Shown: in pieces, positions 1-64,000 of the stretch
How the letters are laid out: each line of letters begins with the position of its first letter
How positions within the stretch are numbered: the stretch's first letter is position 1
Source: Candidatus Thiodiazotropha sp. (ex Monitilora ramsayi)
GTDB lineage: Bacteria > Pseudomonadota > Gammaproteobacteria > Chromatiales > Chromatiaceae
Assembly: GCA_025655575.1 (NCBI GenBank)
Contig: JAHXIP010000003.1
Span: 124,001 to 188,000, forward strand
Direction of reading: 5' to 3'
Length of the DNA: 64,000 nt
Position numbers and translations under genes: made by a program
The notes under the pieces: model-generated
Told to the model about the DNA's origin: nothing
The model's database searches: none
The model's input: the letters and a program-made list of their open reading frames with translations, nothing else

Positions 1-962
1 GCAAAACCAGCGTATTGCGGGCTGTGGCAGGTTTGGTAAAAACCCCACAGGGTCTTGTGCGTGTGAATGATGAAGTCTGGCAGGATGAGAATCGATTCCG
101 ACCCGCTCACCGGCGTCCCCTGGGTTATGTTTTCCAGGAAGCCAGTCTCTTCCCCCATCTCTCAGTACGCCGTAATCTGGAATATGGCTGGCGGCGCGTG
201 CCTGAGCAGGAAAGACAAATACCCTTCCATGATGTGGTCGAACTGCTGGGTATCGGCACACTCCTGCAGAGAACCACACAGAGCCTCTCAGGTGGCGAAC
301 GTCAGCGTATCGCCATTGCACGCGCCCTGCTCACCAGCCCCCGACTTCTGCTGATGGATGAACCGCTGTCTGCACTGGATCACGGTGCCAAACAAACCAT
401 CCTGCCCTATCTGGAGAGCCTGCACGACGAGTTCACCATCCCATCGCTCTATGTCTCCCACGATCCCAACGAGGTGGCGCGGCTTGCCGACCGGATGGTT
501 GTGTTAGAGCAAGGCAAGGTCATCGCCGAGGGAGACGCCGCCACCATACTCACCCGCCTCGATCTCCCACTGGCCGGCTATGACGATGCTGCTTCCTTAC
601 TGGAGGGCACGGTCTCTTCCCACGACCATACCTATCACCTGACATGGATCTCCACCCATGGGGGACGTATTGCGATTGCCCGTGAAGACTTGCCCGTCGG
701 CAGGCGAGCCAGGGTACAGATTCAGGCGCGTGATGTCAGTTTGTCCCTCAGAGCCCACTCGGATACCAGCATCATTAACATCCTGCCTGCAAAAGTGATC
801 GATACTCATGACATCAGCCAAACCCAGATGTTGGTGCGACTTGAAATGGATGATGGTCAAACACTGCTTTCACGCATTACACGCCGATCGGCCCTTGGCA
901 TGGGGATTCGAGAGGGAATGCATCTCTATGCACAAGTGAAGAGCGTAGCGCTACTGTCGTAG
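1..962 (+). CDS. modC: Molybdate ABC transporter ATP-binding protein ModC (5' end outside window)
   Basis: Frame is open to the window edge with Walker A end KTSVLRAVAG, LSGGERQRIAIARAL signature, Walker B LLLMDEPLSALD, and a C-terminal TOBE/MOP-like domain. Confidence 0.88.
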   Translation, partial: KTSVLRAVAGLVKTPQGLVRVNDEVWQDENRFRPAHRRPLGYVFQEASLFPHLSVRRNLEYGWRRVPEQERQIPFHDVVELLGIGTLLQRTTQSLSGGERQRIAIARALLTSPRLLLMDEPLSALDHGAKQTILPYLESLHDEFTIPSLYVSHDPNEVARLADRMVVLEQGKVIAEGDAATILTRLDLPLAGYDDAASLLEGTVSSHDHTYHLTWISTHGGRIAIAREDLPVGRRARVQIQARDVSLSLRAHSDTSIINILPAKVIDTHDISQTQMLVRLEMDDGQTLLSRITRRSALGMGIREGMHLYAQVKSVALLS

Positions 963-1265
963 TGATTCAGGATTCCCCATCCGGTAACCAGCATGGCCGG
1001 ACATCACCTATTCACATAAAAGAAACATGCATTTGCAATAAAAACCGGTTATCACTTGATACTGCTTGTTCTTTCTGAATAAAAAGCATGAAATGGAAAA
1101 AATACACATGCCGAAATTGATTAATCTCACGAAAATAGGCGTATATCGATTAGTGTAAAGCACTATACTCTTCTATCTTTAACTATAGAGTGATCCTGGC
1201 TATTCATTAGCTTCTGAAAAACATGCCACCGGCTCATCCCAGCGATTGCATTGGCGATTAATTGT

Positions 1266-4172
1266 ATGACCAAGAATAGAAGTTCGTCAGTACAATCCAG
1301 TCAGATAGCAGACCAGTCCGATACCACCGATGAACAGGCCCGTATCCTGTATATGCAGGCGCCAATCTCGAACACGACAGTCTTTGTCATCGCAGCTATC
1401 TTCTACCTGATCCTCTATGAAAAAACGGATTCCACCCTGGTGGTCTACTGGGTTGCGTCACTCTACATCACTGCGCTATATCGATTGACGCTTTGGTACC
1501 GAAGAAAAAAAGAACCATTGAGAATGTCGCCTTCCCAATGGATGAATCACTACATCTTCGGCTCGGCATTGGTGGGTATCTCCTGGAGCATGATCTACCC
1601 GCTCATCTATTTCGCAGACGACCAGATCGTCTCCGTCGCACTCTCCATGCTGGCTTTCGGTATTATCGGTGCGGCCGTAGCCATTCTCTCAGTCTCGATG
1701 CCGGCATTTTATGTCTATACCTACCCCCAGGCTTTTATGCTCGGCATCGCCTTTGTCTTACACCAAAACAGTACCTATAACTGGCTCACCATCGCTCTTG
1801 TCATTTATCTTTTAATGATTACGCTTTTTACACGTAATTCGAATCGTCATATCCTCAACGCTATCAGGCTACAGAAGCAGAACCGGTCACTCATCGATGA
1901 ACTCAGCCAGGAGATCGATCAGCGGGAAGATCTCATCAAACAAAGCACCATAGCGCTACAGAAAAAAAATACCGCTTTAAGTGATGAGGTGCACGTCAGA
2001 AAGGAGGCTGAATGGCTGCAAACGGAGCAGAAAGGCATTCTCGAACTGATATCGCTGGGTACAGCACCCTTGCATCAGATTCTATTAAAAATCATTCACC
2101 TTGCTGAACACCAGGCCAGTGATTCAAAAGGCTCGATCCTGCTGTTGGATGGCAATAAGCTTCGACTGGGGGCAGCACCCAGCCTGCCGGAGGACTACAA
2201 CACACTGATTGATGGACTGGAAATTGGTCCGGCAGTGGGTTCCTGCGGTACGGCTGCTTATAAAGGACAAAGGGTGATCGTTTCAGATGTGCAGTCTGAT
2301 TCCCTTTGGAAAGACTATCGTCACCTGGGAAGAAAGTACGATTTTGCCGCCTGTTGGGCAGAACCGATCTTCGACTCAACCGGAGAGGTATTGGGTACCT
2401 TTACGCTCTATCACGACGAAACAACTTCCCCCAACTTGGATGAGATTCATCTAATCGAAAGCATGGCCCAGATTGCCAGTATCGCCATAGAACGGCGTAT
2501 TACGGAGAAAAGACTGCAACAATCCGCTACGGTATTCGAGAGCACGCTGGAAGGCGTCATGATCACAGATGCCAAGAATATTATCCTGGATGTGAACAAC
2601 GCCTTTGTAGAGATTACCGGTTATAGCCGAGATGAAGTTATCGGTCACACACCAAAAATGCTCAATTCCGGCAAACATGATGACAGCTTTTATCAGGAGA
2701 TGTGGCAGGCTTTGGTCAACCACGGACACTGGCGTGGAGAGATCTGGAATCGTCGAAAAAACGGTGTTATTTATCCTGAATGGCTCAACATCAGCACCAT
2801 CTACGACAAGCATGGAAGTATCGCTAATTACGTGGCGGTTTTTTCCGATATCACATCGATTAAACGCTCCGAACAGGAACTCGATCATCTGGCTCACCAC
2901 GACCCGCTCACGGATCTTCCCAATCGGCTGCTCTTTAATTCCCGATTGGAGCAAGCTATCAAACACGCCAGGAGAAATCAGTCCGTCTTCGCGATTCTTT
3001 TTATCGATCTTGACCGGTTCAAGAGCATCAACGATAGCCTGGGACACAAAGCCGGTGATGAGTTATTGCAACAGTTAGCCAACAGAATCCAAAAGTGCAT
3101 GCGGCTCGATGATACGGTTGCGCGAATCAGCGGCGATGAATTTGTCGTACTGCTGGAAGATATAGGCAGTGCAGATAACACTGCGGTCGCCGTAGAAAAG
3201 ATTATGGCAGTATTCACTGATCCCTTCCGGCTTGACGGACACGAAATCCACATCACGGCCAGTATCGGTATCAGTCTCTATCCAGCCAACGGTGAAAGTG
3301 TCACCTCACTATTGCGCAACGCCGACACCGCCATGTATCGCGCAAAAAATGAAGGTCGGAACACCTACCAATTCTATACCCAGGAGATGACCAGTAGCGC
3401 CTTCGAACGGGTTGTTATAGAAAATGCCCTGAGAATGGCCTTGGCGCGCAACGAATTTCATCTCGTCTATCAGCCACAGTTTCAACTCGATAGCTGTAAA
3501 CTGATCGGCGTCGAATCACTGATCCGTTGGCATCATCCGGAGCTAGGCGAAATATCCCCTGTGAAATTCATTCCACTGGCGGAAGAGAATGGTCTGATAC
3601 ACGATATCGGCGCCTGGGTGCTGGAACGTGCTTGCTGGCAAGGTAAAGCATGGTTGGAGAGTGGTTTCGACTTTGGAAGGATCGCGGTGAATGTCGCCCG
3701 ACCACAGCTCCAGCACAGCAACTTCGTTGAAAAAGTCGAACAAATCCTTGAACGTACGGGACTCCCTGCGGACAAGCTGGAACTGGAACTCACCGAGAGT
3801 TTCATTATGCAGAATACGGCTAACGCCATTGCGCAACTTGAGGCATTACGAGGGCTGGGTCTAAGCCTTTCCATCGATGATTTCGGCACCGGATACTCTT
3901 CGATGAGTTATCTTAAATTATTACCGATTCACAAGTTAAAGATCGACCAGTCATTTGTGCGTGACATCCCCACCGACAGTAATGACATGGCTATTTGTGA
4001 AGCAGTCATTGCATTGAGCAAGGCACTTGAGCTGTCAGTGATTGCTGAAGGTGTCGAGACCGATTTACAAGTAGACTTCCTCAGAGAAAAAGGATGTCAG
4101 GAAGCACAGGGTTATCTTTTCTGTAAACCGATACCAGCGGATCAGTTCGTAATGAAATACACCTCACCTTAA
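1266..4172 (+). CDS. Membrane-anchored GAF-PAS-GGDEF-EAL cyclic-di-GMP signalling protein
   Basis: N-terminal TM segments, GAF-like region, PAS (VFESTLEGVMITDAKNIILDVNNAF), GGDEF variant RISGDEFVVLLE, EAL domain (VESLIRW, IDDFGTGYSS, KIDQSFVRDI, VIAEGVET). ORF listed from TTG 1251; ATG at 1266 is likelier. Confidence 0.9.
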   Translation: MTKNRSSSVQSSQIADQSDTTDEQARILYMQAPISNTTVFVIAAIFYLILYEKTDSTLVVYWVASLYITALYRLTLWYRRKKEPLRMSPSQWMNHYIFGSALVGISWSMIYPLIYFADDQIVSVALSMLAFGIIGAAVAILSVSMPAFYVYTYPQAFMLGIAFVLHQNSTYNWLTIALVIYLLMITLFTRNSNRHILNAIRLQKQNRSLIDELSQEIDQREDLIKQSTIALQKKNTALSDEVHVRKEAEWLQTEQKGILELISLGTAPLHQILLKIIHLAEHQASDSKGSILLLDGNKLRLGAAPSLPEDYNTLIDGLEIGPAVGSCGTAAYKGQRVIVSDVQSDSLWKDYRHLGRKYDFAACWAEPIFDSTGEVLGTFTLYHDETTSPNLDEIHLIESMAQIASIAIERRITEKRLQQSATVFESTLEGVMITDAKNIILDVNNAFVEITGYSRDEVIGHTPKMLNSGKHDDSFYQEMWQALVNHGHWRGEIWNRRKNGVIYPEWLNISTIYDKHGSIANYVAVFSDITSIKRSEQELDHLAHHDPLTDLPNRLLFNSRLEQAIKHARRNQSVFAILFIDLDRFKSINDSLGHKAGDELLQQLANRIQKCMRLDDTVARISGDEFVVLLEDIGSADNTAVAVEKIMAVFTDPFRLDGHEIHITASIGISLYPANGESVTSLLRNADTAMYRAKNEGRNTYQFYTQEMTSSAFERVVIENALRMALARNEFHLVYQPQFQLDSCKLIGVESLIRWHHPELGEISPVKFIPLAEENGLIHDIGAWVLERACWQGKAWLESGFDFGRIAVNVARPQLQHSNFVEKVEQILERTGLPADKLELELTESFIMQNTANAIAQLEALRGLGLSLSIDDFGTGYSSMSYLKLLPIHKLKIDQSFVRDIPTDSNDMAICEAVIALSKALELSVIAEGVETDLQVDFLREKGCQEAQGYLFCKPIPADQFVMKYTSP

Positions 4173-4520
4173 TAATTCAGTCCGACCACCGGCTAAGACA
4201 GTTAGCGTAAACCGGATATCACTGACACATCACATATGAATCAACCACCCGCAGGACTCAAAGCACTTTCTTAAGAATTCCTTAAGTGTGTGATTCGAAT
4301 CCCCATTTAGCGGAAATACCGTCTGATTCCAGCGGCAGCTTGGTCTATAATTCGCAGCACAATCACAGACAGGATACTTGACCTTAGCGGCGTACAGCAA
4401 AATGGTACAATGCCTGTCTGGCTAGGATGGCGTAAAAATAAAACATGTGCAGCTTATCATGCAGCTCGGCTCAAACCCTTCCCAGCCCTTTTTTATACTG
4501 CGACTCTTTCGGATGACAAG

Positions 4521-6749
4521 ATGCTGAACCCTATCAGATTGACCGGACCGCTAAACACCCCAATATTGACTCTGTTATCACTCTTTTTGCTCTCACTCAC
4601 CGGATGCGGTGGCGGAGGTAGCGGTGGCGTAACCCCACCACCAGGTCCGGCACCGGTTCCGGTGGCCCGATTTGCCTACGTGGCGAATACCGGTGACGAT
4701 ACTATCTCCGTGTTTATTGCCAATAACACAACCGGTCAACTGATCCATCACGGATACGCCCTGACAGGCGATGGCCCGACATCTTTAACCATCGACCCCA
4801 GCGGACTGTTTGCCTACACCACCAATACCAACTCAACCGACATCTCGCTCCTTACCATCGACAGTTTGAGCGGCGAACTCAACCTGGCTGACTGCAATCT
4901 CGATACTGGCGCTACTGATAACTGTTTTACCAACGGCACACCTGTCTCCCTTGCCTTTGAATCAACCGGGCGCTACGCCTACGTGGCCAATCACAACATT
5001 GATACCATCAGCGTACACGCCAAGGACCCATCCGGTGCGCTGAGTGCATTAGGAATTGTACAAGCCCCCATCGATGTGACCTTGAGCGGCAGTAGCGGGC
5101 CTACCCAGATTCGTGTCCATCCCGATAAGGATGTGCTTTATGTGGTACATGATGGCAGTAGTGACGTGGGTGTTTATGATATCAATACGTCAGATGGCAC
5201 CCTGTTGGAAGCAGCCGGTTCACCCGTTGTATCCGGCGGTACCGGCGCCATGGATATGGCCATCACCCCGGATGGCCAATACGCTTACGTCGCCAATCAA
5301 ACTTCGGGCAACCTAGGCGTGTTCAGTATCGATGCGGCGGGACTGTTGGTGGCAAACGGTAGTGTACTCCCCACCGGCGGTACGCCACACGCCCTGGCAA
5401 TGGATACCAGTGGGCAATGGCTCTACATGATCAGCCGGGAGGCCTCAGGTAGCGTATCGGTATTTGAGATTCAGACCGATGGTACGCTACTGCAGATCAA
5501 CTGCAGCGGCGCCACACAGAACTGTCCGCTCGGGAACTTGCCGGAATCTGTCGCCATAGATATCACCGGCCAGTTCATCAGTATCACCAATAGTGGTGAC
5601 AACAGTGTCAATGTCTTCGTCATTGATCAGACCAGTGGTGAACTGACAGATACACGCACGCTTTCTGCCCGAAGCGCCCCGAGTGCTGTCACCTATCTCT
5701 CAGATCCTGTGGAGGCTACCGTCACACCCAGGTTTGCCTATGTGGCTAATTTTGATGGATTCAGCATATCCTCATATTTAATCGACGCTTCCAATGGAAA
5801 TTTGTCTGACATCGGCACCCCGATTACAACAGCAGGAAAACCTACTGCTGTCACCACGGATCTATCTGGGAGCTTTCTCTATGCCACCAATGACGTCACC
5901 GATAACGTCTCGGTCTTTGCCGTCAATAGCGGCAGTGGAGTACTGACAGAGATCTCCGGCTCTCCCTTTCCTATCGAGTCAAACCCGACCGGCCCAGAAT
6001 TCGGACCAATCTCGATCAGCATTGATCCTTCCGGACGATTCGCTTATGTAGCCAACTCCTCAGACACCCTGTCTGCATACAGCATCGACAGCAGTACAGG
6101 TGCTCTAACGCTCCTCGCGGGCTCTCCCTTTGCCACAGGAGACATTCCAAGCTCTGTCATCGTGGATCCCACAGGAAGATTTCTCTATAACGCCAACCTG
6201 AATACCGACGACATCTCAGCCTTTGCCATCAACTCGACCACTGGTGAGTTAACGCTAGCAGGCACATTTGCGGCAGGGGATGCGCCAAATTCGATTGTCG
6301 TCGATCCCAGTGGACGTTTTGTCTATGTGGCGAATAATGGCTTCCTTTCATTTAATGTTTCCGCCTACACCATCGATCCACTGACAGGCACGCTGAGTAG
6401 TGTTCCCGGCTCCCCCTTTTCAGCCGGAAACGCACCCATTTCCATCACCGTCGATCCATTGGGTGAATTCGTCTACGTAGCCAATCGAAGCACCCAGAAT
6501 GTGACACCTTATACGATCAATCAAAGCACAGGCGCACTCACCGCCGGAACCAACGTATCTACGGAGTTAAATCCACAAGCCATCACAGTCGATCCCTCGG
6601 GACGCTATGTGTATGTCACTAACGGTGACTCAAGCAGTGTCTCCGGCTACTCCATCGATGCCACGACCGGTGCGCTGACCTCCACCAGTCTGACCGCTAC
6701 CACAGGACTCTTTCCCCGCTCCGTCGTAACCACAGGCGTGGTGCAATAG
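4521..6749 (+). CDS. Lipoprotein with two tandem lactonase/YncE-type beta-propellers
   Basis: Lipobox-like LLSLTGCGGGGSGG; repeated RFAYVANxxxxxxSxYxIDxxTGxLxxxxGSPFxxGxxPxSxxVDPSG blades. Likely start MLNPIRLTG at 4521. Confidence 0.75.
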   Translation: MLNPIRLTGPLNTPILTLLSLFLLSLTGCGGGGSGGVTPPPGPAPVPVARFAYVANTGDDTISVFIANNTTGQLIHHGYALTGDGPTSLTIDPSGLFAYTTNTNSTDISLLTIDSLSGELNLADCNLDTGATDNCFTNGTPVSLAFESTGRYAYVANHNIDTISVHAKDPSGALSALGIVQAPIDVTLSGSSGPTQIRVHPDKDVLYVVHDGSSDVGVYDINTSDGTLLEAAGSPVVSGGTGAMDMAITPDGQYAYVANQTSGNLGVFSIDAAGLLVANGSVLPTGGTPHALAMDTSGQWLYMISREASGSVSVFEIQTDGTLLQINCSGATQNCPLGNLPESVAIDITGQFISITNSGDNSVNVFVIDQTSGELTDTRTLSARSAPSAVTYLSDPVEATVTPRFAYVANFDGFSISSYLIDASNGNLSDIGTPITTAGKPTAVTTDLSGSFLYATNDVTDNVSVFAVNSGSGVLTEISGSPFPIESNPTGPEFGPISISIDPSGRFAYVANSSDTLSAYSIDSSTGALTLLAGSPFATGDIPSSVIVDPTGRFLYNANLNTDDISAFAINSTTGELTLAGTFAAGDAPNSIVVDPSGRFVYVANNGFLSFNVSAYTIDPLTGTLSSVPGSPFSAGNAPISITVDPLGEFVYVANRSTQNVTPYTINQSTGALTAGTNVSTELNPQAITVDPSGRYVYVTNGDSSSVSGYSIDATTGALTSTSLTATTGLFPRSVVTTGVVQ

Positions 6750-6780
6750 CGGTTTCTGAATCATTCATCAATCAAGAAAG

Positions 6781-6797
6781 GTGGGGCACTGCCCCAC
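6781..6797. terminator. Hairpin GTGGGGC-act-GCCCCAC between convergent genes
   Basis: Perfect 7-bp stem, 3-nt loop, in the convergent gap; no clear poly-U tract. Confidence 0.5.
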
Positions 6798-6818
6798 TGG
6801 ATGTCGATGGGCACTTTC

Positions 6819-8006
6819 TCATATCACTGTTCTAATCGAGCGATAAGTACTGGGGTAACTTCGCTTGGTGAGTACCAACTGCCACAGTTGACCCTGGCGA
6901 CTGCGGAAGAAGCCGGCACAGGTATGCAGATAGTATTTCCACATGCGATAAAAACGCCTGCCGTAGCGGCTTTCCAGCTTGGGCCAGGCGCGATCGAAAT
7001 TCTGCCACCAGGCCATCAGGGTACGGTCGTAATCCTGTCCGAAATTATGCCAGTCCTCGATCAGAAAACAGCCTTCCAGTGCCTGGGTGATCTCTCTGGC
7101 AGAGGGCAGTTTTCCGTTGGGAAAGATATATTTTTCTATCCATGGGTCCAGTGCTTTGGTCGTCTTGCGATTACCGATCGTATGTAGCAGAAAAATGCCA
7201 TCATCCGATAACAACCGGTTAACGGTTTCGAAGTAGGTGCGATAGTTTTTTTCGCCCACATGTTCAAACATGCCCACGGAAACCGCCTTGTCGTAATGAC
7301 CGGTAGCCTCACGATAGTCCATGAGATCAACCTTCACCGGCAGTCCCTCACATCGTGCCTGAGCCAGTTTCTGTTGCTCTTTGGAAACTGTCAGGCCAAC
7401 CACTTCCACACCATAGTTTTCTGCGGCATGCTGCATCAGTCCACCCCAGCCGCAACCGATTTCCAATAACTTTTCACCGGGTTTCAATTGCAGTTTACGG
7501 CAGATCAGATCAAGTTTGTGCTGCTGCGCCTGTTCCAGATTCTCGGCGTGTTCCCAATAACCACAGGAGTAACTCATACTGCTGTCGAGCATGGCCTCAA
7601 AGATATCGTTGCCGATATCGTAGTGTTGCTTCCCAACCTGAAATGCCCGGCTGACCGATTGCTGATTGAACAGGTAGCGGCGCAGCATCTCTCCCAGCAG
7701 TCTCAGCTTGAACCACCCGGCCAGTCTTTCATCCGTACCCGCTCGCATAAACCGGTAGAAAAGTACGTCCATCTGCGCAGTGTCCCAGAGTCCATCCATA
7801 TAGGCCTCACCAAAGCCGAGTGAACCTGAGGTAAAAACCCGCTGATAGAGTTCGTCATCGTACACTTGGATGTCCCAGGGGCGGTCACCATCGAAGCGAA
7901 CATCAGCTGGCGCCATCAATTCCACCAAAGCCTTTGGCGGGCTGGACTCTCGTCGTCGTTCAGGTTGCAGTTCTCTGCTGCTTACAGTGGGCATGATCCC
8001 CTCCAA
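6819..8006 (-). CDS. cfa: Cyclopropane-fatty-acyl-phospholipid synthase family protein
   Basis: KLLEIGCGWGGLMQHAAENYGVEVVGLTVSKEQ SAM motif, SVGMFEHVGEKNY, HTIGN; typical Cfa architecture. Confidence 0.9.
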   Translation of the reverse strand: MEGIMPTVSSRELQPERRRESSPPKALVELMAPADVRFDGDRPWDIQVYDDELYQRVFTSGSLGFGEAYMDGLWDTAQMDVLFYRFMRAGTDERLAGWFKLRLLGEMLRRYLFNQQSVSRAFQVGKQHYDIGNDIFEAMLDSSMSYSCGYWEHAENLEQAQQHKLDLICRKLQLKPGEKLLEIGCGWGGLMQHAAENYGVEVVGLTVSKEQQKLAQARCEGLPVKVDLMDYREATGHYDKAVSVGMFEHVGEKNYRTYFETVNRLLSDDGIFLLHTIGNRKTTKALDPWIEKYIFPNGKLPSAREITQALEGCFLIEDWHNFGQDYDRTLMAWWQNFDRAWPKLESRYGRRFYRMWKYYLHTCAGFFRSRQGQLWQLVLTKRSYPSTYRSIRTVI

Positions 8007-8120
8007 GCATTTTCCACAGATCCTGTTTCGGTTCTCCTCTTACTTTATACGTTAGTAATCGGCGCGCGAGATTCAACCCTACGAAGTCTCGCAAATTTGC
8101 ACGCAAAATATGAAATACGA

Positions 8121-10814
8121 TCAAGCTGGCGCCAAACGCACCGCTACAACCTTATACTCCGGCGTCATGCTCTCCTGATCAAAGATACCGCTGGTAAGGT
8201 GGTTGATAGCGATTTCAGGAAAGTGAAAGGTGGTAAAGAGAATTCCCGGTTTCACCTCATCACTGATCCTCACCTGTAGATGGGTAGTCCCGTTGGATGA
8301 GGAGATCTCTACACGTCCCCCCTCATCGATACCTTCCCGTTCGGCATCCTGAGGATTTATCAGTAACACATCGTGATCAACCAGTTCCACATTGGGTGTG
8401 CGGCGGGTCATACTGCCGCAATTATAGTGTTCCAGGCGGCGACTGGTGGTAAGAATGTAGGGATAAGACGCGGCATTTTCTTCAATTTCTGGGCTCTCTT
8501 GAAATTCGAAAAACCGGAACTGGCCTTTGGGCAGCTTGAAACCCTCCTGATGTAGGATTTGCGTGTCGGTACCATCCGGCGCCACGGGCCACTGCTTGCC
8601 ATCCCCTTCAAGATTCTCCCAGGTCACACCGGCAAAGAAAGGAACCACCTGCGCGATCTCCTGAAGCAACTTCGGTGGATCATAAGAACCCTGCGGATAA
8701 CCCATACGCTGCATGATGTTACTGACAATCTCTCCGTCCGGACGAGTACCTGGCAGTGGGTCAATGGCTGCATTGACTCGCTGGATACGCCGCTCCCCAT
8801 TGGTGAAGGTACCACTCTTCTCCAGGAATGAGGCAGCCGGCAGGATGACATCGGCCATGCTGCAGGTCTCTGTCATGAAGAGTTCCTGCACGATCAGCAG
8901 ATCGAGCAGACTGAGGGAATATTTAACCTCGCAGGAGTTGGGATCGGTCTGCAGGATATCCTCGCCCATAATCCACAGGGCCTTGAGTTTTCCCTCCCGG
9001 GCTGCGCCGAACATCTGCGGTATCTTTAATCCCGGCTGTGTCGGTATCTCTGTACCATAGATTTGTTCGAAGTGCGCCTTAATCTCCGGTTGTTTATAGT
9101 CGAGGTAGCCGGCACCCAGATCGGGTTGAACACCCATGTCCACCGCGCCCTGTACATTGTTCTGCCCACGCAGGGGATTCATACCAGTACCGGGGCGACC
9201 GATATTGCCGGTCATCATGATCAGATCGGCCAGCATCATGATTGCCCGGCTGCCCTGATAGTGTTCTGTGATACCCAAACCATGAAAGGCCATCGCACGC
9301 TGGGCACGGCCATAAATATGTGCAGCCTGTTCCACATCGGTACGGGCAACACCCGTTATCTGCTCCAGGCGATCGAGATCCTGTGCCATCACCTGCGCCT
9401 TGAACTCATCAAAGCCCTCGGTTCGGCTATCGACAAACGCCTGGTCAACGTAACCCAGCACAATCAGATAACGACATAGCATGTTGAGCAGGGCTACATT
9501 ACTACCGGGTCTTGGCTGCAAGTGGCAGGCGGCATATTTCGACAATTCCGAACGGCGCGGGTCAACGATTATCAGCTTCGCACCCTTAATAGCCGCCTGT
9601 TTCAGCCTCGCCCCGGTGACCGGATGAGCCTCAGTGGGATTGGCCCCGAACACCAACAGACAGTCGGCCAGCGGAATTTCATCGATGGAGTTGGTAGCCG
9701 CACCGGTCCCATAGACCTGCCGCATGCCGTAGGCAGTGGGTGAGTGGCAGACCCGGGCACAACCGTCGATATTGTTGTTACCGATCACGGTCCGCATGAA
9801 CTTCTGCATCAAGTAATTCTCTTCATTGGTGCAGCGTGCCGAAGAGATACCGGCAATGGCATCGGCACCATGTTCCTGTTTGATGTTCTCGAGACGTTCG
9901 GCGATGAAGTCGAGCGCCTCATCCCAGCCAACCTCTACCAATTCTCCGTCACGGCGGATCAAGGGGCTGGTGAGCCGATCGGGGTGGTGGACATACTCAA
10001 AAGCGTAGCGTCCTTTGAGACAGGTATGCCCTTGGTTGACTTCAGCTCCCTCCACGGCACTGATGGCCGCTACGCTACCAGCCTTGACCTTCACCTCCAG
10101 GTTACAACCCACACCACAGTAGGTGCAGACAGTGGGTACCGTCTTGTCAGCCTGCAATGTCTTGGCCCGGTAACGATCGCTGAGGGCATTGGTGGGACAG
10201 GTCTGAACACAACGCCCGCAGGAGACACATCCCGCTTCACCGAAGTCCCCCGCCTGTCCCTGGATAATGTGGCTTTTCATACCGCGATTCGCCATCGACA
10301 GCACAAACTGCCCCTGTATTTCATCGCAAGCACGAATGCAACGATAGCAGTGGATACATTCGGCGGGATCGAAGCGCAGATAGGGGTGGGGCTTGGCGGC
10401 TTCTCCCGGTTCTTCTATCTGCGGATATCGACTGTGCTCAATACCGTAATCATGCAGTAGCTTCTGAAAGGGCGTGGGAATTTCGCCTGCCACCGGTTTC
10501 AGTTTTTCGGCAGGATAATTACTTGCCAGCAACTCGAGAATACCTTTGCGTGCGCTTTTCAGGCGATCGCTACGCGTAGTTACATGCAGATCACCCGTGG
10601 CCGGTGTATGACAGGATGCAATCAACCGCCCCATCTCTCCCGCTTTTCGTGACACCTCGACGAGGCAGATCCGACATGCGCCAAAAGGTTCGAGTGCTGG
10701 ATCGTGACAGAGTACGGGAATCTCATCCGGCCCGAGGTGGCGGCTGACAGATTCGTAAAGGGTCTCACCCGCGATAGTCGGATAGGCGGTCCCATTGATC
10801 GTTATCTGACTCAT
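8121..10814 (-). CDS. NAD-dependent formate dehydrogenase, molybdopterin alpha subunit
   Basis: N-terminal 2Fe-2S domain, 4Fe-4S ferredoxin motifs (CIHCYRCIRACDEIQG, CVSCGRCVQTCPTNAL), CTYCGVGCNLEV, NNIDGCARVCHSPT active-site Cys region, C-terminal MGD-binding domain. Confidence 0.92.
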   Translation of the reverse strand: MSQITINGTAYPTIAGETLYESVSRHLGPDEIPVLCHDPALEPFGACRICLVEVSRKAGEMGRLIASCHTPATGDLHVTTRSDRLKSARKGILELLASNYPAEKLKPVAGEIPTPFQKLLHDYGIEHSRYPQIEEPGEAAKPHPYLRFDPAECIHCYRCIRACDEIQGQFVLSMANRGMKSHIIQGQAGDFGEAGCVSCGRCVQTCPTNALSDRYRAKTLQADKTVPTVCTYCGVGCNLEVKVKAGSVAAISAVEGAEVNQGHTCLKGRYAFEYVHHPDRLTSPLIRRDGELVEVGWDEALDFIAERLENIKQEHGADAIAGISSARCTNEENYLMQKFMRTVIGNNNIDGCARVCHSPTAYGMRQVYGTGAATNSIDEIPLADCLLVFGANPTEAHPVTGARLKQAAIKGAKLIIVDPRRSELSKYAACHLQPRPGSNVALLNMLCRYLIVLGYVDQAFVDSRTEGFDEFKAQVMAQDLDRLEQITGVARTDVEQAAHIYGRAQRAMAFHGLGITEHYQGSRAIMMLADLIMMTGNIGRPGTGMNPLRGQNNVQGAVDMGVQPDLGAGYLDYKQPEIKAHFEQIYGTEIPTQPGLKIPQMFGAAREGKLKALWIMGEDILQTDPNSCEVKYSLSLLDLLIVQELFMTETCSMADVILPAASFLEKSGTFTNGERRIQRVNAAIDPLPGTRPDGEIVSNIMQRMGYPQGSYDPPKLLQEIAQVVPFFAGVTWENLEGDGKQWPVAPDGTDTQILHQEGFKLPKGQFRFFEFQESPEIEENAASYPYILTTSRRLEHYNCGSMTRRTPNVELVDHDVLLINPQDAEREGIDEGGRVEISSSNGTTHLQVRISDEVKPGILFTTFHFPEIAINHLTSGIFDQESMTPEYKVVAVRLAPA

Positions 10815-12415
10815 TGCACCGCCTCCCCCACACTGAAGTAAACCGCAAGCTCTTGCTGAAAATGGGTCATTGCATTGCGCATCGGCAAGGGTATACCGCC
10901 ACCCAGTGCGCAGAGTGAGCCTACTTCCAATAGTTCGAGCAGTTCATCGAACAGGCGCCTGTCCACGGGGTGGTCCGTTGTTGCCTGATGCAGCATACGG
11001 CTGCCTTTGGCGGTACCCAGCCGGCATGGGGTGCACTTACCACAGGATTCGTCTGCCATGTACTCGAAGATATGGCGCATGAAATCGATCATGGGAAACG
11101 GTGACGGTATGGCGATGATCCCCGCGTGCCCCAGGGCGAAGCCGGCTTGTTGGAATGATTCGAAGTCAATACTCAGCATTTGGATCGCATCGATCGGCAG
11201 GATGGAACCCAGGGGGCCACCGACCTGGAGGGCTTTGACATCACGGTTAAATCCCCCGGCATCCTTGTAGATTAACTCCTCAAAGGCGTAGCCAAAATCA
11301 ACTTCATAGAGTCCGGGATGATGAAATTGACTATCCAGTGAGATCAGTTTGGTCCCCTTGCTCTCTCCAGTACCGATGGCGGCAAAGGCTGCTCCGCCAT
11401 GCTCGAGTATCCAGGGAATGTTGGCAAAGGTCTCCACATTGGACAGCAGGGTCGGCTTGCCCCAAAGACCCTCTACCGCCGGATAGGGCGGCCGCACGCG
11501 TACTTCCGGCCGCTGGCCCTCTATGGAGCTGAGGAGTGCGGTCTCCTCTCCACAGACATATGACCCGGCACCCTCGATCACATGAAATGAGAACTTGCCG
11601 CTGATAGCAGTCGGCAACGATTCGAACTCAGCGATGGCCCGCTTGATCCTGCGGATCGCTTCAGGATATTCATAACGGACATAGAGCACACCGATCCTGG
11701 CACCGGTCGCCAAACCAGCAGCATACATTCCCGCCATCACCTTATGCGGTTGCTGTTCCAACAGATAGCGATCTGAGAAGGCGCCTGGATCTCCCTCGTC
11801 TCCGTTGCAGACAATGTATTTCTCATCATCATCCGCCTCTGCAGTCGTCTTGCACTTGAAGGCAAAACCGAAACCGGCGCCGCCGCGCCCACGCAGATTG
11901 GATTGCGCCAACTCATGGTGAATACGCTCTTGCTCCTCAAGCGCCAGGCTATACAGCTTCTCGACGGAGGTAACGGGACCCGTCAGTATTGCCGAAGGGG
12001 AGAGTGTATAAACCGGCATCTCCGGCTGACTCAATACGGACTCACTCTGATGATAACCCTGCAGGTTGCCATCGGTGTCATGCTTCATCAAGGCCGACCC
12101 CTGATAGCAGAGTCCACAACACATCGCTTTGCCCGCGTCCGGATGACGCGCAGCAGTCGCCGCGGCTGAACCGTTTACCAGGCAGGCAGTGCCCTGACAG
12201 ACAAGCAGTTCACTCTGCTTCGACTCTGTATTGAGAAAGTCATAAAAACTTGCTGTACCTGTTACCACCGAGGCAGAGAGCTTGGCCTTGTGTGCCAGAT
12301 TCTCCATGGCCCTCTCAGTTTCACCCTGATCCTTGGATACGGCATGGCCAACCGCATGAAAAAGATTGTCCTGCAATCCCAGATGTCGACTCAAGATACG
12401 AATATTCTTAGACAT
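10811..12415 (-). CDS. Formate dehydrogenase NuoE-NuoF fused (gamma-beta) subunit
   Basis: N-terminal NuoE-like region (CQGTAC...CCGLCYQGSA), then NuoF-like GRGGAGF, NGDEGDPGAFSDR, ESCGKCTPCRLGT. Overlaps the alpha subunit start by 4 bp. Confidence 0.9.
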   Translation of the reverse strand: MSKNIRILSRHLGLQDNLFHAVGHAVSKDQGETERAMENLAHKAKLSASVVTGTASFYDFLNTESKQSELLVCQGTACLVNGSAAATAARHPDAGKAMCCGLCYQGSALMKHDTDGNLQGYHQSESVLSQPEMPVYTLSPSAILTGPVTSVEKLYSLALEEQERIHHELAQSNLRGRGGAGFGFAFKCKTTAEADDDEKYIVCNGDEGDPGAFSDRYLLEQQPHKVMAGMYAAGLATGARIGVLYVRYEYPEAIRRIKRAIAEFESLPTAISGKFSFHVIEGAGSYVCGEETALLSSIEGQRPEVRVRPPYPAVEGLWGKPTLLSNVETFANIPWILEHGGAAFAAIGTGESKGTKLISLDSQFHHPGLYEVDFGYAFEELIYKDAGGFNRDVKALQVGGPLGSILPIDAIQMLSIDFESFQQAGFALGHAGIIAIPSPFPMIDFMRHIFEYMADESCGKCTPCRLGTAKGSRMLHQATTDHPVDRRLFDELLELLEVGSLCALGGGIPLPMRNAMTHFQQELAVYFSVGEAVQ

Positions 12416-12446
12416 ACCCTCTTCCCACTGCGTTTGGTGTGTTTGT

Positions 12447-12537
12447 TAGGGCCTGTTAACACTAATTTGATCGTCACTGCCATGATTGGCGCTTTTTCGG
12501 GTGCAACAGTGGCAATCATTAGTGTTAACAGGCCCTA
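12447..12537. mobile_element. MITE-like element with TA duplications
   Basis: GGGCCTGTTAACACTAAT (12449..) inverted as ATTAGTGTTAACAGGCCC (..12535), flanked by TA on both sides, no internal coding capacity; arms extend imperfectly inward (GATCGTCACTG / GATTGCCACTG). Confidence 0.65.
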
Positions 12538-12703
12538 ATCTGGATCCGTTTCAGCAATCCATGCGTACAACCCAGAGAATAATCTGAGTCATGGAATCAA
12601 AACCCGAGCACTTTGTCTGTTCTTATAGTCTGCATTTCGCCGGTTTTCTTACCCATAAGGCTGTTGCAGGTTGAGAGCATGAAAATGTTCTCCTGGCATG
12701 GAC

Positions 12704-12732
12704 TTGAATATAATGAACATTCATTCTATTAT
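12704..12732 (+). promoter_or_regulatory. Putative sigma70 promoter with TetR-type operator in the spacer, upstream of gshA
   Basis: TTGAAT-(17: ATAATGAACATTCATTC)-TATTAT; palindrome AATGAA-CA-TTCATT shared with sites at 18360 and 22745. Confidence 0.7.
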
Positions 12733-12871
12733 CAACTACACACTGAATGAGGATTTTCATCGTCCCTGTTCAATACAAGAAAAAACATCTAATGAATTGA
12801 TTAATAAGTAATTTATCTGTCATTTTGGGACATCAACAGACCGCCGAGCAACCGCTGACCGGAGCAACATA

Positions 12872-14476
12872 ATGACCACTATGGCCTCGATCACCCAACA
12901 GATTCCGGCAGATTGCATCACCGGCTCAAAGATCGGCCTGGAAAAAGAGGGCCTGCGTGTCAGTCGTAATGGCGTGCTCTCCGATGCATCGCATCCCTAT
13001 GCCCTGGGGTCTGCGCTGACACACCCGAGTATTACCACTGACTTTTCCGAAGCCCTGCTTGAACTGATTACCCCGCCCGTTCTCTGCGCAGAGGATGCTC
13101 TCCACTCTCTGACCGAAACTGAAACCTTCGTTCATCAGAACCTGGCTGACGAGATGGTCTGGTCCGCCAGTATGCCCTGTATCGTCGAGAATGCTGACCA
13201 GATCCCAATTGCAAACTACGGGCACTCAGATTCAGGCATGTCAAAACAGGTCTATCGCCGGGGTCTTGCGCATCGTTACGGCAAAATGATGCAGGTCATC
13301 GCAGGTATTCACTTCAACCACTCCTTCTCCGATGACCTGTGGCCTGTACTGCAAAATCTATCAGGTAATAACGGAGAGATTCAGTCGTTCATTGCCGACG
13401 GCTATATGCACACACTGCGAAATGTCCAACGTTATGACTGGCTGCTGCTCTATCTTTTTGGCGCCTCTCCTGCCACCGACCGCAGTTTTACCGGTGCCGG
13501 CGGAAGACTCGAGCGATTCGACAAAGAGACCTACTACGCGCCCTATGCCACATCGCTGCGTATGGGTGATATGGGATATACCAACCGATTGCAAACCGGT
13601 CGTCAGATGAACATCGACTGCAACTCGCTCGATGGTTACCTCTCGACCATGCAAAGTATTCTTAAAAAGTCCCATCCGGCTTATGAAGAGATCGGGGTTG
13701 TCATCGACGGCATTCACCAGCAACTCAATACCCATCTTCTGCAGATCGAAAATGAGTTCTATACCAGCGTTCGTCCCAAGCAGATCCCCCTCTCCGGTGA
13801 GTCTCCACTTGAGGCGCTGCAACAGAGAGGCATACGTTACCTTGAACTCCGCTCAATTGACGTCAATCCGTTCACACCCACCGGGGTGGAAATTTCCCAA
13901 CTACATTTTCTCGAAGTCTTCATTCATTTCAGTCTGATGAGCGAAAGCCTGCACAACGATCCTTCAAGCGCCGATATCAATCGGCATAACCTGAACCAGA
14001 CTGCCTATTTCGGTAGATCATCCGGATTAAAGCTTAATAATAATGGGAAAGAGGTCAGTCTTCGCGAATGGGGGAATCAGATTTTCGATCAGATGCAGCC
14101 GGCAGCAGAACGCTTGGATCAGGCACACAATACAAACCATTATCTCAACGCACTAAAGCACTACCAACGATATTTAAGCGAGCCCGAACTGACACCATCC
14201 GCTAAACTCCTCAGCGGCATGCGTGAGCAGAGAGAGAGTTTCAGCGCATTTATCCAGCAGCAGTCGGCATCACATCATGATTACTTCCTGTCACGCAGTC
14301 TGAGCCAGGCACGTTTTGAATACTACGAAGCGCTCACAAGGCAGTCGTTCCGTCAGCAACGGCATTTAGAATGTCAAAGTGAGGGACTGTATGGTGATCA
14401 TGAAACAAAGATAACGAACGATCGGCCCTACTTTGGTTGTGAACCCTGTGTCTGCGCTTCAAGCCAATGTTTTTAA
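12872..14476 (+). CDS. gshA: Glutamate-cysteine ligase
   Basis: GLEKEGLRVSRNG, TDFSEALLELITPP, GIHFNHSF, RYLELRSIDVNPFTPTG are characteristic GshA motifs. Confidence 0.93.
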   Translation: MTTMASITQQIPADCITGSKIGLEKEGLRVSRNGVLSDASHPYALGSALTHPSITTDFSEALLELITPPVLCAEDALHSLTETETFVHQNLADEMVWSASMPCIVENADQIPIANYGHSDSGMSKQVYRRGLAHRYGKMMQVIAGIHFNHSFSDDLWPVLQNLSGNNGEIQSFIADGYMHTLRNVQRYDWLLLYLFGASPATDRSFTGAGGRLERFDKETYYAPYATSLRMGDMGYTNRLQTGRQMNIDCNSLDGYLSTMQSILKKSHPAYEEIGVVIDGIHQQLNTHLLQIENEFYTSVRPKQIPLSGESPLEALQQRGIRYLELRSIDVNPFTPTGVEISQLHFLEVFIHFSLMSESLHNDPSSADINRHNLNQTAYFGRSSGLKLNNNGKEVSLREWGNQIFDQMQPAAERLDQAHNTNHYLNALKHYQRYLSEPELTPSAKLLSGMREQRESFSAFIQQQSASHHDYFLSRSLSQARFEYYEALTRQSFRQQRHLECQSEGLYGDHETKITNDRPYFGCEPCVCASSQCF

Positions 14477-14509
14477 CCCGGCACTTTTATATTGCCGGAA
14501 CCCATTACA

Positions 14510-15016
14510 CTAAAAAATCGGCACCAGCTTATGACCTTGTGTCTGCCAACCGATAAGAGAGATAAAACCGTCGCCAACCACATCCATCTCGGGTAATACC
14601 TTGGCATTCTCCACCTCAAACACCTTCGTGGCGACGGCACAAACCTCCATTCGAACCCCACGCTGCTTGAGTGCTTTTGCCGATTCGGCAATCGACCTCA
14701 ACTCCTGCTCATACTCCATAGCCAATAGCTCATCGGGTTCGGTGGAGAGATATTTAACTGTTTGGCCGATAAACACCAATACCATATTTGGCGATACGCC
14801 CTGATTGACCAGACCATCATGGGTCCCACGGATGATATCCATGTAAAAGGCTGTTTTTCTCGGGTTGGTAAAATCGATCAGAAAAACACTTTTTGTGGCT
14901 TTGACACCATTTAGTGCAGCAGCGTCATTAATCACCTCATCTGCCGACGCTGGCAGAAACGTCATTGCGCCCATTATCACCAATACAAACCAGAAAACCC
15001 TATAGATGAATTTCAT
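14510..15016 (-). CDS. Exported DsrE/F-like family protein
   Basis: Signal peptide (MKFIYRVFWFVLVIMGAMTFLPASA), DsrE-like fold pattern VFLIDFTNPRKTAFYMDIIRG...VFIGQTVKYLS...GVRMEVCAVA. Confidence 0.6.
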   Translation of the reverse strand: MKFIYRVFWFVLVIMGAMTFLPASADEVINDAAALNGVKATKSVFLIDFTNPRKTAFYMDIIRGTHDGLVNQGVSPNMVLVFIGQTVKYLSTEPDELLAMEYEQELRSIAESAKALKQRGVRMEVCAVATKVFEVENAKVLPEMDVVGDGFISLIGWQTQGHKLVPIF

Positions 15017-15177
15017 TTCAATACCTCTTTTCTTTCAAAATAATTATCGTCTTCACCTGTACCCAAACAAATTACCGGCAACAGAATCATGTACCACTCG
15101 CCTCAAAAAAATGGCCCTCTATGGCTATGGAGGACAGCCATCATGAGGACCTGAAGGGAGTTAGCGGAATATGAAGA

Positions 15178-16023
15178 TCAATCCGACAGTGCTTTCGCGT
15201 GATAAGCCAGATGCTCACCAATAAACGTGGCAATGAAGTGATAACTGTGGTCATAACCTTCCTGCCGACGCAGCGTGAGCGGAAATCCCCGCGCTTCACA
15301 GGCCGTTTGCAGATCCTGCGGATAGAGCTCTTCAGCCAGAAACTCGTCATTGGTACCCTGATCGATCAGCAGCGGAATCTCAGCAGCACCTGCCTTGACC
15401 AAATCTGTGGCGTCATAGGCCTTCCAGGCTTCCCGATCGCTACCGAGATAGGCACTGAAGCAGCCCTCGCCCCAGCCACAGACCGAGGGATGGCAGATAG
15501 GTGAAAAAGCGGATACGGATCGATAAGCGCCTGTCTCTTTGAGTGCACAAACCAATGCACCATGTCCACCCATAGAGTGGCCCGTAATAGATTTCAGTCC
15601 GGGAACCAACGGCAACACCGCCTCAACCAACGCGGGTAGTTCCCGGGTCACATAATCATACATCTGGTAGTGTGCAGCCCAAGGTGCCTGGGTGGCATTG
15701 ACATAGAATCCGGCACCCTTGCCCAAGTCGTAACGCTCGGATTCGTCCGCCACCTCGTCACCACGGGGACTGGTGTCCGGCATGATCAGGGCGATACCCA
15801 GTTCTGCGGCATAACGCTGCGCACCAGCCTTGGTGCGTACATTGTCATCGGTACAGGTCAACCCGGAAAGCCAGTAGACCGCCGGGACCTTTTCCGTCTC
15901 TGCCTGCGGCGGCAGATAGACAGAAAATGTCATGGTGCAATGACAGACCGCTGAACTGTGCTCATAGCGGTTGAGCCAGCCACCGAACTCTTTGATACTT
16001 TCTATTTCTTTCATAGGTCTCAC
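15178..16023 (-). CDS. fghA: S-formylglutathione hydrolase
   Basis: YWLSGLTCTDDNVRTKAGAQRYAAELG, GHSMGGHGAL nucleophile elbow, DHSYHFIATFIGEHL. Confidence 0.95.
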   Translation of the reverse strand: MRPMKEIESIKEFGGWLNRYEHSSAVCHCTMTFSVYLPPQAETEKVPAVYWLSGLTCTDDNVRTKAGAQRYAAELGIALIMPDTSPRGDEVADESERYDLGKGAGFYVNATQAPWAAHYQMYDYVTRELPALVEAVLPLVPGLKSITGHSMGGHGALVCALKETGAYRSVSAFSPICHPSVCGWGEGCFSAYLGSDREAWKAYDATDLVKAGAAEIPLLIDQGTNDEFLAEELYPQDLQTACEARGFPLTLRRQEGYDHSYHFIATFIGEHLAYHAKALSD

Positions 16024-17133
16024 TCAGAAAATGATCACTGAGCGAATGCTCTCGCCGCTATGCATCAGATCGAAGGCCCGGTTAATATCCTCCAGCGGCA
16101 TGGTGTGGGTAACCATGGAATCGAGTTCGATTTCACCGTTCATATAACGGTCCACGTAACCCGGCAACTCGGTACGCCCTTTGACGCCACCAAAGGCAGT
16201 ACCTTTCCAGGTGCGGCCGGTCACCAGCTGGAATGGGCGGGTACTGATCTCCTGTCCCGCACCGGCAACGCCGATGATGGTGGAGACGCCCCAGCCCATG
16301 TGGCAGCATTCGAGCGCCTCACGCATGACGTGAATGTTGCCGATACACTCGAAGGAGTAGTCGACACCGCCGTTGGTCATCTCGGTAATCGCCTCAGTGA
16401 CGCTGCCGGGGAGAGCCTTGGGGTTAACAAAATCCGTGGCGCCTAACGCCTTGGCGATCTCCCACTTATCGGGATTGATATCCACAGCGATGATGCGTGA
16501 GGCCTTGGCCATCACAGCACCCTGAATGCATGACAAACCGATACCGCCCAAACCAAAAACCGCGACAGTGGAGCCGGGTTCTACTTTTGCCGTATTGAGT
16601 ACCGCACCGATACCGGTGGTGACACCACAGCCCAGCAGACAGACCTTATCCAGCGGCGCCGCCTTGTTCACCTTGGCCAAGGCAATCTCCGGCACGACGG
16701 TATATTCAGAGAAGGTGGAGCAACCCATGTAGTGGAAAATCGGCTTACCGTTCATAGAGAAGCGCCGGGTGCGATCCGGCATGTAACCGGTCCACACAGT
16801 GCCTGCAATAGATTGGCAAAGATTGGTCTTGGTCGACTGGCAATACTCGCACTCTCCACATTCAGGGATATAGAGTGGTATGACATGGTCGCCCGGCTTT
16901 AGATCTTTCACACCGGGACCGCATTCAACGACCTCACACCCCCCTTCATGCCCCAGTACACAGGGGAATGCTCCCTCCGGATCATCGCCGGAAAGGGTAA
17001 AGGCATCAGTGTGGCAGACACCGGATGCGATCACCTTCAGAAGGACTTCGCCCTCCTTGGGGCCTTCCACGTCAATAGTCTCTATGGAAAGGGGTTTCTT
17101 TGGCTCCCAGGCTACTGCGGCTTTTGCCTTCAT
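16024..17133 (-). CDS. adhC: S-(hydroxymethyl)glutathione dehydrogenase / class III alcohol dehydrogenase
   Basis: [24 protein letters not shown], zinc-binding [28 protein letters not shown]; directly upstream of fghA. Confidence 0.96.
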
Positions 17134-17276
17134 GTCGTTTTCTCCAATCGGTTTCTATCGATTTTTTTTTGATTAACAGTCCAGCATGAGACGTGCGCCA
17201 TCACATCCAGACCAATGATTATCGGTACTACATTTTATTACTCAGAATGTATCTCTAATGCTTTGCCGGAACAGCC

Positions 17277-17711
17277 TCACACCCTCGTCACAGGTGGCAA
17301 TCCCTGCAAGATATTCCCCCGCACAGGTGGAGAGAAAAAAGTTCGCTGTATCAGTTGCCAGCTCATGATTTCTTCTCTGTTCCAGGGAAAGAGTGAGACC
17401 AGTCTGGCCATGGTGCAGTAACCAAAGGTCAACTGCGCCCAAGTACCGATAGTCGGAATCCAGAAAATCAGTTGCAGTGGCTGTGGCAGCGCCAGTAGAA
17501 GCAACATCAAATACCAGAACCGTACTTGTACCGGAAAGGCTTTCACACTCCCTTCCCGCATAGCAAAGTGAATAAGCTGTACCAGTGTCAGAGCGATGGC
17601 CCACAAAAACGCCTCGCTGACTCCAAACACCCCCAGCGTCAGCAATACAGCAGTCACCAACCAATACCACCAACCCAGGTCTCTATATTCGATCATCAGC
17701 ATATGTACCAA
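17277..17711 (-). CDS. Small conserved-looking integral membrane protein
   Basis: Several hydrophobic segments, same strand and close behind the tlpA-like gene. An overlapping alternative frame (17242..17673) looks less protein-like. Confidence 0.5.
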   Translation of the reverse strand: MVHMLMIEYRDLGWWYWLVTAVLLTLGVFGVSEAFLWAIALTLVQLIHFAMREGSVKAFPVQVRFWYLMLLLLALPQPLQLIFWIPTIGTWAQLTFGYCTMARLVSLFPWNREEIMSWQLIQRTFFSPPVRGNILQGLPPVTRV

Positions 17712-17726
17712 TCACTCATTTTGTTT

Positions 17727-18275
17727 TTAGTTCCCATGCCTTGTTACCACTTTCTGTAATTCTCTCACCTGCTGTAACAGTGCACTGTCATCCCATTCTC
17801 GATCACCAATGACTTGGTAAACAGCCTCACCTCTCTGATTTATCACAAAAGTGGCAGGCAATCCTCTCACTCGCCAGCGTTGACTGATATTGCCATGACT
17901 GTCCTGAAGCACAGGAAAGTCGATAGGATAATCCTCGGTGAATGCTTCAACCGCCGCTTTGTCCTCACCCACGTTGATAGCCAGCATGGCAATACCCTCC
18001 TCTTTCAGCGCTGCCCAGGCACGATTCAATGACGGCAACTCTTCACGACAGGGACCACACCAGCTCGCCCAGAAATTGATGATGACCACCCTGCCTCTGT
18101 AATCGGAAAGATGGTGAAAAGTCCCATTCAGATCCCGCAGATGAAACGGCGGTACCGGTGCCGGCCTTGGGATGGGGGTCATCCTGTCACTGGCGCATGC
18201 CTGCCACGAGACTATCAACATGAGGACCAACAGCCCGACGATGACTGGGTATGGGTTATTTTTCTGCATCAACAT
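17727..18275 (-). CDS. TlpA/ResA-like membrane-anchored thioredoxin
   Basis: Signal/anchor then FWASWCGPCREELPSLNRAW and RGLPATFVINQRG. Start chosen at MLMQKNNPYP (18275), consistent with the promoter at 18360-18388. Confidence 0.85.
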   Translation of the reverse strand: MLMQKNNPYPVIVGLLVLMLIVSWQACASDRMTPIPRPAPVPPFHLRDLNGTFHHLSDYRGRVVIINFWASWCGPCREELPSLNRAWAALKEEGIAMLAINVGEDKAAVEAFTEDYPIDFPVLQDSHGNISQRWRVRGLPATFVINQRGEAVYQVIGDREWDDSALLQQVRELQKVVTRHGN

Positions 18276-18359
18276 AAAAAGATCAGCACTCTCACCGTAG
18301 TCACCACGCCTCACCCCATTGATTGAACGCCCCTCATGGCAAAACAATGTGTGTAATAA

Positions 18360-18388
18360 ACAATAGAATGAATGTTCATTTTTGTCAA
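18360..18388 (-). promoter_or_regulatory. Putative sigma70 promoter with TetR-type operator in the spacer, upstream of the tlpA-like gene
   Basis: Minus strand TTGACA-(17: AAAATGAACATTCATTC)-TATTGT. Confidence 0.7.
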
Positions 18389-18419
18389 TTGCCTGCGTTA
18401 TTTTTTCATGGTAACGCCC

Positions 18420-18691
18420 AATGGGGCCCTGTTTGAGGTAACAGCGGCATTTCTTCCGACTTTTTATCTCCAGTCCAATGTCAGGCGGCAGTCTCAACCA
18501 ACAACCCTGACCAGCGATGACGTCACCGACCAGCAACTCAACCGCTTTCGCTCAACACCCTGAGCAGGAGAAGCCGCCCACTCCATGCTTGTTGTATCGA
18601 CCTGCACCACCAGTGTCATATCGGCATGGAGATCCACTTCTTTGTCATCGTCTTGATACGCAGGACCGTTCTCTGGGTTGACACCTTTCAT
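18420..18691 (-). pseudogene. Frameshifted ChrR-like cupin remnant (tentative)
   Basis: MKGVNPENG...VDLHADMTLVVQVDTTSMEWAASPAQGVERKRL resembles the start of ChrR-type cupins, then frame breaks; LLVGDVIAGQGCWLRLPPDIGLEIK continues in another frame. Confidence 0.4.
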
Positions 18692-18700
18692 GAACAGTAA

Positions 18701-19267
18701 TCAGCCCCCGTTATCGAGCAGATCTTTAACCACGTTCAAAACATGCTCAGGTGGGAAACCATAAGGGACTACCGTTGTGAGTTGTCCGGTCCGGTCTATG
18801 ACATAAAGATTGGCGGAATGATCCAGCGTGTAGCGACCATCTGTTGACTCATGACGTTTGAATTTAACCTGATACTGTTGTGCCACCCTGGCAATCTCAG
18901 ATTGAGAGCCTGTCAGGCCCAGTAGGTTTTCATTGAAATAGCGTGTGTAGTTCAACAACACTTCTGGCGTGTCCCGTTCAGGATCCAATGAAATAAACAC
19001 ACCACGAACTTCCTCTTCCCGCTCATCCAGTGCATTCAGGACAGAAGCCAGATTCGACAGCTCAGTGGGACAGATATCGGGACAGTAGGTATAGCCAAAA
19101 AAGAGTAATACCACCTTGCCCCTTAGATGCTCCAGCTTAAAGTCTTCTCCTCGCTGATCGGTTAGCATGAAGTCTCCACCCAAATCTGCTGCCCGTGCAT
19201 AGCAGGCACCTACCCAAATAGAGAAGAGCAGCAGGGAAACTAACGTTGTAGTTTTTCGCCTCGCCAT
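18701..19267 (-). CDS. SCO1/SenC family protein
   Basis: FFGYTYCPDICPTELSNL CxxxC copper motif, LDPERDTPEVL, LDHSANLYVIDRTG. Confidence 0.9.
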   Translation of the reverse strand: MARRKTTTLVSLLLFSIWVGACYARAADLGGDFMLTDQRGEDFKLEHLRGKVVLLFFGYTYCPDICPTELSNLASVLNALDEREEEVRGVFISLDPERDTPEVLLNYTRYFNENLLGLTGSQSEIARVAQQYQVKFKRHESTDGRYTLDHSANLYVIDRTGQLTTVVPYGFPPEHVLNVVKDLLDNGG

Positions 19268-21232
19268 TCAGCGAACCTCTACCTCAGTACCATGTACCCA
19301 GCTTGGATCACCCTTGCCGATATCACCAATTGGAGCGGCAAAGGCATCCGCGACTAAGGCATCGACATTACTACCTGTTAGCGACATCAGGAAACTCACC
19401 AGATCCGCTTTCTCGATTTTGCTGAGATTCAGCGGTCTTACAAGCGGATCCTGTAACTCATTGGGCACCCCGCCAGCATCGTAAAAATCAACCACCTCAC
19501 TTAACGTACTCAAAGAGCCGTTGTGCATATAGGGAGCGGTTAACGCCACATTACGCAGACTTGGTGTTTTATACTTCCAGCGGTCATGGGGATTTTGCGT
19601 GACTTCGTACCGTCCCACATCATTCGGCGGCTTCTCTCCCACACGTTCAATAACAGAGCGATCCACATCGATAGTTATACCCGGTGCAATCTGAACCGTT
19701 TGCTTCTCAGGAAAAATACCCATCGATTCGAGATAACCGACACCGGTATTGTGTAACCGATTATCGGTAAACAGTGCCGACTTCTCCCCCAGCGTATGGC
19801 ATGAGGAACATCCGGCTTTACCGGTAAAAAGTTTAAAGCCCCGATGGGCGGCTTCGGAAATTGAATCGGTTTTGCCACTGAAATACCATCGATCGAAAGC
19901 CGAATCTGCAGAGACCAATGTCCGTTGATAGCTGGCGAGGGCCATGCCCAGTGTTTCCATACTGACACTTCTACCGTCGAAGGCAGCTTCGAACATCCCT
20001 TGATAATCACCGATCTGACGAATCTTGCTCAAGACATATCCAACAGACGGGTTGGCCATCTCATTTCTTGCCAGGAGCGGTCCCCAAACTTGCTGCTCGA
20101 GATTCTCCTCACGCCCATCATGAAACAGCAACTGCGCATAGGCTGTGTTGTAGATAGTCGGTGAGTTACGTCTCACACTGCGCCCCTCGATACCGACAGC
20201 CATGGCGAGTTCGTTACTGGTAAATCCCTGTTCCGGCACATGGCACATGGCACATGAAAAGGTATCGTTAAGGGAGAGCCTGCGATCGAAAAACAACTTT
20301 CTGCCAAGCTCGATTTTCTCCCTGCTCAACGGATTATTTTCCGGTACAGGTATCGAAGGTAATCCCAATGGCGGATTCATTGCATTAGAGATCAGGTCTG
20401 CCGCTTTCCCCTGCCTTAACTCCAGCGCCAGCGAGTTTGTTTTGTATGTCGACTGCTCATAGCCCCGCTTATCGTCACCAGGCACAGATAGTTTCGATGC
20501 CTGGTGGGTATTCGCTGCGGTTTTGATATTCGTTACTTGATCTTCACTCTGTTTCAGCAATGTCTTTACATCGTTGATGATGAGATCGTGATGAAGAAAA
20601 TCGACACTGTAAATATTGCGTATCTGCTTTTTAGGATCAATCAGAAAAACTCTCAATACATGGCTATAGCCAACCAGCGGATTACCTTCGCTATCCACCT
20701 CACGCTGAACATCCTGATTGTAGGCTGCGAGAATCGGATTTAAGTCTGTTTGTGACGCCGTTGTGACAAATCGCCAATCTCCCGCATTGCCTGCGTAGCG
20801 AAAATTATTGCTATACAGCGTCATCACCTCAGGCGTATCGATCTCAGGATCGAAGCTCAGACTGATCAGCTTTAAGTTACCCGCCAGTGCCTGATCCTGC
20901 TTCATCGCAGATTTGATTTTATAAAACACATGGGAGGTCAACGGACAGCCGTTCACATCGCTACAGGTACTGTAGATAAATGCCAGCAGTACATAGTCGC
21001 TGCCGAAGAGATTAAAGAGATGCTGCTTTCTTCCCTGTGTATCCAGCACCATACCGTCCGTCGCCTGCCCCAGTGACGGCAGGTTGTAGCTACCGATGTC
21101 GGGTAACTCATAGCCCAGCTCACCATATCCCGGAGCCGAGTCAACGATTAGGCTGGGCGTATCGGCTGATACGACCGGGACCAGCACAGTGGAAAGAAAA
21201 AGGCACCGAACCAGCAAGTCACGCATAAGCAC
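19268..21232 (-). CDS. Fusion of SCO1-like domain and MauG/di-heme cytochrome c peroxidase-like domain
   Basis: N-terminal SCO-like region (FIYSTCSDVNGCPLTSHVFYKI, LSFDPEIDTPEVM, GYSHVLRVFLID), then two heme motifs CAMCH and CSSCH with MauG/CcpA features (GRKLFFDRRLSLNDTFSCAMCH; TPSLRNVALTAPYMHNGSLSTL). Confidence 0.9.
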   Translation of the reverse strand: MLMRDLLVRCLFLSTVLVPVVSADTPSLIVDSAPGYGELGYELPDIGSYNLPSLGQATDGMVLDTQGRKQHLFNLFGSDYVLLAFIYSTCSDVNGCPLTSHVFYKIKSAMKQDQALAGNLKLISLSFDPEIDTPEVMTLYSNNFRYAGNAGDWRFVTTASQTDLNPILAAYNQDVQREVDSEGNPLVGYSHVLRVFLIDPKKQIRNIYSVDFLHHDLIINDVKTLLKQSEDQVTNIKTAANTHQASKLSVPGDDKRGYEQSTYKTNSLALELRQGKAADLISNAMNPPLGLPSIPVPENNPLSREKIELGRKLFFDRRLSLNDTFSCAMCHVPEQGFTSNELAMAVGIEGRSVRRNSPTIYNTAYAQLLFHDGREENLEQQVWGPLLARNEMANPSVGYVLSKIRQIGDYQGMFEAAFDGRSVSMETLGMALASYQRTLVSADSAFDRWYFSGKTDSISEAAHRGFKLFTGKAGCSSCHTLGEKSALFTDNRLHNTGVGYLESMGIFPEKQTVQIAPGITIDVDRSVIERVGEKPPNDVGRYEVTQNPHDRWKYKTPSLRNVALTAPYMHNGSLSTLSEVVDFYDAGGVPNELQDPLVRPLNLSKIEKADLVSFLMSLTGSNVDALVADAFAAPIGDIGKGDPSWVHGTEVEVR

Positions 21233-21245
21233 TCCGGGTCCATCG

Positions 21246-21271
21246 ACCCCGGTGTAAGGCTATACCGGGGT
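21246..21271 (-). other. Intergenic hairpin 1 (ACCCCGGT/ACCGGGGT)
   Basis: 8-bp perfect stem between mtoX and the SCO1-MauG gene, no poly-U. Confidence 0.6.
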
Positions 21272-21272
21272 T

Positions 21273-21307
21273 GCAACTCCGGACGTCATGTTGATATCCG
21301 GAGTTGC
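21273..21307 (-). other. Intergenic hairpin 2 (GCAACTCCGGA/TCCGGAGTTGC)
   Basis: 11-bp perfect stem immediately downstream of the mtoX stop codon, no poly-U. Confidence 0.65.
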
Positions 21308-21313
21308 AGTTTG

Positions 21314-22702
21314 TTACTTGTTGATAGGTTCCAGATTAGCCACTGAGACTGCACTGCTCTCGGGCCTGACCGCACCATAGAGTGAATAGGCGCCAAAGCG
21401 CATCTGGTGAGCCCGACCGAGTTTCTCCTTGTTGAAGTCGATCGCGAACTGCTCAACCAGCTTCTCTCCATCCCAAACGAAGCTCTTTAGGTACTGATCG
21501 TTGTCTTCACCTTTCTTGTCCCAGTTGGCCAGCAACGAGGAGGTATAGTAGATACGCGTGCTGTCCCAACTTGAAGAGGCCATATTGACTTGGCGTCCGA
21601 TGACCTTTTCATAAACCTGTTTGGGGTTGTGAGGATCGGTCATGTCGAACAGACGGGTCTTACCATCCATAAAAGTGTTGACCCAAAGGCGACTATCATC
21701 AGAGCTGATGGAGATATCCACAGGCAGCGGCACTTTGGAAGGATCGCCAATATCCGCCACTGCCTTGGCTTGCCACACGCCATTCTCATCTTCGTAGATC
21801 AGATGCAGTTTGGATGTCAGCGCAGTGGAGGTAATACACCAGTTGTTATTCGGCTGCCAGGCACAACGGATTTCCAAAGGCGCGCCGGGGACATCGAAAA
21901 CCTTCTTCGGTTTCTTACTGTGCAGATCCCACAACACCACTGTATTACCAAAACGCTTCATCGCCTCCTTGTCCTGCAACATCTTGCCAAAGTCCATCAT
22001 GTAGTTGGACCAGCCGGTGAAGGATGATGTCAGCATCACATTTCTGCGTGGTAACACGCGCACGTCATAGTTGTAACCATCCGCATACTTACCGGATTTT
22101 TCGGCGCCCTGCAGATTCTGGTCGGTCGGCATCCAGTGAGTTGCCACATATTCACCCTCGTTGGTGTATTCCACCAACGCTGTGCGTCCCCCATGGTCCT
22201 TATTGTTGGAGAGACCGGTAATCATGATTCTTCCCGGCAGTGCATAGGTTGTGTGAGGCCCCACCACGCCACCGCTCTTCTCGACGAAGTCTGTGACGAC
22301 CTTATGCAGCGTCGGTTTTGCCGGATTGGTAGAGACATCAAAGATGAAGAGCTTGTTGGTATCGAGCCCACCTGCCCACAGGTACTTCCTGTCATCGGTA
22401 AATCCTGAGTGGTGCGCCTCATTACGCCCCCCTACCGACAGAGAATCTACAACTTTGCCGTAGTGGCTCGATTTCGGGTTAACGTCGACGGTCACCAATT
22501 TATCCTGTCCGTCACCCAGTCCCTCGACACCGAGGGTCCAGACATAGACAAAATCCTCCTGTCCGGTGATTTTCGCCATATACGGCGACTGGCATGTCTC
22601 ATCGGCCTGAGCGGGTAGTACTGCACCAAACAGGGTCAGGGTGAAAGCGATGGCAGATGCCATAACAGCAGGTTTTGCGGGCTTGTATTTGAATAGCCTC
22701 AT
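21314..22702 (-). CDS. mtoX: Selenium-binding protein 56 family / methanethiol oxidase
   Basis: Signal peptide followed by SBP56-like sequence (DVNPKSSHYGKVVDSLSVGGRNEAHHSGFTDDRKYLWAGGLDTNKLFIFDV, GPHTTYALPGRIMITGLSN) and SCO1/MauG neighbours. Confidence 0.88.
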   Translation of the reverse strand: MRLFKYKPAKPAVMASAIAFTLTLFGAVLPAQADETCQSPYMAKITGQEDFVYVWTLGVEGLGDGQDKLVTVDVNPKSSHYGKVVDSLSVGGRNEAHHSGFTDDRKYLWAGGLDTNKLFIFDVSTNPAKPTLHKVVTDFVEKSGGVVGPHTTYALPGRIMITGLSNNKDHGGRTALVEYTNEGEYVATHWMPTDQNLQGAEKSGKYADGYNYDVRVLPRRNVMLTSSFTGWSNYMMDFGKMLQDKEAMKRFGNTVVLWDLHSKKPKKVFDVPGAPLEIRCAWQPNNNWCITSTALTSKLHLIYEDENGVWQAKAVADIGDPSKVPLPVDISISSDDSRLWVNTFMDGKTRLFDMTDPHNPKQVYEKVIGRQVNMASSSWDSTRIYYTSSLLANWDKKGEDNDQYLKSFVWDGEKLVEQFAIDFNKEKLGRAHQMRFGAYSLYGAVRPESSAVSVANLEPINK

Positions 22703-22744
22703 CGTTATCTCCTCCGAAGGTGATTTTTGCTCACTGGTAGAAAA

Positions 22745-22773
22745 AAAGTAGAACGAATGTTCATTCTTGTCAA
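22745..22773 (-). promoter_or_regulatory. Putative sigma70 promoter with TetR-type operator in the spacer, upstream of mtoX
   Basis: Minus strand TTGACA-(17: AGAATGAACATTCGTTC)-TACTTT, ~40 nt before the mtoX start. Confidence 0.75.
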
Positions 22774-22831
22774 ATTTTTTACTATGCTATGTATAATCTC
22801 AAGCCATTGACCACCCGTTTTAGGAGCCCCC

Positions 22832-23464
22832 ATGCCGTATCTGAAGAAGAGCACGCCGGTAAAGGAACCCGTCGATTGCCGCATCCTGACTGCGGCCCTC
22901 GACCTATTCGTGGAGAGGGGGTTTCACAATGTGTCGGTACATGACGTACAAAAATCTGCCAATGTGAGCATTGGCTCTATTTACAACCACTTCGGCGGTA
23001 AGGAGGGCATCGCAAAGGCACTCTATTACCATCTGATGAAAGAGTTTGAGGAGATGATCGATGAGGTCATTTCTGAAGATCTGACCAGCCGGGAACGCTG
23101 CAATAAAATCATCGCACTGCTGTTCGAATACACGGAGACAAGGCGAAATATTATCTCCTACATGCTGCACGCAAAACATCGGGAGTTCCTGCCTGACGAA
23201 CCGCCGATCTGCAGTTCATCCCCCTTCAAAGCCATGCGAAATATCGTACAACAGGGGATAAACGATGGCGAAATACGCCAGGGAGAACCCTGGATCGCGG
23301 CTGCCACTGTGTTTGGTGGGGCTATCCGTATGATCCATCTACGCCTCGACGGCGTCATCAAGGAACCCCTGACAAATTACTACGATGAGTTGATCGAACG
23401 TATGTGGCAAGGCATGGATCCCGAGGACCTGCCTGAGATTTCCGCACAAAGATCAGTAGTCTAA
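22832..23464 (+). CDS. TetR/AcrR family transcriptional regulator
   Basis: N-terminal HTH: ILTAALDLFVERGFHNVSVHDVQKSANVSIGSIYNHFGGKEGIAKALY; divergent from mtoX. Confidence 0.93.
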   Translation: MPYLKKSTPVKEPVDCRILTAALDLFVERGFHNVSVHDVQKSANVSIGSIYNHFGGKEGIAKALYYHLMKEFEEMIDEVISEDLTSRERCNKIIALLFEYTETRRNIISYMLHAKHREFLPDEPPICSSSPFKAMRNIVQQGINDGEIRQGEPWIAAATVFGGAIRMIHLRLDGVIKEPLTNYYDELIERMWQGMDPEDLPEISAQRSVV

Positions 23465-23527
23465 GAGCAGGCAGCCGCGTAAATCACTGAAGCCTATTAC
23501 CCTCTCGTATTTCGCTCCATTTGCGAT

Positions 23528-24103
23528 CTACCCCTCGCTCGCCAAGGGATATTGATGTTCTCGACAGATCCTTTCAATGTCGGGTATCGTCAGGGATTCA
23601 CCCGTCAGACCACAACGAAAACCTGATTGACTAGATTCATTGAAGCGGCAGGTTTTACAGGCACCAAAGGTTTTCATACGCCTTGCCGCTTGGGCGGCTC
23701 TAAGCAAATCCTTCAAATCCTCAGCCAGTCGTTCTGTTTCCCTTGCCGGCTTTGAATCCAGCGCCTCCACAAGAAACCGTGCCGGAACCACATTCACAAG
23801 CAGTTTCTCCCCTTTGGCCGTAATCCTGAGATGTACGAGCCGACGGTCTTTGGTATCAGGCTGCTTTCGGAGCAATCCGCGACTGTCCAGCACCTTCAGC
23901 GTCTGTGAGACGGTACCTTTGGTTTGGCCAAGATATTCGCTAACGCCCTGGACTGTATCTGAGTACCGATTGCACTGGTATAGATAGTGCAGCACCTCCA
24001 ACTGGACCGGCAACAAACCTTCAACCGAACCCTGCATGCGCGCTTCTACGCGCAACAGATTACTGAGTCTCTCCAACGCTGTATGGACCTGACTGATACT
24101 CAT
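23528..24103 (-). CDS. MarR family transcriptional regulator with C-terminal four-Cys segment
   Basis: wHTH: YSDTVQGVSEYLGQTKGTVSQTLKVLDSRGLLRKQPDTKDRRLVHLRIT; tail ACKTCRFNESSQSGFRCGLTGESLTIPDIERICREH. Confidence 0.88.
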   Translation of the reverse strand: MSISQVHTALERLSNLLRVEARMQGSVEGLLPVQLEVLHYLYQCNRYSDTVQGVSEYLGQTKGTVSQTLKVLDSRGLLRKQPDTKDRRLVHLRITAKGEKLLVNVVPARFLVEALDSKPARETERLAEDLKDLLRAAQAARRMKTFGACKTCRFNESSQSGFRCGLTGESLTIPDIERICREHQYPLASEG

Positions 24104-24152
24104 CGGATATCCGCTATATGTTCACAACTAGTTAAAACATAGCAACATAATG

Positions 24153-24167
24153 GTTTCGTGTCGATAC
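24153..24167. promoter_or_regulatory. Candidate MarR operator, imperfect copy GTTTCGTGTCGATAC
   Basis: 12/15 match to the perfect palindrome at 24209-24223 in the same divergent intergenic region. Confidence 0.45.
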
Positions 24168-24208
24168 TTTATTGACAACCCTCACTTCCAATGCTTAACT
24201 TCATTTTA

Positions 24209-24223
24209 GTATCGACTCGATAC
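24209..24223. promoter_or_regulatory. Candidate MarR operator, perfect palindrome GTATCGA-c-TCGATAC
   Basis: 7-1-7 perfect inverted repeat between the divergent MarR and cytochrome P460 genes. Confidence 0.6.
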
Positions 24224-24274
24224 GTTTAATCCTATTGTGCCGTTATTATTATTCAGCTACCCGGAGATACCCAC

Positions 24275-24754
24275 ATGATTAAGAACATGACTCTGATACT
24301 TGTTAGCGTGTCCCTCCTCATCTCGACCACCGTGTCGGCAACAGACCTTATCGATTACCCAGACGGCTACAGGCTCTGGGGACATGTAAAGTCGATGACT
24401 ATCCATAAAGGCCATCCCCTGGAAAACCCATTTCTCGGTATCCATCATGTCTATGCCAATCAGCGCGCTTTAGCGGGCTTGAAAAAAGGCAGTTATGAAG
24501 ACGGATCCATTTTTGTCTTTGATCTGCTACAGAACAAGACGTCCGACAAAACCTCTGTGGAGGGTGAGCGCGCCCTGATCGGTGTGATGGTCAAAGATAG
24601 CCATCGTTTTACAAAAACGGATGGTTGGGGTTATGAAGGTTGGGCAGGAAACAGCCGCAACAAACGCTTAGTGAATGATGGCGGACTCTCTTGTCACGGT
24701 TGTCATACTCAACAAATGCAGCATGACTATATATTCAGCCAATGGCGGGATTGA
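24275..24754 (+). CDS. Cytochrome P460-family periplasmic c-type heme protein
   Basis: Signal peptide, P460-like core (HHVYANQRALAGLKKGSYEDGSIFVFDLL), C-terminal heme motif CHGCH. Confidence 0.75.
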   Translation: MIKNMTLILVSVSLLISTTVSATDLIDYPDGYRLWGHVKSMTIHKGHPLENPFLGIHHVYANQRALAGLKKGSYEDGSIFVFDLLQNKTSDKTSVEGERALIGVMVKDSHRFTKTDGWGYEGWAGNSRNKRLVNDGGLSCHGCHTQQMQHDYIFSQWRD

Positions 24755-24884
24755 TCGAATAACATCTCGGGTAACCGGTAAGCACTGGCATTATGATTCC
24801 CAACTCGGTTCTAAGAAGCAAATAGCTTTTTAAATTGATTCAGAATAGCGCTTATCATTAATCAATAGATGTTTTTACAAACCA

Positions 24885-24918
24885 TATCGTCATCCCGCCA
24901 TAGGCCGGGATGACGATA
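24885..24918. repeat. REP-like hairpin TATCGTCATCCCG...CGGGATGACGATA
   Basis: 13-bp perfect arms around GCCATAGGC-type loop, intergenic between convergent genes. Confidence 0.55.
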
Positions 24919-25003
24919 CTTGAGGTATATTGATGACCGGCTAGGCCACGACCGATTCTTTACATATATCAATCAAGACTCAGACCATGCGGATTCAATA
25001 TGC

Positions 25004-25648
25004 CTAAAAAAACAGGTTAAGACCGGTGACTAGCACATGCCGGTTTCTCCACTCATCCCCCACACGAAAATGGTTCCAACGATAACCCAGTTTAAGTTTG
25101 ACACCCTCTGCCGGTCGCCATGCCACACCGCCACCTAACCAGTTAGCCTCAAATCTGTCTGACTTCACGCTATAGAAAAACTCCTCTTCAAAATAGGGTT
25201 TAATTCGCTCTCCCAATAGTCCAACAGGCCCCTCAATGACGGTTTCGTTCCTTAATCTGACATCATCCTCTCGGTAGTCAAAGGTACGTCGTTCTATGCG
25301 GGAACGATTAGTCAGGCGATATGTATCCAGGTTGGTCGTATAATATCCTTCAAGATAGAAGCGGTTTTCAGGCAGCCAGTTGTCCTGCAGTTGAATCCAG
25401 GCACGCCGGTAACCTCCACGAAGACTCCAGGACTCAGTCAACTGATAGCCTAGACCCGCACCTGTATAGCGAAAAAAACTGTCCGAAAAATCATCGCGTG
25501 ATGCAAGATTTGAGCGGGATATAATAAACCAATCCTTATTCAGTCCGACTTTAAAGAGAAAATTATAGCTGGCTCCACTATCTACCGTTGCAAACAGAGG
25601 AGAAGCCCTTAGCAAGATAAGCATTAATAACAGTACTCGAATACTCAT
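25004..25648 (-). CDS. DUF2490-like outer-membrane beta-barrel protein
   Basis: Signal peptide, alternating beta-barrel pattern (YRLTNRSRIERRTFDYREDDVRLRNE...), C-terminal Phe. Confidence 0.65.
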   Translation of the reverse strand: MSIRVLLLMLILLRASPLFATVDSGASYNFLFKVGLNKDWFIISRSNLASRDDFSDSFFRYTGAGLGYQLTESWSLRGGYRRAWIQLQDNWLPENRFYLEGYYTTNLDTYRLTNRSRIERRTFDYREDDVRLRNETVIEGPVGLLGERIKPYFEEEFFYSVKSDRFEANWLGGGVAWRPAEGVKLKLGYRWNHFRVGDEWRNRHVLVTGLNLFF

Positions 25649-26021
25649 GATCGATTGATATGATATGAACTAATTCACCGTAAAGTAGGTTTGTACTCTT
25701 GGGCTAACATCAATAGACATGAAGCAATTTACCCTATTATCGCAATATAGTCAGACAAGTATTCAAGTAGCGTATGCTCGACGGCAGGGACGTTGAAAAG
25801 GTTACTACCAATCAACATTATAACCCTCTAACAGACGCCCAATTACAGTTTTGGATTTGGTATAATTAAAAGCTTACCTTTTGTCACAACATCCAATTCA
25901 TTGCAGCTTGGTCAAAAAACAGTAGAATTTGGGCTTTACGGCTGCATGAGCCATGCCCTAAGCACGCATTGTTCGTCTAATAGTCGTCTTCCAGACAAAG
26001 CTAAAACCCAATACGCCAGTC

Positions 26022-27026
26022 ATGCCATCTCCCAATCTTCAACAATCTTTCTCAATTGACCGCCGCCTCTGTATCGCCCCCATGCTGGACTGGACCGACC
26101 GGCACTGCCGCTACTTCCTGCGACTGATCTCGAAGCATGTGGTGCTCTACACCGAGATGGTCACTACCGGCGCCATCCTTCACGGCAACCGTGAACGATT
26201 CCTCGAGTTTGACCCAAGCGAGCACCCGTTGGCCCTACAACTGGGCGGTAGCGAACCGGACGATCTCGCCCAGTGTGCCAAGCTTGGAGAGACGTGGGGT
26301 TATGACGAAATCAACCTTAACGTGGGTTGTCCCTCCGACCGGGTCCAGTCAGGCCGTTTCGGTGCTTGCCTGATGATCACGCCGCAACTGGTTGCCGATT
26401 GCGTCAAGGCGATGAGGGATCGCATCGATATTGACGTCACCGTCAAGCACCGCATCGGTGTTGACGAAAAAGACAGTTACAGTGAACTCTGCGACTTCAT
26501 CGGCACAGTCGCCGAAGCGGGTTGCAACACCTTCATCGTCCATGCCCGCAAAGCCTGGCTACAGGGACTCAGTCCAAAAGAGAACCGGGAGATCCCACCG
26601 CTCTCCTATGAAACAGTCCACCAGCTCAAAGCAGATCATCCCCAACTCGAATTCATCATCAACGGTGGCATCACAAGCCTCAGACAAGCCCAAGAGCAAC
26701 TCCAACAACTTGATGGTGTCATGATCGGAAGAGAGGCATATCACAACCCCTGGATACTGTCGGATGCCGATCGATTAATCTTTGGTGATACAAGATCTTT
26801 AGTAGATCGGCATCAAATCGTCGATTTATTGATTCCCTATGTAGAAAGGGAGCTATCCCAGGGAACCCCCATCAACCGGATCACACGCCACATTCTAGGG
26901 TTATTTCAGGGACGACCTGGCGCAAGAAAATGGCGCAGGATGATTAGTGAGGAATCACACAAGGCAGGTACTGATAGCCAACTGATAATTCAGGCTGCCG
27001 ATCAGGTGATTAGAGAGCCAATATAG
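26022..27026 (+). CDS. dusA: tRNA-dihydrouridine(20/20a) synthase
   Basis: RRLCIAPMLDWTDRHCRYFLR, NLNVGCPSDRVQSGRFGACLM, RKAWLQGLSPKENREIPPL. Confidence 0.95.
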   Translation: MPSPNLQQSFSIDRRLCIAPMLDWTDRHCRYFLRLISKHVVLYTEMVTTGAILHGNRERFLEFDPSEHPLALQLGGSEPDDLAQCAKLGETWGYDEINLNVGCPSDRVQSGRFGACLMITPQLVADCVKAMRDRIDIDVTVKHRIGVDEKDSYSELCDFIGTVAEAGCNTFIVHARKAWLQGLSPKENREIPPLSYETVHQLKADHPQLEFIINGGITSLRQAQEQLQQLDGVMIGREAYHNPWILSDADRLIFGDTRSLVDRHQIVDLLIPYVERELSQGTPINRITRHILGLFQGRPGARKWRRMISEESHKAGTDSQLIIQAADQVIREPI

Positions 27027-27321
27027 ACTTAAATTGACAACTGTAGGTCTAACAAAAGAGCTCTCTCATGATCTACAACAAGTCAACACCGCATTAAAAT
27101 TACCAATTGTGTATCTCACAGTTGGTGACGTTAAGCGAATCAAAACCTATCAAGTTTCCACATTTTTCCCACCAGTTGCCTTGTCTCGTCAATATGTAAA
27201 AAAACCATCTATAGACTGAACATACCGACCTCGTAGTCATCAAATAGCTATCAGCAGAATGGCATAACAGAATCTGAAAAAAACTCACGCCTCATATAGT
27301 CGATATTCTAGTGATTTCATA

Positions 27322-27358
27322 TGTGAATATTTCACAATTTTCCTGTGAATTTTTCACT
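27322..27358. promoter_or_regulatory. Two helically phased palindromes TGTGA-N5-TCAC(A/T)
   Basis: TGTGAATATTTCACA (27322-27336) and TGTGAATTTTTCACT (27344-27358), 22 bp start to start, upstream of the 27576 gene. Confidence 0.5.
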
Positions 27359-27575
27359 TCTCTCTCCCAAGCTTGCTGCTAGTGTGAAACCTCATTCATC
27401 AATAAGGATGTTGGCAGGTCAGTCTAAAAGGATTGGGAAGTGAATATCTGACAGGTAGTAGGGACACGATAACGACTAACCTCACCCACCCGGGCATTCC
27501 TTTTTCACATCTTCTTTTACATACACAGACCCATAGGACCTGTCTGTACATCCGTGTCTGAAAGGAGTAACAACT

Positions 27576-29360
27576 ATGAAAACGGAACGGAAAGCCCTTC
27601 TTATCGGGCTTGGGTGTCTGTTACTGATCAGCAGTAACGTTAATGCCCTCCCTGGTTGGTCCAAATATATAAAAGTCCCGGGAGTCGGCCATGAGGGACA
27701 AGGTGCCGGTATGGAGCTGGTAAACCTAGACTCAAACCCTCGGCCGGAGCTTATCTTCATGGCCTATGACAATCCGCAGAAGGCCAATAACTTCCGTTAC
27801 AAAATCGGCTGGAACATCTCCACTCAGGGACTCGCGAGCTCGTGGAGTAACTATACGATGGTCCCGGGAGTGGGCTGGGAAGGTCAGGGTGCAGGTATCA
27901 CCATGACCAATCTGGACTCAAATTCACGTCCCGAAATGATCCTCATGGCCTACGACAACCCAAGCAAGTCCAACAACTTTCGCTACAAGATCGGTTGGAA
28001 TGTCAACAGCAGCGGCAAAGCAACCTCGTGGAGTAACTACACCATGGTGCCCGGCGTCGGTTGGGAAGGTCAGGGTGCCGGCATCGCCATGGCCGCCCTG
28101 GATTCAAATCCGCGCCCCGATATGATTCTCATGGCCTATGACAACCCGAGTAAGGGCAATAGCTTCCGCTACAAGATCGGCTGGAACGTCAATAGCAGCG
28201 GTAAGGCGACCTCGTGGAGCCCATACAAAACAGCCCCGGGTGTGGGCTGGGAGGGCCAGGGCGCGGGTGTCACCCTGACCGATCTGGATGGCAATTCACG
28301 ACCCGAAATGGTCTTACTTGCCTACGACAACCCTTCACAAGCCAACAACTTCCGTTACCGTGTCGGCTGGAACCTCAATGCAAGCGGCAATGCGACTTCC
28401 TGGAGTCACTATGTCAAGGCACCCGGCGTCGGCTGGGAAGGCCAGGGCAGCGACATCAAACTCAGCGATATCGATAATGACGGCAATCTTGATATGCTGC
28501 TGATGGCTTATGATGCACCTTCAGGTGCTAACGATTTTCGTTATCGCATCGGGTGGGATGTAAGAGTCGTCGACGATTTCCTCTTGACCCTCGATACGCT
28601 AGGCCATTCTAACTATCAGGCCCCCACGCAGATTCCCAGCTCCCTCGCCACACAAACAGCCGCCAACCTCTACCAGTTATCCGACTCCATCGTGCTGCAA
28701 ACTGCGTATGAGGCGATCCTGGAGTATGTCAACGACTGTCACGCCAATCCGGCCGCCCACGCCAACGAAGTCGATAACGCCGCAGGCATCACCTTCTATG
28801 ATGTACTGACCGACCCTGATGCCATGGTGGCAGCGGTCGCCTGGTTTGTGGACAGGAATATGCGCTGGACGTCTGATGCGAACAACGCCAATATTTTGAA
28901 TAACCAGATGGGGCTTAATTACAATCCAGGCTGGGACTTTCCGATTCCAGCCAACTACACCATCACCTATACCGGTGATGCAGCCTTCGGCAACCCTGCG
29001 CGTTTCCATGGGGATTGCGAAGACCATGCAATCCTGCGCGCTGCCCTGCTCCGCGCCCTCGGATTCAATCCAGACTATATCTGGAATGTCATCGACAATC
29101 CTGTCAGTCATGAGTACAACATTGTTGCCTATCAGGGACGCTTCCGCATCATGGATTACGGCACTATCGATCGATGGCTGGCCACCCACACATGGGACTC
29201 ACACCGTTCGCACTACGGCTATACAGAGACCTATGGAAAAAGAGGAACAGGCAACAGCCAGCACAATAACCTGGTTAACCACGGTAACAACTATCCCGAT
29301 GGCGCACCCCGCTGTGCGGCCTGGGACTACGACAACTACTACGCAGACACTTGCCGTTGA
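27576..29360 (+). CDS. Secreted protein with five 62-aa FG-GAP/VCBS-like repeats and a C-terminal transglutaminase-like domain
   Basis: Signal peptide; repeats SWSxYxxVPGVGWEGQGAGI...LDSNxRPEMxLMAYDNPSxxNxFRYKIGWNVNxSGxAT; C-terminal FHGDCEDHAILRAALLRALGF...HEYNIVAYQGRFRIMDYG (Cys-His-Asp). Confidence 0.75.
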   Translation: MKTERKALLIGLGCLLLISSNVNALPGWSKYIKVPGVGHEGQGAGMELVNLDSNPRPELIFMAYDNPQKANNFRYKIGWNISTQGLASSWSNYTMVPGVGWEGQGAGITMTNLDSNSRPEMILMAYDNPSKSNNFRYKIGWNVNSSGKATSWSNYTMVPGVGWEGQGAGIAMAALDSNPRPDMILMAYDNPSKGNSFRYKIGWNVNSSGKATSWSPYKTAPGVGWEGQGAGVTLTDLDGNSRPEMVLLAYDNPSQANNFRYRVGWNLNASGNATSWSHYVKAPGVGWEGQGSDIKLSDIDNDGNLDMLLMAYDAPSGANDFRYRIGWDVRVVDDFLLTLDTLGHSNYQAPTQIPSSLATQTAANLYQLSDSIVLQTAYEAILEYVNDCHANPAAHANEVDNAAGITFYDVLTDPDAMVAAVAWFVDRNMRWTSDANNANILNNQMGLNYNPGWDFPIPANYTITYTGDAAFGNPARFHGDCEDHAILRAALLRALGFNPDYIWNVIDNPVSHEYNIVAYQGRFRIMDYGTIDRWLATHTWDSHRSHYGYTETYGKRGTGNSQHNNLVNHGNNYPDGAPRCAAWDYDNYYADTCR

Positions 29361-29380
29361 ACCAAGAGGAGAAGATTAGG

Positions 29381-30349
29381 ATGAACACTCTCAATAAGAT
29401 TAGCCTTGGCATACTGGCAATAACACTAACATTCGGCAGCACTGCTGTGCTTGCACAACCACTGACACCGCTCACCATACCGAATCTGAAGATCAAACCA
29501 GTTATCTCGGATAAACAGATAAAAAAGCTACAACAGGTCGAACTCTCCCAGATTACAGGTACTTTAGATTTGAGGGCGGCGAGGCCCGAACTAGTATTGA
29601 CGCAAAAGCTGCGCAACCTTTCGCGGGATACCATGACAATGGACCTGGACGCTGCAGGTGTCGACACGACACGCTTGCGACTGCCCAGCAGAGGCGAAAA
29701 GACTGTCAACTGGAAACTTCCCGTGAGAACCGCAAAGCTGGGTAGACAGGCGGAGATGGTTCAGGCATCGCCCCAGCTCTTTATTAACAAAGGTTCCATG
29801 ATCAACCCGGCCAAGCGATTCTCCATCAAACTGCAGCTGCCGCAGTCGGCAAAGAAGATTATCAAGAGTAACAAGCCGCTGGTATCGGAACGACAGCGTG
29901 ACGGCTCAATGCTCTATAACTGGAAGGGAGAAAATGAGTACCTGACCACATGGGCGGTCTGGTGGACAAACTCGGAGACAGACATCGATCTCAACAAAAC
30001 TGTTCGTGTCGATCGACAAAGCCGAGTGGCAACAGTCACTGTTACCGTTAAGAACCAAGGTGATTCGTCTGCACGGGGCATCCGTCTGTCCGAAGATTTC
30101 CCACCGCAGGACTTTACCGGTATGAATCAGGGGTCAGCTGGTCAATTCCGAACAGTCAAAGGAGAGATCAATGATCAACGCCTGATATGGGAGTACGCGT
30201 TACCCGATCTCCCATCCGGCCAGTCAAAGACCGTCCGCTATAAGTTGAAGGTTAAACCCGGCATTCCAAATGTCCGTCTCTTCGAAACCGTCGGTCTTGA
30301 AGATGGTGAACCCATTGCTGTTTCTAACGCTGTAACGGGCAACATCTGA
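29381..30349 (+). CDS. Secreted protein of unknown function with C-terminal DUF11/Ig-like region
   Basis: Signal peptide; DLNKTVRVDRQSRVATVTVTVKNQGDSSARGIRLSEDFPPQ pattern; close behind the transglutaminase-like gene. Confidence 0.6.
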   Translation: MNTLNKISLGILAITLTFGSTAVLAQPLTPLTIPNLKIKPVISDKQIKKLQQVELSQITGTLDLRAARPELVLTQKLRNLSRDTMTMDLDAAGVDTTRLRLPSRGEKTVNWKLPVRTAKLGRQAEMVQASPQLFINKGSMINPAKRFSIKLQLPQSAKKIIKSNKPLVSERQRDGSMLYNWKGENEYLTTWAVWWTNSETDIDLNKTVRVDRQSRVATVTVTVKNQGDSSARGIRLSEDFPPQDFTGMNQGSAGQFRTVKGEINDQRLIWEYALPDLPSGQSKTVRYKLKVKPGIPNVRLFETVGLEDGEPIAVSNAVTGNI

Positions 30350-30407
30350 ATAAGATCTCTACTTCAAGATATCGGCATTGAATCGGTATAACGGTAGATT
30401 CAACAAC

Positions 30408-30442
30408 AGGGGTCAGAGTCGGTAGGCTTTGACCCCTTTTTA
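30408..30442 (+). terminator. Rho-independent terminator
   Basis: AGGGGTCA ... TGACCCCT followed by TTTTATT, downstream of 30349. Confidence 0.8.
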
Positions 30443-30576
30443 TTGTCAATTAAGGATTTATTTGAGATGGGATAGGTAAAAGCTGGTTCTGGCTTAAGAT
30501 CAGAGAGATCGGCGGGCAAAGATAAGATAGATGGCCAGGCATCGGGTAAGGCAATGAATTAATGCTGAAGCCGATC

Positions 30577-30604
30577 AAAAAAAACGGCGCCGGGGTGGCG
30601 CCGT
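30577..30604 (-). terminator. Rho-independent terminator for the yceI-side operon
   Basis: Minus strand ACGGCGCC-accCC-GGCGCCGT followed by T(7-8). Confidence 0.85.
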
Positions 30605-30635
30605 AAAGGGGAAGAATGTCTATCGAGAATGTCGG

Positions 30636-31208
30636 CTACTGGCGTATCCCCTCCACAGAGAGTTCCAGCTGTACCTTGCGGGCCGCCGGTCCCAGATCGA
30701 AGGGGATGCCGTAGTCGGCCAGGGCGATTTCGGTGGTGCCGAAGAAGCCACGACGGTAACCGCCCCAGGGATCCTTGCCGTGACCGATCTTCTCGGTCTG
30801 AATCACCACCGGCTTGGTCACACCGCGCAGGGTCAGATTGCCTTTCAGCACGCCCTTGCCGTCCGCCGACTCTTCATAGGAGGTGGAGACAAAACCCGCC
30901 TTGGGGAATTTCGACACATCCAGGAACTCATCGCTGCGCAGGTGCTTGTCCCGCTCAGCATGGTTGCTATCGACGCTGGCAGGATCGATATCGACTTTGA
31001 TCTTTGCCGCTGAAGGGTTCTTTTCGTCATAGGTGAATTGGCCGCCGAACTGATTGAAGCGGCCGAAGAGCCAACTGTAGCCCAGGTGCTTGATGCGGAA
31101 CTGGATAAAGGCGTGGGCCCCTTTGGTATCGATGGCGTACTGCTCGGCCTGTACACCGGTCACGGTGAAGATTCCGGCCAAAAGCATGGGTATAAAATAG
31201 CGTTTCAT
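30636..31208 (-). CDS. YceI family periplasmic protein
   Basis: AIDTKGAHAFIQFRIKHLGYSWLFGRFNQFGGQFTYDEKNP...; KVDIDPASVDSNHAERDKHLRSDEFLD. Confidence 0.92.
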   Translation of the reverse strand: MKRYFIPMLLAGIFTVTGVQAEQYAIDTKGAHAFIQFRIKHLGYSWLFGRFNQFGGQFTYDEKNPSAAKIKVDIDPASVDSNHAERDKHLRSDEFLDVSKFPKAGFVSTSYEESADGKGVLKGNLTLRGVTKPVVIQTEKIGHGKDPWGGYRRGFFGTTEIALADYGIPFDLGPAARKVQLELSVEGIRQ

Positions 31209-31237
31209 GATCTTCTCTCCTGATTATCATTGTTGAA

Positions 31238-31837
31238 TTAATTGCTCGTGCGTCCCCGCACAAGCTGTTGGGTAATGGTAGCGACACGGGTGCCATAGGC
31301 CTCGGCGGTGGCGATGTCACCGCTGGAGGGGGCATCCCCCGGATCGACCTGGAAGCTGGCTGCCATGGGTCCTGTATAGGAGCCGATCCGGTTTAGTACT
31401 TCCGGCCCTGGGCCCTGGATGTGGTTCATGGCATCGGGGTCGCTGGCAGCGGGCATCATCCCCAGCCCCACATAGATCATCCCCTGCTGCATGGCGTTGA
31501 TCACCAGCCCCATCAGGGTGTTGAGCTTGTCGCCGGAGTAGGAACTGGAGTTGGTGAAAGCACCGGCCACCTTGTCCTTCCAGGCCTGAGTGAACCACTT
31601 AGCTGCGGCAGTCTCGAGGAACTTCTTCATCTCTGCCGACATACTACCCATATAGGTGGGGCTGCCGAAGATGATGGCGTCGGCGCTGTCGAGGCTATCG
31701 AGCTCGGCACCGGCTTCCTCGGCGGTGAACAGCATGGCCTCGACGCCTTCCACCTTTGCCGCGCCGTCTCTCACCGCCTCGGCCTGCAGCTTGGTGTGGC
31801 CGAAACCGCTGTGATAAACAATCGCTACTGTGGTCAT
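31238..31837 (-). CDS. Flavodoxin-like NAD(P)H:quinone oxidoreductase, WrbA-like
   Basis: VAIVYHSGFGHTKLQAEAV, DAIIFGSPTYMGSMSAEMKKFLE, GAFTNSSSYSGDKLNTL. Confidence 0.88.
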   Translation of the reverse strand: MTTVAIVYHSGFGHTKLQAEAVRDGAAKVEGVEAMLFTAEEAGAELDSLDSADAIIFGSPTYMGSMSAEMKKFLETAAAKWFTQAWKDKVAGAFTNSSSYSGDKLNTLMGLVINAMQQGMIYVGLGMMPAASDPDAMNHIQGPGPEVLNRIGSYTGPMAASFQVDPGDAPSSGDIATAEAYGTRVATITQQLVRGRTSN

Positions 31838-31891
31838 GGGTTGGATCTCCTCATTGTGGTGTCTCTCTGTTCAAAAGTTGCTTGTCTCCGA

Positions 31892-32440
31892 TCACGACCG
31901 CCCCAGCATGCGCTTCAGGGTCCGGTCATGGTCGATAAAGTGGTGTTTGATAGCTGCCAGGGCATGAATACCTGCGAGGACAATCACGCTCCAGGCCAGG
32001 TAGAAATGGACCTCACCGGCAATGTCCTCTTGCTTGTCGATGCCGCTGATGGTCGCCGGGATGGAGAACCAGTCGAACACCTCCAGTGCACGGCCGTCCG
32101 CCGTGGATATCAGATAACCGCTCAGGGTGATGAGAAAAAGCAACAGGTAGAGCGTGCCGTGGGTGAGGCGCGCAGCCAGGCGCTCATAGGGTTTATGGGT
32201 CTCGAGATGGTCCGGTCTCGGATTGGTGAGACGCCAGACCAGCCTTAGCAGCATCGCCAGCAGGAGCATCACGCCGATCCCCTTGTGCCACCAGGGACCC
32301 AGCTGGTACCAGGCGTCGTAGTAGCCCAGGGAGCGCATCCAGAGGCCCAGGCCGAACTGGCCGATTACGGTCAACGCCACCAGCCAGTGGAGGCCGATGG
32401 CGATCACGCCGTAGCTATCCTTGTCATTCCTTATCTGCAT
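31892..32440 (-). CDS. Cytochrome b561
   Basis: AIGLHWLVALTVIGQFGLGLWM...HKGIGVMLLLAMLLRLVWRL...; conserved His in TM helices. Confidence 0.9.
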   Translation of the reverse strand: MQIRNDKDSYGVIAIGLHWLVALTVIGQFGLGLWMRSLGYYDAWYQLGPWWHKGIGVMLLLAMLLRLVWRLTNPRPDHLETHKPYERLAARLTHGTLYLLLFLITLSGYLISTADGRALEVFDWFSIPATISGIDKQEDIAGEVHFYLAWSVIVLAGIHALAAIKHHFIDHDRTLKRMLGRS

Positions 32441-33303
32441 CAGAAGCGTCCTGCTTGATAGTCCTCAAAGGCCTGTGTCAACTCCGCCTCATTGTTCATC
32501 ACGAAGGGACCGCGGCGGGCGATAGATTCATTGAGGGGCTCACCCGCCACCAGCAAGAGACGACTCGATGAAACTGCAGTGATCTCAATAGCCTCACCTT
32601 CGCCCAACTCCGCCAACGACTGTGCCGTCAGCGCGCTACCGTCGATCGTGACCTCACCTTCAATAAGATAGACAAAGGCATTGTAATCGTCAGGCAGGGA
32701 TTCGCTGAAACTGCGCCCAGCTGGGAGCGTAATGTCCAGGTAGGTCACCGGGGTCGCCAGATCGACGACCGGCCCCTGTGTGCCAAGGTCGGTCTCTCCT
32801 GCGATCACTCTTACCACTACATCGTCGTCCCGCACTTCCTGGGGAATCGAGGCCTGGTCAAACTCCTGGTAGTGGGGCTTGATCATCTTTTGTGCTGCGG
32901 GCAGATTGACCCAGAGCTGAAACCCGGCCAGCAGGCCGTTCTCCTGCATCGGCATCTCGGAGTGGACCACACCACGCCCGGCGGTCATCCACTGCACACC
33001 TCCCGCCTTCAGTACACCGGTATGGCCGGCGTTGTCACGGTGCTCCACCTGTCCGGCCAGCAGATAGGTGACCGTTTCGAAGCCCCGGTGGGGATGCGGC
33101 GGGAAACCGCCGATGTAGTCATCCGGGTTGTCTGAGCGAAAATCGTCCAGCAACAGAAATGGGTCGAGCTGTAGCAGCTGGTGGGTGCCGATCACCCGGG
33201 TCAGGCGCACGCCATCGCCGTCGGCAGTCTCCTGGCCCTGCACCAGCCGTTTCACGGATCTCAAGGTTTTGACTTCGCTATTCATCACAGCCTCCGCGTT
33301 CAA
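32440..33303 (-). CDS. Pirin family protein
   Basis: DPFLLLDDFRSDNPDDYIGGFPPHPHRGFETVTYLLAGQVEHRDNAGHTGVLKAGGVQWMTAGRGVVHSEMP. Confidence 0.95.
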   Translation of the reverse strand: MNAEAVMNSEVKTLRSVKRLVQGQETADGDGVRLTRVIGTHQLLQLDPFLLLDDFRSDNPDDYIGGFPPHPHRGFETVTYLLAGQVEHRDNAGHTGVLKAGGVQWMTAGRGVVHSEMPMQENGLLAGFQLWVNLPAAQKMIKPHYQEFDQASIPQEVRDDDVVVRVIAGETDLGTQGPVVDLATPVTYLDITLPAGRSFSESLPDDYNAFVYLIEGEVTIDGSALTAQSLAELGEGEAIEITAVSSSRLLLVAGEPLNESIARRGPFVMNNEAELTQAFEDYQAGRF

Positions 33304-33399
33304 TAACGCACTGTTTTTGTCAATTACTGACTAGTTTAGGTTGCGTATTTCGAAGATAAAGACCACTATTTGAGAAATACTGTTGCGGAAAATAGAACA

Positions 33400-34317
33400 A
33401 TGGATCGACTCGACAGCCTCGAAAGCTTTGTCGCCGTGGTGGAGGCAGGTCAGTTCAGCGCAGCAGCCGAGCGCCTGGGTATCGGCAAGTCGGTGGTCAG
33501 CCGCCGGGTCTCGGAGCTGGAGGAACACCTGGGGGCCCGGCTGCTGCAGCGGACCACCCGAAAACTCTCCCTCACCGATGCGGGCCGGGAGTTCTATCCC
33601 CGCGCCCTGCAGCTGCTGGAGGATCTGGCGGAGGCGGAGCAGTCGGTCTCCAGCGGTCAGCGGGCCCTGAGCGGCCGCATCCGCATTGCCACCCCCCTCA
33701 CCTTCGGCCTGCTCCATCTCAAACCCCTGCTCAACGACTTCATGCAGACCCACCCCGGCGTCATCCTCGATATGGATATGAACGACGGCCAGGTCGATTT
33801 GATTCAGGAGGGGGTCGACCTGGCCCTGCGTATCGGCCACCTGGAGAGCTCCAGCATGATCGCCCTGCCCCTGGCGCCGATCCGGGCGATCGTCGTCGCC
33901 AGCCCCGACTACCTCGCGACCCACGGTACCCCGGAGACGCCGGAGGCATTGAGTGAGCATCAGGGCCTCTGCTACAGCAACCTGCCGGAGCCACAGAAGT
34001 GGCGCATGACCGACAGCACCGGCAAGGTCCATACGGTCAACATGAATCCACGCCTGCTGGTAAACAATGGGGATCTGATATTGGAGGCGGCAACTGCCGG
34101 ACTGGGGATCTGCCTCTCACCGACCTTTATCGCCTATCAGGCCATTCGCGATGGTCGCCTCAAACCAATTCTGACCGACTATCAGATACCCGGTGCCACG
34201 GCCTATGCGGTCTATCCCTCCCGCCGATTTGTACCAACCCGTGTTCGAGCATTGGTGGAGTTTCTCAAACACCTGCTCGGCGACAAGCCCTATTGGGATG
34301 AGGGTGTCTTGTCATAA
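33400..34317 (+). CDS. LysR family transcriptional regulator
   Basis: N-terminal HTH MDRLDSLESFVAVVEAGQFSAAAERLGIGKSVVSRRVSELEEHLGARLLQRTTRKL; divergent from the pirin operon. Confidence 0.95.
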   Translation: MDRLDSLESFVAVVEAGQFSAAAERLGIGKSVVSRRVSELEEHLGARLLQRTTRKLSLTDAGREFYPRALQLLEDLAEAEQSVSSGQRALSGRIRIATPLTFGLLHLKPLLNDFMQTHPGVILDMDMNDGQVDLIQEGVDLALRIGHLESSSMIALPLAPIRAIVVASPDYLATHGTPETPEALSEHQGLCYSNLPEPQKWRMTDSTGKVHTVNMNPRLLVNNGDLILEAATAGLGICLSPTFIAYQAIRDGRLKPILTDYQIPGATAYAVYPSRRFVPTRVRALVEFLKHLLGDKPYWDEGVLS

Positions 34318-34502
34318 AAAGGAAAGTTGAAGAGAAATGGAGGTAGTGAATGCCATACCCGGTCGGCACCAGACCTGCACAGACAATCGCCTTTCAAGCC
34401 AGGTTGCTTGTGACATATTCACACTGCTATTGATTGCCCCCCGATTGCGGTTTATTTTTTTACAAACAGCAGAAGGTTCTTGCCGACAAGGAGACAAGAA
34501 GA

Positions 34503-36557
34503 ATGGATAACGGAACACCCCTGATCCTTCACCTCCGAACCCTCGGCTGGACACTCAACCTCACCCGCATGAATGTCATCCTGCTGCTGGCGACAACCAT
34601 ATTGCTCAGCGTTGCACAGGGACACGATCTGCTGCGAGGCATGGTGGAGGATGGCGGCCTCAAGTACCTCAGCCTGTTCGGCAGCACCCTGCTCTGGGCT
34701 ACCAGCCTTTGGCTCTGGGCCCGCGTTCTGCTCGACATTAAATTCCCCTATGCGCTGGCGAGCTGGAAACAGCTCACACCCTATCGCAGGCAACTCCCAC
34801 GACTGTTCGGCGTGCTGGCCTTCGCTGTCGTGACCCTCAATATGGGCATCGCCACCGATTGGCACCCGGTCAGCTATCTCATGGGGATAGAAGGGATCCT
34901 GTTCTATCTTGCCGTCACCTACAGGCGCGACCTGGGCCGTTGGATCGCCCGCAAGGTACGGCCGCAGGCAGCAAAAACCCACTGGGCCTGGGCCGATAAG
35001 ATCGGTGAAAAAGACGAGCGGCCGCCAAGGGAGAACATCTACCAGGCCCTTGGCGAGATAAGAGGTAAGATTGCTGCCGCCACGTTTGTCCTGGGTCTTG
35101 CTCTTTTTGCTTGGGGCATGCTCGGCCCCCTCAGCATGGGGAGACACCTCGATACCCTGCTGCTCTTGATGTTGTGGGGTGCCACCGTTCTGCCCCTCAC
35201 CAGTTATGTCACTTACCTCGCCAGTCGCAGAGGTTTTCCTATTGTCATCTTCTCGGCCATTCTCATCATCGGTTTCAGCTTCTGGAACGACAATCACGAG
35301 ATCCGAACCCTGGATGGTCACAAACCTGACCAACGCCCCTCTTTGGAGAAGGCGCTAACTGACTGGCACGATGCGCACTGTAATAAGACCCAATGCGAGC
35401 CCTTTATTCTGGTAGCGACTGCGGGTGGTGGCATCCGCGCAGCCTATTGGACCGGCACCCTGCTCGGTCGACTACACGATGACTCTGAAGGCCTGTTAAA
35501 AGACCATCTGTTCGCTATCAGCGGCGTCTCCGGCGGTTCGGTCGGCGCCACCGTCTACCGCGCCGTCGCCGCCAATCGTCAGCAGGAGATCACCAGCCTC
35601 ATACAACAGATCCTTGGCAATGATTATCTGGGTCCCGTCGCCGCCGGTCTGCTCTACAAAGATGCCCTGCAGCGATTGATGCCGCTACCGTTGTTCGGGG
35701 ATCGGGCTGAGATTTTTGAAAAGGGACTTGAGTACGGATTCAATGACTTCATGAGCGAAAGCCGGATTTCACTGGAAAGTTCTTTCATCGACACCGTAGC
35801 ACTTGACGGTCAACCCTGGCCTGCGTTATTCCTCAACGCCACCTGGTCGGAAAATGGCCGTCGCATAGTCGCCGCCTCACTAAGCACAGAGGCGCTCGCA
35901 CCACCGCGGGGAAACCAGATCCTCTACAAAGACCTGCTCACAACGCTCGGCGCAGACATGAGACTCTCTACTGCCGCCCACAACAGCGCACGCTTTCCCA
36001 TGATCAGCCCACCCGGCGGGTGGAATCCTGTTGATGACAAGCAACTGTCGTGGCAACGATTGCAGGATGGCGGCCTTTTCGAAAACTTTGGCGCCGAAAC
36101 AGCGTTAGAACTGGCAGTATTTGCAGAAAAACTCTGGCAGGAGAAATGGGGGATGCAGCTGAGACCCTATGTCATTCTCATCAGCAGCGATCCCACCCTG
36201 CCAAAATCATTTGCCGCTTTTCCCGGCAATGAGCCCCTGGGTTTTGCTTACGAAACCCTCAGCACCCTGCATACCTACGCCACCACCCGCAACGGCCGCG
36301 GCATTGAGGCTGCAGCTAGACTTCGGGAGTGGGTAAAAAGACGGCAGACAGACAACAAGGATCAGCGTTTTTTCCATCTGCGTATGTGCCATAGCAACGG
36401 GAAAGAACAAGACCCACCCTTGGGATGGTTTCTCTCGAACACCGCGCAAACACGAATCAACGACTACCTAAGGGAAACAGATGGAGATGATGGCTGTGGA
36501 AGAGACAATCTATCAAGCCTCAAACAGCTCGCCAGGCTACTCAAAACAAGCAACTGA
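34503..36557 (+). CDS. Patatin-like phospholipase with N-terminal multi-pass membrane region
   Basis: TM-rich N-half; TAGGGIRAAYWTGTLLGRL oxyanion motif, SGVSGGSVGA (GxSxG), DGGLFENFG (DGG). Likely start MDNGTPLI at 34503. Confidence 0.75.
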   Translation: MDNGTPLILHLRTLGWTLNLTRMNVILLLATTILLSVAQGHDLLRGMVEDGGLKYLSLFGSTLLWATSLWLWARVLLDIKFPYALASWKQLTPYRRQLPRLFGVLAFAVVTLNMGIATDWHPVSYLMGIEGILFYLAVTYRRDLGRWIARKVRPQAAKTHWAWADKIGEKDERPPRENIYQALGEIRGKIAAATFVLGLALFAWGMLGPLSMGRHLDTLLLLMLWGATVLPLTSYVTYLASRRGFPIVIFSAILIIGFSFWNDNHEIRTLDGHKPDQRPSLEKALTDWHDAHCNKTQCEPFILVATAGGGIRAAYWTGTLLGRLHDDSEGLLKDHLFAISGVSGGSVGATVYRAVAANRQQEITSLIQQILGNDYLGPVAAGLLYKDALQRLMPLPLFGDRAEIFEKGLEYGFNDFMSESRISLESSFIDTVALDGQPWPALFLNATWSENGRRIVAASLSTEALAPPRGNQILYKDLLTTLGADMRLSTAAHNSARFPMISPPGGWNPVDDKQLSWQRLQDGGLFENFGAETALELAVFAEKLWQEKWGMQLRPYVILISSDPTLPKSFAAFPGNEPLGFAYETLSTLHTYATTRNGRGIEAAARLREWVKRRQTDNKDQRFFHLRMCHSNGKEQDPPLGWFLSNTAQTRINDYLRETDGDDGCGRDNLSSLKQLARLLKTSN

Positions 36558-36694
36558 TAATTATTATTATCTATCTTGTCATCTAACTGACATGACATAC
36601 GTGCAAAGAACAAATGGGCACAAAGACAATAGAATGATCTATTGATCTCTCTACTCGCTGTCACTCCCGCATACTATATAAAAGCCTCGTCGCT

Positions 36695-37018
36695 CTAATC
36701 GATAACCTGCGTACATTGGATCAATGCCAACACCTGTTCGAGTTGCAACGTTCCGTCATCCTCTGCCGCTGCCTTGACACCACTGACGAGACTTGTCTTA
36801 AAGCGTTGAATTTCCACCTCCAGTTCAGGCCGGGTATATTGCTGCTTGGTTGACGCCTCTGGTTTACCCTCAGCATCCAACAGTGCGACTTCAGCAGAGC
36901 GCATGATCATTCGCTGTTCACCAGAACCCTCTTCACTGGCGGTCAATGGGCCGGTCTTGGTGTATTGCATACCTTGATAGGCGAACCGCTGACCGGTCCT
37001 TACTTGGGGAAAGCGCAT
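36695..37018 (-). CDS. Hypothetical protein, 107 aa
   Basis: Plausible coding ORF in an otherwise unoccupied gap; no family recognised. Confidence 0.45.
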   Translation of the reverse strand: MRFPQVRTGQRFAYQGMQYTKTGPLTASEEGSGEQRMIMRSAEVALLDAEGKPEASTKQQYTRPELEVEIQRFKTSLVSGVKAAAEDDGTLQLEQVLALIQCTQVID

Positions 37019-37057
37019 GTAACTGGAACTCCGGATCGAAAAACAACCGTACGTATC

Positions 37058-38632
37058 TTATCTCAGTAGACGTTGCAACGCAGTGGCGATCAATCCAGGA
37101 TGGGGAAAATCTTCACTATCAATCCTAATACTCTGTTGCTGCTCAACTGTGGTGAGTGATTCCTGCTGTCGCTGCTGGCGGGTCAGCACTTCCAAATCCG
37201 CCTCTGAGGCATCACCACCCGATTCGGCCCTTTGTTTCACCCGGGATTGCAAAACTGTTTCGGGCGCCAAACAATTGAGAATCAGTATAGGCGTCTGCAG
37301 CTCTGCCGCCAGATCAAAAAAGGCCTTGCGTTGCTGCTGTTTGAGAAACGTGGCGTCAACGATCACGGAGAAATTTGCCTGCAGCAATGATCTCGCCATA
37401 CCTTCGAGATGTGCGTAGGTGATCTCAGTCGCTTTCTCAGAGTAACGTTGTAAATTCTCACATTCCGGTAAATGGACATTGCCAGGAAACAGCCGCTTTC
37501 GCTCCACATCTGACCGTATGCGAATCGCCATGAGCTGTTCGGCAAACCAACCACTGATATGGCTCTTGCCCGCACCTGATACCCCATAGGTAATCAATAG
37601 CACGGCGGATGGGTGGCGAATCACCGACTCCCCCAGCGTGAGATAACGCCGGTAGGTTTGTAGAACATCGGTCGCCTCAACTCTGCTCAGATCGGACTGA
37701 CGAAATCGTATGGCACAAACCTTGGCTCTTACCATGGCACGATAGAGCAGATAGAAACGTAAAAGAGGAAGTGCGGAGTAATCACCCGTCAGTTCCAGAT
37801 AGGTATTGAGTAACAGGTCTGACAGATCATTCATCCCTCGATGCTGCAGATCCATTAGCAGAAAAGCGAGATCACTCAGGGTGTCAATCCAGCGCAGCCC
37901 TGGATTGAATTCAATACCGTCGAAAGGCGTCAGCCTGTTTTCAAACCGGGTGATGTTGCCAAGATGCAGATCACCATGACACTCCCTGATATGACCGCTA
38001 TCCCGACGCTCCCATAACAGATCGGTCGATGCCGCCACGAACTCTTCGGTCCAGATCTGCAGTGTGTCCAGACGTTCGATCTCCAGCAGCGGATGACGTT
38101 GACTGCGAATTTGCTGAAAGTTTTCGTCCATCGGTAGCAGGACCGACTTGGGCGTTCCAAAATCCGATGACTTGGGTGCTGCCGGAATCTGCAGATGAAA
38201 TGTGGCGATCTGATTGGCGAGGCTCAAGATTTCGCCCCTGTCCGGCAAGCGGGTGTCTAGCAGATCCTGCTGGCGAAAACGGCGCATCTTGACGGCATAC
38301 TCCAACACCTCCGTCTCCGCTTTGAGTGTTGGTTTCTCAGGTGTTCCATGAATAGCGACCACCGTCAGATAGAGATCCGAGGCCAATCGTCCGTTGAGCC
38401 GCAGCTCCTCTTCACAGCAGATACGACGTTTCTCCAATGACGAAAAATCGAGAAATCCCAGATCGATGGGCTTCTTGATCTTATAGGCGAAATCTCCGAC
38501 CAACAGCAGATGCGAGATATGGGTCTCGATATGTTTGATCCGATCAACGCCATGGGGAAAACCGGCAGGTGATGCCATCAGTCGACGTAGCCAGCTGAGC
38601 TGGGATGTCGGGGCTTCTGGCGTCATTGTCAT
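37058..38632 (-). CDS. Aminoglycoside phosphotransferase-like domain fused to AAA/zeta-like ATPase
   Basis: HVSHLLLVGDFAYKIKKPIDLGFLDFS..., HGDLHLGNI kinase motif, then TYGVSGAGKSHIS Walker A. Confidence 0.85.
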   Translation of the reverse strand: MTMTPEAPTSQLSWLRRLMASPAGFPHGVDRIKHIETHISHLLLVGDFAYKIKKPIDLGFLDFSSLEKRRICCEEELRLNGRLASDLYLTVVAIHGTPEKPTLKAETEVLEYAVKMRRFRQQDLLDTRLPDRGEILSLANQIATFHLQIPAAPKSSDFGTPKSVLLPMDENFQQIRSQRHPLLEIERLDTLQIWTEEFVAASTDLLWERRDSGHIRECHGDLHLGNITRFENRLTPFDGIEFNPGLRWIDTLSDLAFLLMDLQHRGMNDLSDLLLNTYLELTGDYSALPLLRFYLLYRAMVRAKVCAIRFRQSDLSRVEATDVLQTYRRYLTLGESVIRHPSAVLLITYGVSGAGKSHISGWFAEQLMAIRIRSDVERKRLFPGNVHLPECENLQRYSEKATEITYAHLEGMARSLLQANFSVIVDATFLKQQQRKAFFDLAAELQTPILILNCLAPETVLQSRVKQRAESGGDASEADLEVLTRQQRQQESLTTVEQQQSIRIDSEDFPHPGLIATALQRLLR

Positions 38633-38646
38633 AGGTGGGGCTATCC

Positions 38647-38674
38647 TTGACTATATATTAGATAGTGCTAATAT
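38647..38674 (+). promoter_or_regulatory. Putative promoter with embedded ArsR-like palindrome upstream of the DUF2892 gene
   Basis: TTGACT-(16)-TAATAT with ATATTAG-atagtg-CTAATAT (38655-38674). Confidence 0.55.
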
Positions 38675-38716
38675 GTCGCCCACTTAGTGATCGTGGGTAG
38701 TTTTCAGGCGATCCCT

Positions 38717-38740
38717 CACACCTCTCGGGGTGTTTTTTCT
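38717..38740 (+). terminator. Terminator-like hairpin in the leader before the DUF2892 gene
   Basis: ACACC-tctcgg-GGTGT followed by TTTTTCT, about 35 nt before the start codon. Confidence 0.6.
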
Positions 38741-38774
38741 AAGGATCTATAACTACTAGCTTAGAGGCAAATCC

Positions 38775-38978
38775 ATGAATATCGACCGTATTGTCCTGGC
38801 CTTCGCCGGTTTCGCCATTCTTTTGAGTGTGGTGCTCTCCCAGTTCCATCATCCCTATTGGCTCTATTTCACAGCTTTTGTGGGAATCAACCTGCTGCAG
38901 TCCGCCTTTACCGGCTTCTGCCCACTGGCAATGATTCTGAAAAAACTCGGCAAGCGCAGCGGTACCGCCTTCTCCTAA
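38775..38978 (+). CDS. DUF2892 / YgaP-type transmembrane protein
   Basis: 67-aa two-TM protein: [59 protein letters not shown]. Confidence 0.85.
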
Positions 38979-39037
38979 GGCTGTCCTGAGTCCACGCTTC
39001 GGGTTGGCCGGCGCAGGGATGCGCCGAAATCAGCAAA

Positions 39038-40378
39038 CTAATCCTCATCCGTTTCCAGGGGTTCCGCCTGCAGATCGTGGGCTGTAGCGCCCGTTATCCG
39101 CACACGCACAAAGTCTCCCGGTTCCAACTCCCAGGCGCCTGGTATGATGACCCGACCATCGATCTCCGGGGCATCCGCCGAACTACGGGCAACCACCTGT
39201 TTCTCCTTGACCTCATCCACCAGAACAATGGTTTCACTGCCAATCTTCGCCTGTAGCCGTTGACGACTGATCTCGGTCTGGACCTGCATGAAGCGGGCGC
39301 GCCGCTCCTCTTTGACCTCATCCGGCACCGCATCGGGTAGTGCATTGGCCTGGGCGCCCTCTACGGGTGAGTAGGCAAAGCAGCCGACCCGGTCGAGTTG
39401 CGCCTCACGCAGAAAATCGAGGAGCTCTTCGAACTCTGTCTCCGTCTCTCCCGGAAAACCGACGATAAAGGTACTGCGCAGCGTCAGCTCAGGACATTGA
39501 ATACGCCAGTGAGCAATGCGTGAAAGCACCTTTTCAGTTGCGGCAGGACGCTTCATCGACTGCAGTACGCGCTGATTGCCGTGCTGCAGGGGCATGTCTA
39601 GATAGGGCAGAATCAAGCCTTCGGCCATCAGCGGGATCAGATCATCCACATGGGGATAGGGATAGACGTAGTGCAGGCGTATCCAGGCGGGTAAATCTCC
39701 CAGGGCCGCAGCCAGCTCACGGATACGGGTTTGTAGCGGCCGTCCCTGCCAGAAATCGGGGCGATACCTGAGATCGACACCATAGGCGCTGGTATCCTGC
39801 GAAACCACCAGCAACTCTCTGACGCCGGATTCCACCAGTCGCTCCGCCTCCTGCATGACTTCGCCAATGGGACGACTGACCAATGGTCCACGCAGATCCG
39901 GGATGATGCAGAAACTGCAACTGTGGTTACAGCCCTCAGAGATTTTCAGGTAGGCAAAATGCCTCGGGGTCAGCTTGATACCTGCCGGCGGTAGCAGGCT
40001 GGTAAAGGGATCGTGTGGCGCCGGCAGCTGGGCATGTACCGCCTCCATCACTGCCTCATAGGCATGGGGGCCGGTGACCGACAGGACTTGGGGATGTGCC
40101 TCACGAATACGCACTTCATCCACGCCAAGGCAGCCGGTCACGATGACCCGGCCATTCTCCTGCAGCGCCTCACCAATGGCGTCCAAGGATTCTTCGACCG
40201 CAGCATCGATAAAACCACAGGTGTTGACCACGACCAGGTCTGCACCATCATAGGTAGCGGAAAGCTCATATCCCTCAGCCCTTAAGCGGCTGAGAATTCG
40301 CTCGGAATCGACCAGGTTTTTTGGACAACCGAGGCTGACAAATCCAATCTGTGGGGGGGTATCTGACATTGTATTCAA
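39038..40378 (-). CDS. rimO: Ribosomal protein S12 methylthiotransferase
   Basis: [18 protein letters not shown], radical-SAM CSFCIIP, C-terminal TRAM domain. Confidence 0.97.
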
Positions 40379-41238
40379 TAGTTCAGGCGATAGAGTTCTC
40401 GCCGATAGTGCGCCACCTGTTCATCCTGAGCATCCAGCTGATCCAGTACGGCCTGCATACCCTTGCGAGCGATGCCGTTGCGATAACCCGGTTGACTCCG
40501 GGCCAACGTGAGCAACAGATCGAGGGCAGTCTGGATATCATCGCTCATGAGTGAGAGGGCTGCCAGTGCGTACTGCAGTTCGGGGTCCTCTGGTGTCGAA
40601 TCGAGTTGCTGTTGGACTTGTTCCCGTCCGTCGACAGCCTTTGCAGTCACAATAAAATCAAGGTGGGATAATAGGTTACGTATCTCAACCGCTTCCTGTG
40701 CCTCCAGAGGTAACGCACTGAGTAGCGTGTGAGCTTCAGGGAAACGCTCCTGTCGCATAAGAATTTTGGTCATCAGGGTAGGATACGCCAACTGCATCGG
40801 CTCACTCACCGCCGCCTCGGCCAGCAATTGCAAAGCCGCGTCCGGGTCTCCTGCCTGCCAGATTGCGATGGCCTGCCGGCTGGTCTCGTCCAATGGTTTC
40901 TCCACATAGGACTCGACGATACGGGGATAGTCCGCCTCCGGCTGTACGCCATGATACTCGGCCACCAGCTCTCCATGACGGAATAGTTTGAATGATGGCA
41001 GGCTGCGGACACCGAACCGTTCCGCCAAAGGCTTCTGGTCATCGGTATTGACGGAAACCAACAGAAACCTGCCCTTATAACTCTCCGCTAAATCGATCAG
41101 AATCTCCCGCTGCTTGAGAGACGGCCCCACCCATGGCGCCCAGAAATCCACCAGTACCAACCCGCGTTTGGAATTTTCCAATACCAGGTGGTCAAAATTA
41201 TCGACTGTACCTTCAAGGATATAGGCGGGGTTTGTCAT
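40375..41238 (-). CDS. cnoX: Thioredoxin/TPR co-chaperone CnoX (YbbN) family
   Basis: Trx-like N-domain with [15 protein letters not shown] and C-terminal TPR-like region. Confidence 0.88.
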
Positions 41239-41567
41239 GAATTCAGCAGACTCATCAGGGAGTCACTGGAATGGTCCCGGCCCATCTCCACGATGATGGT
41301 ATCACTCAACTCCAATTCCCCATTTGCCACATGGGGTAGAAGCTGTTCGGTAATCTGCTGGACGACCAGCATCCCGGCTCGGTTGGGATCATCTTCAGGC
41401 AGCGAGACAATACCTTGTTGGAGATCACCGAGATAGCGGGTGAAGGCCTCTGATTGATCCTGCTGTCCCAGCATCTGAAACTCGGTCGTAAAATCGATAT
41501 GCAGCTCACGTCCCGGCTGCTCAGGATCATCCAATACACCGATCTTGAGTGGGCCTTCAATCAACAT
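41235..41567 (-). CDS. Conserved-looking hypothetical protein
   Basis: 110-aa ORF translationally coupled (4-bp overlap) with cnoX. Confidence 0.6.
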   Translation of the reverse strand: MLIEGPLKIGVLDDPEQPGRELHIDFTTEFQMLGQQDQSEAFTRYLGDLQQGIVSLPEDDPNRAGMLVVQQITEQLLPHVANGELELSDTIIVEMGRDHSSDSLMSLLNS

Positions 41568-41867
41568 CTTTCGTCTCCATTAGACAGGCTGGAAAAGCGT
41601 CATGGTATAACGATCCGTCATGACATAAAAGTCTTTCCAAACCATAGACTTAGAAATATGCAGGGACTATTTTACAGAAAACTTCTGTCTCCTTTCCCTA
41701 TTCTATGCGAGGATAATGGTTGGAACACTGGCGTCACCAAGTCACTACGACTTACTGTAAAAGGTGTGCGTACTCTTTATGACCCATGGACGGTTTCAAC
41801 CACAGTTCAGGTCGCATCTACCCGTTCGGTATGTATAGACGACCTCCGCAGTTTGAGAGGTAAAGGT

Positions 41868-42008
41868 ATGAAGAACTGTAAACTCTGCCGCTTCAGCAAG
41901 GTGTGTAATGACTTGCCGGGCATCTGTATTCTGGTCCAGTATGCAGCCGTCGCTGTACTGGTTGTCTCCCTGGGATTTCTCTTTTTCTCCCAGGAAGTCT
42001 TTAGCTGA
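41868..42008 (+). CDS. 46-aa Cys-rich single-TM small protein
   Basis: MKNCKLCRFSKVCNDLPGICILVQYAAVAVLVVSLGFLFFSQEVFS, preceded by GAGAGG ribosome-binding-site-like sequence. Confidence 0.6.
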   Translation: MKNCKLCRFSKVCNDLPGICILVQYAAVAVLVVSLGFLFFSQEVFS

Positions 42009-42268
42009 TTCTTAAAGACTCTTCGCTTGACCGCTCTCCCGTAACTACTGCAGGAAGTCGGATATGAACATTCTGACAACCAGCAGCTGAATACTGTCAT
42101 ATCTTGCGTGGATAACACGTGTTATCTACACACAGATAAGCGTGCGGTCTGGTCTTTCATAGAATTTCTCACACTTTTCCCGGGCCTATTCCATTCATGC
42201 GCATGCTTAGGATTTTGCAGCAAATCCGCTATGATGCACACATCATTCATCCAACGATTTCATGAAAA

Positions 42269-43036
42269 ATGGCAGTAAAAGAGATTGTACTGATTGGCGT
42301 TGGCGAGATCGGCGGTGTCTTCGCCCGAGGCTTTCTTCGTCTGGGTTACAGTGTGCATCCAATCACACGGAAAACAGTCATGAGCGAGGTGGCCGCAAGC
42401 ATTGAGCAACCTCAGCTGGTAGTACTGGCAGTTGGTGAGAATGACTTACAGCCAGTACTAAAAGATATCCCAGAGGTTTGGAAATCACGGCTCTGCCTGC
42501 TACAGAATGAGTTGCTGCCGAATGACTGGCGCGGAATACCGGATCCGACAGTCATCTCTATCTGGTTCGAAAAGAAACCCGGCATGGATGCGAAAGTGAT
42601 CATCCCCTCACCGGTCTATGGCCCTCAGGCCCAACTGGTCGCTCAGGCGTTGGATACCCTGTCCATACCCAGCAGAGTACTGGCTACTCAAAGTGAGCTA
42701 CTCAATGAACTGGTAGTCAAGAATCTCTATATCCTGACCACCAACATCGCAGGCCTGCGTACCGGAGGGACAGTCGGTGAATTATGGCGTGACCACAGAA
42801 TGTTTGCCACTGAGGTAGCACAGGAAGTCGTTCTCCTTCAGGAGAAGCTAACTGGTACCTCTCTGGATTCATCCGCACTGATCCAAAGAATGACTGAGGC
42901 CTTTGATGGAGACCCTGACCACAAATGCATGGGACGCAGCGCTCCTGCTCGCCTTGCCCGAGCACTCGAACATGCCCAGTCCCAAAGTCTTGAGTTGCCG
43001 TCATTGTTGAAAGTGAAACCTGAAACCCATCAATAG
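42269..43036 (+). CDS. NAD(P)-binding ketopantoate-reductase-like protein
   Basis: IVLIGVGEIGGVFARGFLRLGYSVHPITR Rossmann start. Confidence 0.55.
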   Translation: MAVKEIVLIGVGEIGGVFARGFLRLGYSVHPITRKTVMSEVAASIEQPQLVVLAVGENDLQPVLKDIPEVWKSRLCLLQNELLPNDWRGIPDPTVISIWFEKKPGMDAKVIIPSPVYGPQAQLVAQALDTLSIPSRVLATQSELLNELVVKNLYILTTNIAGLRTGGTVGELWRDHRMFATEVAQEVVLLQEKLTGTSLDSSALIQRMTEAFDGDPDHKCMGRSAPARLARALEHAQSQSLELPSLLKVKPETHQ

Positions 43037-43041
43037 CAACC

Positions 43042-43491
43042 ATGTCTAAGAACAAAAACCCGATTGAACTGGGTAGCCGGGTGCTACTGCATTTATCCAT
43101 GACACTGGAGGACGGTACAGAAGTTATCTCAACTTATGAAGATGATCCTTTATCATTTACGTTTGGAGATGGCGTTATGGAAACATCGCTGGAAGGTTTG
43201 CTTCTTGGCCTAAAGACAGGTGACGAACAGAACTGGGAGGTTATGGGAGATGAGGTTTATGGTCACAATGACATCGATAATCTGCAATGGATTGATCGTG
43301 AGATGTTTTCAGCTCAAATGGAATTAAGTATTGATCAGATCATCGGCTTTACTACATCAAATGGTGAGGAGGTCGCAGGCCGTATCGTAAAAATAGAGCC
43401 CGCACAGATTCAACTTGATTTTAATCACCCCTTGAGCGGCAAGATATTTTTCTTCAAAACCACGATACTTAATGTAGACCCTCCCGAGTAA
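43042..43491 (+). CDS. fkpB: FKBP-type peptidyl-prolyl isomerase, SlpA-like
   Basis: [44 protein letters not shown]; directly upstream of ispH. Confidence 0.9.
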
Positions 43492-43495
43492 ACTC

Positions 43496-44461
43496 ATGAA
43501 ACAGATCCTTCTTGCCAATCCACGTGGTTTTTGTGCCGGTGTCGATCGGGCTATAGAGATTGTTGAGCGCGCGCTGGAGCAACTGGGTGCTCCCATCTAT
43601 GTTCGGCATGAAGTAGTGCATAACCGTTTCGTGGTTGAAAGTCTTCGCCAAAGAGGTGCTGTTTTCGTCGACGAACTCGATGACGTGCCTGATGGAAATA
43701 CCGTCATTTTCAGCGCCCACGGCGTTTCGCAATCGGTTAGACAAGAAGCAGAAAAACGCGCACTGAGAGTATTTGATGCCACCTGCCCTCTGGTCACCAA
43801 GGTTCACCTTGAGGTTGCGCGACGCTGTCGAGATGGTTATGAAGTCATATTAATTGGACATCGAGGACATCCAGAGGTGGAAGGCACTATGGGACAGTGC
43901 ACACGAGAAGATAATTCATCCCACATCCACTTAGTGGTCACGACCGACGATGTGGAGAGGCTTGACATCGGAAAGCCGAATAAAATTGCCTATGTTACGC
44001 AGACAACGCTCTCAATAGATGATACCGAGCAAGTTATTAATGCGCTACGAATGCATTTTCCTCAAATAACAGGTCCCAGGAAAAAGGATATTTGTTACGC
44101 AACGCAGAACCGGCAAGATGCTGTCAAAGAGTTAGCCAATCAATGTGACCTGGTACTGGTAGTAGGTTCCCCAAACAGCTCAAACTCCAACCGCCTGAGA
44201 GAGATAGCTGAGAAGCATGGGACGAGTGCCTATTTAATTGATGGTGCAGAAGATATACAAAAGGAGTGGCTTAAGGAAACCAGGATGATTGGGGTAACCG
44301 CAGGAGCTTCTGCACCTGAAGTCCTGGTAGAGCGGGTGCTTGCTCAACTAACTAAATGGGGAGCAAAGAGGGCCATAGAAAGCGAAGGCAAACGTGAAGA
44401 GGTGGTATTCTCACTTCCCAAAGAGCTAGTAAAGCCATCGGAAAATGGGGGAGTACCCTAA
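43496..44461 (+). CDS. ispH: 4-hydroxy-3-methylbut-2-enyl diphosphate reductase
   Basis: [61 protein letters not shown]. Confidence 0.97.
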
Positions 44462-44490
44462 GCCACTATCTACAATGGATCATTGATTCC

Positions 44491-44982
44491 TTACCAACAA
44501 AGCTCTGTGCTATCCGCACCTCCATCATCCTCGGCATCCTCAAGACCTATCTGATTTACTCTGAACAAGGTACAGTCTGTATCGTCTGCCTGATCACCGA
44601 TAGCAGTGGCGGTGACTTCATAATCCATTGTCGTGGGGTCGCCATCAGTATTCAATACAATATTGTAATTGTCCGGTACTCCATCATCATTTTGGTCAAA
44701 ACGATCAATAGCCTTCTGATAAGCAAGGGTATCAGACACACCGTCAGGTGTTCCGTCCGGACCGTAGTTAAGTTGAGCAATGGAGGTTGCATATGCAGAA
44801 TGAGCCCTTCGATATTTCTCTTGTTCAGACTTCACCAAGCTCAATATTGTTCTGCTATCATTTCTAGCAGATTTCAATACCTGCTCTCTATACATGGGAT
44901 AACCGATCGCAGCAATTATCGTCATAACAGCCAGCACGATCATGAGTTCTACCAAGGTAAATCCGGAACAAGAGCGTCTCAT
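44491..44982 (-). CDS. pilE: Type IV pilin-like protein (PilE)
   Basis: Prepilin motif GFTLVELMIVLAVMTIIAAIGYPMYREQ; last gene of the minor-pilin operon. Confidence 0.88.
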   Translation of the reverse strand: MRRSCSGFTLVELMIVLAVMTIIAAIGYPMYREQVLKSARNDSRTILSLVKSEQEKYRRAHSAYATSIAQLNYGPDGTPDGVSDTLAYQKAIDRFDQNDDGVPDNYNIVLNTDGDPTTMDYEVTATAIGDQADDTDCTLFRVNQIGLEDAEDDGGADSTELCW

Positions 44983-45000
44983 AGCAATAACCTCAAAAAA

Positions 45001-45366
45001 TCACTGGCGTTCGATCTTAATCACGTAGGGTACCGATGGACTCTTTTGATTAGGCACAAGCGTAGCCTTAATCTCTTCACCTTGTTTAATATCGGTTATC
45101 AACCCAAGTTTCACAGAAGTTCCAATAACCTTCATGGAAGAGTCCATGAGATAAACCATATCATTGATCCAGATCTGCTTTGTTTTCAGATCTAACCCGT
45201 CGAAAGGTCCGGTAACTACCTGCTCTTGTCCGCCATATGATAAATCACCCGAGAACTCATCATGCTGTTGCGCCAAGAGCGAGCCATTAAAAGACAAACA
45301 AACGAGAGTAAATAAGCCGAAAAGTCTATGCTTAAATACTCGATAATTTACATAGGGCACTTTCAT
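45001..45366 (-). CDS. PilY2-like small exported protein
   Basis: Signal peptide and position between pilY1 and pilE, as in known pilY1-pilY2-pilE operons. Confidence 0.55.
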   Translation of the reverse strand: MKVPYVNYRVFKHRLFGLFTLVCLSFNGSLLAQQHDEFSGDLSYGGQEQVVTGPFDGLDLKTKQIWINDMVYLMDSSMKVIGTSVKLGLITDIKQGEEIKATLVPNQKSPSVPYVIKIERQ

Positions 45367-45396
45367 ATTATCCCTCACTATTTTTGAACCAGTCGA

Positions 45397-48300
45397 CTAT
45401 TCCATCCTGTAGCGTCCCCAGGAGGAACGGGCGCCTTTGTTTGAACCACCCTGCAGGTTATAGGTATCTAGATCCTCTGCTGGTACCAAAGCGGTACCCG
45501 TAGCACCTTTACCTGATTTAACCAGTGTAGGTTGCCAATAGAGCGACCCGGACCGAACACCCCCGACATTCGCGTCACCCACCTGATCTTCGGAGTCAAA
45601 ATCACCATCATGATTAACATCAATCGCAATAAAATCAGGCTCTGAACCATCGAACAGGTTATGTACCATCAGCCAACTGTAACCTGCAGATGAACTACAA
45701 AGATTGGATTCAGGCACCATTGTGGTGTAGAAGACCACCTCTCCAAACACGATTGGATTAACAATCACACGCTCACCGGTATCAGGCAGATCGAAGTACC
45801 AGCCACGATTGACTGTGTAGTCTATCGGGTGATCACTCAAAAGCCTCACATCAAAACCGGCAAGTGCACCCTCATTAACTGTCTGACTAATAAGGACCGA
45901 GTCGCGACTAGCGGTGATTGCTGTACCATCGTCCCAAATCCCATAAAAGGAATTCTCACCTGTTGAAACAGGATCAGACTCAGCCATGTATTGCCCCGTT
46001 CCAAAGAAAATCAACGTGTTTGGAGCGGTGCTGCTATGACGTTCAGACGGATGCTGAATCACCATAGGTTGCGTTGTGATCGGCTGCGCGACATTAGCAG
46101 CGGACTTGGCCTGAAACAGTGGCAGCGATCCATAAGCCAAGCCCCATGCACTAGAATCGGTTGATGAGAGATCAAAAGCCCACAGATTACCCAAAACATC
46201 ACCTGCATAAGCTCTATCTGCAATATTGCCATCACCAAGATCAATCACAGCCGGCGTCGAAAGACCGTTACAATTACTGCCAGCTGTCAGGCAATCACCA
46301 CCCGACACGATATCGCCTGGGATCGGGCTGGTGCCAGTAAGGCTGGGTACCACATCGAACGAAGGACTCGATTTATCCAGATACTTAACAAATAGTTTCG
46401 CCTTTCCATCACCACCCGGATTATAGCCATTACCAAAGACCACGGCCCAACGTCCATTGTTCATCTGTGCAATGGTAGGTTTCCCAAAAGTGAAGCCAAG
46501 ATGCTCATGTGAAAATTCCCAAAGAATATTACCTGCAACACCTGTCTCTGTTGTCAGATTGTTGGGATTACTGACATTGATTGCAAAAATTGATCTGCCA
46601 CCACCGCGCATGGCGCCAACAAGGATTGTATGCCACTTTTTACCGGTGCCATCGATATTTTCAAAAACCTCTGCCACCGTAAGCTCACCGTCTACGTAAT
46701 TTCGGTGCTCATAGGCTTGGTTCGCCAACCAATGCAATCCCCAGCGTTCTTCATCTTTAAATACGGCTTTGGGAAAATAAGCAAATACCTCTTCACCGGT
46801 TTCAGCATCAAAAGCATGCAATGCGCCATCGTTGGCTCCTACATAGACCATTTCCCTGCGTCCATTTGCACCGGATGGAACCGCATCGTTTGCCCAACTC
46901 TGATAAGAGGAACTTGAATAGGCTTCTGGATCCGGATCTCCCACATAGACCGGTGAAGAGTGGATAATATCACCCAGCCGGTGGCCATTTCGTGGCCGGA
47001 ATTCACCTACGTTCCGCCCTTCGTCAGCATGGTCACCCAGCAGATATCTAACAAGTTTTTCACCATATGCCTGATTGGCTGCAATCTCAGCAGAATCAGT
47101 TGTTGTGACCGGAAAAGGCGCATCATGCAGGAGATCATTAATCTGCGTACTGTCCAAGTCAGATGCACCGGGACTTGTATAGTCAGATGGAAAATCGAAA
47201 GGGATACCGGAAGAGCCATTATGGGTCACTATCACTCTTGACGTATAGTCCCGCGCATCTAATAGCGTATGCGCCTCCCAGTTCGGTGCAGGCGATACAG
47301 CACTGCCGATTATCTCATAGCTATAAAGCTCTCCACTCCAGTAGCTGGAATCAAACTTGCCCTGCACCACATTACCACCACTGATGACGTTGAACGTATC
47401 AACCGCAACAGCGGCAGCAGACACTGGGTTTCGTGATGATATATCATCGATTGCCTGTTGCAATCTTAAGATTAACTCTTCCGGATCTCTGGCGCTAAGG
47501 AATAAACCACGACCATTCCATGCGGCATGCATCATGTCATCGACTGTGGTGCTTGTGTTTCGTACAGGTGTTGGCCAACCGGTAGCAAGACTGGCATTAC
47601 AGCTCGTTGGCCAGTTTTGCGAAGCCAGACTGCTACTACGTGAATTCGGAATACAGGGGTTGCCTGTTGCATCCGTATCAGGAATCGAACCCCTGACACC
47701 GAAGGCGACCGTAAAAGTAACAAGATGTTGTTGAGTATTGGTATCGAAGCAATTGGGGTGAAGATCCTCTTCACCTACAGTAACCGCATCACACTCAGCT
47801 TGATCGCCAGGGGCTACAGGTATCCTAACGATTGGGACTTCGTTGGCAATACCCAATAGATCGTTTTCATAATACTCCATTGCCACATCAGACAAACCAT
47901 TAAAAAAAGTATCGGCATAGGATTGGCCATCATAGTCGCTATCCCCATCACCATCCGCGTTATCTACAGAGGGATCACCGCCATTCCAAAAACCATCAGA
48001 CATAACAATGGCAAAATTCTGCTGGCAAGTACCTCCAAGATCCGGCGAAAGAATCGGAGAGTGTCCCGCGGCACTATCGGTTTGTAAAGCAGGCGTATAG
48101 CCGAACAGGGCGCTATTGGTCATCTCATTTCTGAAATATCGGCCTACGTTCTGTAAACCTAATCTGAGCGGTGTACCGCTGGACGAGTTAACACCTAACA
48201 AGTTATCCAGTAATGTGGACTTATTGACTACTGCATCCGCATCAATAGGCAAAGATAAATCATCAATATCCTTTACCTGTGTACCTACCTCACTCCCTTT

Positions 48301-49059
48301 CGTAACATGGTTATTACGATTGATCGTGCCGATTCCCATACGTTCCGATGATTGATCAACCACCTGGCTCACAGCGCGCTTCATGACATACTCGCGCTTA
48401 CGGTAGTAACTAAACCAGTTAGCAAAATTTTGTTGCTCAGCAGCACTGCGACTACTTATAAAGACTCGACTGGTTGAAGCCGTTGGGCACTCCCCCGTAT
48501 CGTACAGTCCATCATTATCACTATCCGTCCAGTTATAATAGAAAGCTCCACTCCCACCAAATCCATTGATAAGATCGCAGGTTCTTCCGTTGCCATTGGA
48601 AACCATGCCATTGTCATCACATGAACTTGTACTACCGGACCCCGTATAGGGATTGACCCTTGCACTCGTTGGACTGGAATCAACAAAATCATTCCCGTTG
48701 ACATCTTCACCATGCCAAGGCGTGTATTCTGCAGATGGATCAAACGCAAGAACATTATAACCAACACACAACTCAAGATTTTCAGTTGTATCATTAGGTG
48801 TGAAGTCAAGGTTGCCACTACTTCCACCGTCGTTTCGCCTCATGACCTCCCAGTCCATACTACCGGAATCATCCAGCATAAAGAAAATGTTGGGCTGAAC
48901 GGGTTTCGCAAGGAATAGAGGGAGCTGAGACAACGGACCTGGGGCAGAAAACGCTAGATTTGCAGTAACCGACATGGCAGCAGCGATTACTGATACTGAA
49001 ATAGTACGCATCATCGTGCCTCGAATAATTGTTCGGTTTATTCCATTAAAATTTCTCAT
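45397..49059 (-). CDS. pilY1: PilY1 type IV pilus tip/assembly protein
   Basis: VWA-like [15 protein letters not shown], C-terminal beta-propeller ([29 protein letters not shown]), Ca-binding-like [12 protein letters not shown]. Confidence 0.95.
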   Translation of the reverse strand: [1220 protein letters not shown]

Positions 49060-49077
49060 TTTAACCTCCCCTATTCT

Positions 49078-49743
49078 TTACAGGGGTAAAAGTACATGAC
49101 TCTGAAGTGAATGCCGGGAAGTGATATCTTGCCCCCAGGCAATTACAGTAATCCGAAAACCCTCTTTTTCTGGTGGAGGCAAGGGTGTTCCAATAACGAG
49201 TGAGGTTGACGTGCGGATTGGACCGACATGTTCAATAATGAATTGTGGCTGTCTTGCGACCGGCAGATCCAAGGTAGTCGGTATTTCCACACCGAGTGTT
49301 AGGTGCCCCCTCGGTAAGGCACAAGTCCCATCACTACACCAGTTCTCTACGACGTTTGGATCGAAATAACAATCCGGTTCATTACGACAAACCTCAGTTG
49401 CAGTAGGACCCGCCGAGAAAGCTCTTGCCGTATAAAGACCTTTCGGCCCTACACCATTGAGAAAAAAATTTTCCCAGTTTGCTTCATTCACATTGTCATT
49501 AAGCCACCGCTCAGCGACACGAAGACCAAACTCAGCAGCTTGAAATGCGCTAACTGATTGATGGTAGTTACCTGACATGCGCTGTTCCAGAGCAGAGTTG
49601 CCAATACCGGAGACAGCTAAAATAGTCATGACCAGCAAGAGCATCAAGGCAACAATGAGTACTGCACCACGCTGTCTGGGAATCCTCTTTTGACTTCCCA
49701 CAGAGGGACAACTTGCGACTGGAATTTTTTTAACAAAAGTCAT
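49078..49743 (-). CDS. pilX: PilX family minor pilin assembly protein
   Basis: RQRGAVLIVALMLLLVMTILAVSGIGNSALEQRMSGNYH. Confidence 0.92.
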   Translation of the reverse strand: MTFVKKIPVASCPSVGSQKRIPRQRGAVLIVALMLLLVMTILAVSGIGNSALEQRMSGNYHQSVSAFQAAEFGLRVAERWLNDNVNEANWENFFLNGVGPKGLYTARAFSAGPTATEVCRNEPDCYFDPNVVENWCSDGTCALPRGHLTLGVEIPTTLDLPVARQPQFIIEHVGPIRTSTSLVIGTPLPPPEKEGFRITVIAWGQDITSRHSLQSHVLLPL

Positions 49744-50750
49744 GTATCCAACCCCATATTGCGCAGTTTCACTGTGAATGAGTATTCGCGGGTAATATCG
49801 GTTCCAGCCTGTTGTCCCAGCAGCATGGTCAAATTAATCCTAAGACTGGTAATATCCGATGGACGAAGCGCATTATCCCAATCTACATACATATCCGCGT
49901 TGCCATCCTCTGATGTCGCAGAGTCAATACCGTAAAGCACCTGAAAATCAGTGACATTCTCGAATATGAGTTGCCTTGCGCCACCATTACGTTGCTCATA
50001 TAGCCCGCGAGAACCTCCAACAGCAACATCATCAATTTCATAGGTGACAGTCATCATCTCATAGACCAGGGCTGCCTCTTCGGTTGCTCTACCATACACT
50101 TCAGTCAGTGGTACAAGATTCTCAATCCCACCCACTTCGGGGCCCACATCATGCTCTATCATGCCGCCGGTGATATCAGGCGAACCATCACCATCCAGAT
50201 CGAAATCCTCCTCGTGTGTCCCCGTCACCAGGAAATAATCCGCTTCACGGCAATTGCTGACTAAAAGCCTGACGGGCACCGGCGATCCCGAAGTAAAATT
50301 ATCCGCCAGCGCTATAAAGAGAGGAAGTTCCTTTGACACAGGTATATCGCAAGTCTCACAAACGGCGGTTTGTATATCGAGCACTGGAATACCGGTTTCT
50401 GGCAGTGCGAAAGTTATGGTTAGCGAATCGGGGTCAGCACCTCCCTCTATACCCTGAATGACCTGGACAGGCGAATCGGTTATGGTACTGAAGATGTTTG
50501 GCGTATTATCCTGATAAGAAAAGGCACATCCTGAATACCCCACCAGACTGAGTTCTTTTGTCAGTCGGTCAGCGATAAATCTGTAGTTCTCTTGCAGTAC
50601 AGAGACCTCCTCTTCCATACGAAATGACTCTTTACTCCCCATGAATACTGAAATTGCACCGCCAAGAATCATCAGACTCAGCGCAAGTGCAAGCATCAGC
50701 TCAACCAATGTCAGACCATAGTGTCCCCGAATCCTGATATTTTTTTTCAT
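49740..50750 (-). CDS. pilW: PilW family protein
   Basis: YGLTLVELMLALALSLMILGGAISVFMGSKESFR. Confidence 0.92.
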   Translation of the reverse strand: MKKNIRIRGHYGLTLVELMLALALSLMILGGAISVFMGSKESFRMEEEVSVLQENYRFIADRLTKELSLVGYSGCAFSYQDNTPNIFSTITDSPVQVIQGIEGGADPDSLTITFALPETGIPVLDIQTAVCETCDIPVSKELPLFIALADNFTSGSPVPVRLLVSNCREADYFLVTGTHEEDFDLDGDGSPDITGGMIEHDVGPEVGGIENLVPLTEVYGRATEEAALVYEMMTVTYEIDDVAVGGSRGLYEQRNGGARQLIFENVTDFQVLYGIDSATSEDGNADMYVDWDNALRPSDITSLRINLTMLLGQQAGTDITREYSFTVKLRNMGLDT

Positions 50751-51319
50751 GGCATAACACTCAATCTAATGATGCTAAACGGCGTTTCAGGATCAGTATC
50801 GTGATCCCAGGCAACTTTCACGGCATAAACATCAACACTGGGATCACCATTACACTCCGGATCCCAAGGTTCAGAATCACTGCCACCCCTACCATCACCA
50901 GGCGAGGTATCCCGGCAGATAACACCGACCCCACTGGGCAAATGCCGCTCAATCTTGGTAATCCACTGATAGGCATCCGTCTGTGCGATCTGATCAATGC
51001 TACAACCCACGGCAATACAGCCTGGATCTGATCCCGCAGCATCAATCATGTCATAGGCAGTACCTGCCACACCGGAATCGTCATTTCGGATACCGGGAAG
51101 ATTCGCCCTGAGTCTGTCGGCACCCTCTGCAGCCAGACTTGCAGCAATGGATGATTCAAGCGCACCCTGATTGCTTCTCAGTGAATTGAATTGGAGGCTC
51201 GCCACACCCAGGAGACCAATCGAGATGATAACAATGGTTACCAGTACCTCCATCAGAGTAAATCCCATTGATTTTCCACCAATGGATTTGCTCTGTTTTT
51301 TATCAAATAAACGTTTCAT
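50747..51319 (-). CDS. pilV: PilV type IV pilus modification protein
   Basis: GFTLMEVLVTIVIISIGLLGVASLQFNSLRSNQGA; start chosen as MKRLFDKKQ (51319). Confidence 0.92.
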   Translation of the reverse strand: MKRLFDKKQSKSIGGKSMGFTLMEVLVTIVIISIGLLGVASLQFNSLRSNQGALESSIAASLAAEGADRLRANLPGIRNDDSGVAGTAYDMIDAAGSDPGCIAVGCSIDQIAQTDAYQWITKIERHLPSGVGVICRDTSPGDGRGGSDSEPWDPECNGDPSVDVYAVKVAWDHDTDPETPFSIIRLSVMP

Positions 51320-51327
51320 TCTTACTC

Positions 51328-51846
51328 CTAAAAGCAAGCCACATGATCGATAGAGGAGCGGCCTAATGGAGAAATCGTAAACTGTCTCGCCTGTTGACCA
51401 ATACAATCATCGTATTTGAATGCAAATTGAATTTGCGCGCCAACATCTGTCGCACCTGAAGGTAAATACCTGATAGTGTTCGGAGTAGCACCATTGAAGA
51501 CCGGAGCACCTTCCATTGCTCGCCAAACATATAAAATCTCATCTTCCCCGGCTTTATAAACCCCGCTATCATTACCCTCATCCGTGTAGACCAGCCACCC
51601 TTGGGGCCAGTTCGCCGCATCACAGCCTGTCTGGTCCGCATTACTGGCACAAACCATTACCGGTGTCCCATCTGTGGCTTCACTACGAGCCAAGCGTAAA
51701 GCACTAAGCAGGTCGTTCGAATAGCCACTGACTTTAGTAGCAGAAACCATATTCATAAAAGCGGGTATACCGACACCAAGAACAACAATCGCCACGGCAA
51801 GTGTGACCATCAATTCAATCAGCGTCATTCCGTATATCTTTTTCAT
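51328..51846 (-). CDS. GspH/FimT family pseudopilin
   Basis: YGMTLIELMVTLAVAIVVLGVGIPAFMNMV, first gene of the operon. Confidence 0.92.
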   Translation of the reverse strand: MKKIYGMTLIELMVTLAVAIVVLGVGIPAFMNMVSATKVSGYSNDLLSALRLARSEATDGTPVMVCASNADQTGCDAANWPQGWLVYTDEGNDSGVYKAGEDEILYVWRAMEGAPVFNGATPNTIRYLPSGATDVGAQIQFAFKYDDCIGQQARQFTISPLGRSSIDHVACF

Positions 51847-52054
51847 AACACCTCTATAGCAGATATCCCTTGTTGAGTACTGCGCTAAAACGATGAGTTG
51901 TATTAAAAAACCGACTATCGGTACAAACTGGAATCTGAATTAATATCGACATGATTAGCAAAATATTAAATCTGACTTAAGTTAGAGTGTATACATGCCA
52001 TACAAACACAAATCATAATTGCGTTTTTTTGTAATCACCTCAGAACCCCAGTCT

Positions 52055-53152
52055 ATGCATGAATACATCATCATCGGTGGCGGCCTCATCGGCATGCTTA
52101 CAGCCAGAGAATTGGCCATGGCCGGCAGGCAGGTCACGCTGCTGGAACAAGATCGGGTTGGACGAGAGTCATCCTGGGCGGGTGGCGGCATCATTTCTCC
52201 CCTCTACCCCTGGCGGTACGATCCCTCAATCACAGCATTGGCCAGTTGGGGGCAACACTACTATCCCGAACTGATGGCAGCTCTCTATAAAGAGAGCGGT
52301 ATCGATCCGGAATATACCAGGAACGGCCTTCTCATCGTTGAACCGGAAGACAACGAGCAGGCCCTCACCTGGGGAAAGGCCACACAGCAATCACTGTCTA
52401 ATCTAGAGAAAACCGCTATCGGCGACTGTGAACCGGCGCTCACTACGACAGCAAATAAGGCAATCTGGATGCCCGAGGTTGCGCAGGTACGCAATCCCAG
52501 GCTGGTCAAGGCTACCTACGGCTCCATAGAGAAGCGGCTGGAGATTCGTGAGAACTGCCGTGTTTCCAAATTATTGGCTAGAGACGGTCGCATACAAGGC
52601 TTAGAGACGGATTCCGGTAACATAGCCGCTAAACAGGTGATCGTCTGCGCAGGCGCCTGGACGGGCGATCTACTTAAAGGCCTAGTCATTCGTCCTAGCA
52701 TCGAACCGGTACTGGGACAGATGATCCTATTCCATTCAAAGCCCAATGCCATTTCACGTATTGTCCTGCATCAAGATAGATACGTTATCCCGCGACGTGA
52801 CGGAAGGGTTCTGGTTGGCAGCACCCTCGAGCATAGAGGCTTTGACAAGACCACTACGCAAGCTGCTAAAGAGGCTTTGAAGGACTACGCCTTAGCGCAT
52901 TTTCCACTACTCAGAGAGGCCAAAATCGAACATCATTGGGCCGGCCTGCGTCCCGGCTCACCCAGCGGCATACCCTACATTGGCCCTGTTCCCGGTATTC
53001 AAGGTCTCTATCTCAATGCCGGTCATTTTCGAAACGGCGTAGTGCTTGGCCCCGCTTCGGCCCGCCTGATGAGTGACATTGTCCTGGATAGAGAACCGAT
53101 CCTCCCATCAACACCTTACGCACTTGACGCTCACAGAGACCAAGTCAGCTAG
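52055..53152 (+). CDS. thiO: Glycine oxidase ThiO
   Basis: HEYIIIGGGLIGMLTARELAMAGRQVTLLEQ, GRESSWAGGGIISPLYPWRY, HWAGLRPGSPSGIPYIG. Confidence 0.92.
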   Translation: MHEYIIIGGGLIGMLTARELAMAGRQVTLLEQDRVGRESSWAGGGIISPLYPWRYDPSITALASWGQHYYPELMAALYKESGIDPEYTRNGLLIVEPEDNEQALTWGKATQQSLSNLEKTAIGDCEPALTTTANKAIWMPEVAQVRNPRLVKATYGSIEKRLEIRENCRVSKLLARDGRIQGLETDSGNIAAKQVIVCAGAWTGDLLKGLVIRPSIEPVLGQMILFHSKPNAISRIVLHQDRYVIPRRDGRVLVGSTLEHRGFDKTTTQAAKEALKDYALAHFPLLREAKIEHHWAGLRPGSPSGIPYIGPVPGIQGLYLNAGHFRNGVVLGPASARLMSDIVLDREPILPSTPYALDAHRDQVS

Positions 53153-53191
53153 ACCCGACATCAACTAGGCGACTATAATTGCCGCCTTCCA

Positions 53192-53267
<76 letters not shown>

Positions 53268-53394
53268 TTATTATCCCGCCTCGAGGTCACACCTAAGATG
53301 GTGTTGCGGCAGTGGGCGTTAAAGGAGTCCGGAACTGGATTTTCATCAGGTTCATTATTAACCTGACTAAACCAACATCAAAACCGGTTTGCCT

Positions 53395-53730
53395 ATGCGT
53401 ATATTCAAGATCGTGTTTCTCAACCAAGGGAAGGTCTATGAAATCTTTGCTCGTATGGTGCGGCAAGGTGAGCTCTATGGCTTCGTCGAGATCGAAGATC
53501 TGATTTTCCAGGAGAGCGGGTCATTGCTGGTCGACCCTTCAGCTGAAAAACTGAAGGAGGAGTTCTCCGGCGTCCATCGCACACGCATCCCGATCCATTC
53601 CGTCATCCGCATCGACGAGGTGGAGAAGAACGAGCATGGACCCGGCAAGATTACCGAGATTGATGGAGACTCCAACATCACGCCTTTCCCTCATCATTTC
53701 CCGGGCCCCAGAAAAACCCCTGACAAATAA
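53395..53730 (+). CDS. DUF1820 family protein
   Basis: RIFKIVFLNQGKVYEIFARMVRQGELYGFVEIEDLIF; ATG at 53395. Confidence 0.8.
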   Translation: MRIFKIVFLNQGKVYEIFARMVRQGELYGFVEIEDLIFQESGSLLVDPSAEKLKEEFSGVHRTRIPIHSVIRIDEVEKNEHGPGKITEIDGDSNITPFPHHFPGPRKTPDK

Positions 53731-53809
53731 CCTCACTATTGAGAATGCGCATTGCTGCACCGGATCAGACTTTTGACAATACCCCCTCCCCTCAAAAGTC
53801 TCGATCATT

Positions 53810-54382
53810 ATGAACGCCTGTGTATTTCGTCATAGATTCTGGTTGTTTCTCTCCCTTTTACTCACCCTATCCGCATGCACAGCGGAACCGGAAACGGCTG
53901 ACGATCAAATCCCTCCCCTACTGACTGCTGCCGAAAATGGTGATCTACCGACAATTCAGCGGCTGACCGCTGAAAATTCAGCTGTTGACATCAGAGACGC
54001 TTGCCTTTGGACACCTTTGATGAAGGCAGCACTCAATGGCCATAGGGAAGCCGTGCTTCAACTGATCCAAGCCAGTGCTGACGTCAATCTGGTGGACAAA
54101 GGTGGCTACTCAGCGCTCATGTTAGCCGCCTCTAATAACCATGCCGATATCATCGATCTGCTCATCAACGCAGGCGCCAACCCTGATCTGGTTGAGCAAA
54201 CCGGCGGCTTCACTGCAATGATCTGGTCGGCAAAACTCGGTCATACCGCTGCAATCAGACAACTGATCAGCGCCCAGGCTGATGCCACAGCCCAGGACTA
54301 TGATGGTAAAAGCGCGCTCGACTGGGCAAAAGAGATGAAGCATGCAGAGATCATCACCCTTCTGAGTCAATATACGGAGTAA
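53810..54382 (+). CDS. Ankyrin-repeat lipoprotein
   Basis: LLTLSACTAEPE lipobox-like; several ANK repeats (CLWTPLMKAALNGHREAVLQLIQASADVNLVDKGGYSALMLAASNNHADIIDLLINAGAN). Confidence 0.9.
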   Translation: MNACVFRHRFWLFLSLLLTLSACTAEPETADDQIPPLLTAAENGDLPTIQRLTAENSAVDIRDACLWTPLMKAALNGHREAVLQLIQASADVNLVDKGGYSALMLAASNNHADIIDLLINAGANPDLVEQTGGFTAMIWSAKLGHTAAIRQLISAQADATAQDYDGKSALDWAKEMKHAEIITLLSQYTE

Positions 54383-54519
54383 AGACACGCAACACCCCCA
54401 AACATTAGAATCTTCTGAAAAACTGACCTACATCATAGCCTCGGCACAAAGGCGGTTTATGATTTACAAACACATGAGTCCACGAAAATCCTGTGAAGGC
54501 AGGCCGGGAGGAATTCTCT

Positions 54520-54981
54520 ATGACCGCACAAATCACGAACGACCAAGGACTGCGGGAAGCACTGAACACCCTCACACTCTCACAACAAAGGGAGCTAGGC
54601 GGCCTATTCGTTGCCAGTGTCGGCCACCTCAGTAATGATCCAAGAATCGGAAGAGCGCTGGAAGCGGCGGCCGATGCGGGTACGACTCCCCAGGCTTTGG
54701 AAGAATCGTATAAATCGGTCAAGGCCTTCGCAACACAGAGCTACACAGCTTGTGGCAGCGATGCAGACTGGGCGGCCCAGGCAGAACATTTCGTTGCCGC
54801 AGCAGCCGCTGCGAGCCTCGCACCTGAAGATCAAACAGGCGCAAAGGGGAACAATGCCTGGAAAGCAGCCATGCAGGCCCGCATGGCGAAAAACTGCGAA
54901 ATGATCCTCAACGATGAGGGCGGCGTCGCCAATGAGGCGGAAAAGCAGTACCAGATGGCACAGAAGTATCTGGGCGGATAA
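54520..54981 (+). CDS. Hypothetical protein, Ala-rich helical
   Basis: ATG at 54520 after GGGAGG RBS; good coding composition, no family recognised. Confidence 0.65.
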   Translation: MTAQITNDQGLREALNTLTLSQQRELGGLFVASVGHLSNDPRIGRALEAAADAGTTPQALEESYKSVKAFATQSYTACGSDADWAAQAEHFVAAAAAASLAPEDQTGAKGNNAWKAAMQARMAKNCEMILNDEGGVANEAEKQYQMAQKYLGG

Positions 54982-55061
54982 CCAGTCTAATTGACAGTTA
55001 AGTCGAGAAAAAGTGCGCTTCTGGCAGTGATCAGGAGCGCCTATTGACTCAGTCTGTAATG

Positions 55062-55084
55062 GCGGGGTTGTTCTGGTACCCCGC
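55062..55084 (-). terminator. Hairpin downstream of pilU (GCGGGGT/ACCCCGC)
   Basis: 7-bp perfect stem right after the pilU stop; no strong U-tract. Confidence 0.45.
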
Positions 55085-56206
55085 TTATTTACCGTCCATC
55101 AGCGTAATCCCATCGAGGCCATCCACCAGGGCATCTTTGGCGCGACTGGCACCCAGCTTGATCATCAAGCGGACATCATTGGTTGAATCGGCATAGGCCA
55201 GTGCATTCTCATAGCTGATGACCCCTTCTTCATAAAGCTGATAGAGGTGCTGATCGAAGGTGATCATGCCGTGTTCCGTTGAACGCTTCATCAACTCTTT
55301 CAGTTTGTGGATCTCGCCTTTTCTGATCAACTCTGCCGCCAACGGCGTATTAAGCATGACCTCGATTGCAGCCCGTCGCCCCGTACCATCTGCCTTTGGA
55401 ATCAGCTGCTGGGCCACGATGGCTTTCAGATTGAGGGAGAGATCCATGAAGATCTGGTCCCTGGCATCCTCTGGGAAAAAGTGGATGATGCGATCCAGCG
55501 CCTGGTTGGCATTGTTCGCATGTAGTGTCGAGAGACAGAGATGGCCCGTCTCGGCAAACGATATAGCATGCTCCATGGTTTTGCGGGTTCGGATCTCACC
55601 GATCAGAATCACATCCGGTGCCTGCCGCAGGGTGTTCTTCAGTGCCACTTCATAAGAGTCGGTATCTATACCCACCTCACGCTGGGTAATGATACAGCTG
55701 TTGTGATCGTGAATGTACTCAATGGGATCTTCAATACTGATAATGTGGCCATCACCCCGGGTATTGCGATAGCCAATCATGGACGCCAGGGAGGTTGATT
55801 TACCGGTGCCTGTCGCACCCACAAAAATGACCAAACCGCGCTTGGTCATGGAGAGATCCTGCAAAATTGGGGGAAGATAGAGTGATTCGAGGGTGGGTAT
55901 GCGATTCTCTATACGTCGCAGAACCATACCCACCGCATCGCGTTGGATAAAAGCGCTGACGCGAAACCGGCCGATACCCTTGGCGCTGATGGCGAAGTTA
56001 CACTCTTTGGTCTCATCAAATTCCCGCTGCTGGGTATCTGTCATGATGCTATAAGCCAACGATTTCGTCTGCTTGGCCGTAAACACCGTCTTGTTGACCG
56101 GGTGTATCTTACCGTCCACCTTCATGGACGGCTCACGACCGGCCGTAATGAAGAGATCGGACGCCTTGTTCTTGACCATCATGGACAGCAGCGGACCCAG
56201 TTCCAT
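55085..56206 (-). CDS. pilU: PilT/PilU family type IV pilus ATPase, PilU-like
   Basis: VIFVGATGTGKSTSLASMIGYRN, IITQREVGIDT, ISFAETGHLCLSTLHANNANQALDRIIHFFP. Confidence 0.95.
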   Translation of the reverse strand: MELGPLLSMMVKNKASDLFITAGREPSMKVDGKIHPVNKTVFTAKQTKSLAYSIMTDTQQREFDETKECNFAISAKGIGRFRVSAFIQRDAVGMVLRRIENRIPTLESLYLPPILQDLSMTKRGLVIFVGATGTGKSTSLASMIGYRNTRGDGHIISIEDPIEYIHDHNSCIITQREVGIDTDSYEVALKNTLRQAPDVILIGEIRTRKTMEHAISFAETGHLCLSTLHANNANQALDRIIHFFPEDARDQIFMDLSLNLKAIVAQQLIPKADGTGRRAAIEVMLNTPLAAELIRKGEIHKLKELMKRSTEHGMITFDQHLYQLYEEGVISYENALAYADSTNDVRLMIKLGASRAKDALVDGLDGITLMDGK

Positions 56207-56267
56207 AGTTAAATCCTCTTCGTCATTCTTTATCTTTCGTAGATATCCTGCTCACCGTACAGAATAG

Positions 56268-57302
56268 CTACATCTGCTCTTTGTTCTGTGCCTTGGCCTT
56301 GGCATCCAGGCGGCTGACAATGCCTTTCTGTACGAGTTCTTTCAGCGCCTGATCCATCGTCTGCATACCATAAGCCTGGCCTGTCTGGATGGCGGAATAC
56401 ATCTGCGCCACCTTATCTTCCCGGATCAGATTACGGATAGCCGGTGTGCCTACCATGATCTCCCAGGCAGCGATTCGACCCCCACCGATCTTCTTCAACA
56501 GTGTCTGTGCGATAACTGACCGCAGAGACTCTGACAACATGGAACGCACCATGGACTTCTCGCCGGCGGGAAATACATCGATTATTCGGTCGATGGTCTT
56601 CGCCGCGGAACTGGTATGTAGCGTACCGAAAACAAGATGTCCGGTTTCCGCCGCAGTCAATGCCAGACGGATGGTCTCCAGATCACGCAACTCACCCACC
56701 AGGATGATGTCCGGATCCTCACGCAAGGCGGAGCGCAACGCCTCGGCGAATCCCAGGGTATCTCTGTGTACCTCGCGCTGGTTGATCAAACATTTCTTAC
56801 TGGCGTGTACGAACTCGATGGGATCCTCAATGGTGAGGATATGTGAGTAGTCGTTGTCATTCTTGTAATCCATCATGGCGGCCAGGGTAGTCGACTTACC
56901 CGAACCGGTTGGCCCAGTCACCAGTACCAGTCCACGGGGAACATCCACAATCTCCCTGAAAGTCTGAGGACAACCAAGGTCCTCCAGGGTCAACACTTTG
57001 GAAGGGATGGTACGAAATACCGCCGATGCGCCGCGAGCCTGATTAAAGGCATTAACACGAAAACGTGCCAGGCCGGGGATCTCGAAGGAGAAGTCTGTCT
57101 CGAGAAATTCCTCAAAGTCCTTGCGCTGTTTATCATTCATGATGTCATACACCAGGGCATGCACCACCTTATGTTCCAATGCCGGCACATTGATTCGACG
57201 GATGTCGCCATCCACACGGATCATCGGCGGCAACCCTGCCGAGAGATGCAGGTCCGAGGCATTGTGCTTCACACTGAAAGCAAGTAATTCAGCGATATCC
57301 AT
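56268..57302 (-). CDS. pilT: Type IV pilus retraction ATPase PilT
   Basis: LVTGPTGSGKSTTLAAMMDYKN, INQREVHRDTLGF, AAETGHLVFGTLHTSSAAKTIDRIIDVFPA. Confidence 0.96.
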   Translation of the reverse strand: MDIAELLAFSVKHNASDLHLSAGLPPMIRVDGDIRRINVPALEHKVVHALVYDIMNDKQRKDFEEFLETDFSFEIPGLARFRVNAFNQARGASAVFRTIPSKVLTLEDLGCPQTFREIVDVPRGLVLVTGPTGSGKSTTLAAMMDYKNDNDYSHILTIEDPIEFVHASKKCLINQREVHRDTLGFAEALRSALREDPDIILVGELRDLETIRLALTAAETGHLVFGTLHTSSAAKTIDRIIDVFPAGEKSMVRSMLSESLRSVIAQTLLKKIGGGRIAAWEIMVGTPAIRNLIREDKVAQMYSAIQTGQAYGMQTMDQALKELVQKGIVSRLDAKAKAQNKEQM

Positions 57303-57514
57303 TCATTCCCCCATGATGAAACTGATGCAACTTATCTCTAGTCATATCGACCCAATGCCTGATAAGTTTAGTAGGCACACGGCCATAGGTTGAGCCGGCA
57401 TGGCAAAGTTAACCAGACCAAGCCGACCTCGTTAGCGCCCTATATGGCTAGGAAGTAATATACTAGGCAGATAACGAAAAATCTGTTCCAACGGCAATTT
57501 TTTTTATTTCTGAC

Positions 57515-58228
57515 GTGATCGATCCCAAAATACCCACCAATGATCTGCTCGGACAGCGCTACCAGGCCTTGCTAAAGCGTGTCCGAATGGCCGAGGCAGC
57601 CTGTGGCCGGAACTCCGATACTCACCTGTTAGCAGTGAGTAAAACCCGAACCGCAGATGAGATACGTGGACTGGCAGCATTGGGTCAGTTCCGATTCGGT
57701 GAGAATTATCTGCAGGAAGCGGAGGCAAAGATCAAACAACTGCGCGACCTCCCCCTGGAATGGCATTTCATTGGCCGTATCCAGAGCAACAAAACCCGCT
57801 CCATCGCCGAGCACTTCGATTGGGTACACAGTGTAGCCAGCCTCAAACACGCCAGACGGCTCAGTGAACAGCGTCCGCCACATCTGCCCCCACTCAATAT
57901 TTGCCTACAGGTCAACACCAGTGGAGAAACCAGCAAGGATGGGCACAATCCTGAATCTCTATCCTCACTTCTGATGGACTACGCATCCCTACCCAACCTA
58001 CAGATCCGTGGATTGATGACTATTCCGGCACCGACTGAAGGAGATTCGGATATGGCCCACCCTTTCCGGCTGCTTCGCAGCTTGCGTGACCGCCTATCCA
58101 GCCCACAATTACCCTTTGAAACCCTATCCATGGGCATGTCGAATGACCTGGAGGCCGCCATTTCCGAGGGTGCCACCATCATTCGAATCGGCACCGCAAT
58201 TTTCGGCCCACGTGGGTATAATCACTAA
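57515..58228 (+). CDS. yggS: YggS/PROSC PLP homeostasis protein
   Basis: LLAVSKTRTADEIRGLAALGQFRFGENYLQEAEAKI, LEWHFIGRIQSNKTR, LSMGMSNDLEAAISEGATIIRIGTAIFG; GTG start. Confidence 0.95.
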   Translation: MIDPKIPTNDLLGQRYQALLKRVRMAEAACGRNSDTHLLAVSKTRTADEIRGLAALGQFRFGENYLQEAEAKIKQLRDLPLEWHFIGRIQSNKTRSIAEHFDWVHSVASLKHARRLSEQRPPHLPPLNICLQVNTSGETSKDGHNPESLSSLLMDYASLPNLQIRGLMTIPAPTEGDSDMAHPFRLLRSLRDRLSSPQLPFETLSMGMSNDLEAAISEGATIIRIGTAIFGPRGYNH

Positions 58229-58263
58229 CTTCAAACCAAGCATCGATAGAAATAAAGACAACG

Positions 58264-59097
58264 ATGACAAGCAGCAAACTCACATTCGTCGGCGGCGGCA
58301 ATATGGCCACCAGTCTGATTGCCGGTCTGATAGCCGATGGCTACGACAGCCAATTAATCACAGTCAGCGATCTGGACAGCGAAAAACTGGCTCAGATGGC
58401 AGCCAGGTTCGGGATTCACACCGAGCCCGACAACGCAAAGGCTATCGAAGACGCCGGCATCGTCGTCCTGGCCGTCAAACCGCAAGTCCTGGAAAGCGTA
58501 GCTCGGGGTTTGGCAGAGACTCTGCAAAATACCCAGCCCTTAGTCATCTCCATCGCAGCGGGCGTACAGGAGACGATTTTACGTGACTGGCTTGGCGGTG
58601 ATGTGACGCTGGTTCGCAGCATGCCCAATACGCCGGCAATGATCCAATCGGGCGCAACCGGGCTGTATGCCGGTCCCGGCGTCACCGATGAGCAACGGGA
58701 TATGGCCGAAAACATCCTGCGCGCAGTCGGCCTCACCCGTTGGGTGGATGACGAGGCGCAGATGGATGCGGTCACGGCGGTTTCCGGCAGTGGACCGGCC
58801 TACTTTTTTCTCATCATGGAGGCGATGGAAGCTGCCGCCATTGAGATGGGACTCGACAATGAGACGGCTCGCCTGCTGGTTCTCCAGACTGCACTGGGTG
58901 CATCCCGCATGGCGATGGAGAGCAGCGACTCGCCTGCCACCCTTCGGGAAAGAGTCACTTCACCCGGCGGCACGACGGAACGCGCACTGGGCATCCTGGA
59001 AGAGGGCAAGCTCAGAGAGTTGTTCGCAAAAGCCTTAAGTGGTGCACAAACCCGTTCTCAGGAACTCTCCAACATGCTGGGACACCGATTGCCATGA
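58264..59097 (+). CDS. proC: Pyrroline-5-carboxylate reductase
   Basis: LTFVGGGNMATSLIAGLIADGY, VLAVKPQVLESVARGL, RSMPNTPAMIQSGATGLYA. Confidence 0.97.
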   Translation: MTSSKLTFVGGGNMATSLIAGLIADGYDSQLITVSDLDSEKLAQMAARFGIHTEPDNAKAIEDAGIVVLAVKPQVLESVARGLAETLQNTQPLVISIAAGVQETILRDWLGGDVTLVRSMPNTPAMIQSGATGLYAGPGVTDEQRDMAENILRAVGLTRWVDDEAQMDAVTAVSGSGPAYFFLIMEAMEAAAIEMGLDNETARLLVLQTALGASRMAMESSDSPATLRERVTSPGGTTERALGILEEGKLRELFAKALSGAQTRSQELSNMLGHRLP

Positions 59098-59687
59098 GCG
59101 GAAGCTACCTCGCCAATCCAATGATTTTTCTGGTACAGACCCTGTTTGGCCTCTACATATTAGCGGTGCTGTTAAGATTTCTGTTACAGCTTGTACATGC
59201 CGATTTTTTCAACCCCATCTCCCAGTTTCTGGTCAAAGCAACCAATCCGCCGCTTAAGATCTTGCGCCGGTTTATTCCTGGCCTCGGCGGCATTGATCTC
59301 GCCGCTGTGATCCTCGCCTGGCTGCTCAAGGCCATCGAACTCCTGCTGGTGCTCAGCATCTCAGGAAATGCCGTGAACCTACTCGGCCCACTGGTCTGGG
59401 CCATACCGGAGTTGGTGGAACTGGTGATCAATATCTTCCTTTTTGCCGTTTTGATCCAAGTGATCCTCAGCTGGGTCAACCCCGGCAGTTACAATCCGGC
59501 AACAGCATTGCTCTACAGCCTTACGGGGCCGGTCATGCGTCCCGCGCAGAAGCTATTACCCCCCATGGGAGGCCTTGATCTTTCACCCATGCTAGTGATG
59601 ATCGGGCTGGTACTATTAAAAATGCTCCTTTTGCCTCCCCTTAAGGCGCTCACTGGGAGTCCATTCGGTAGCACCCCTTTTCTATGA
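59094..59687 (+). CDS. yggT: YggT family membrane protein
   Basis: Hydrophobic YggT repeats: FNPISQFLVKATNPPLKILRRFIPGLGGIDLAAVILAW; VNPGSYNPATALLYSLTGPVMRPAQKLLPPMGGLDLSPM. Confidence 0.95.
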   Translation: MSGSYLANPMIFLVQTLFGLYILAVLLRFLLQLVHADFFNPISQFLVKATNPPLKILRRFIPGLGGIDLAAVILAWLLKAIELLLVLSISGNAVNLLGPLVWAIPELVELVINIFLFAVLIQVILSWVNPGSYNPATALLYSLTGPVMRPAQKLLPPMGGLDLSPMLVMIGLVLLKMLLLPPLKALTGSPFGSTPFL

Positions 59688-59968
59688 CCTGGCACCGTTG
59701 GGAGGGTGATGACCTGATTTTGCACCTGCGCGTGCAACCCAAAGGCAGTAAAGATGCGCTAGTCGGCCCTTATGGCGATAAAGAATATAAGGTTACACTG
59801 ACCGCCCCCCCGGTGGATGGCAGGGCCAACACCCATCTGCTGAAGTTCATTGCCAAGACCTTCGGTCTGCCATGTGCAAGGGTAATTCTTGAATCCGGCC
59901 TCCACTCCCGAAGTAAATGCCTGCGGCTAAAGTCCCCTACACAGCTGCCGATATTTCCGGGAGATTGA
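59684..59968 (+). CDS. yggU: DUF167/YggU family protein
   Basis: LILHLRVQPKGSKDALVGPYGDKEYKVTLTAPPVDGRANTHLLKFIAKTFG. Confidence 0.92.
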   Translation: MTWHRWEGDDLILHLRVQPKGSKDALVGPYGDKEYKVTLTAPPVDGRANTHLLKFIAKTFGLPCARVILESGLHSRSKCLRLKSPTQLPIFPGD

Positions 59969-60084
59969 ATGACCCGGTTTTTTCACTGGGTTTGGTATTA
60001 GGCCACACCTCGCGTATCATTTGCCAATGGGCTGTGTGTTGCGGGTAACGGCCTGTTCTGTCAGGGGAATCACGGGAAAAGGGT

Positions 60085-62061
60085 ATGGACAAAGTACGAT
60101 TTCAAGAACAGCTGCAAGCCTACGAACAGTGGAAGATGGATGTCATCAACACGATCGAGGAGTATGGCCCCTGGCTGGAAGAGAACGACATGTCTTCCGG
60201 GGACACCCAACAGCGTATTGAACACACTCTTGAAGCACTCAGAAGCGACAAGCTGACCATCGCCTTCGTCGCAGAATTCTCCCGCGGCAAAACCGAACTG
60301 ATCAACGGGATCTTTTTCGCCGACTTCGGACGCCGTTTGCTGCCATCGGATGCAGGGCGCACAACCATGTGCCCGACCGAGATCTTCTACGACGACAAGC
60401 GTGACGAGGCCTACGTGAGGCTTCTGCCGATCGAGACCCGACTGCAGGACATCAGCCTGACAAAATTGCGCAAGGACACCAAGCAATGGGTTCACTACCC
60501 CTTGGAAACTGACTCTGTGGAGCAGATGCAGGCGGCCTTGAGCGAGGTCATCCAGACCAAGAGCGTGACCCTCGAAGAAGCCAAGCACCTGGGGCTTTAT
60601 AGCCCCGACCTGCACCCACATCAGTCACAGCCGCCGGAGATGATTGAGATCCCCAAGTGGCGACATGCCCTGATCAGCTTCCCGCATCACTTACTGAAAA
60701 AAGGCCTGACCATCCTCGACACCCCAGGACTCAATGCCTTGGGTACAGAGCCCGAGCTGACTCTAAACATGCTGCCAGCTGCACAGGCCGTACTGTTCGT
60801 ACTCGGCGCTGACACCGGCGTCACGCGTAGCGATATGGAAATCTGGCAACACCACATCAAGGGCTTCCAAAGCGGACGGCAACGCGGCCTGATGGTGGTC
60901 CTGAATAAGATCGACACCCTGTGGGATGATCTGCGTGAGACCGAAGATGTACATGACGCCATCTACAATCAACAAACCGCCACCGCCGGTCTGTTGGGCA
61001 TTGAATCCCGTTCAGTCTTTCCCGTCTCTGCGCAAAAAGGTCTGCTGGCCAAGATCAAAACCGATGACCAATTGCTGGAGAAGAGCGGACTGCTCGACCT
61101 TGAAAATTATCTGGGCCAGGATGTCCTCGGCATAAAACAGCAGATTATTCTCGAGACTGTCGGCGCTGATGTTGGACAGATGCTAGATAACAGCCGCAGC
61201 ATACTGTCAGGCAAGCTCAACGACACCAAGCGCCAATTGGAAGAGCTGGAAGAGTTGAGCGATAAGAGTGACGATGTCATCACCAATCTGATGGAGAAGA
61301 CACGCACAGAGCAGGCTCAGTACTTGCGGGATGTGGAGAGCTTCCAGCAGAGCCGCAAACAGCTCAAACTGCAGGCAGACCAACTGAGTCAAACCCTCAA
61401 TCTGGAATCGCTCAACGATATCATCGATCGTTGCAGAAAGGAGATGACCAACAGTTGGACCACCAGCGGCATGAAGGCTTCCATGAAGAATCTCTTCGAG
61501 GAGATTCGCCGTGTGATGCTTAATGTGGTTACCCAAAGTGAGCAGACAAGAAAGCTGATCCGTTCCATCTACCGAAAATTTCAAAACGAACATGGCTTCG
61601 CTGTGGTGCAGCCAAAGATGTTCTCAATCGTCAAATACCGGGTTGAACTTGAGTTACTGCATCAGGAGGCCGAGGTTTTCCGTAATAGCCCCGTGACCGC
61701 CATGATGGAACAGAACTTCGTGGTCAAACGCTTCTTCTCGGCCCTGGTTGAACGGGCACGCGAGATATTCAGTCATGCCGACGATGAGATAGACGGCTGG
61801 CTGAGCAACACCCTCGAACCTCTTGTGATGCAGATCAAGGACCACAAGGAGATGATGGAAAAGCGGCTGAATAATCTGCAGAAAATCGGACAGTCACGTA
61901 ATACTCTGCAGTACCGCATCCTTGAGCTGCAAGAACAGTATACCGAGCTGGCCAGACAGTTGACCGCACTGCGCAACATGGCCAATCGCATCAACAACAA
62001 CCGCCCGCTACACCAGGCTGAAAGACCCAAACCCAAGCTGGTCAAGCAGAGCGCCTCCTGA
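60085..62061 (+). CDS. Bacterial dynamin-like GTPase
   Basis: P-loop FVAEFSRGKTELINGIFFADFGRRLLPSDAGRTTMCP, DTPGLNALGTEPE, LNKIDTLWDD, long coiled-coil C-terminal half. Confidence 0.85.
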   Translation: MDKVRFQEQLQAYEQWKMDVINTIEEYGPWLEENDMSSGDTQQRIEHTLEALRSDKLTIAFVAEFSRGKTELINGIFFADFGRRLLPSDAGRTTMCPTEIFYDDKRDEAYVRLLPIETRLQDISLTKLRKDTKQWVHYPLETDSVEQMQAALSEVIQTKSVTLEEAKHLGLYSPDLHPHQSQPPEMIEIPKWRHALISFPHHLLKKGLTILDTPGLNALGTEPELTLNMLPAAQAVLFVLGADTGVTRSDMEIWQHHIKGFQSGRQRGLMVVLNKIDTLWDDLRETEDVHDAIYNQQTATAGLLGIESRSVFPVSAQKGLLAKIKTDDQLLEKSGLLDLENYLGQDVLGIKQQIILETVGADVGQMLDNSRSILSGKLNDTKRQLEELEELSDKSDDVITNLMEKTRTEQAQYLRDVESFQQSRKQLKLQADQLSQTLNLESLNDIIDRCRKEMTNSWTTSGMKASMKNLFEEIRRVMLNVVTQSEQTRKLIRSIYRKFQNEHGFAVVQPKMFSIVKYRVELELLHQEAEVFRNSPVTAMMEQNFVVKRFFSALVERAREIFSHADDEIDGWLSNTLEPLVMQIKDHKEMMEKRLNNLQKIGQSRNTLQYRILELQEQYTELARQLTALRNMANRINNNRPLHQAERPKPKLVKQSAS

Positions 62062-62168
62062 TCGACATTTGACGCCTCCTAATCGCCCGGCTTCACCGCC
62101 GGGTGATGATCGACTACACTCCAAGCACAAGATTGGTCAAAAAGACCAGCATCCAAAGGAGGCTCTAC

Positions 62169-62615
62169 ATGACGATAATTAAAACAACCCTACTCTCGCT
62201 GATCCTGACATTGAGCGTCATGTCAGCTTGGGCAGAAAACAGCACAACCATTCCCGGCTACGCAATCCATCACAACGCTATTCCCACAGCATCCCTAGAT
62301 CCCGCAGTCGCCAAGCAGTACGCCATCCAGCGTAGCAAATACCGCGGTCTGCTGAACGTCAGCATCATCAAGACAGAAGAAGGCACCACAGGAAAACCAA
62401 GCAACGGCGTAGTCATGGCAAAAGCCACGAATATCCGCGGGCAGTTGATCAGCATCCCGATGCGCAAGGTTGAAGAGGGTGATGCCGTCTACTACATCGG
62501 TGAATTTCGTATTGCCGATCAGGAGACGCTTAATTTTGAACTACAGGTACAACCCAGAGGGGAGACTCGCTTCTACACCGCCAAGCTGAGTCAGCAGTTC
62601 TTTATTGACGATTGA
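62169..62615 (+). CDS. DUF4426-like exported protein
   Basis: Signal peptide; GYAIHHNAIPTASLDPAVAKQYAIQRSKYRGLLNVSI. Confidence 0.75.
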   Translation: MTIIKTTLLSLILTLSVMSAWAENSTTIPGYAIHHNAIPTASLDPAVAKQYAIQRSKYRGLLNVSIIKTEEGTTGKPSNGVVMAKATNIRGQLISIPMRKVEEGDAVYYIGEFRIADQETLNFELQVQPRGETRFYTAKLSQQFFIDD

Positions 62616-62663
62616 TGACCCTTAGATATTTGATACGCCACCCGAAACCCTGTCGCATGATAT

Positions 62664-63347
62664 TCAAAATACATGTGACAGGGTATACAAGCCAAATGCG
62701 ATCACCAAAAGACCCGCTACACGCCTGACGCGGATGTCTTTTGACCAGCGCGCCAAACTGCCAGCCACCATGCCCATGGCAAAAAGGTTCGGCAACGTAC
62801 CTATGCCGAAGGCAAGCATCAGTCCCGCACCCTTTAACACACTGCCAGCTGAAACCGTCCACACCAGCATACTGTAGACCAGGCCACAGGGAATCCAGCC
62901 CCAGACCAGTCCCAACATCCAAGCCTGAGCAGGTGTCCTGACCGGTAGCAGCCTTCTGGCGAATGGCTCGATACGGGTCCACAAACGCCCGCCCAGTTTT
63001 TCGATCTGGGCCAACCCCATCCACCAACCACCTAGATAGAGACCGAGCAGGATCATGAAAACTGCGGCGATCACCAGCAAGGTCTGCTGTGCTATATAGA
63101 TCGGTACGACTTCCGCCAACAACATGCCCAATCCACCCATGATACCCCCGGCCACTGTATAGCTAGTGACACGTCCCAGGTTGTATCCCAGTTGGTAAGG
63201 TAAGGTACTCGGGAAGTGATGACGTATCTTTTCCGGCAGGCCGAAAGTCAAAGCGCCAACGATACCTCCACACATACCCACACAGTGAGTACCACCGAGC
63301 AGCCCAACAACAAAAGCGGCCAGGTAACTACCCTGCTCAAGCATCAC
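62664..63347 (-). CDS. Sulfite exporter TauE/SafE-like (DsbD/UreH-type) membrane protein
   Basis: FVVGLLGGTHCVGMCGGIVGALTFGLP, LGLVWGWIPCGLVYSML. Confidence 0.88.
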   Translation of the reverse strand: MMLEQGSYLAAFVVGLLGGTHCVGMCGGIVGALTFGLPEKIRHHFPSTLPYQLGYNLGRVTSYTVAGGIMGGLGMLLAEVVPIYIAQQTLLVIAAVFMILLGLYLGGWWMGLAQIEKLGGRLWTRIEPFARRLLPVRTPAQAWMLGLVWGWIPCGLVYSMLVWTVSAGSVLKGAGLMLAFGIGTLPNLFAMGMVAGSLARWSKDIRVRRVAGLLVIAFGLYTLSHVF

Positions 63348-64000
63348 AGTCCCTCTTGATGGCGGGTAGATACCGCATGGCTAATAAAATCAATACGAGC
63401 ACCGGTATTCCCATGGATGTAGTAATAAGGAAAAAATTCACATAGTCGATGGCATCCACCATAACACCCGAGAAACCACCGATAAATTTTGGCAACAGCA
63501 ACATCACTGAACTGAAGAGGGCATACTGGGTCGCAGAATAGGAGACATTAGTCAGACCAGAAAGATAAGCGACAAAGGCCGAACTCGCCAGACCCGCGCT
63601 GAGATTATCTGCTGATATAACCAGCGCCAACATCGGGACATTATTACCGATACCGGCCAACCAGGCGAAAAGCAGATTGGTCGAAGCCGCCAACACCCCC
63701 CCCAGAAACAGCACCCGCATGACTCCCATGCGGGTCACCAGCAGACCACCGGCTATGGCACCCAGTAAGGTCATTACTACACCCAGCAGATTCGCGAACA
63801 GCGCCACCTCACCCTTGGTAAACCCCATGTCGACATAAAATACATTGGAAATGACGCCAAGCACTATATCGGAGATCCGATAGGTGGCAATGAGCGCCAG
63901 AATCAACAAAGCATGCCAGCGGTATCTTCGAATAAAATCCACGAAAGGGCTGATGATCGCACCATAAATCCACTCAAGCAGATAGCGTAGGTGTCGAGGC
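63337..64000 (-). CDS. MFS permease, AmpG-like (truncated by the window edge)
   Basis: Multi-TM with YRWHALLILALIATYRISDIVLGVISNVFYVDMGFTKGEVALFANLLGVVMTLLGAIAGGLL; reading frame continues to the window end. Confidence 0.8.
   Translation of the reverse strand, partial: PRHLRYLLEWIYGAIISPFVDFIRRYRWHALLILALIATYRISDIVLGVISNVFYVDMGFTKGEVALFANLLGVVMTLLGAIAGGLLVTRMGVMRVLFLGGVLAASTNLLFAWLAGIGNNVPMLALVISADNLSAGLASSAFVAYLSGLTNVSYSATQYALFSSVMLLLPKFIGGFSGVMVDAIDYVNFFLITTSMGIPVLVLILLAMRYLPAIKRDCDA

Follow-up and report, generated by a model that had tools for sequence, protein, structure and literature searches.

A SCO-like/MauG-type di-heme fusion beside mtoX in Candidatus Thiodiazotropha and its proposed role in methanethiol oxidase maturation

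In a stretch of 64,000 nucleotides from Candidatus Thiodiazotropha sp. (ex Monitilora ramsayi), hereafter the window, a single gene directly downstream of mtoX joins a SCO-like domain to a MauG-type di-heme domain, and its predicted product is probably exported through Sec to the periplasm, where as a dedicated accessory of MtoX it would combine copper handling with H2O2-driven protein oxidation. The fusion as such, and the SCO/TlpA-like gene that follows it, are already published and are not a discovery of ours, contrary to the novelty implied by an earlier note on this DNA. SCO1-MauG fusions adjoining mtoX were reported by Eyice 2017 (PMC5739008) and by a 2019 study of Methylophaga thiooxydans (PMC6548844), the latter describing the fusion with a SCO/TlpA-like gene after it, signal peptides, and induction of the fusion on DMS, and proposing that the fusion processes MTO. 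Our only additions are at the level of residues and, as far as we found, are absent from both papers: the invariance of a Cx5C copper-site motif, the MauG-type axial Tyr, a His in place of MauG Trp93, and the loss of distal heme-site residues in certain genomes.

The fusion gene and its genomic setting

The fusion gene (19268..21232, reverse strand; 654 aa) occupies one continuous frame from 21232 to 19268 with zero internal stops. The earlier note had read it as a single polypeptide holding SCO1-like and di-heme domains, and the Pfam matches bear this out: SCO1-SenC (PF02630) aligns to residues 76-203 (E 1.9e-11, 44.5 bits, against a gathering cut-off of 22.8) and CCP_MauG to residues 305-452 (E 4.1e-50, 170.7 bits). 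Since about 40 assemblies of relatives have the same frame open across the fusion, a frameshift, missed stop, or sequencing error behind the fusion is ruled out. Judged by the fusion protein, at 98% identity, the closest relative is the Sedimenticolaceae clam symbiont Candidatus Thiodiazotropha sp. (ex Myrtea). The likelier start codon appears to be the ATG at 21226 rather than the GTG at 21232, since the GTG overlaps a Shine-Dalgarno-like GGAG site (21235-21232) that lies ahead of the ATG. Read from this ATG, the protein begins MRDLLVRCLFLSTVLVPVVSADT, judged by eye to be a putative Sec-type signal.

Immediately upstream lies mtoX (21314..22702, reverse strand), encoding a periplasmic methanethiol oxidase (MTO) that scores 788 bits against the NCBIfam model NF052453 (cut-off 650), so that the link to MTO drawn in the earlier note holds; the MtoX copper ligands His 97, 98, 150, and 432 are conserved. 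The fusion is followed, as the note had also observed, by a separate canonical SCO1 with the motif CPDIC (18701..19267, reverse strand; PF02630, E 2e-47), whose first base is the base after the fusion stop codon. This protein has the SCO fold and Cys/Cys/His set in common with the fusion but carries CxxxC where the fusion has Cx5C. Farther along the same strand are genes for a TlpA/ResA-like thiol-disulfide oxidoreductase (17727..18536, start uncertain), for a class III alcohol dehydrogenase/S-(hydroxymethyl)glutathione dehydrogenase (16024..17133, assigned by sequence) whose Ruegeria ortholog comes after mtoX-SCO-di-heme, and for a putative S-formylglutathione hydrolase (15178..16023), called from sequence and synteny; a DsrE-like protein is also encoded farther downstream. 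Formaldehyde and sulfide are the products of MTO, and the dehydrogenase, hydrolase, and DsrE-like genes fit the handling of both. The published Methylophaga thiooxydans clusters (PMC5739008, PMC6548844), compared here by their description rather than by protein alignment, likewise have SCO1 and MauG-type parts in one gene after mtoX and a separate SCO/TlpA-like gene after the fusion; they continue to persulfide dioxygenase, SqrB, and SulP, whereas the row in the window leads to glutathione-dependent formaldehyde oxidation genes.

The gap between mtoX and the fusion holds two tandem stem-loops (21247..21308, reverse strand; RNA fold z = -5.0), and strong stems of unrelated sequence occur at the equal position in many relatives. 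These structures would perhaps keep mtoX transcript abundant and hold the accessory gene down. In Thiodiazotropha and near relatives, mtoX retains a divergent TetR-family regulator gene as a neighbor (22832..23464, forward strand). Past the regulators upstream of mtoX is a gene for a cytochrome P460-family protein (24275-24754, forward strand) with a CHGCH heme motif near its C-terminus, which two close relatives (L011, L012/L045) also have in the vicinity of mtoX.

The Cx5C SCO-like domain and the MauG-type di-heme domain

The SCO-like thioredoxin-fold domain covers about residues 58-235 (20528..21061, reverse strand, as are all sites below), as placed by PF02630, the structural model, and Foldseek. 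Its copper-site motif CSDVNGC (residues 90-96; 20945..20965) is a Cx5C, as the earlier note had it, and makes the metal loop two residues longer than CxxxC; His191 (20660..20662) is, by conservation, the third copper ligand of SCO proteins. The domain lacks the CxxxC of SCO1/SenC (PF02630) while retaining the histidine and passing the profile cut-off, and we call it a SCO-like variant because Cx5C replaces CxxxC. The motif is present in 59/59 mtoX-linked SCO domains long enough to judge, both fused and split, in a set of rows taken by the motif itself, with the motif-less rows also shown (a piece truncated by its contig and an unrelated protein with CxxxC). This invariance, with the consensus CxDxxGCP against CxxxC in the adjoining canonical SCO proteins, rules out a chance variant. 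His191 is kept in all 58 mtoX-linked rows reaching that position and in 34/35 canonical SCO proteins. Across 399 genomes sampled phylum-wide, strong matches to this SCO domain (E < 1e-30) occur only in the five that bear mtoX and all have Cx5C; in the other genomes, the weaker matches (E 1e-8 to 1e-12) have CxxxC. Our literature search for Cx5C SCO proteins gave no paper, which does not prove their absence.

The SCO fold that the earlier note had assumed for the N-terminal half is predicted by an AlphaFold model of the fusion built from 16 sequences. This half is well modeled (pLDDT mostly 70-90) and its best Foldseek matches are SCO structures, with ranks 2-20 almost all SCO proteins, copper-bound ones included, at E values down to 1e-9. 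The di-heme half of the model is poor (pLDDT mostly < 50), and we interpret neither this half nor the domain arrangement.

The MauG-type di-heme domain covers about residues 296-624 (19361..20347), as placed by CCP_MauG and by PDB matches, of which 6e1c is the best (E 1e-47) and MauG (3l4m) reaches E 7e-23. When aligned to Paracoccus denitrificans MauG (taken from NC_008688), the two heme motifs named in the earlier note fall on the MauG heme sites: CAMCH (residues 327-331; 20240..20254) on His35, the site of the five-coordinate peroxidatic heme, and CSSCH (residues 475-479; 19796..19810) on His205, that of the six-coordinate heme. Tyr584 (19481..19483) is the equivalent of the axial ligand Tyr294 and is Tyr in 62/62 aligned proteins, which disfavors a classical di-heme cytochrome c peroxidase with a Met-His heme. 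The distal Gln103/Pro107/Glu113 correspond to Q381/P385/E391. At the position of the inter-heme Trp93, the alignment places His371 (20120..20122), and a His stands there in 40/43 fused and 15/19 single di-heme proteins. By this alignment, the di-heme half is MauG-like in its ligand set.

Likeness in ligands does not extend to membership in a named family. The model for TTQ-forming MauG (TIGR03791, TTQ_mauG) scores 195.5 bits against a cut-off of 443.85, and the MbnH model (TIGR04039), the top-scoring named family, scores 254.4 against 362.85; with both curated cut-offs missed, we assign the domain to neither MauG nor MbnH proper. MauG, which serves TTQ biosynthesis in methylamine dehydrogenase, shares two CxxCH motifs, the axial Tyr, and the distal Gln/Pro/Glu with the fusion and differs in having Trp93, in lacking a SCO domain, and in belonging to a mau rather than a mto operon. 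The MbnH-type enzyme (6e1c) also has the axial Tyr, with an alignment that is unsure around the Trp93 position, and a scan of ten window proteins turned up no MbnP-type substrate. BthA of Burkholderia (PMC6405878) has a MauG-like Tyr-His heme and a replaced inter-heme Trp as well, but the replacement is Ser and not His, and its partner is a phosphatase gene. This Trp-less enzyme still forms the bis-Fe(IV) state, which is accompanied by Tyr and not Met (PMC6405878).

Fused and split partners of mtoX

Among 369 gammaproteobacterial genomes, 33 carry mtoX. The two partners are fused in 23 of these neighborhoods, a count that takes in one genome with a broken frame (G457), and separate in eight, including one with the genes on the opposite strand (G587); one has the di-heme gene only (G777), and one runs into a contig end. 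The fusion, whole or in contig-broken pieces, is present in all 23 near relatives with mtoX. SCO and di-heme genes are separate, too, in Ruegeria and in the four genomes with mtoX from the phylum at large (G298, G167, G227, G239). In Ruegeria pomeroyi DSS-3, the split SCO (SPO_RS21185) and cytochrome c peroxidase (SPO_RS21190) come after mtoX and resemble the fusion in their Cx5C (CGDVNGC), axial Tyr, His for Trp93, and the formaldehyde gene downstream of them, and differ in being two genes with a 4-base overlap, at about 47% identity to the fusion. The SCO and di-heme pair goes with mtoX whether fused or split. On a quick tree with open forks, mtoX needs at least five changes between the two states, for which we claim no direction.

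The joint itself may be traced. Past their signal peptides, the split gammaproteobacterial di-heme proteins start with GPGDxKxGYExxxYxTxSxxLxxRxGxxADL, and the same GPGDxKxGY segment is the linker of the fusion, from about residue 249: SVPGDDKRGYEQSTYKTNSLALELRQGKAADL. The joint is therefore the mature N-terminus of the di-heme protein, with only the second signal peptide dropped.

Three Thiodiazotropha genomes (G004, G019, G020) have an extra mtoX without an adjoining fusion, and each has a fusion elsewhere, which is consistent with action in trans. Three second mtoX copies (L034, L035, L049) have neither a SCO-Cx5C nor a di-heme gene alongside; a sigma-54-type regulator gene lies on the opposite strand, with an outer-membrane-transporter-like gene beyond. 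A divergent mtoX-like ORF (5999-7546 of L121, genome G730) scores under the family cut-off, is partnerless, and has Gln as its His98 equivalent. The mtoX locus of G777 (L108) has di-heme and TlpA-like genes and no recognizable SCO domain of the Cx5C type; its di-heme protein has a longer N-terminus.

In four genomes (loci L037, L114, L118, and L099 of G036, G666, G749, and G483), a second di-heme gene lies directly 3' of the fusion gene. The fused copies of the first three lack the Gln103 and Pro107 equivalents, and in two the Glu113 equivalent is gone too; both hemes and the axial Tyr are kept, and the adjoining single di-heme copy retains the distal residues. Distal loss thus affects 3/4 fused copies with a tandem gene vs 0/38 others (Fisher p 3e-4, uncorrected for relatedness, two of the three genomes being sisters on the tree). 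Because the loss is confined to genomes with the tandem gene, selection normally acts on the distal peroxide site: it matters when it is the sole copy, a result that fits maturation and peroxide removal alike.

A proposed role in MtoX maturation

We favor a role in maturation. The SCO domain would act on MtoX fresh from export, passing copper to the four-histidine site or keeping that site reduced, by a route from Cys90/Cys96/His191 to MtoX His97/98/150/432. Reaction with H2O2, which MtoX itself may produce, would bring the di-heme domain to a high-valent state that would oxidize an MtoX residue, probably tryptophan. The fusion would offer one scaffold for both steps, and its loading or reduction probably falls to the SCO1 and TlpA-like proteins encoded separately downstream. 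This role is supported by the restriction of Cx5C SCO domains to mtoX genomes (5 of 399), by the pair's association with mtoX in either form, by the conservation of the Cu-site residues, axial Tyr, and distal Gln/Pro/Glu, by the match between the split di-heme N-terminus and the fusion linker, and by selection on the distal site; MTO is moreover Cu-dependent and predicted to be periplasmic (PMC5739008), and the fusion is DMS-induced (PMC6548844). The coupled copper delivery and redox maturation suggested in the earlier note is the best-supported reading and also a published proposal, which we hold as probable rather than demonstrated. The fusion-less extra mtoX copies and the G777 locus, where no Cx5C SCO domain was recognized, argue against it. 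Furthermore, R. pomeroyi MTO produced in E. coli without partner proteins degrades methanethiol, and human SELENBP1 from the same host shows activity with copper (PMC10362175), so the partners may not be essential and may instead raise efficiency or copper loading. We found in the literature no biochemistry on any member of the mtoX-linked fused or split group, and a tryptophylquinone in MTO is so far a proposal.

Alternatively, the di-heme domain may be a peroxidase that clears the H2O2 made by MtoX, with the SCO domain as its thiol or electron partner. H2O2 release has been described for the M. thiooxydans MTO (PMC6548844) and for SELENBP1 (PMC10362175), the distal Gln/Pro/Glu are conserved, and BthA, also a Tyr-His enzyme, reduces H2O2 with an artificial donor (PMC6405878). 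We nevertheless consider this function, which the earlier note had offered as a second option, unlikely: the ligand of the six-coordinate heme aligns with MauG Tyr294, where classical di-heme peroxidases would have a Met, M. thiooxydans responds to DMS by inducing catalase and peroxiredoxin (PMC6548844), the R. pomeroyi MTO, with the split pair adjoining, is reported to make no H2O2, and the genome of the window has further di-heme peroxidase-like genes. The three genomes whose fused di-heme domain has lost its distal peroxidatic residues, yet not its hemes or axial Tyr, would fit a heme-linked thiol switch, in which copper/disulfide handling is the main role and the di-heme domain serves the SCO cysteines only as an electron donor or acceptor; we give this little credence, since these same genomes have an adjoining di-heme gene with intact distal residues and the remaining fused rows retain the distal site. 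It is very improbable that the di-heme domain acts within the fusion, as in MbnH/MbnP, by oxidizing a Trp of its own SCO domain (e.g. Trp153, present in 58/59 mtoX-linked SCO domains) to make a special copper site, an idea to which the best-scoring family and best PDB match lend themselves, because the aligned B. subtilis Sco also has Trp there, the usual Cys, Cys, and His ligands are intact and leave no need for a new one, and the linkage is to mtoX, not just of domain to domain.

Returning to maturation, it is possible, if doubtful, that the mtoX-linked proteins form a distinct MauG-type class, with His for the inter-heme Trp, that together with the Cx5C chaperone would install copper and oxidize an MtoX tryptophan in one coupled step; bacterial MtoX, unlike human SELENBP1, would then have a protein-derived cofactor. 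Methanethiol oxidation is among the key steps of the marine sulfur cycle, and the presence of the fusion in most mtoX-bearing gammaproteobacteria sampled offers a single gene and protein for probing MtoX maturation. The Cx5C site and the His-for-Trp change make the maturation hypothesis testable.
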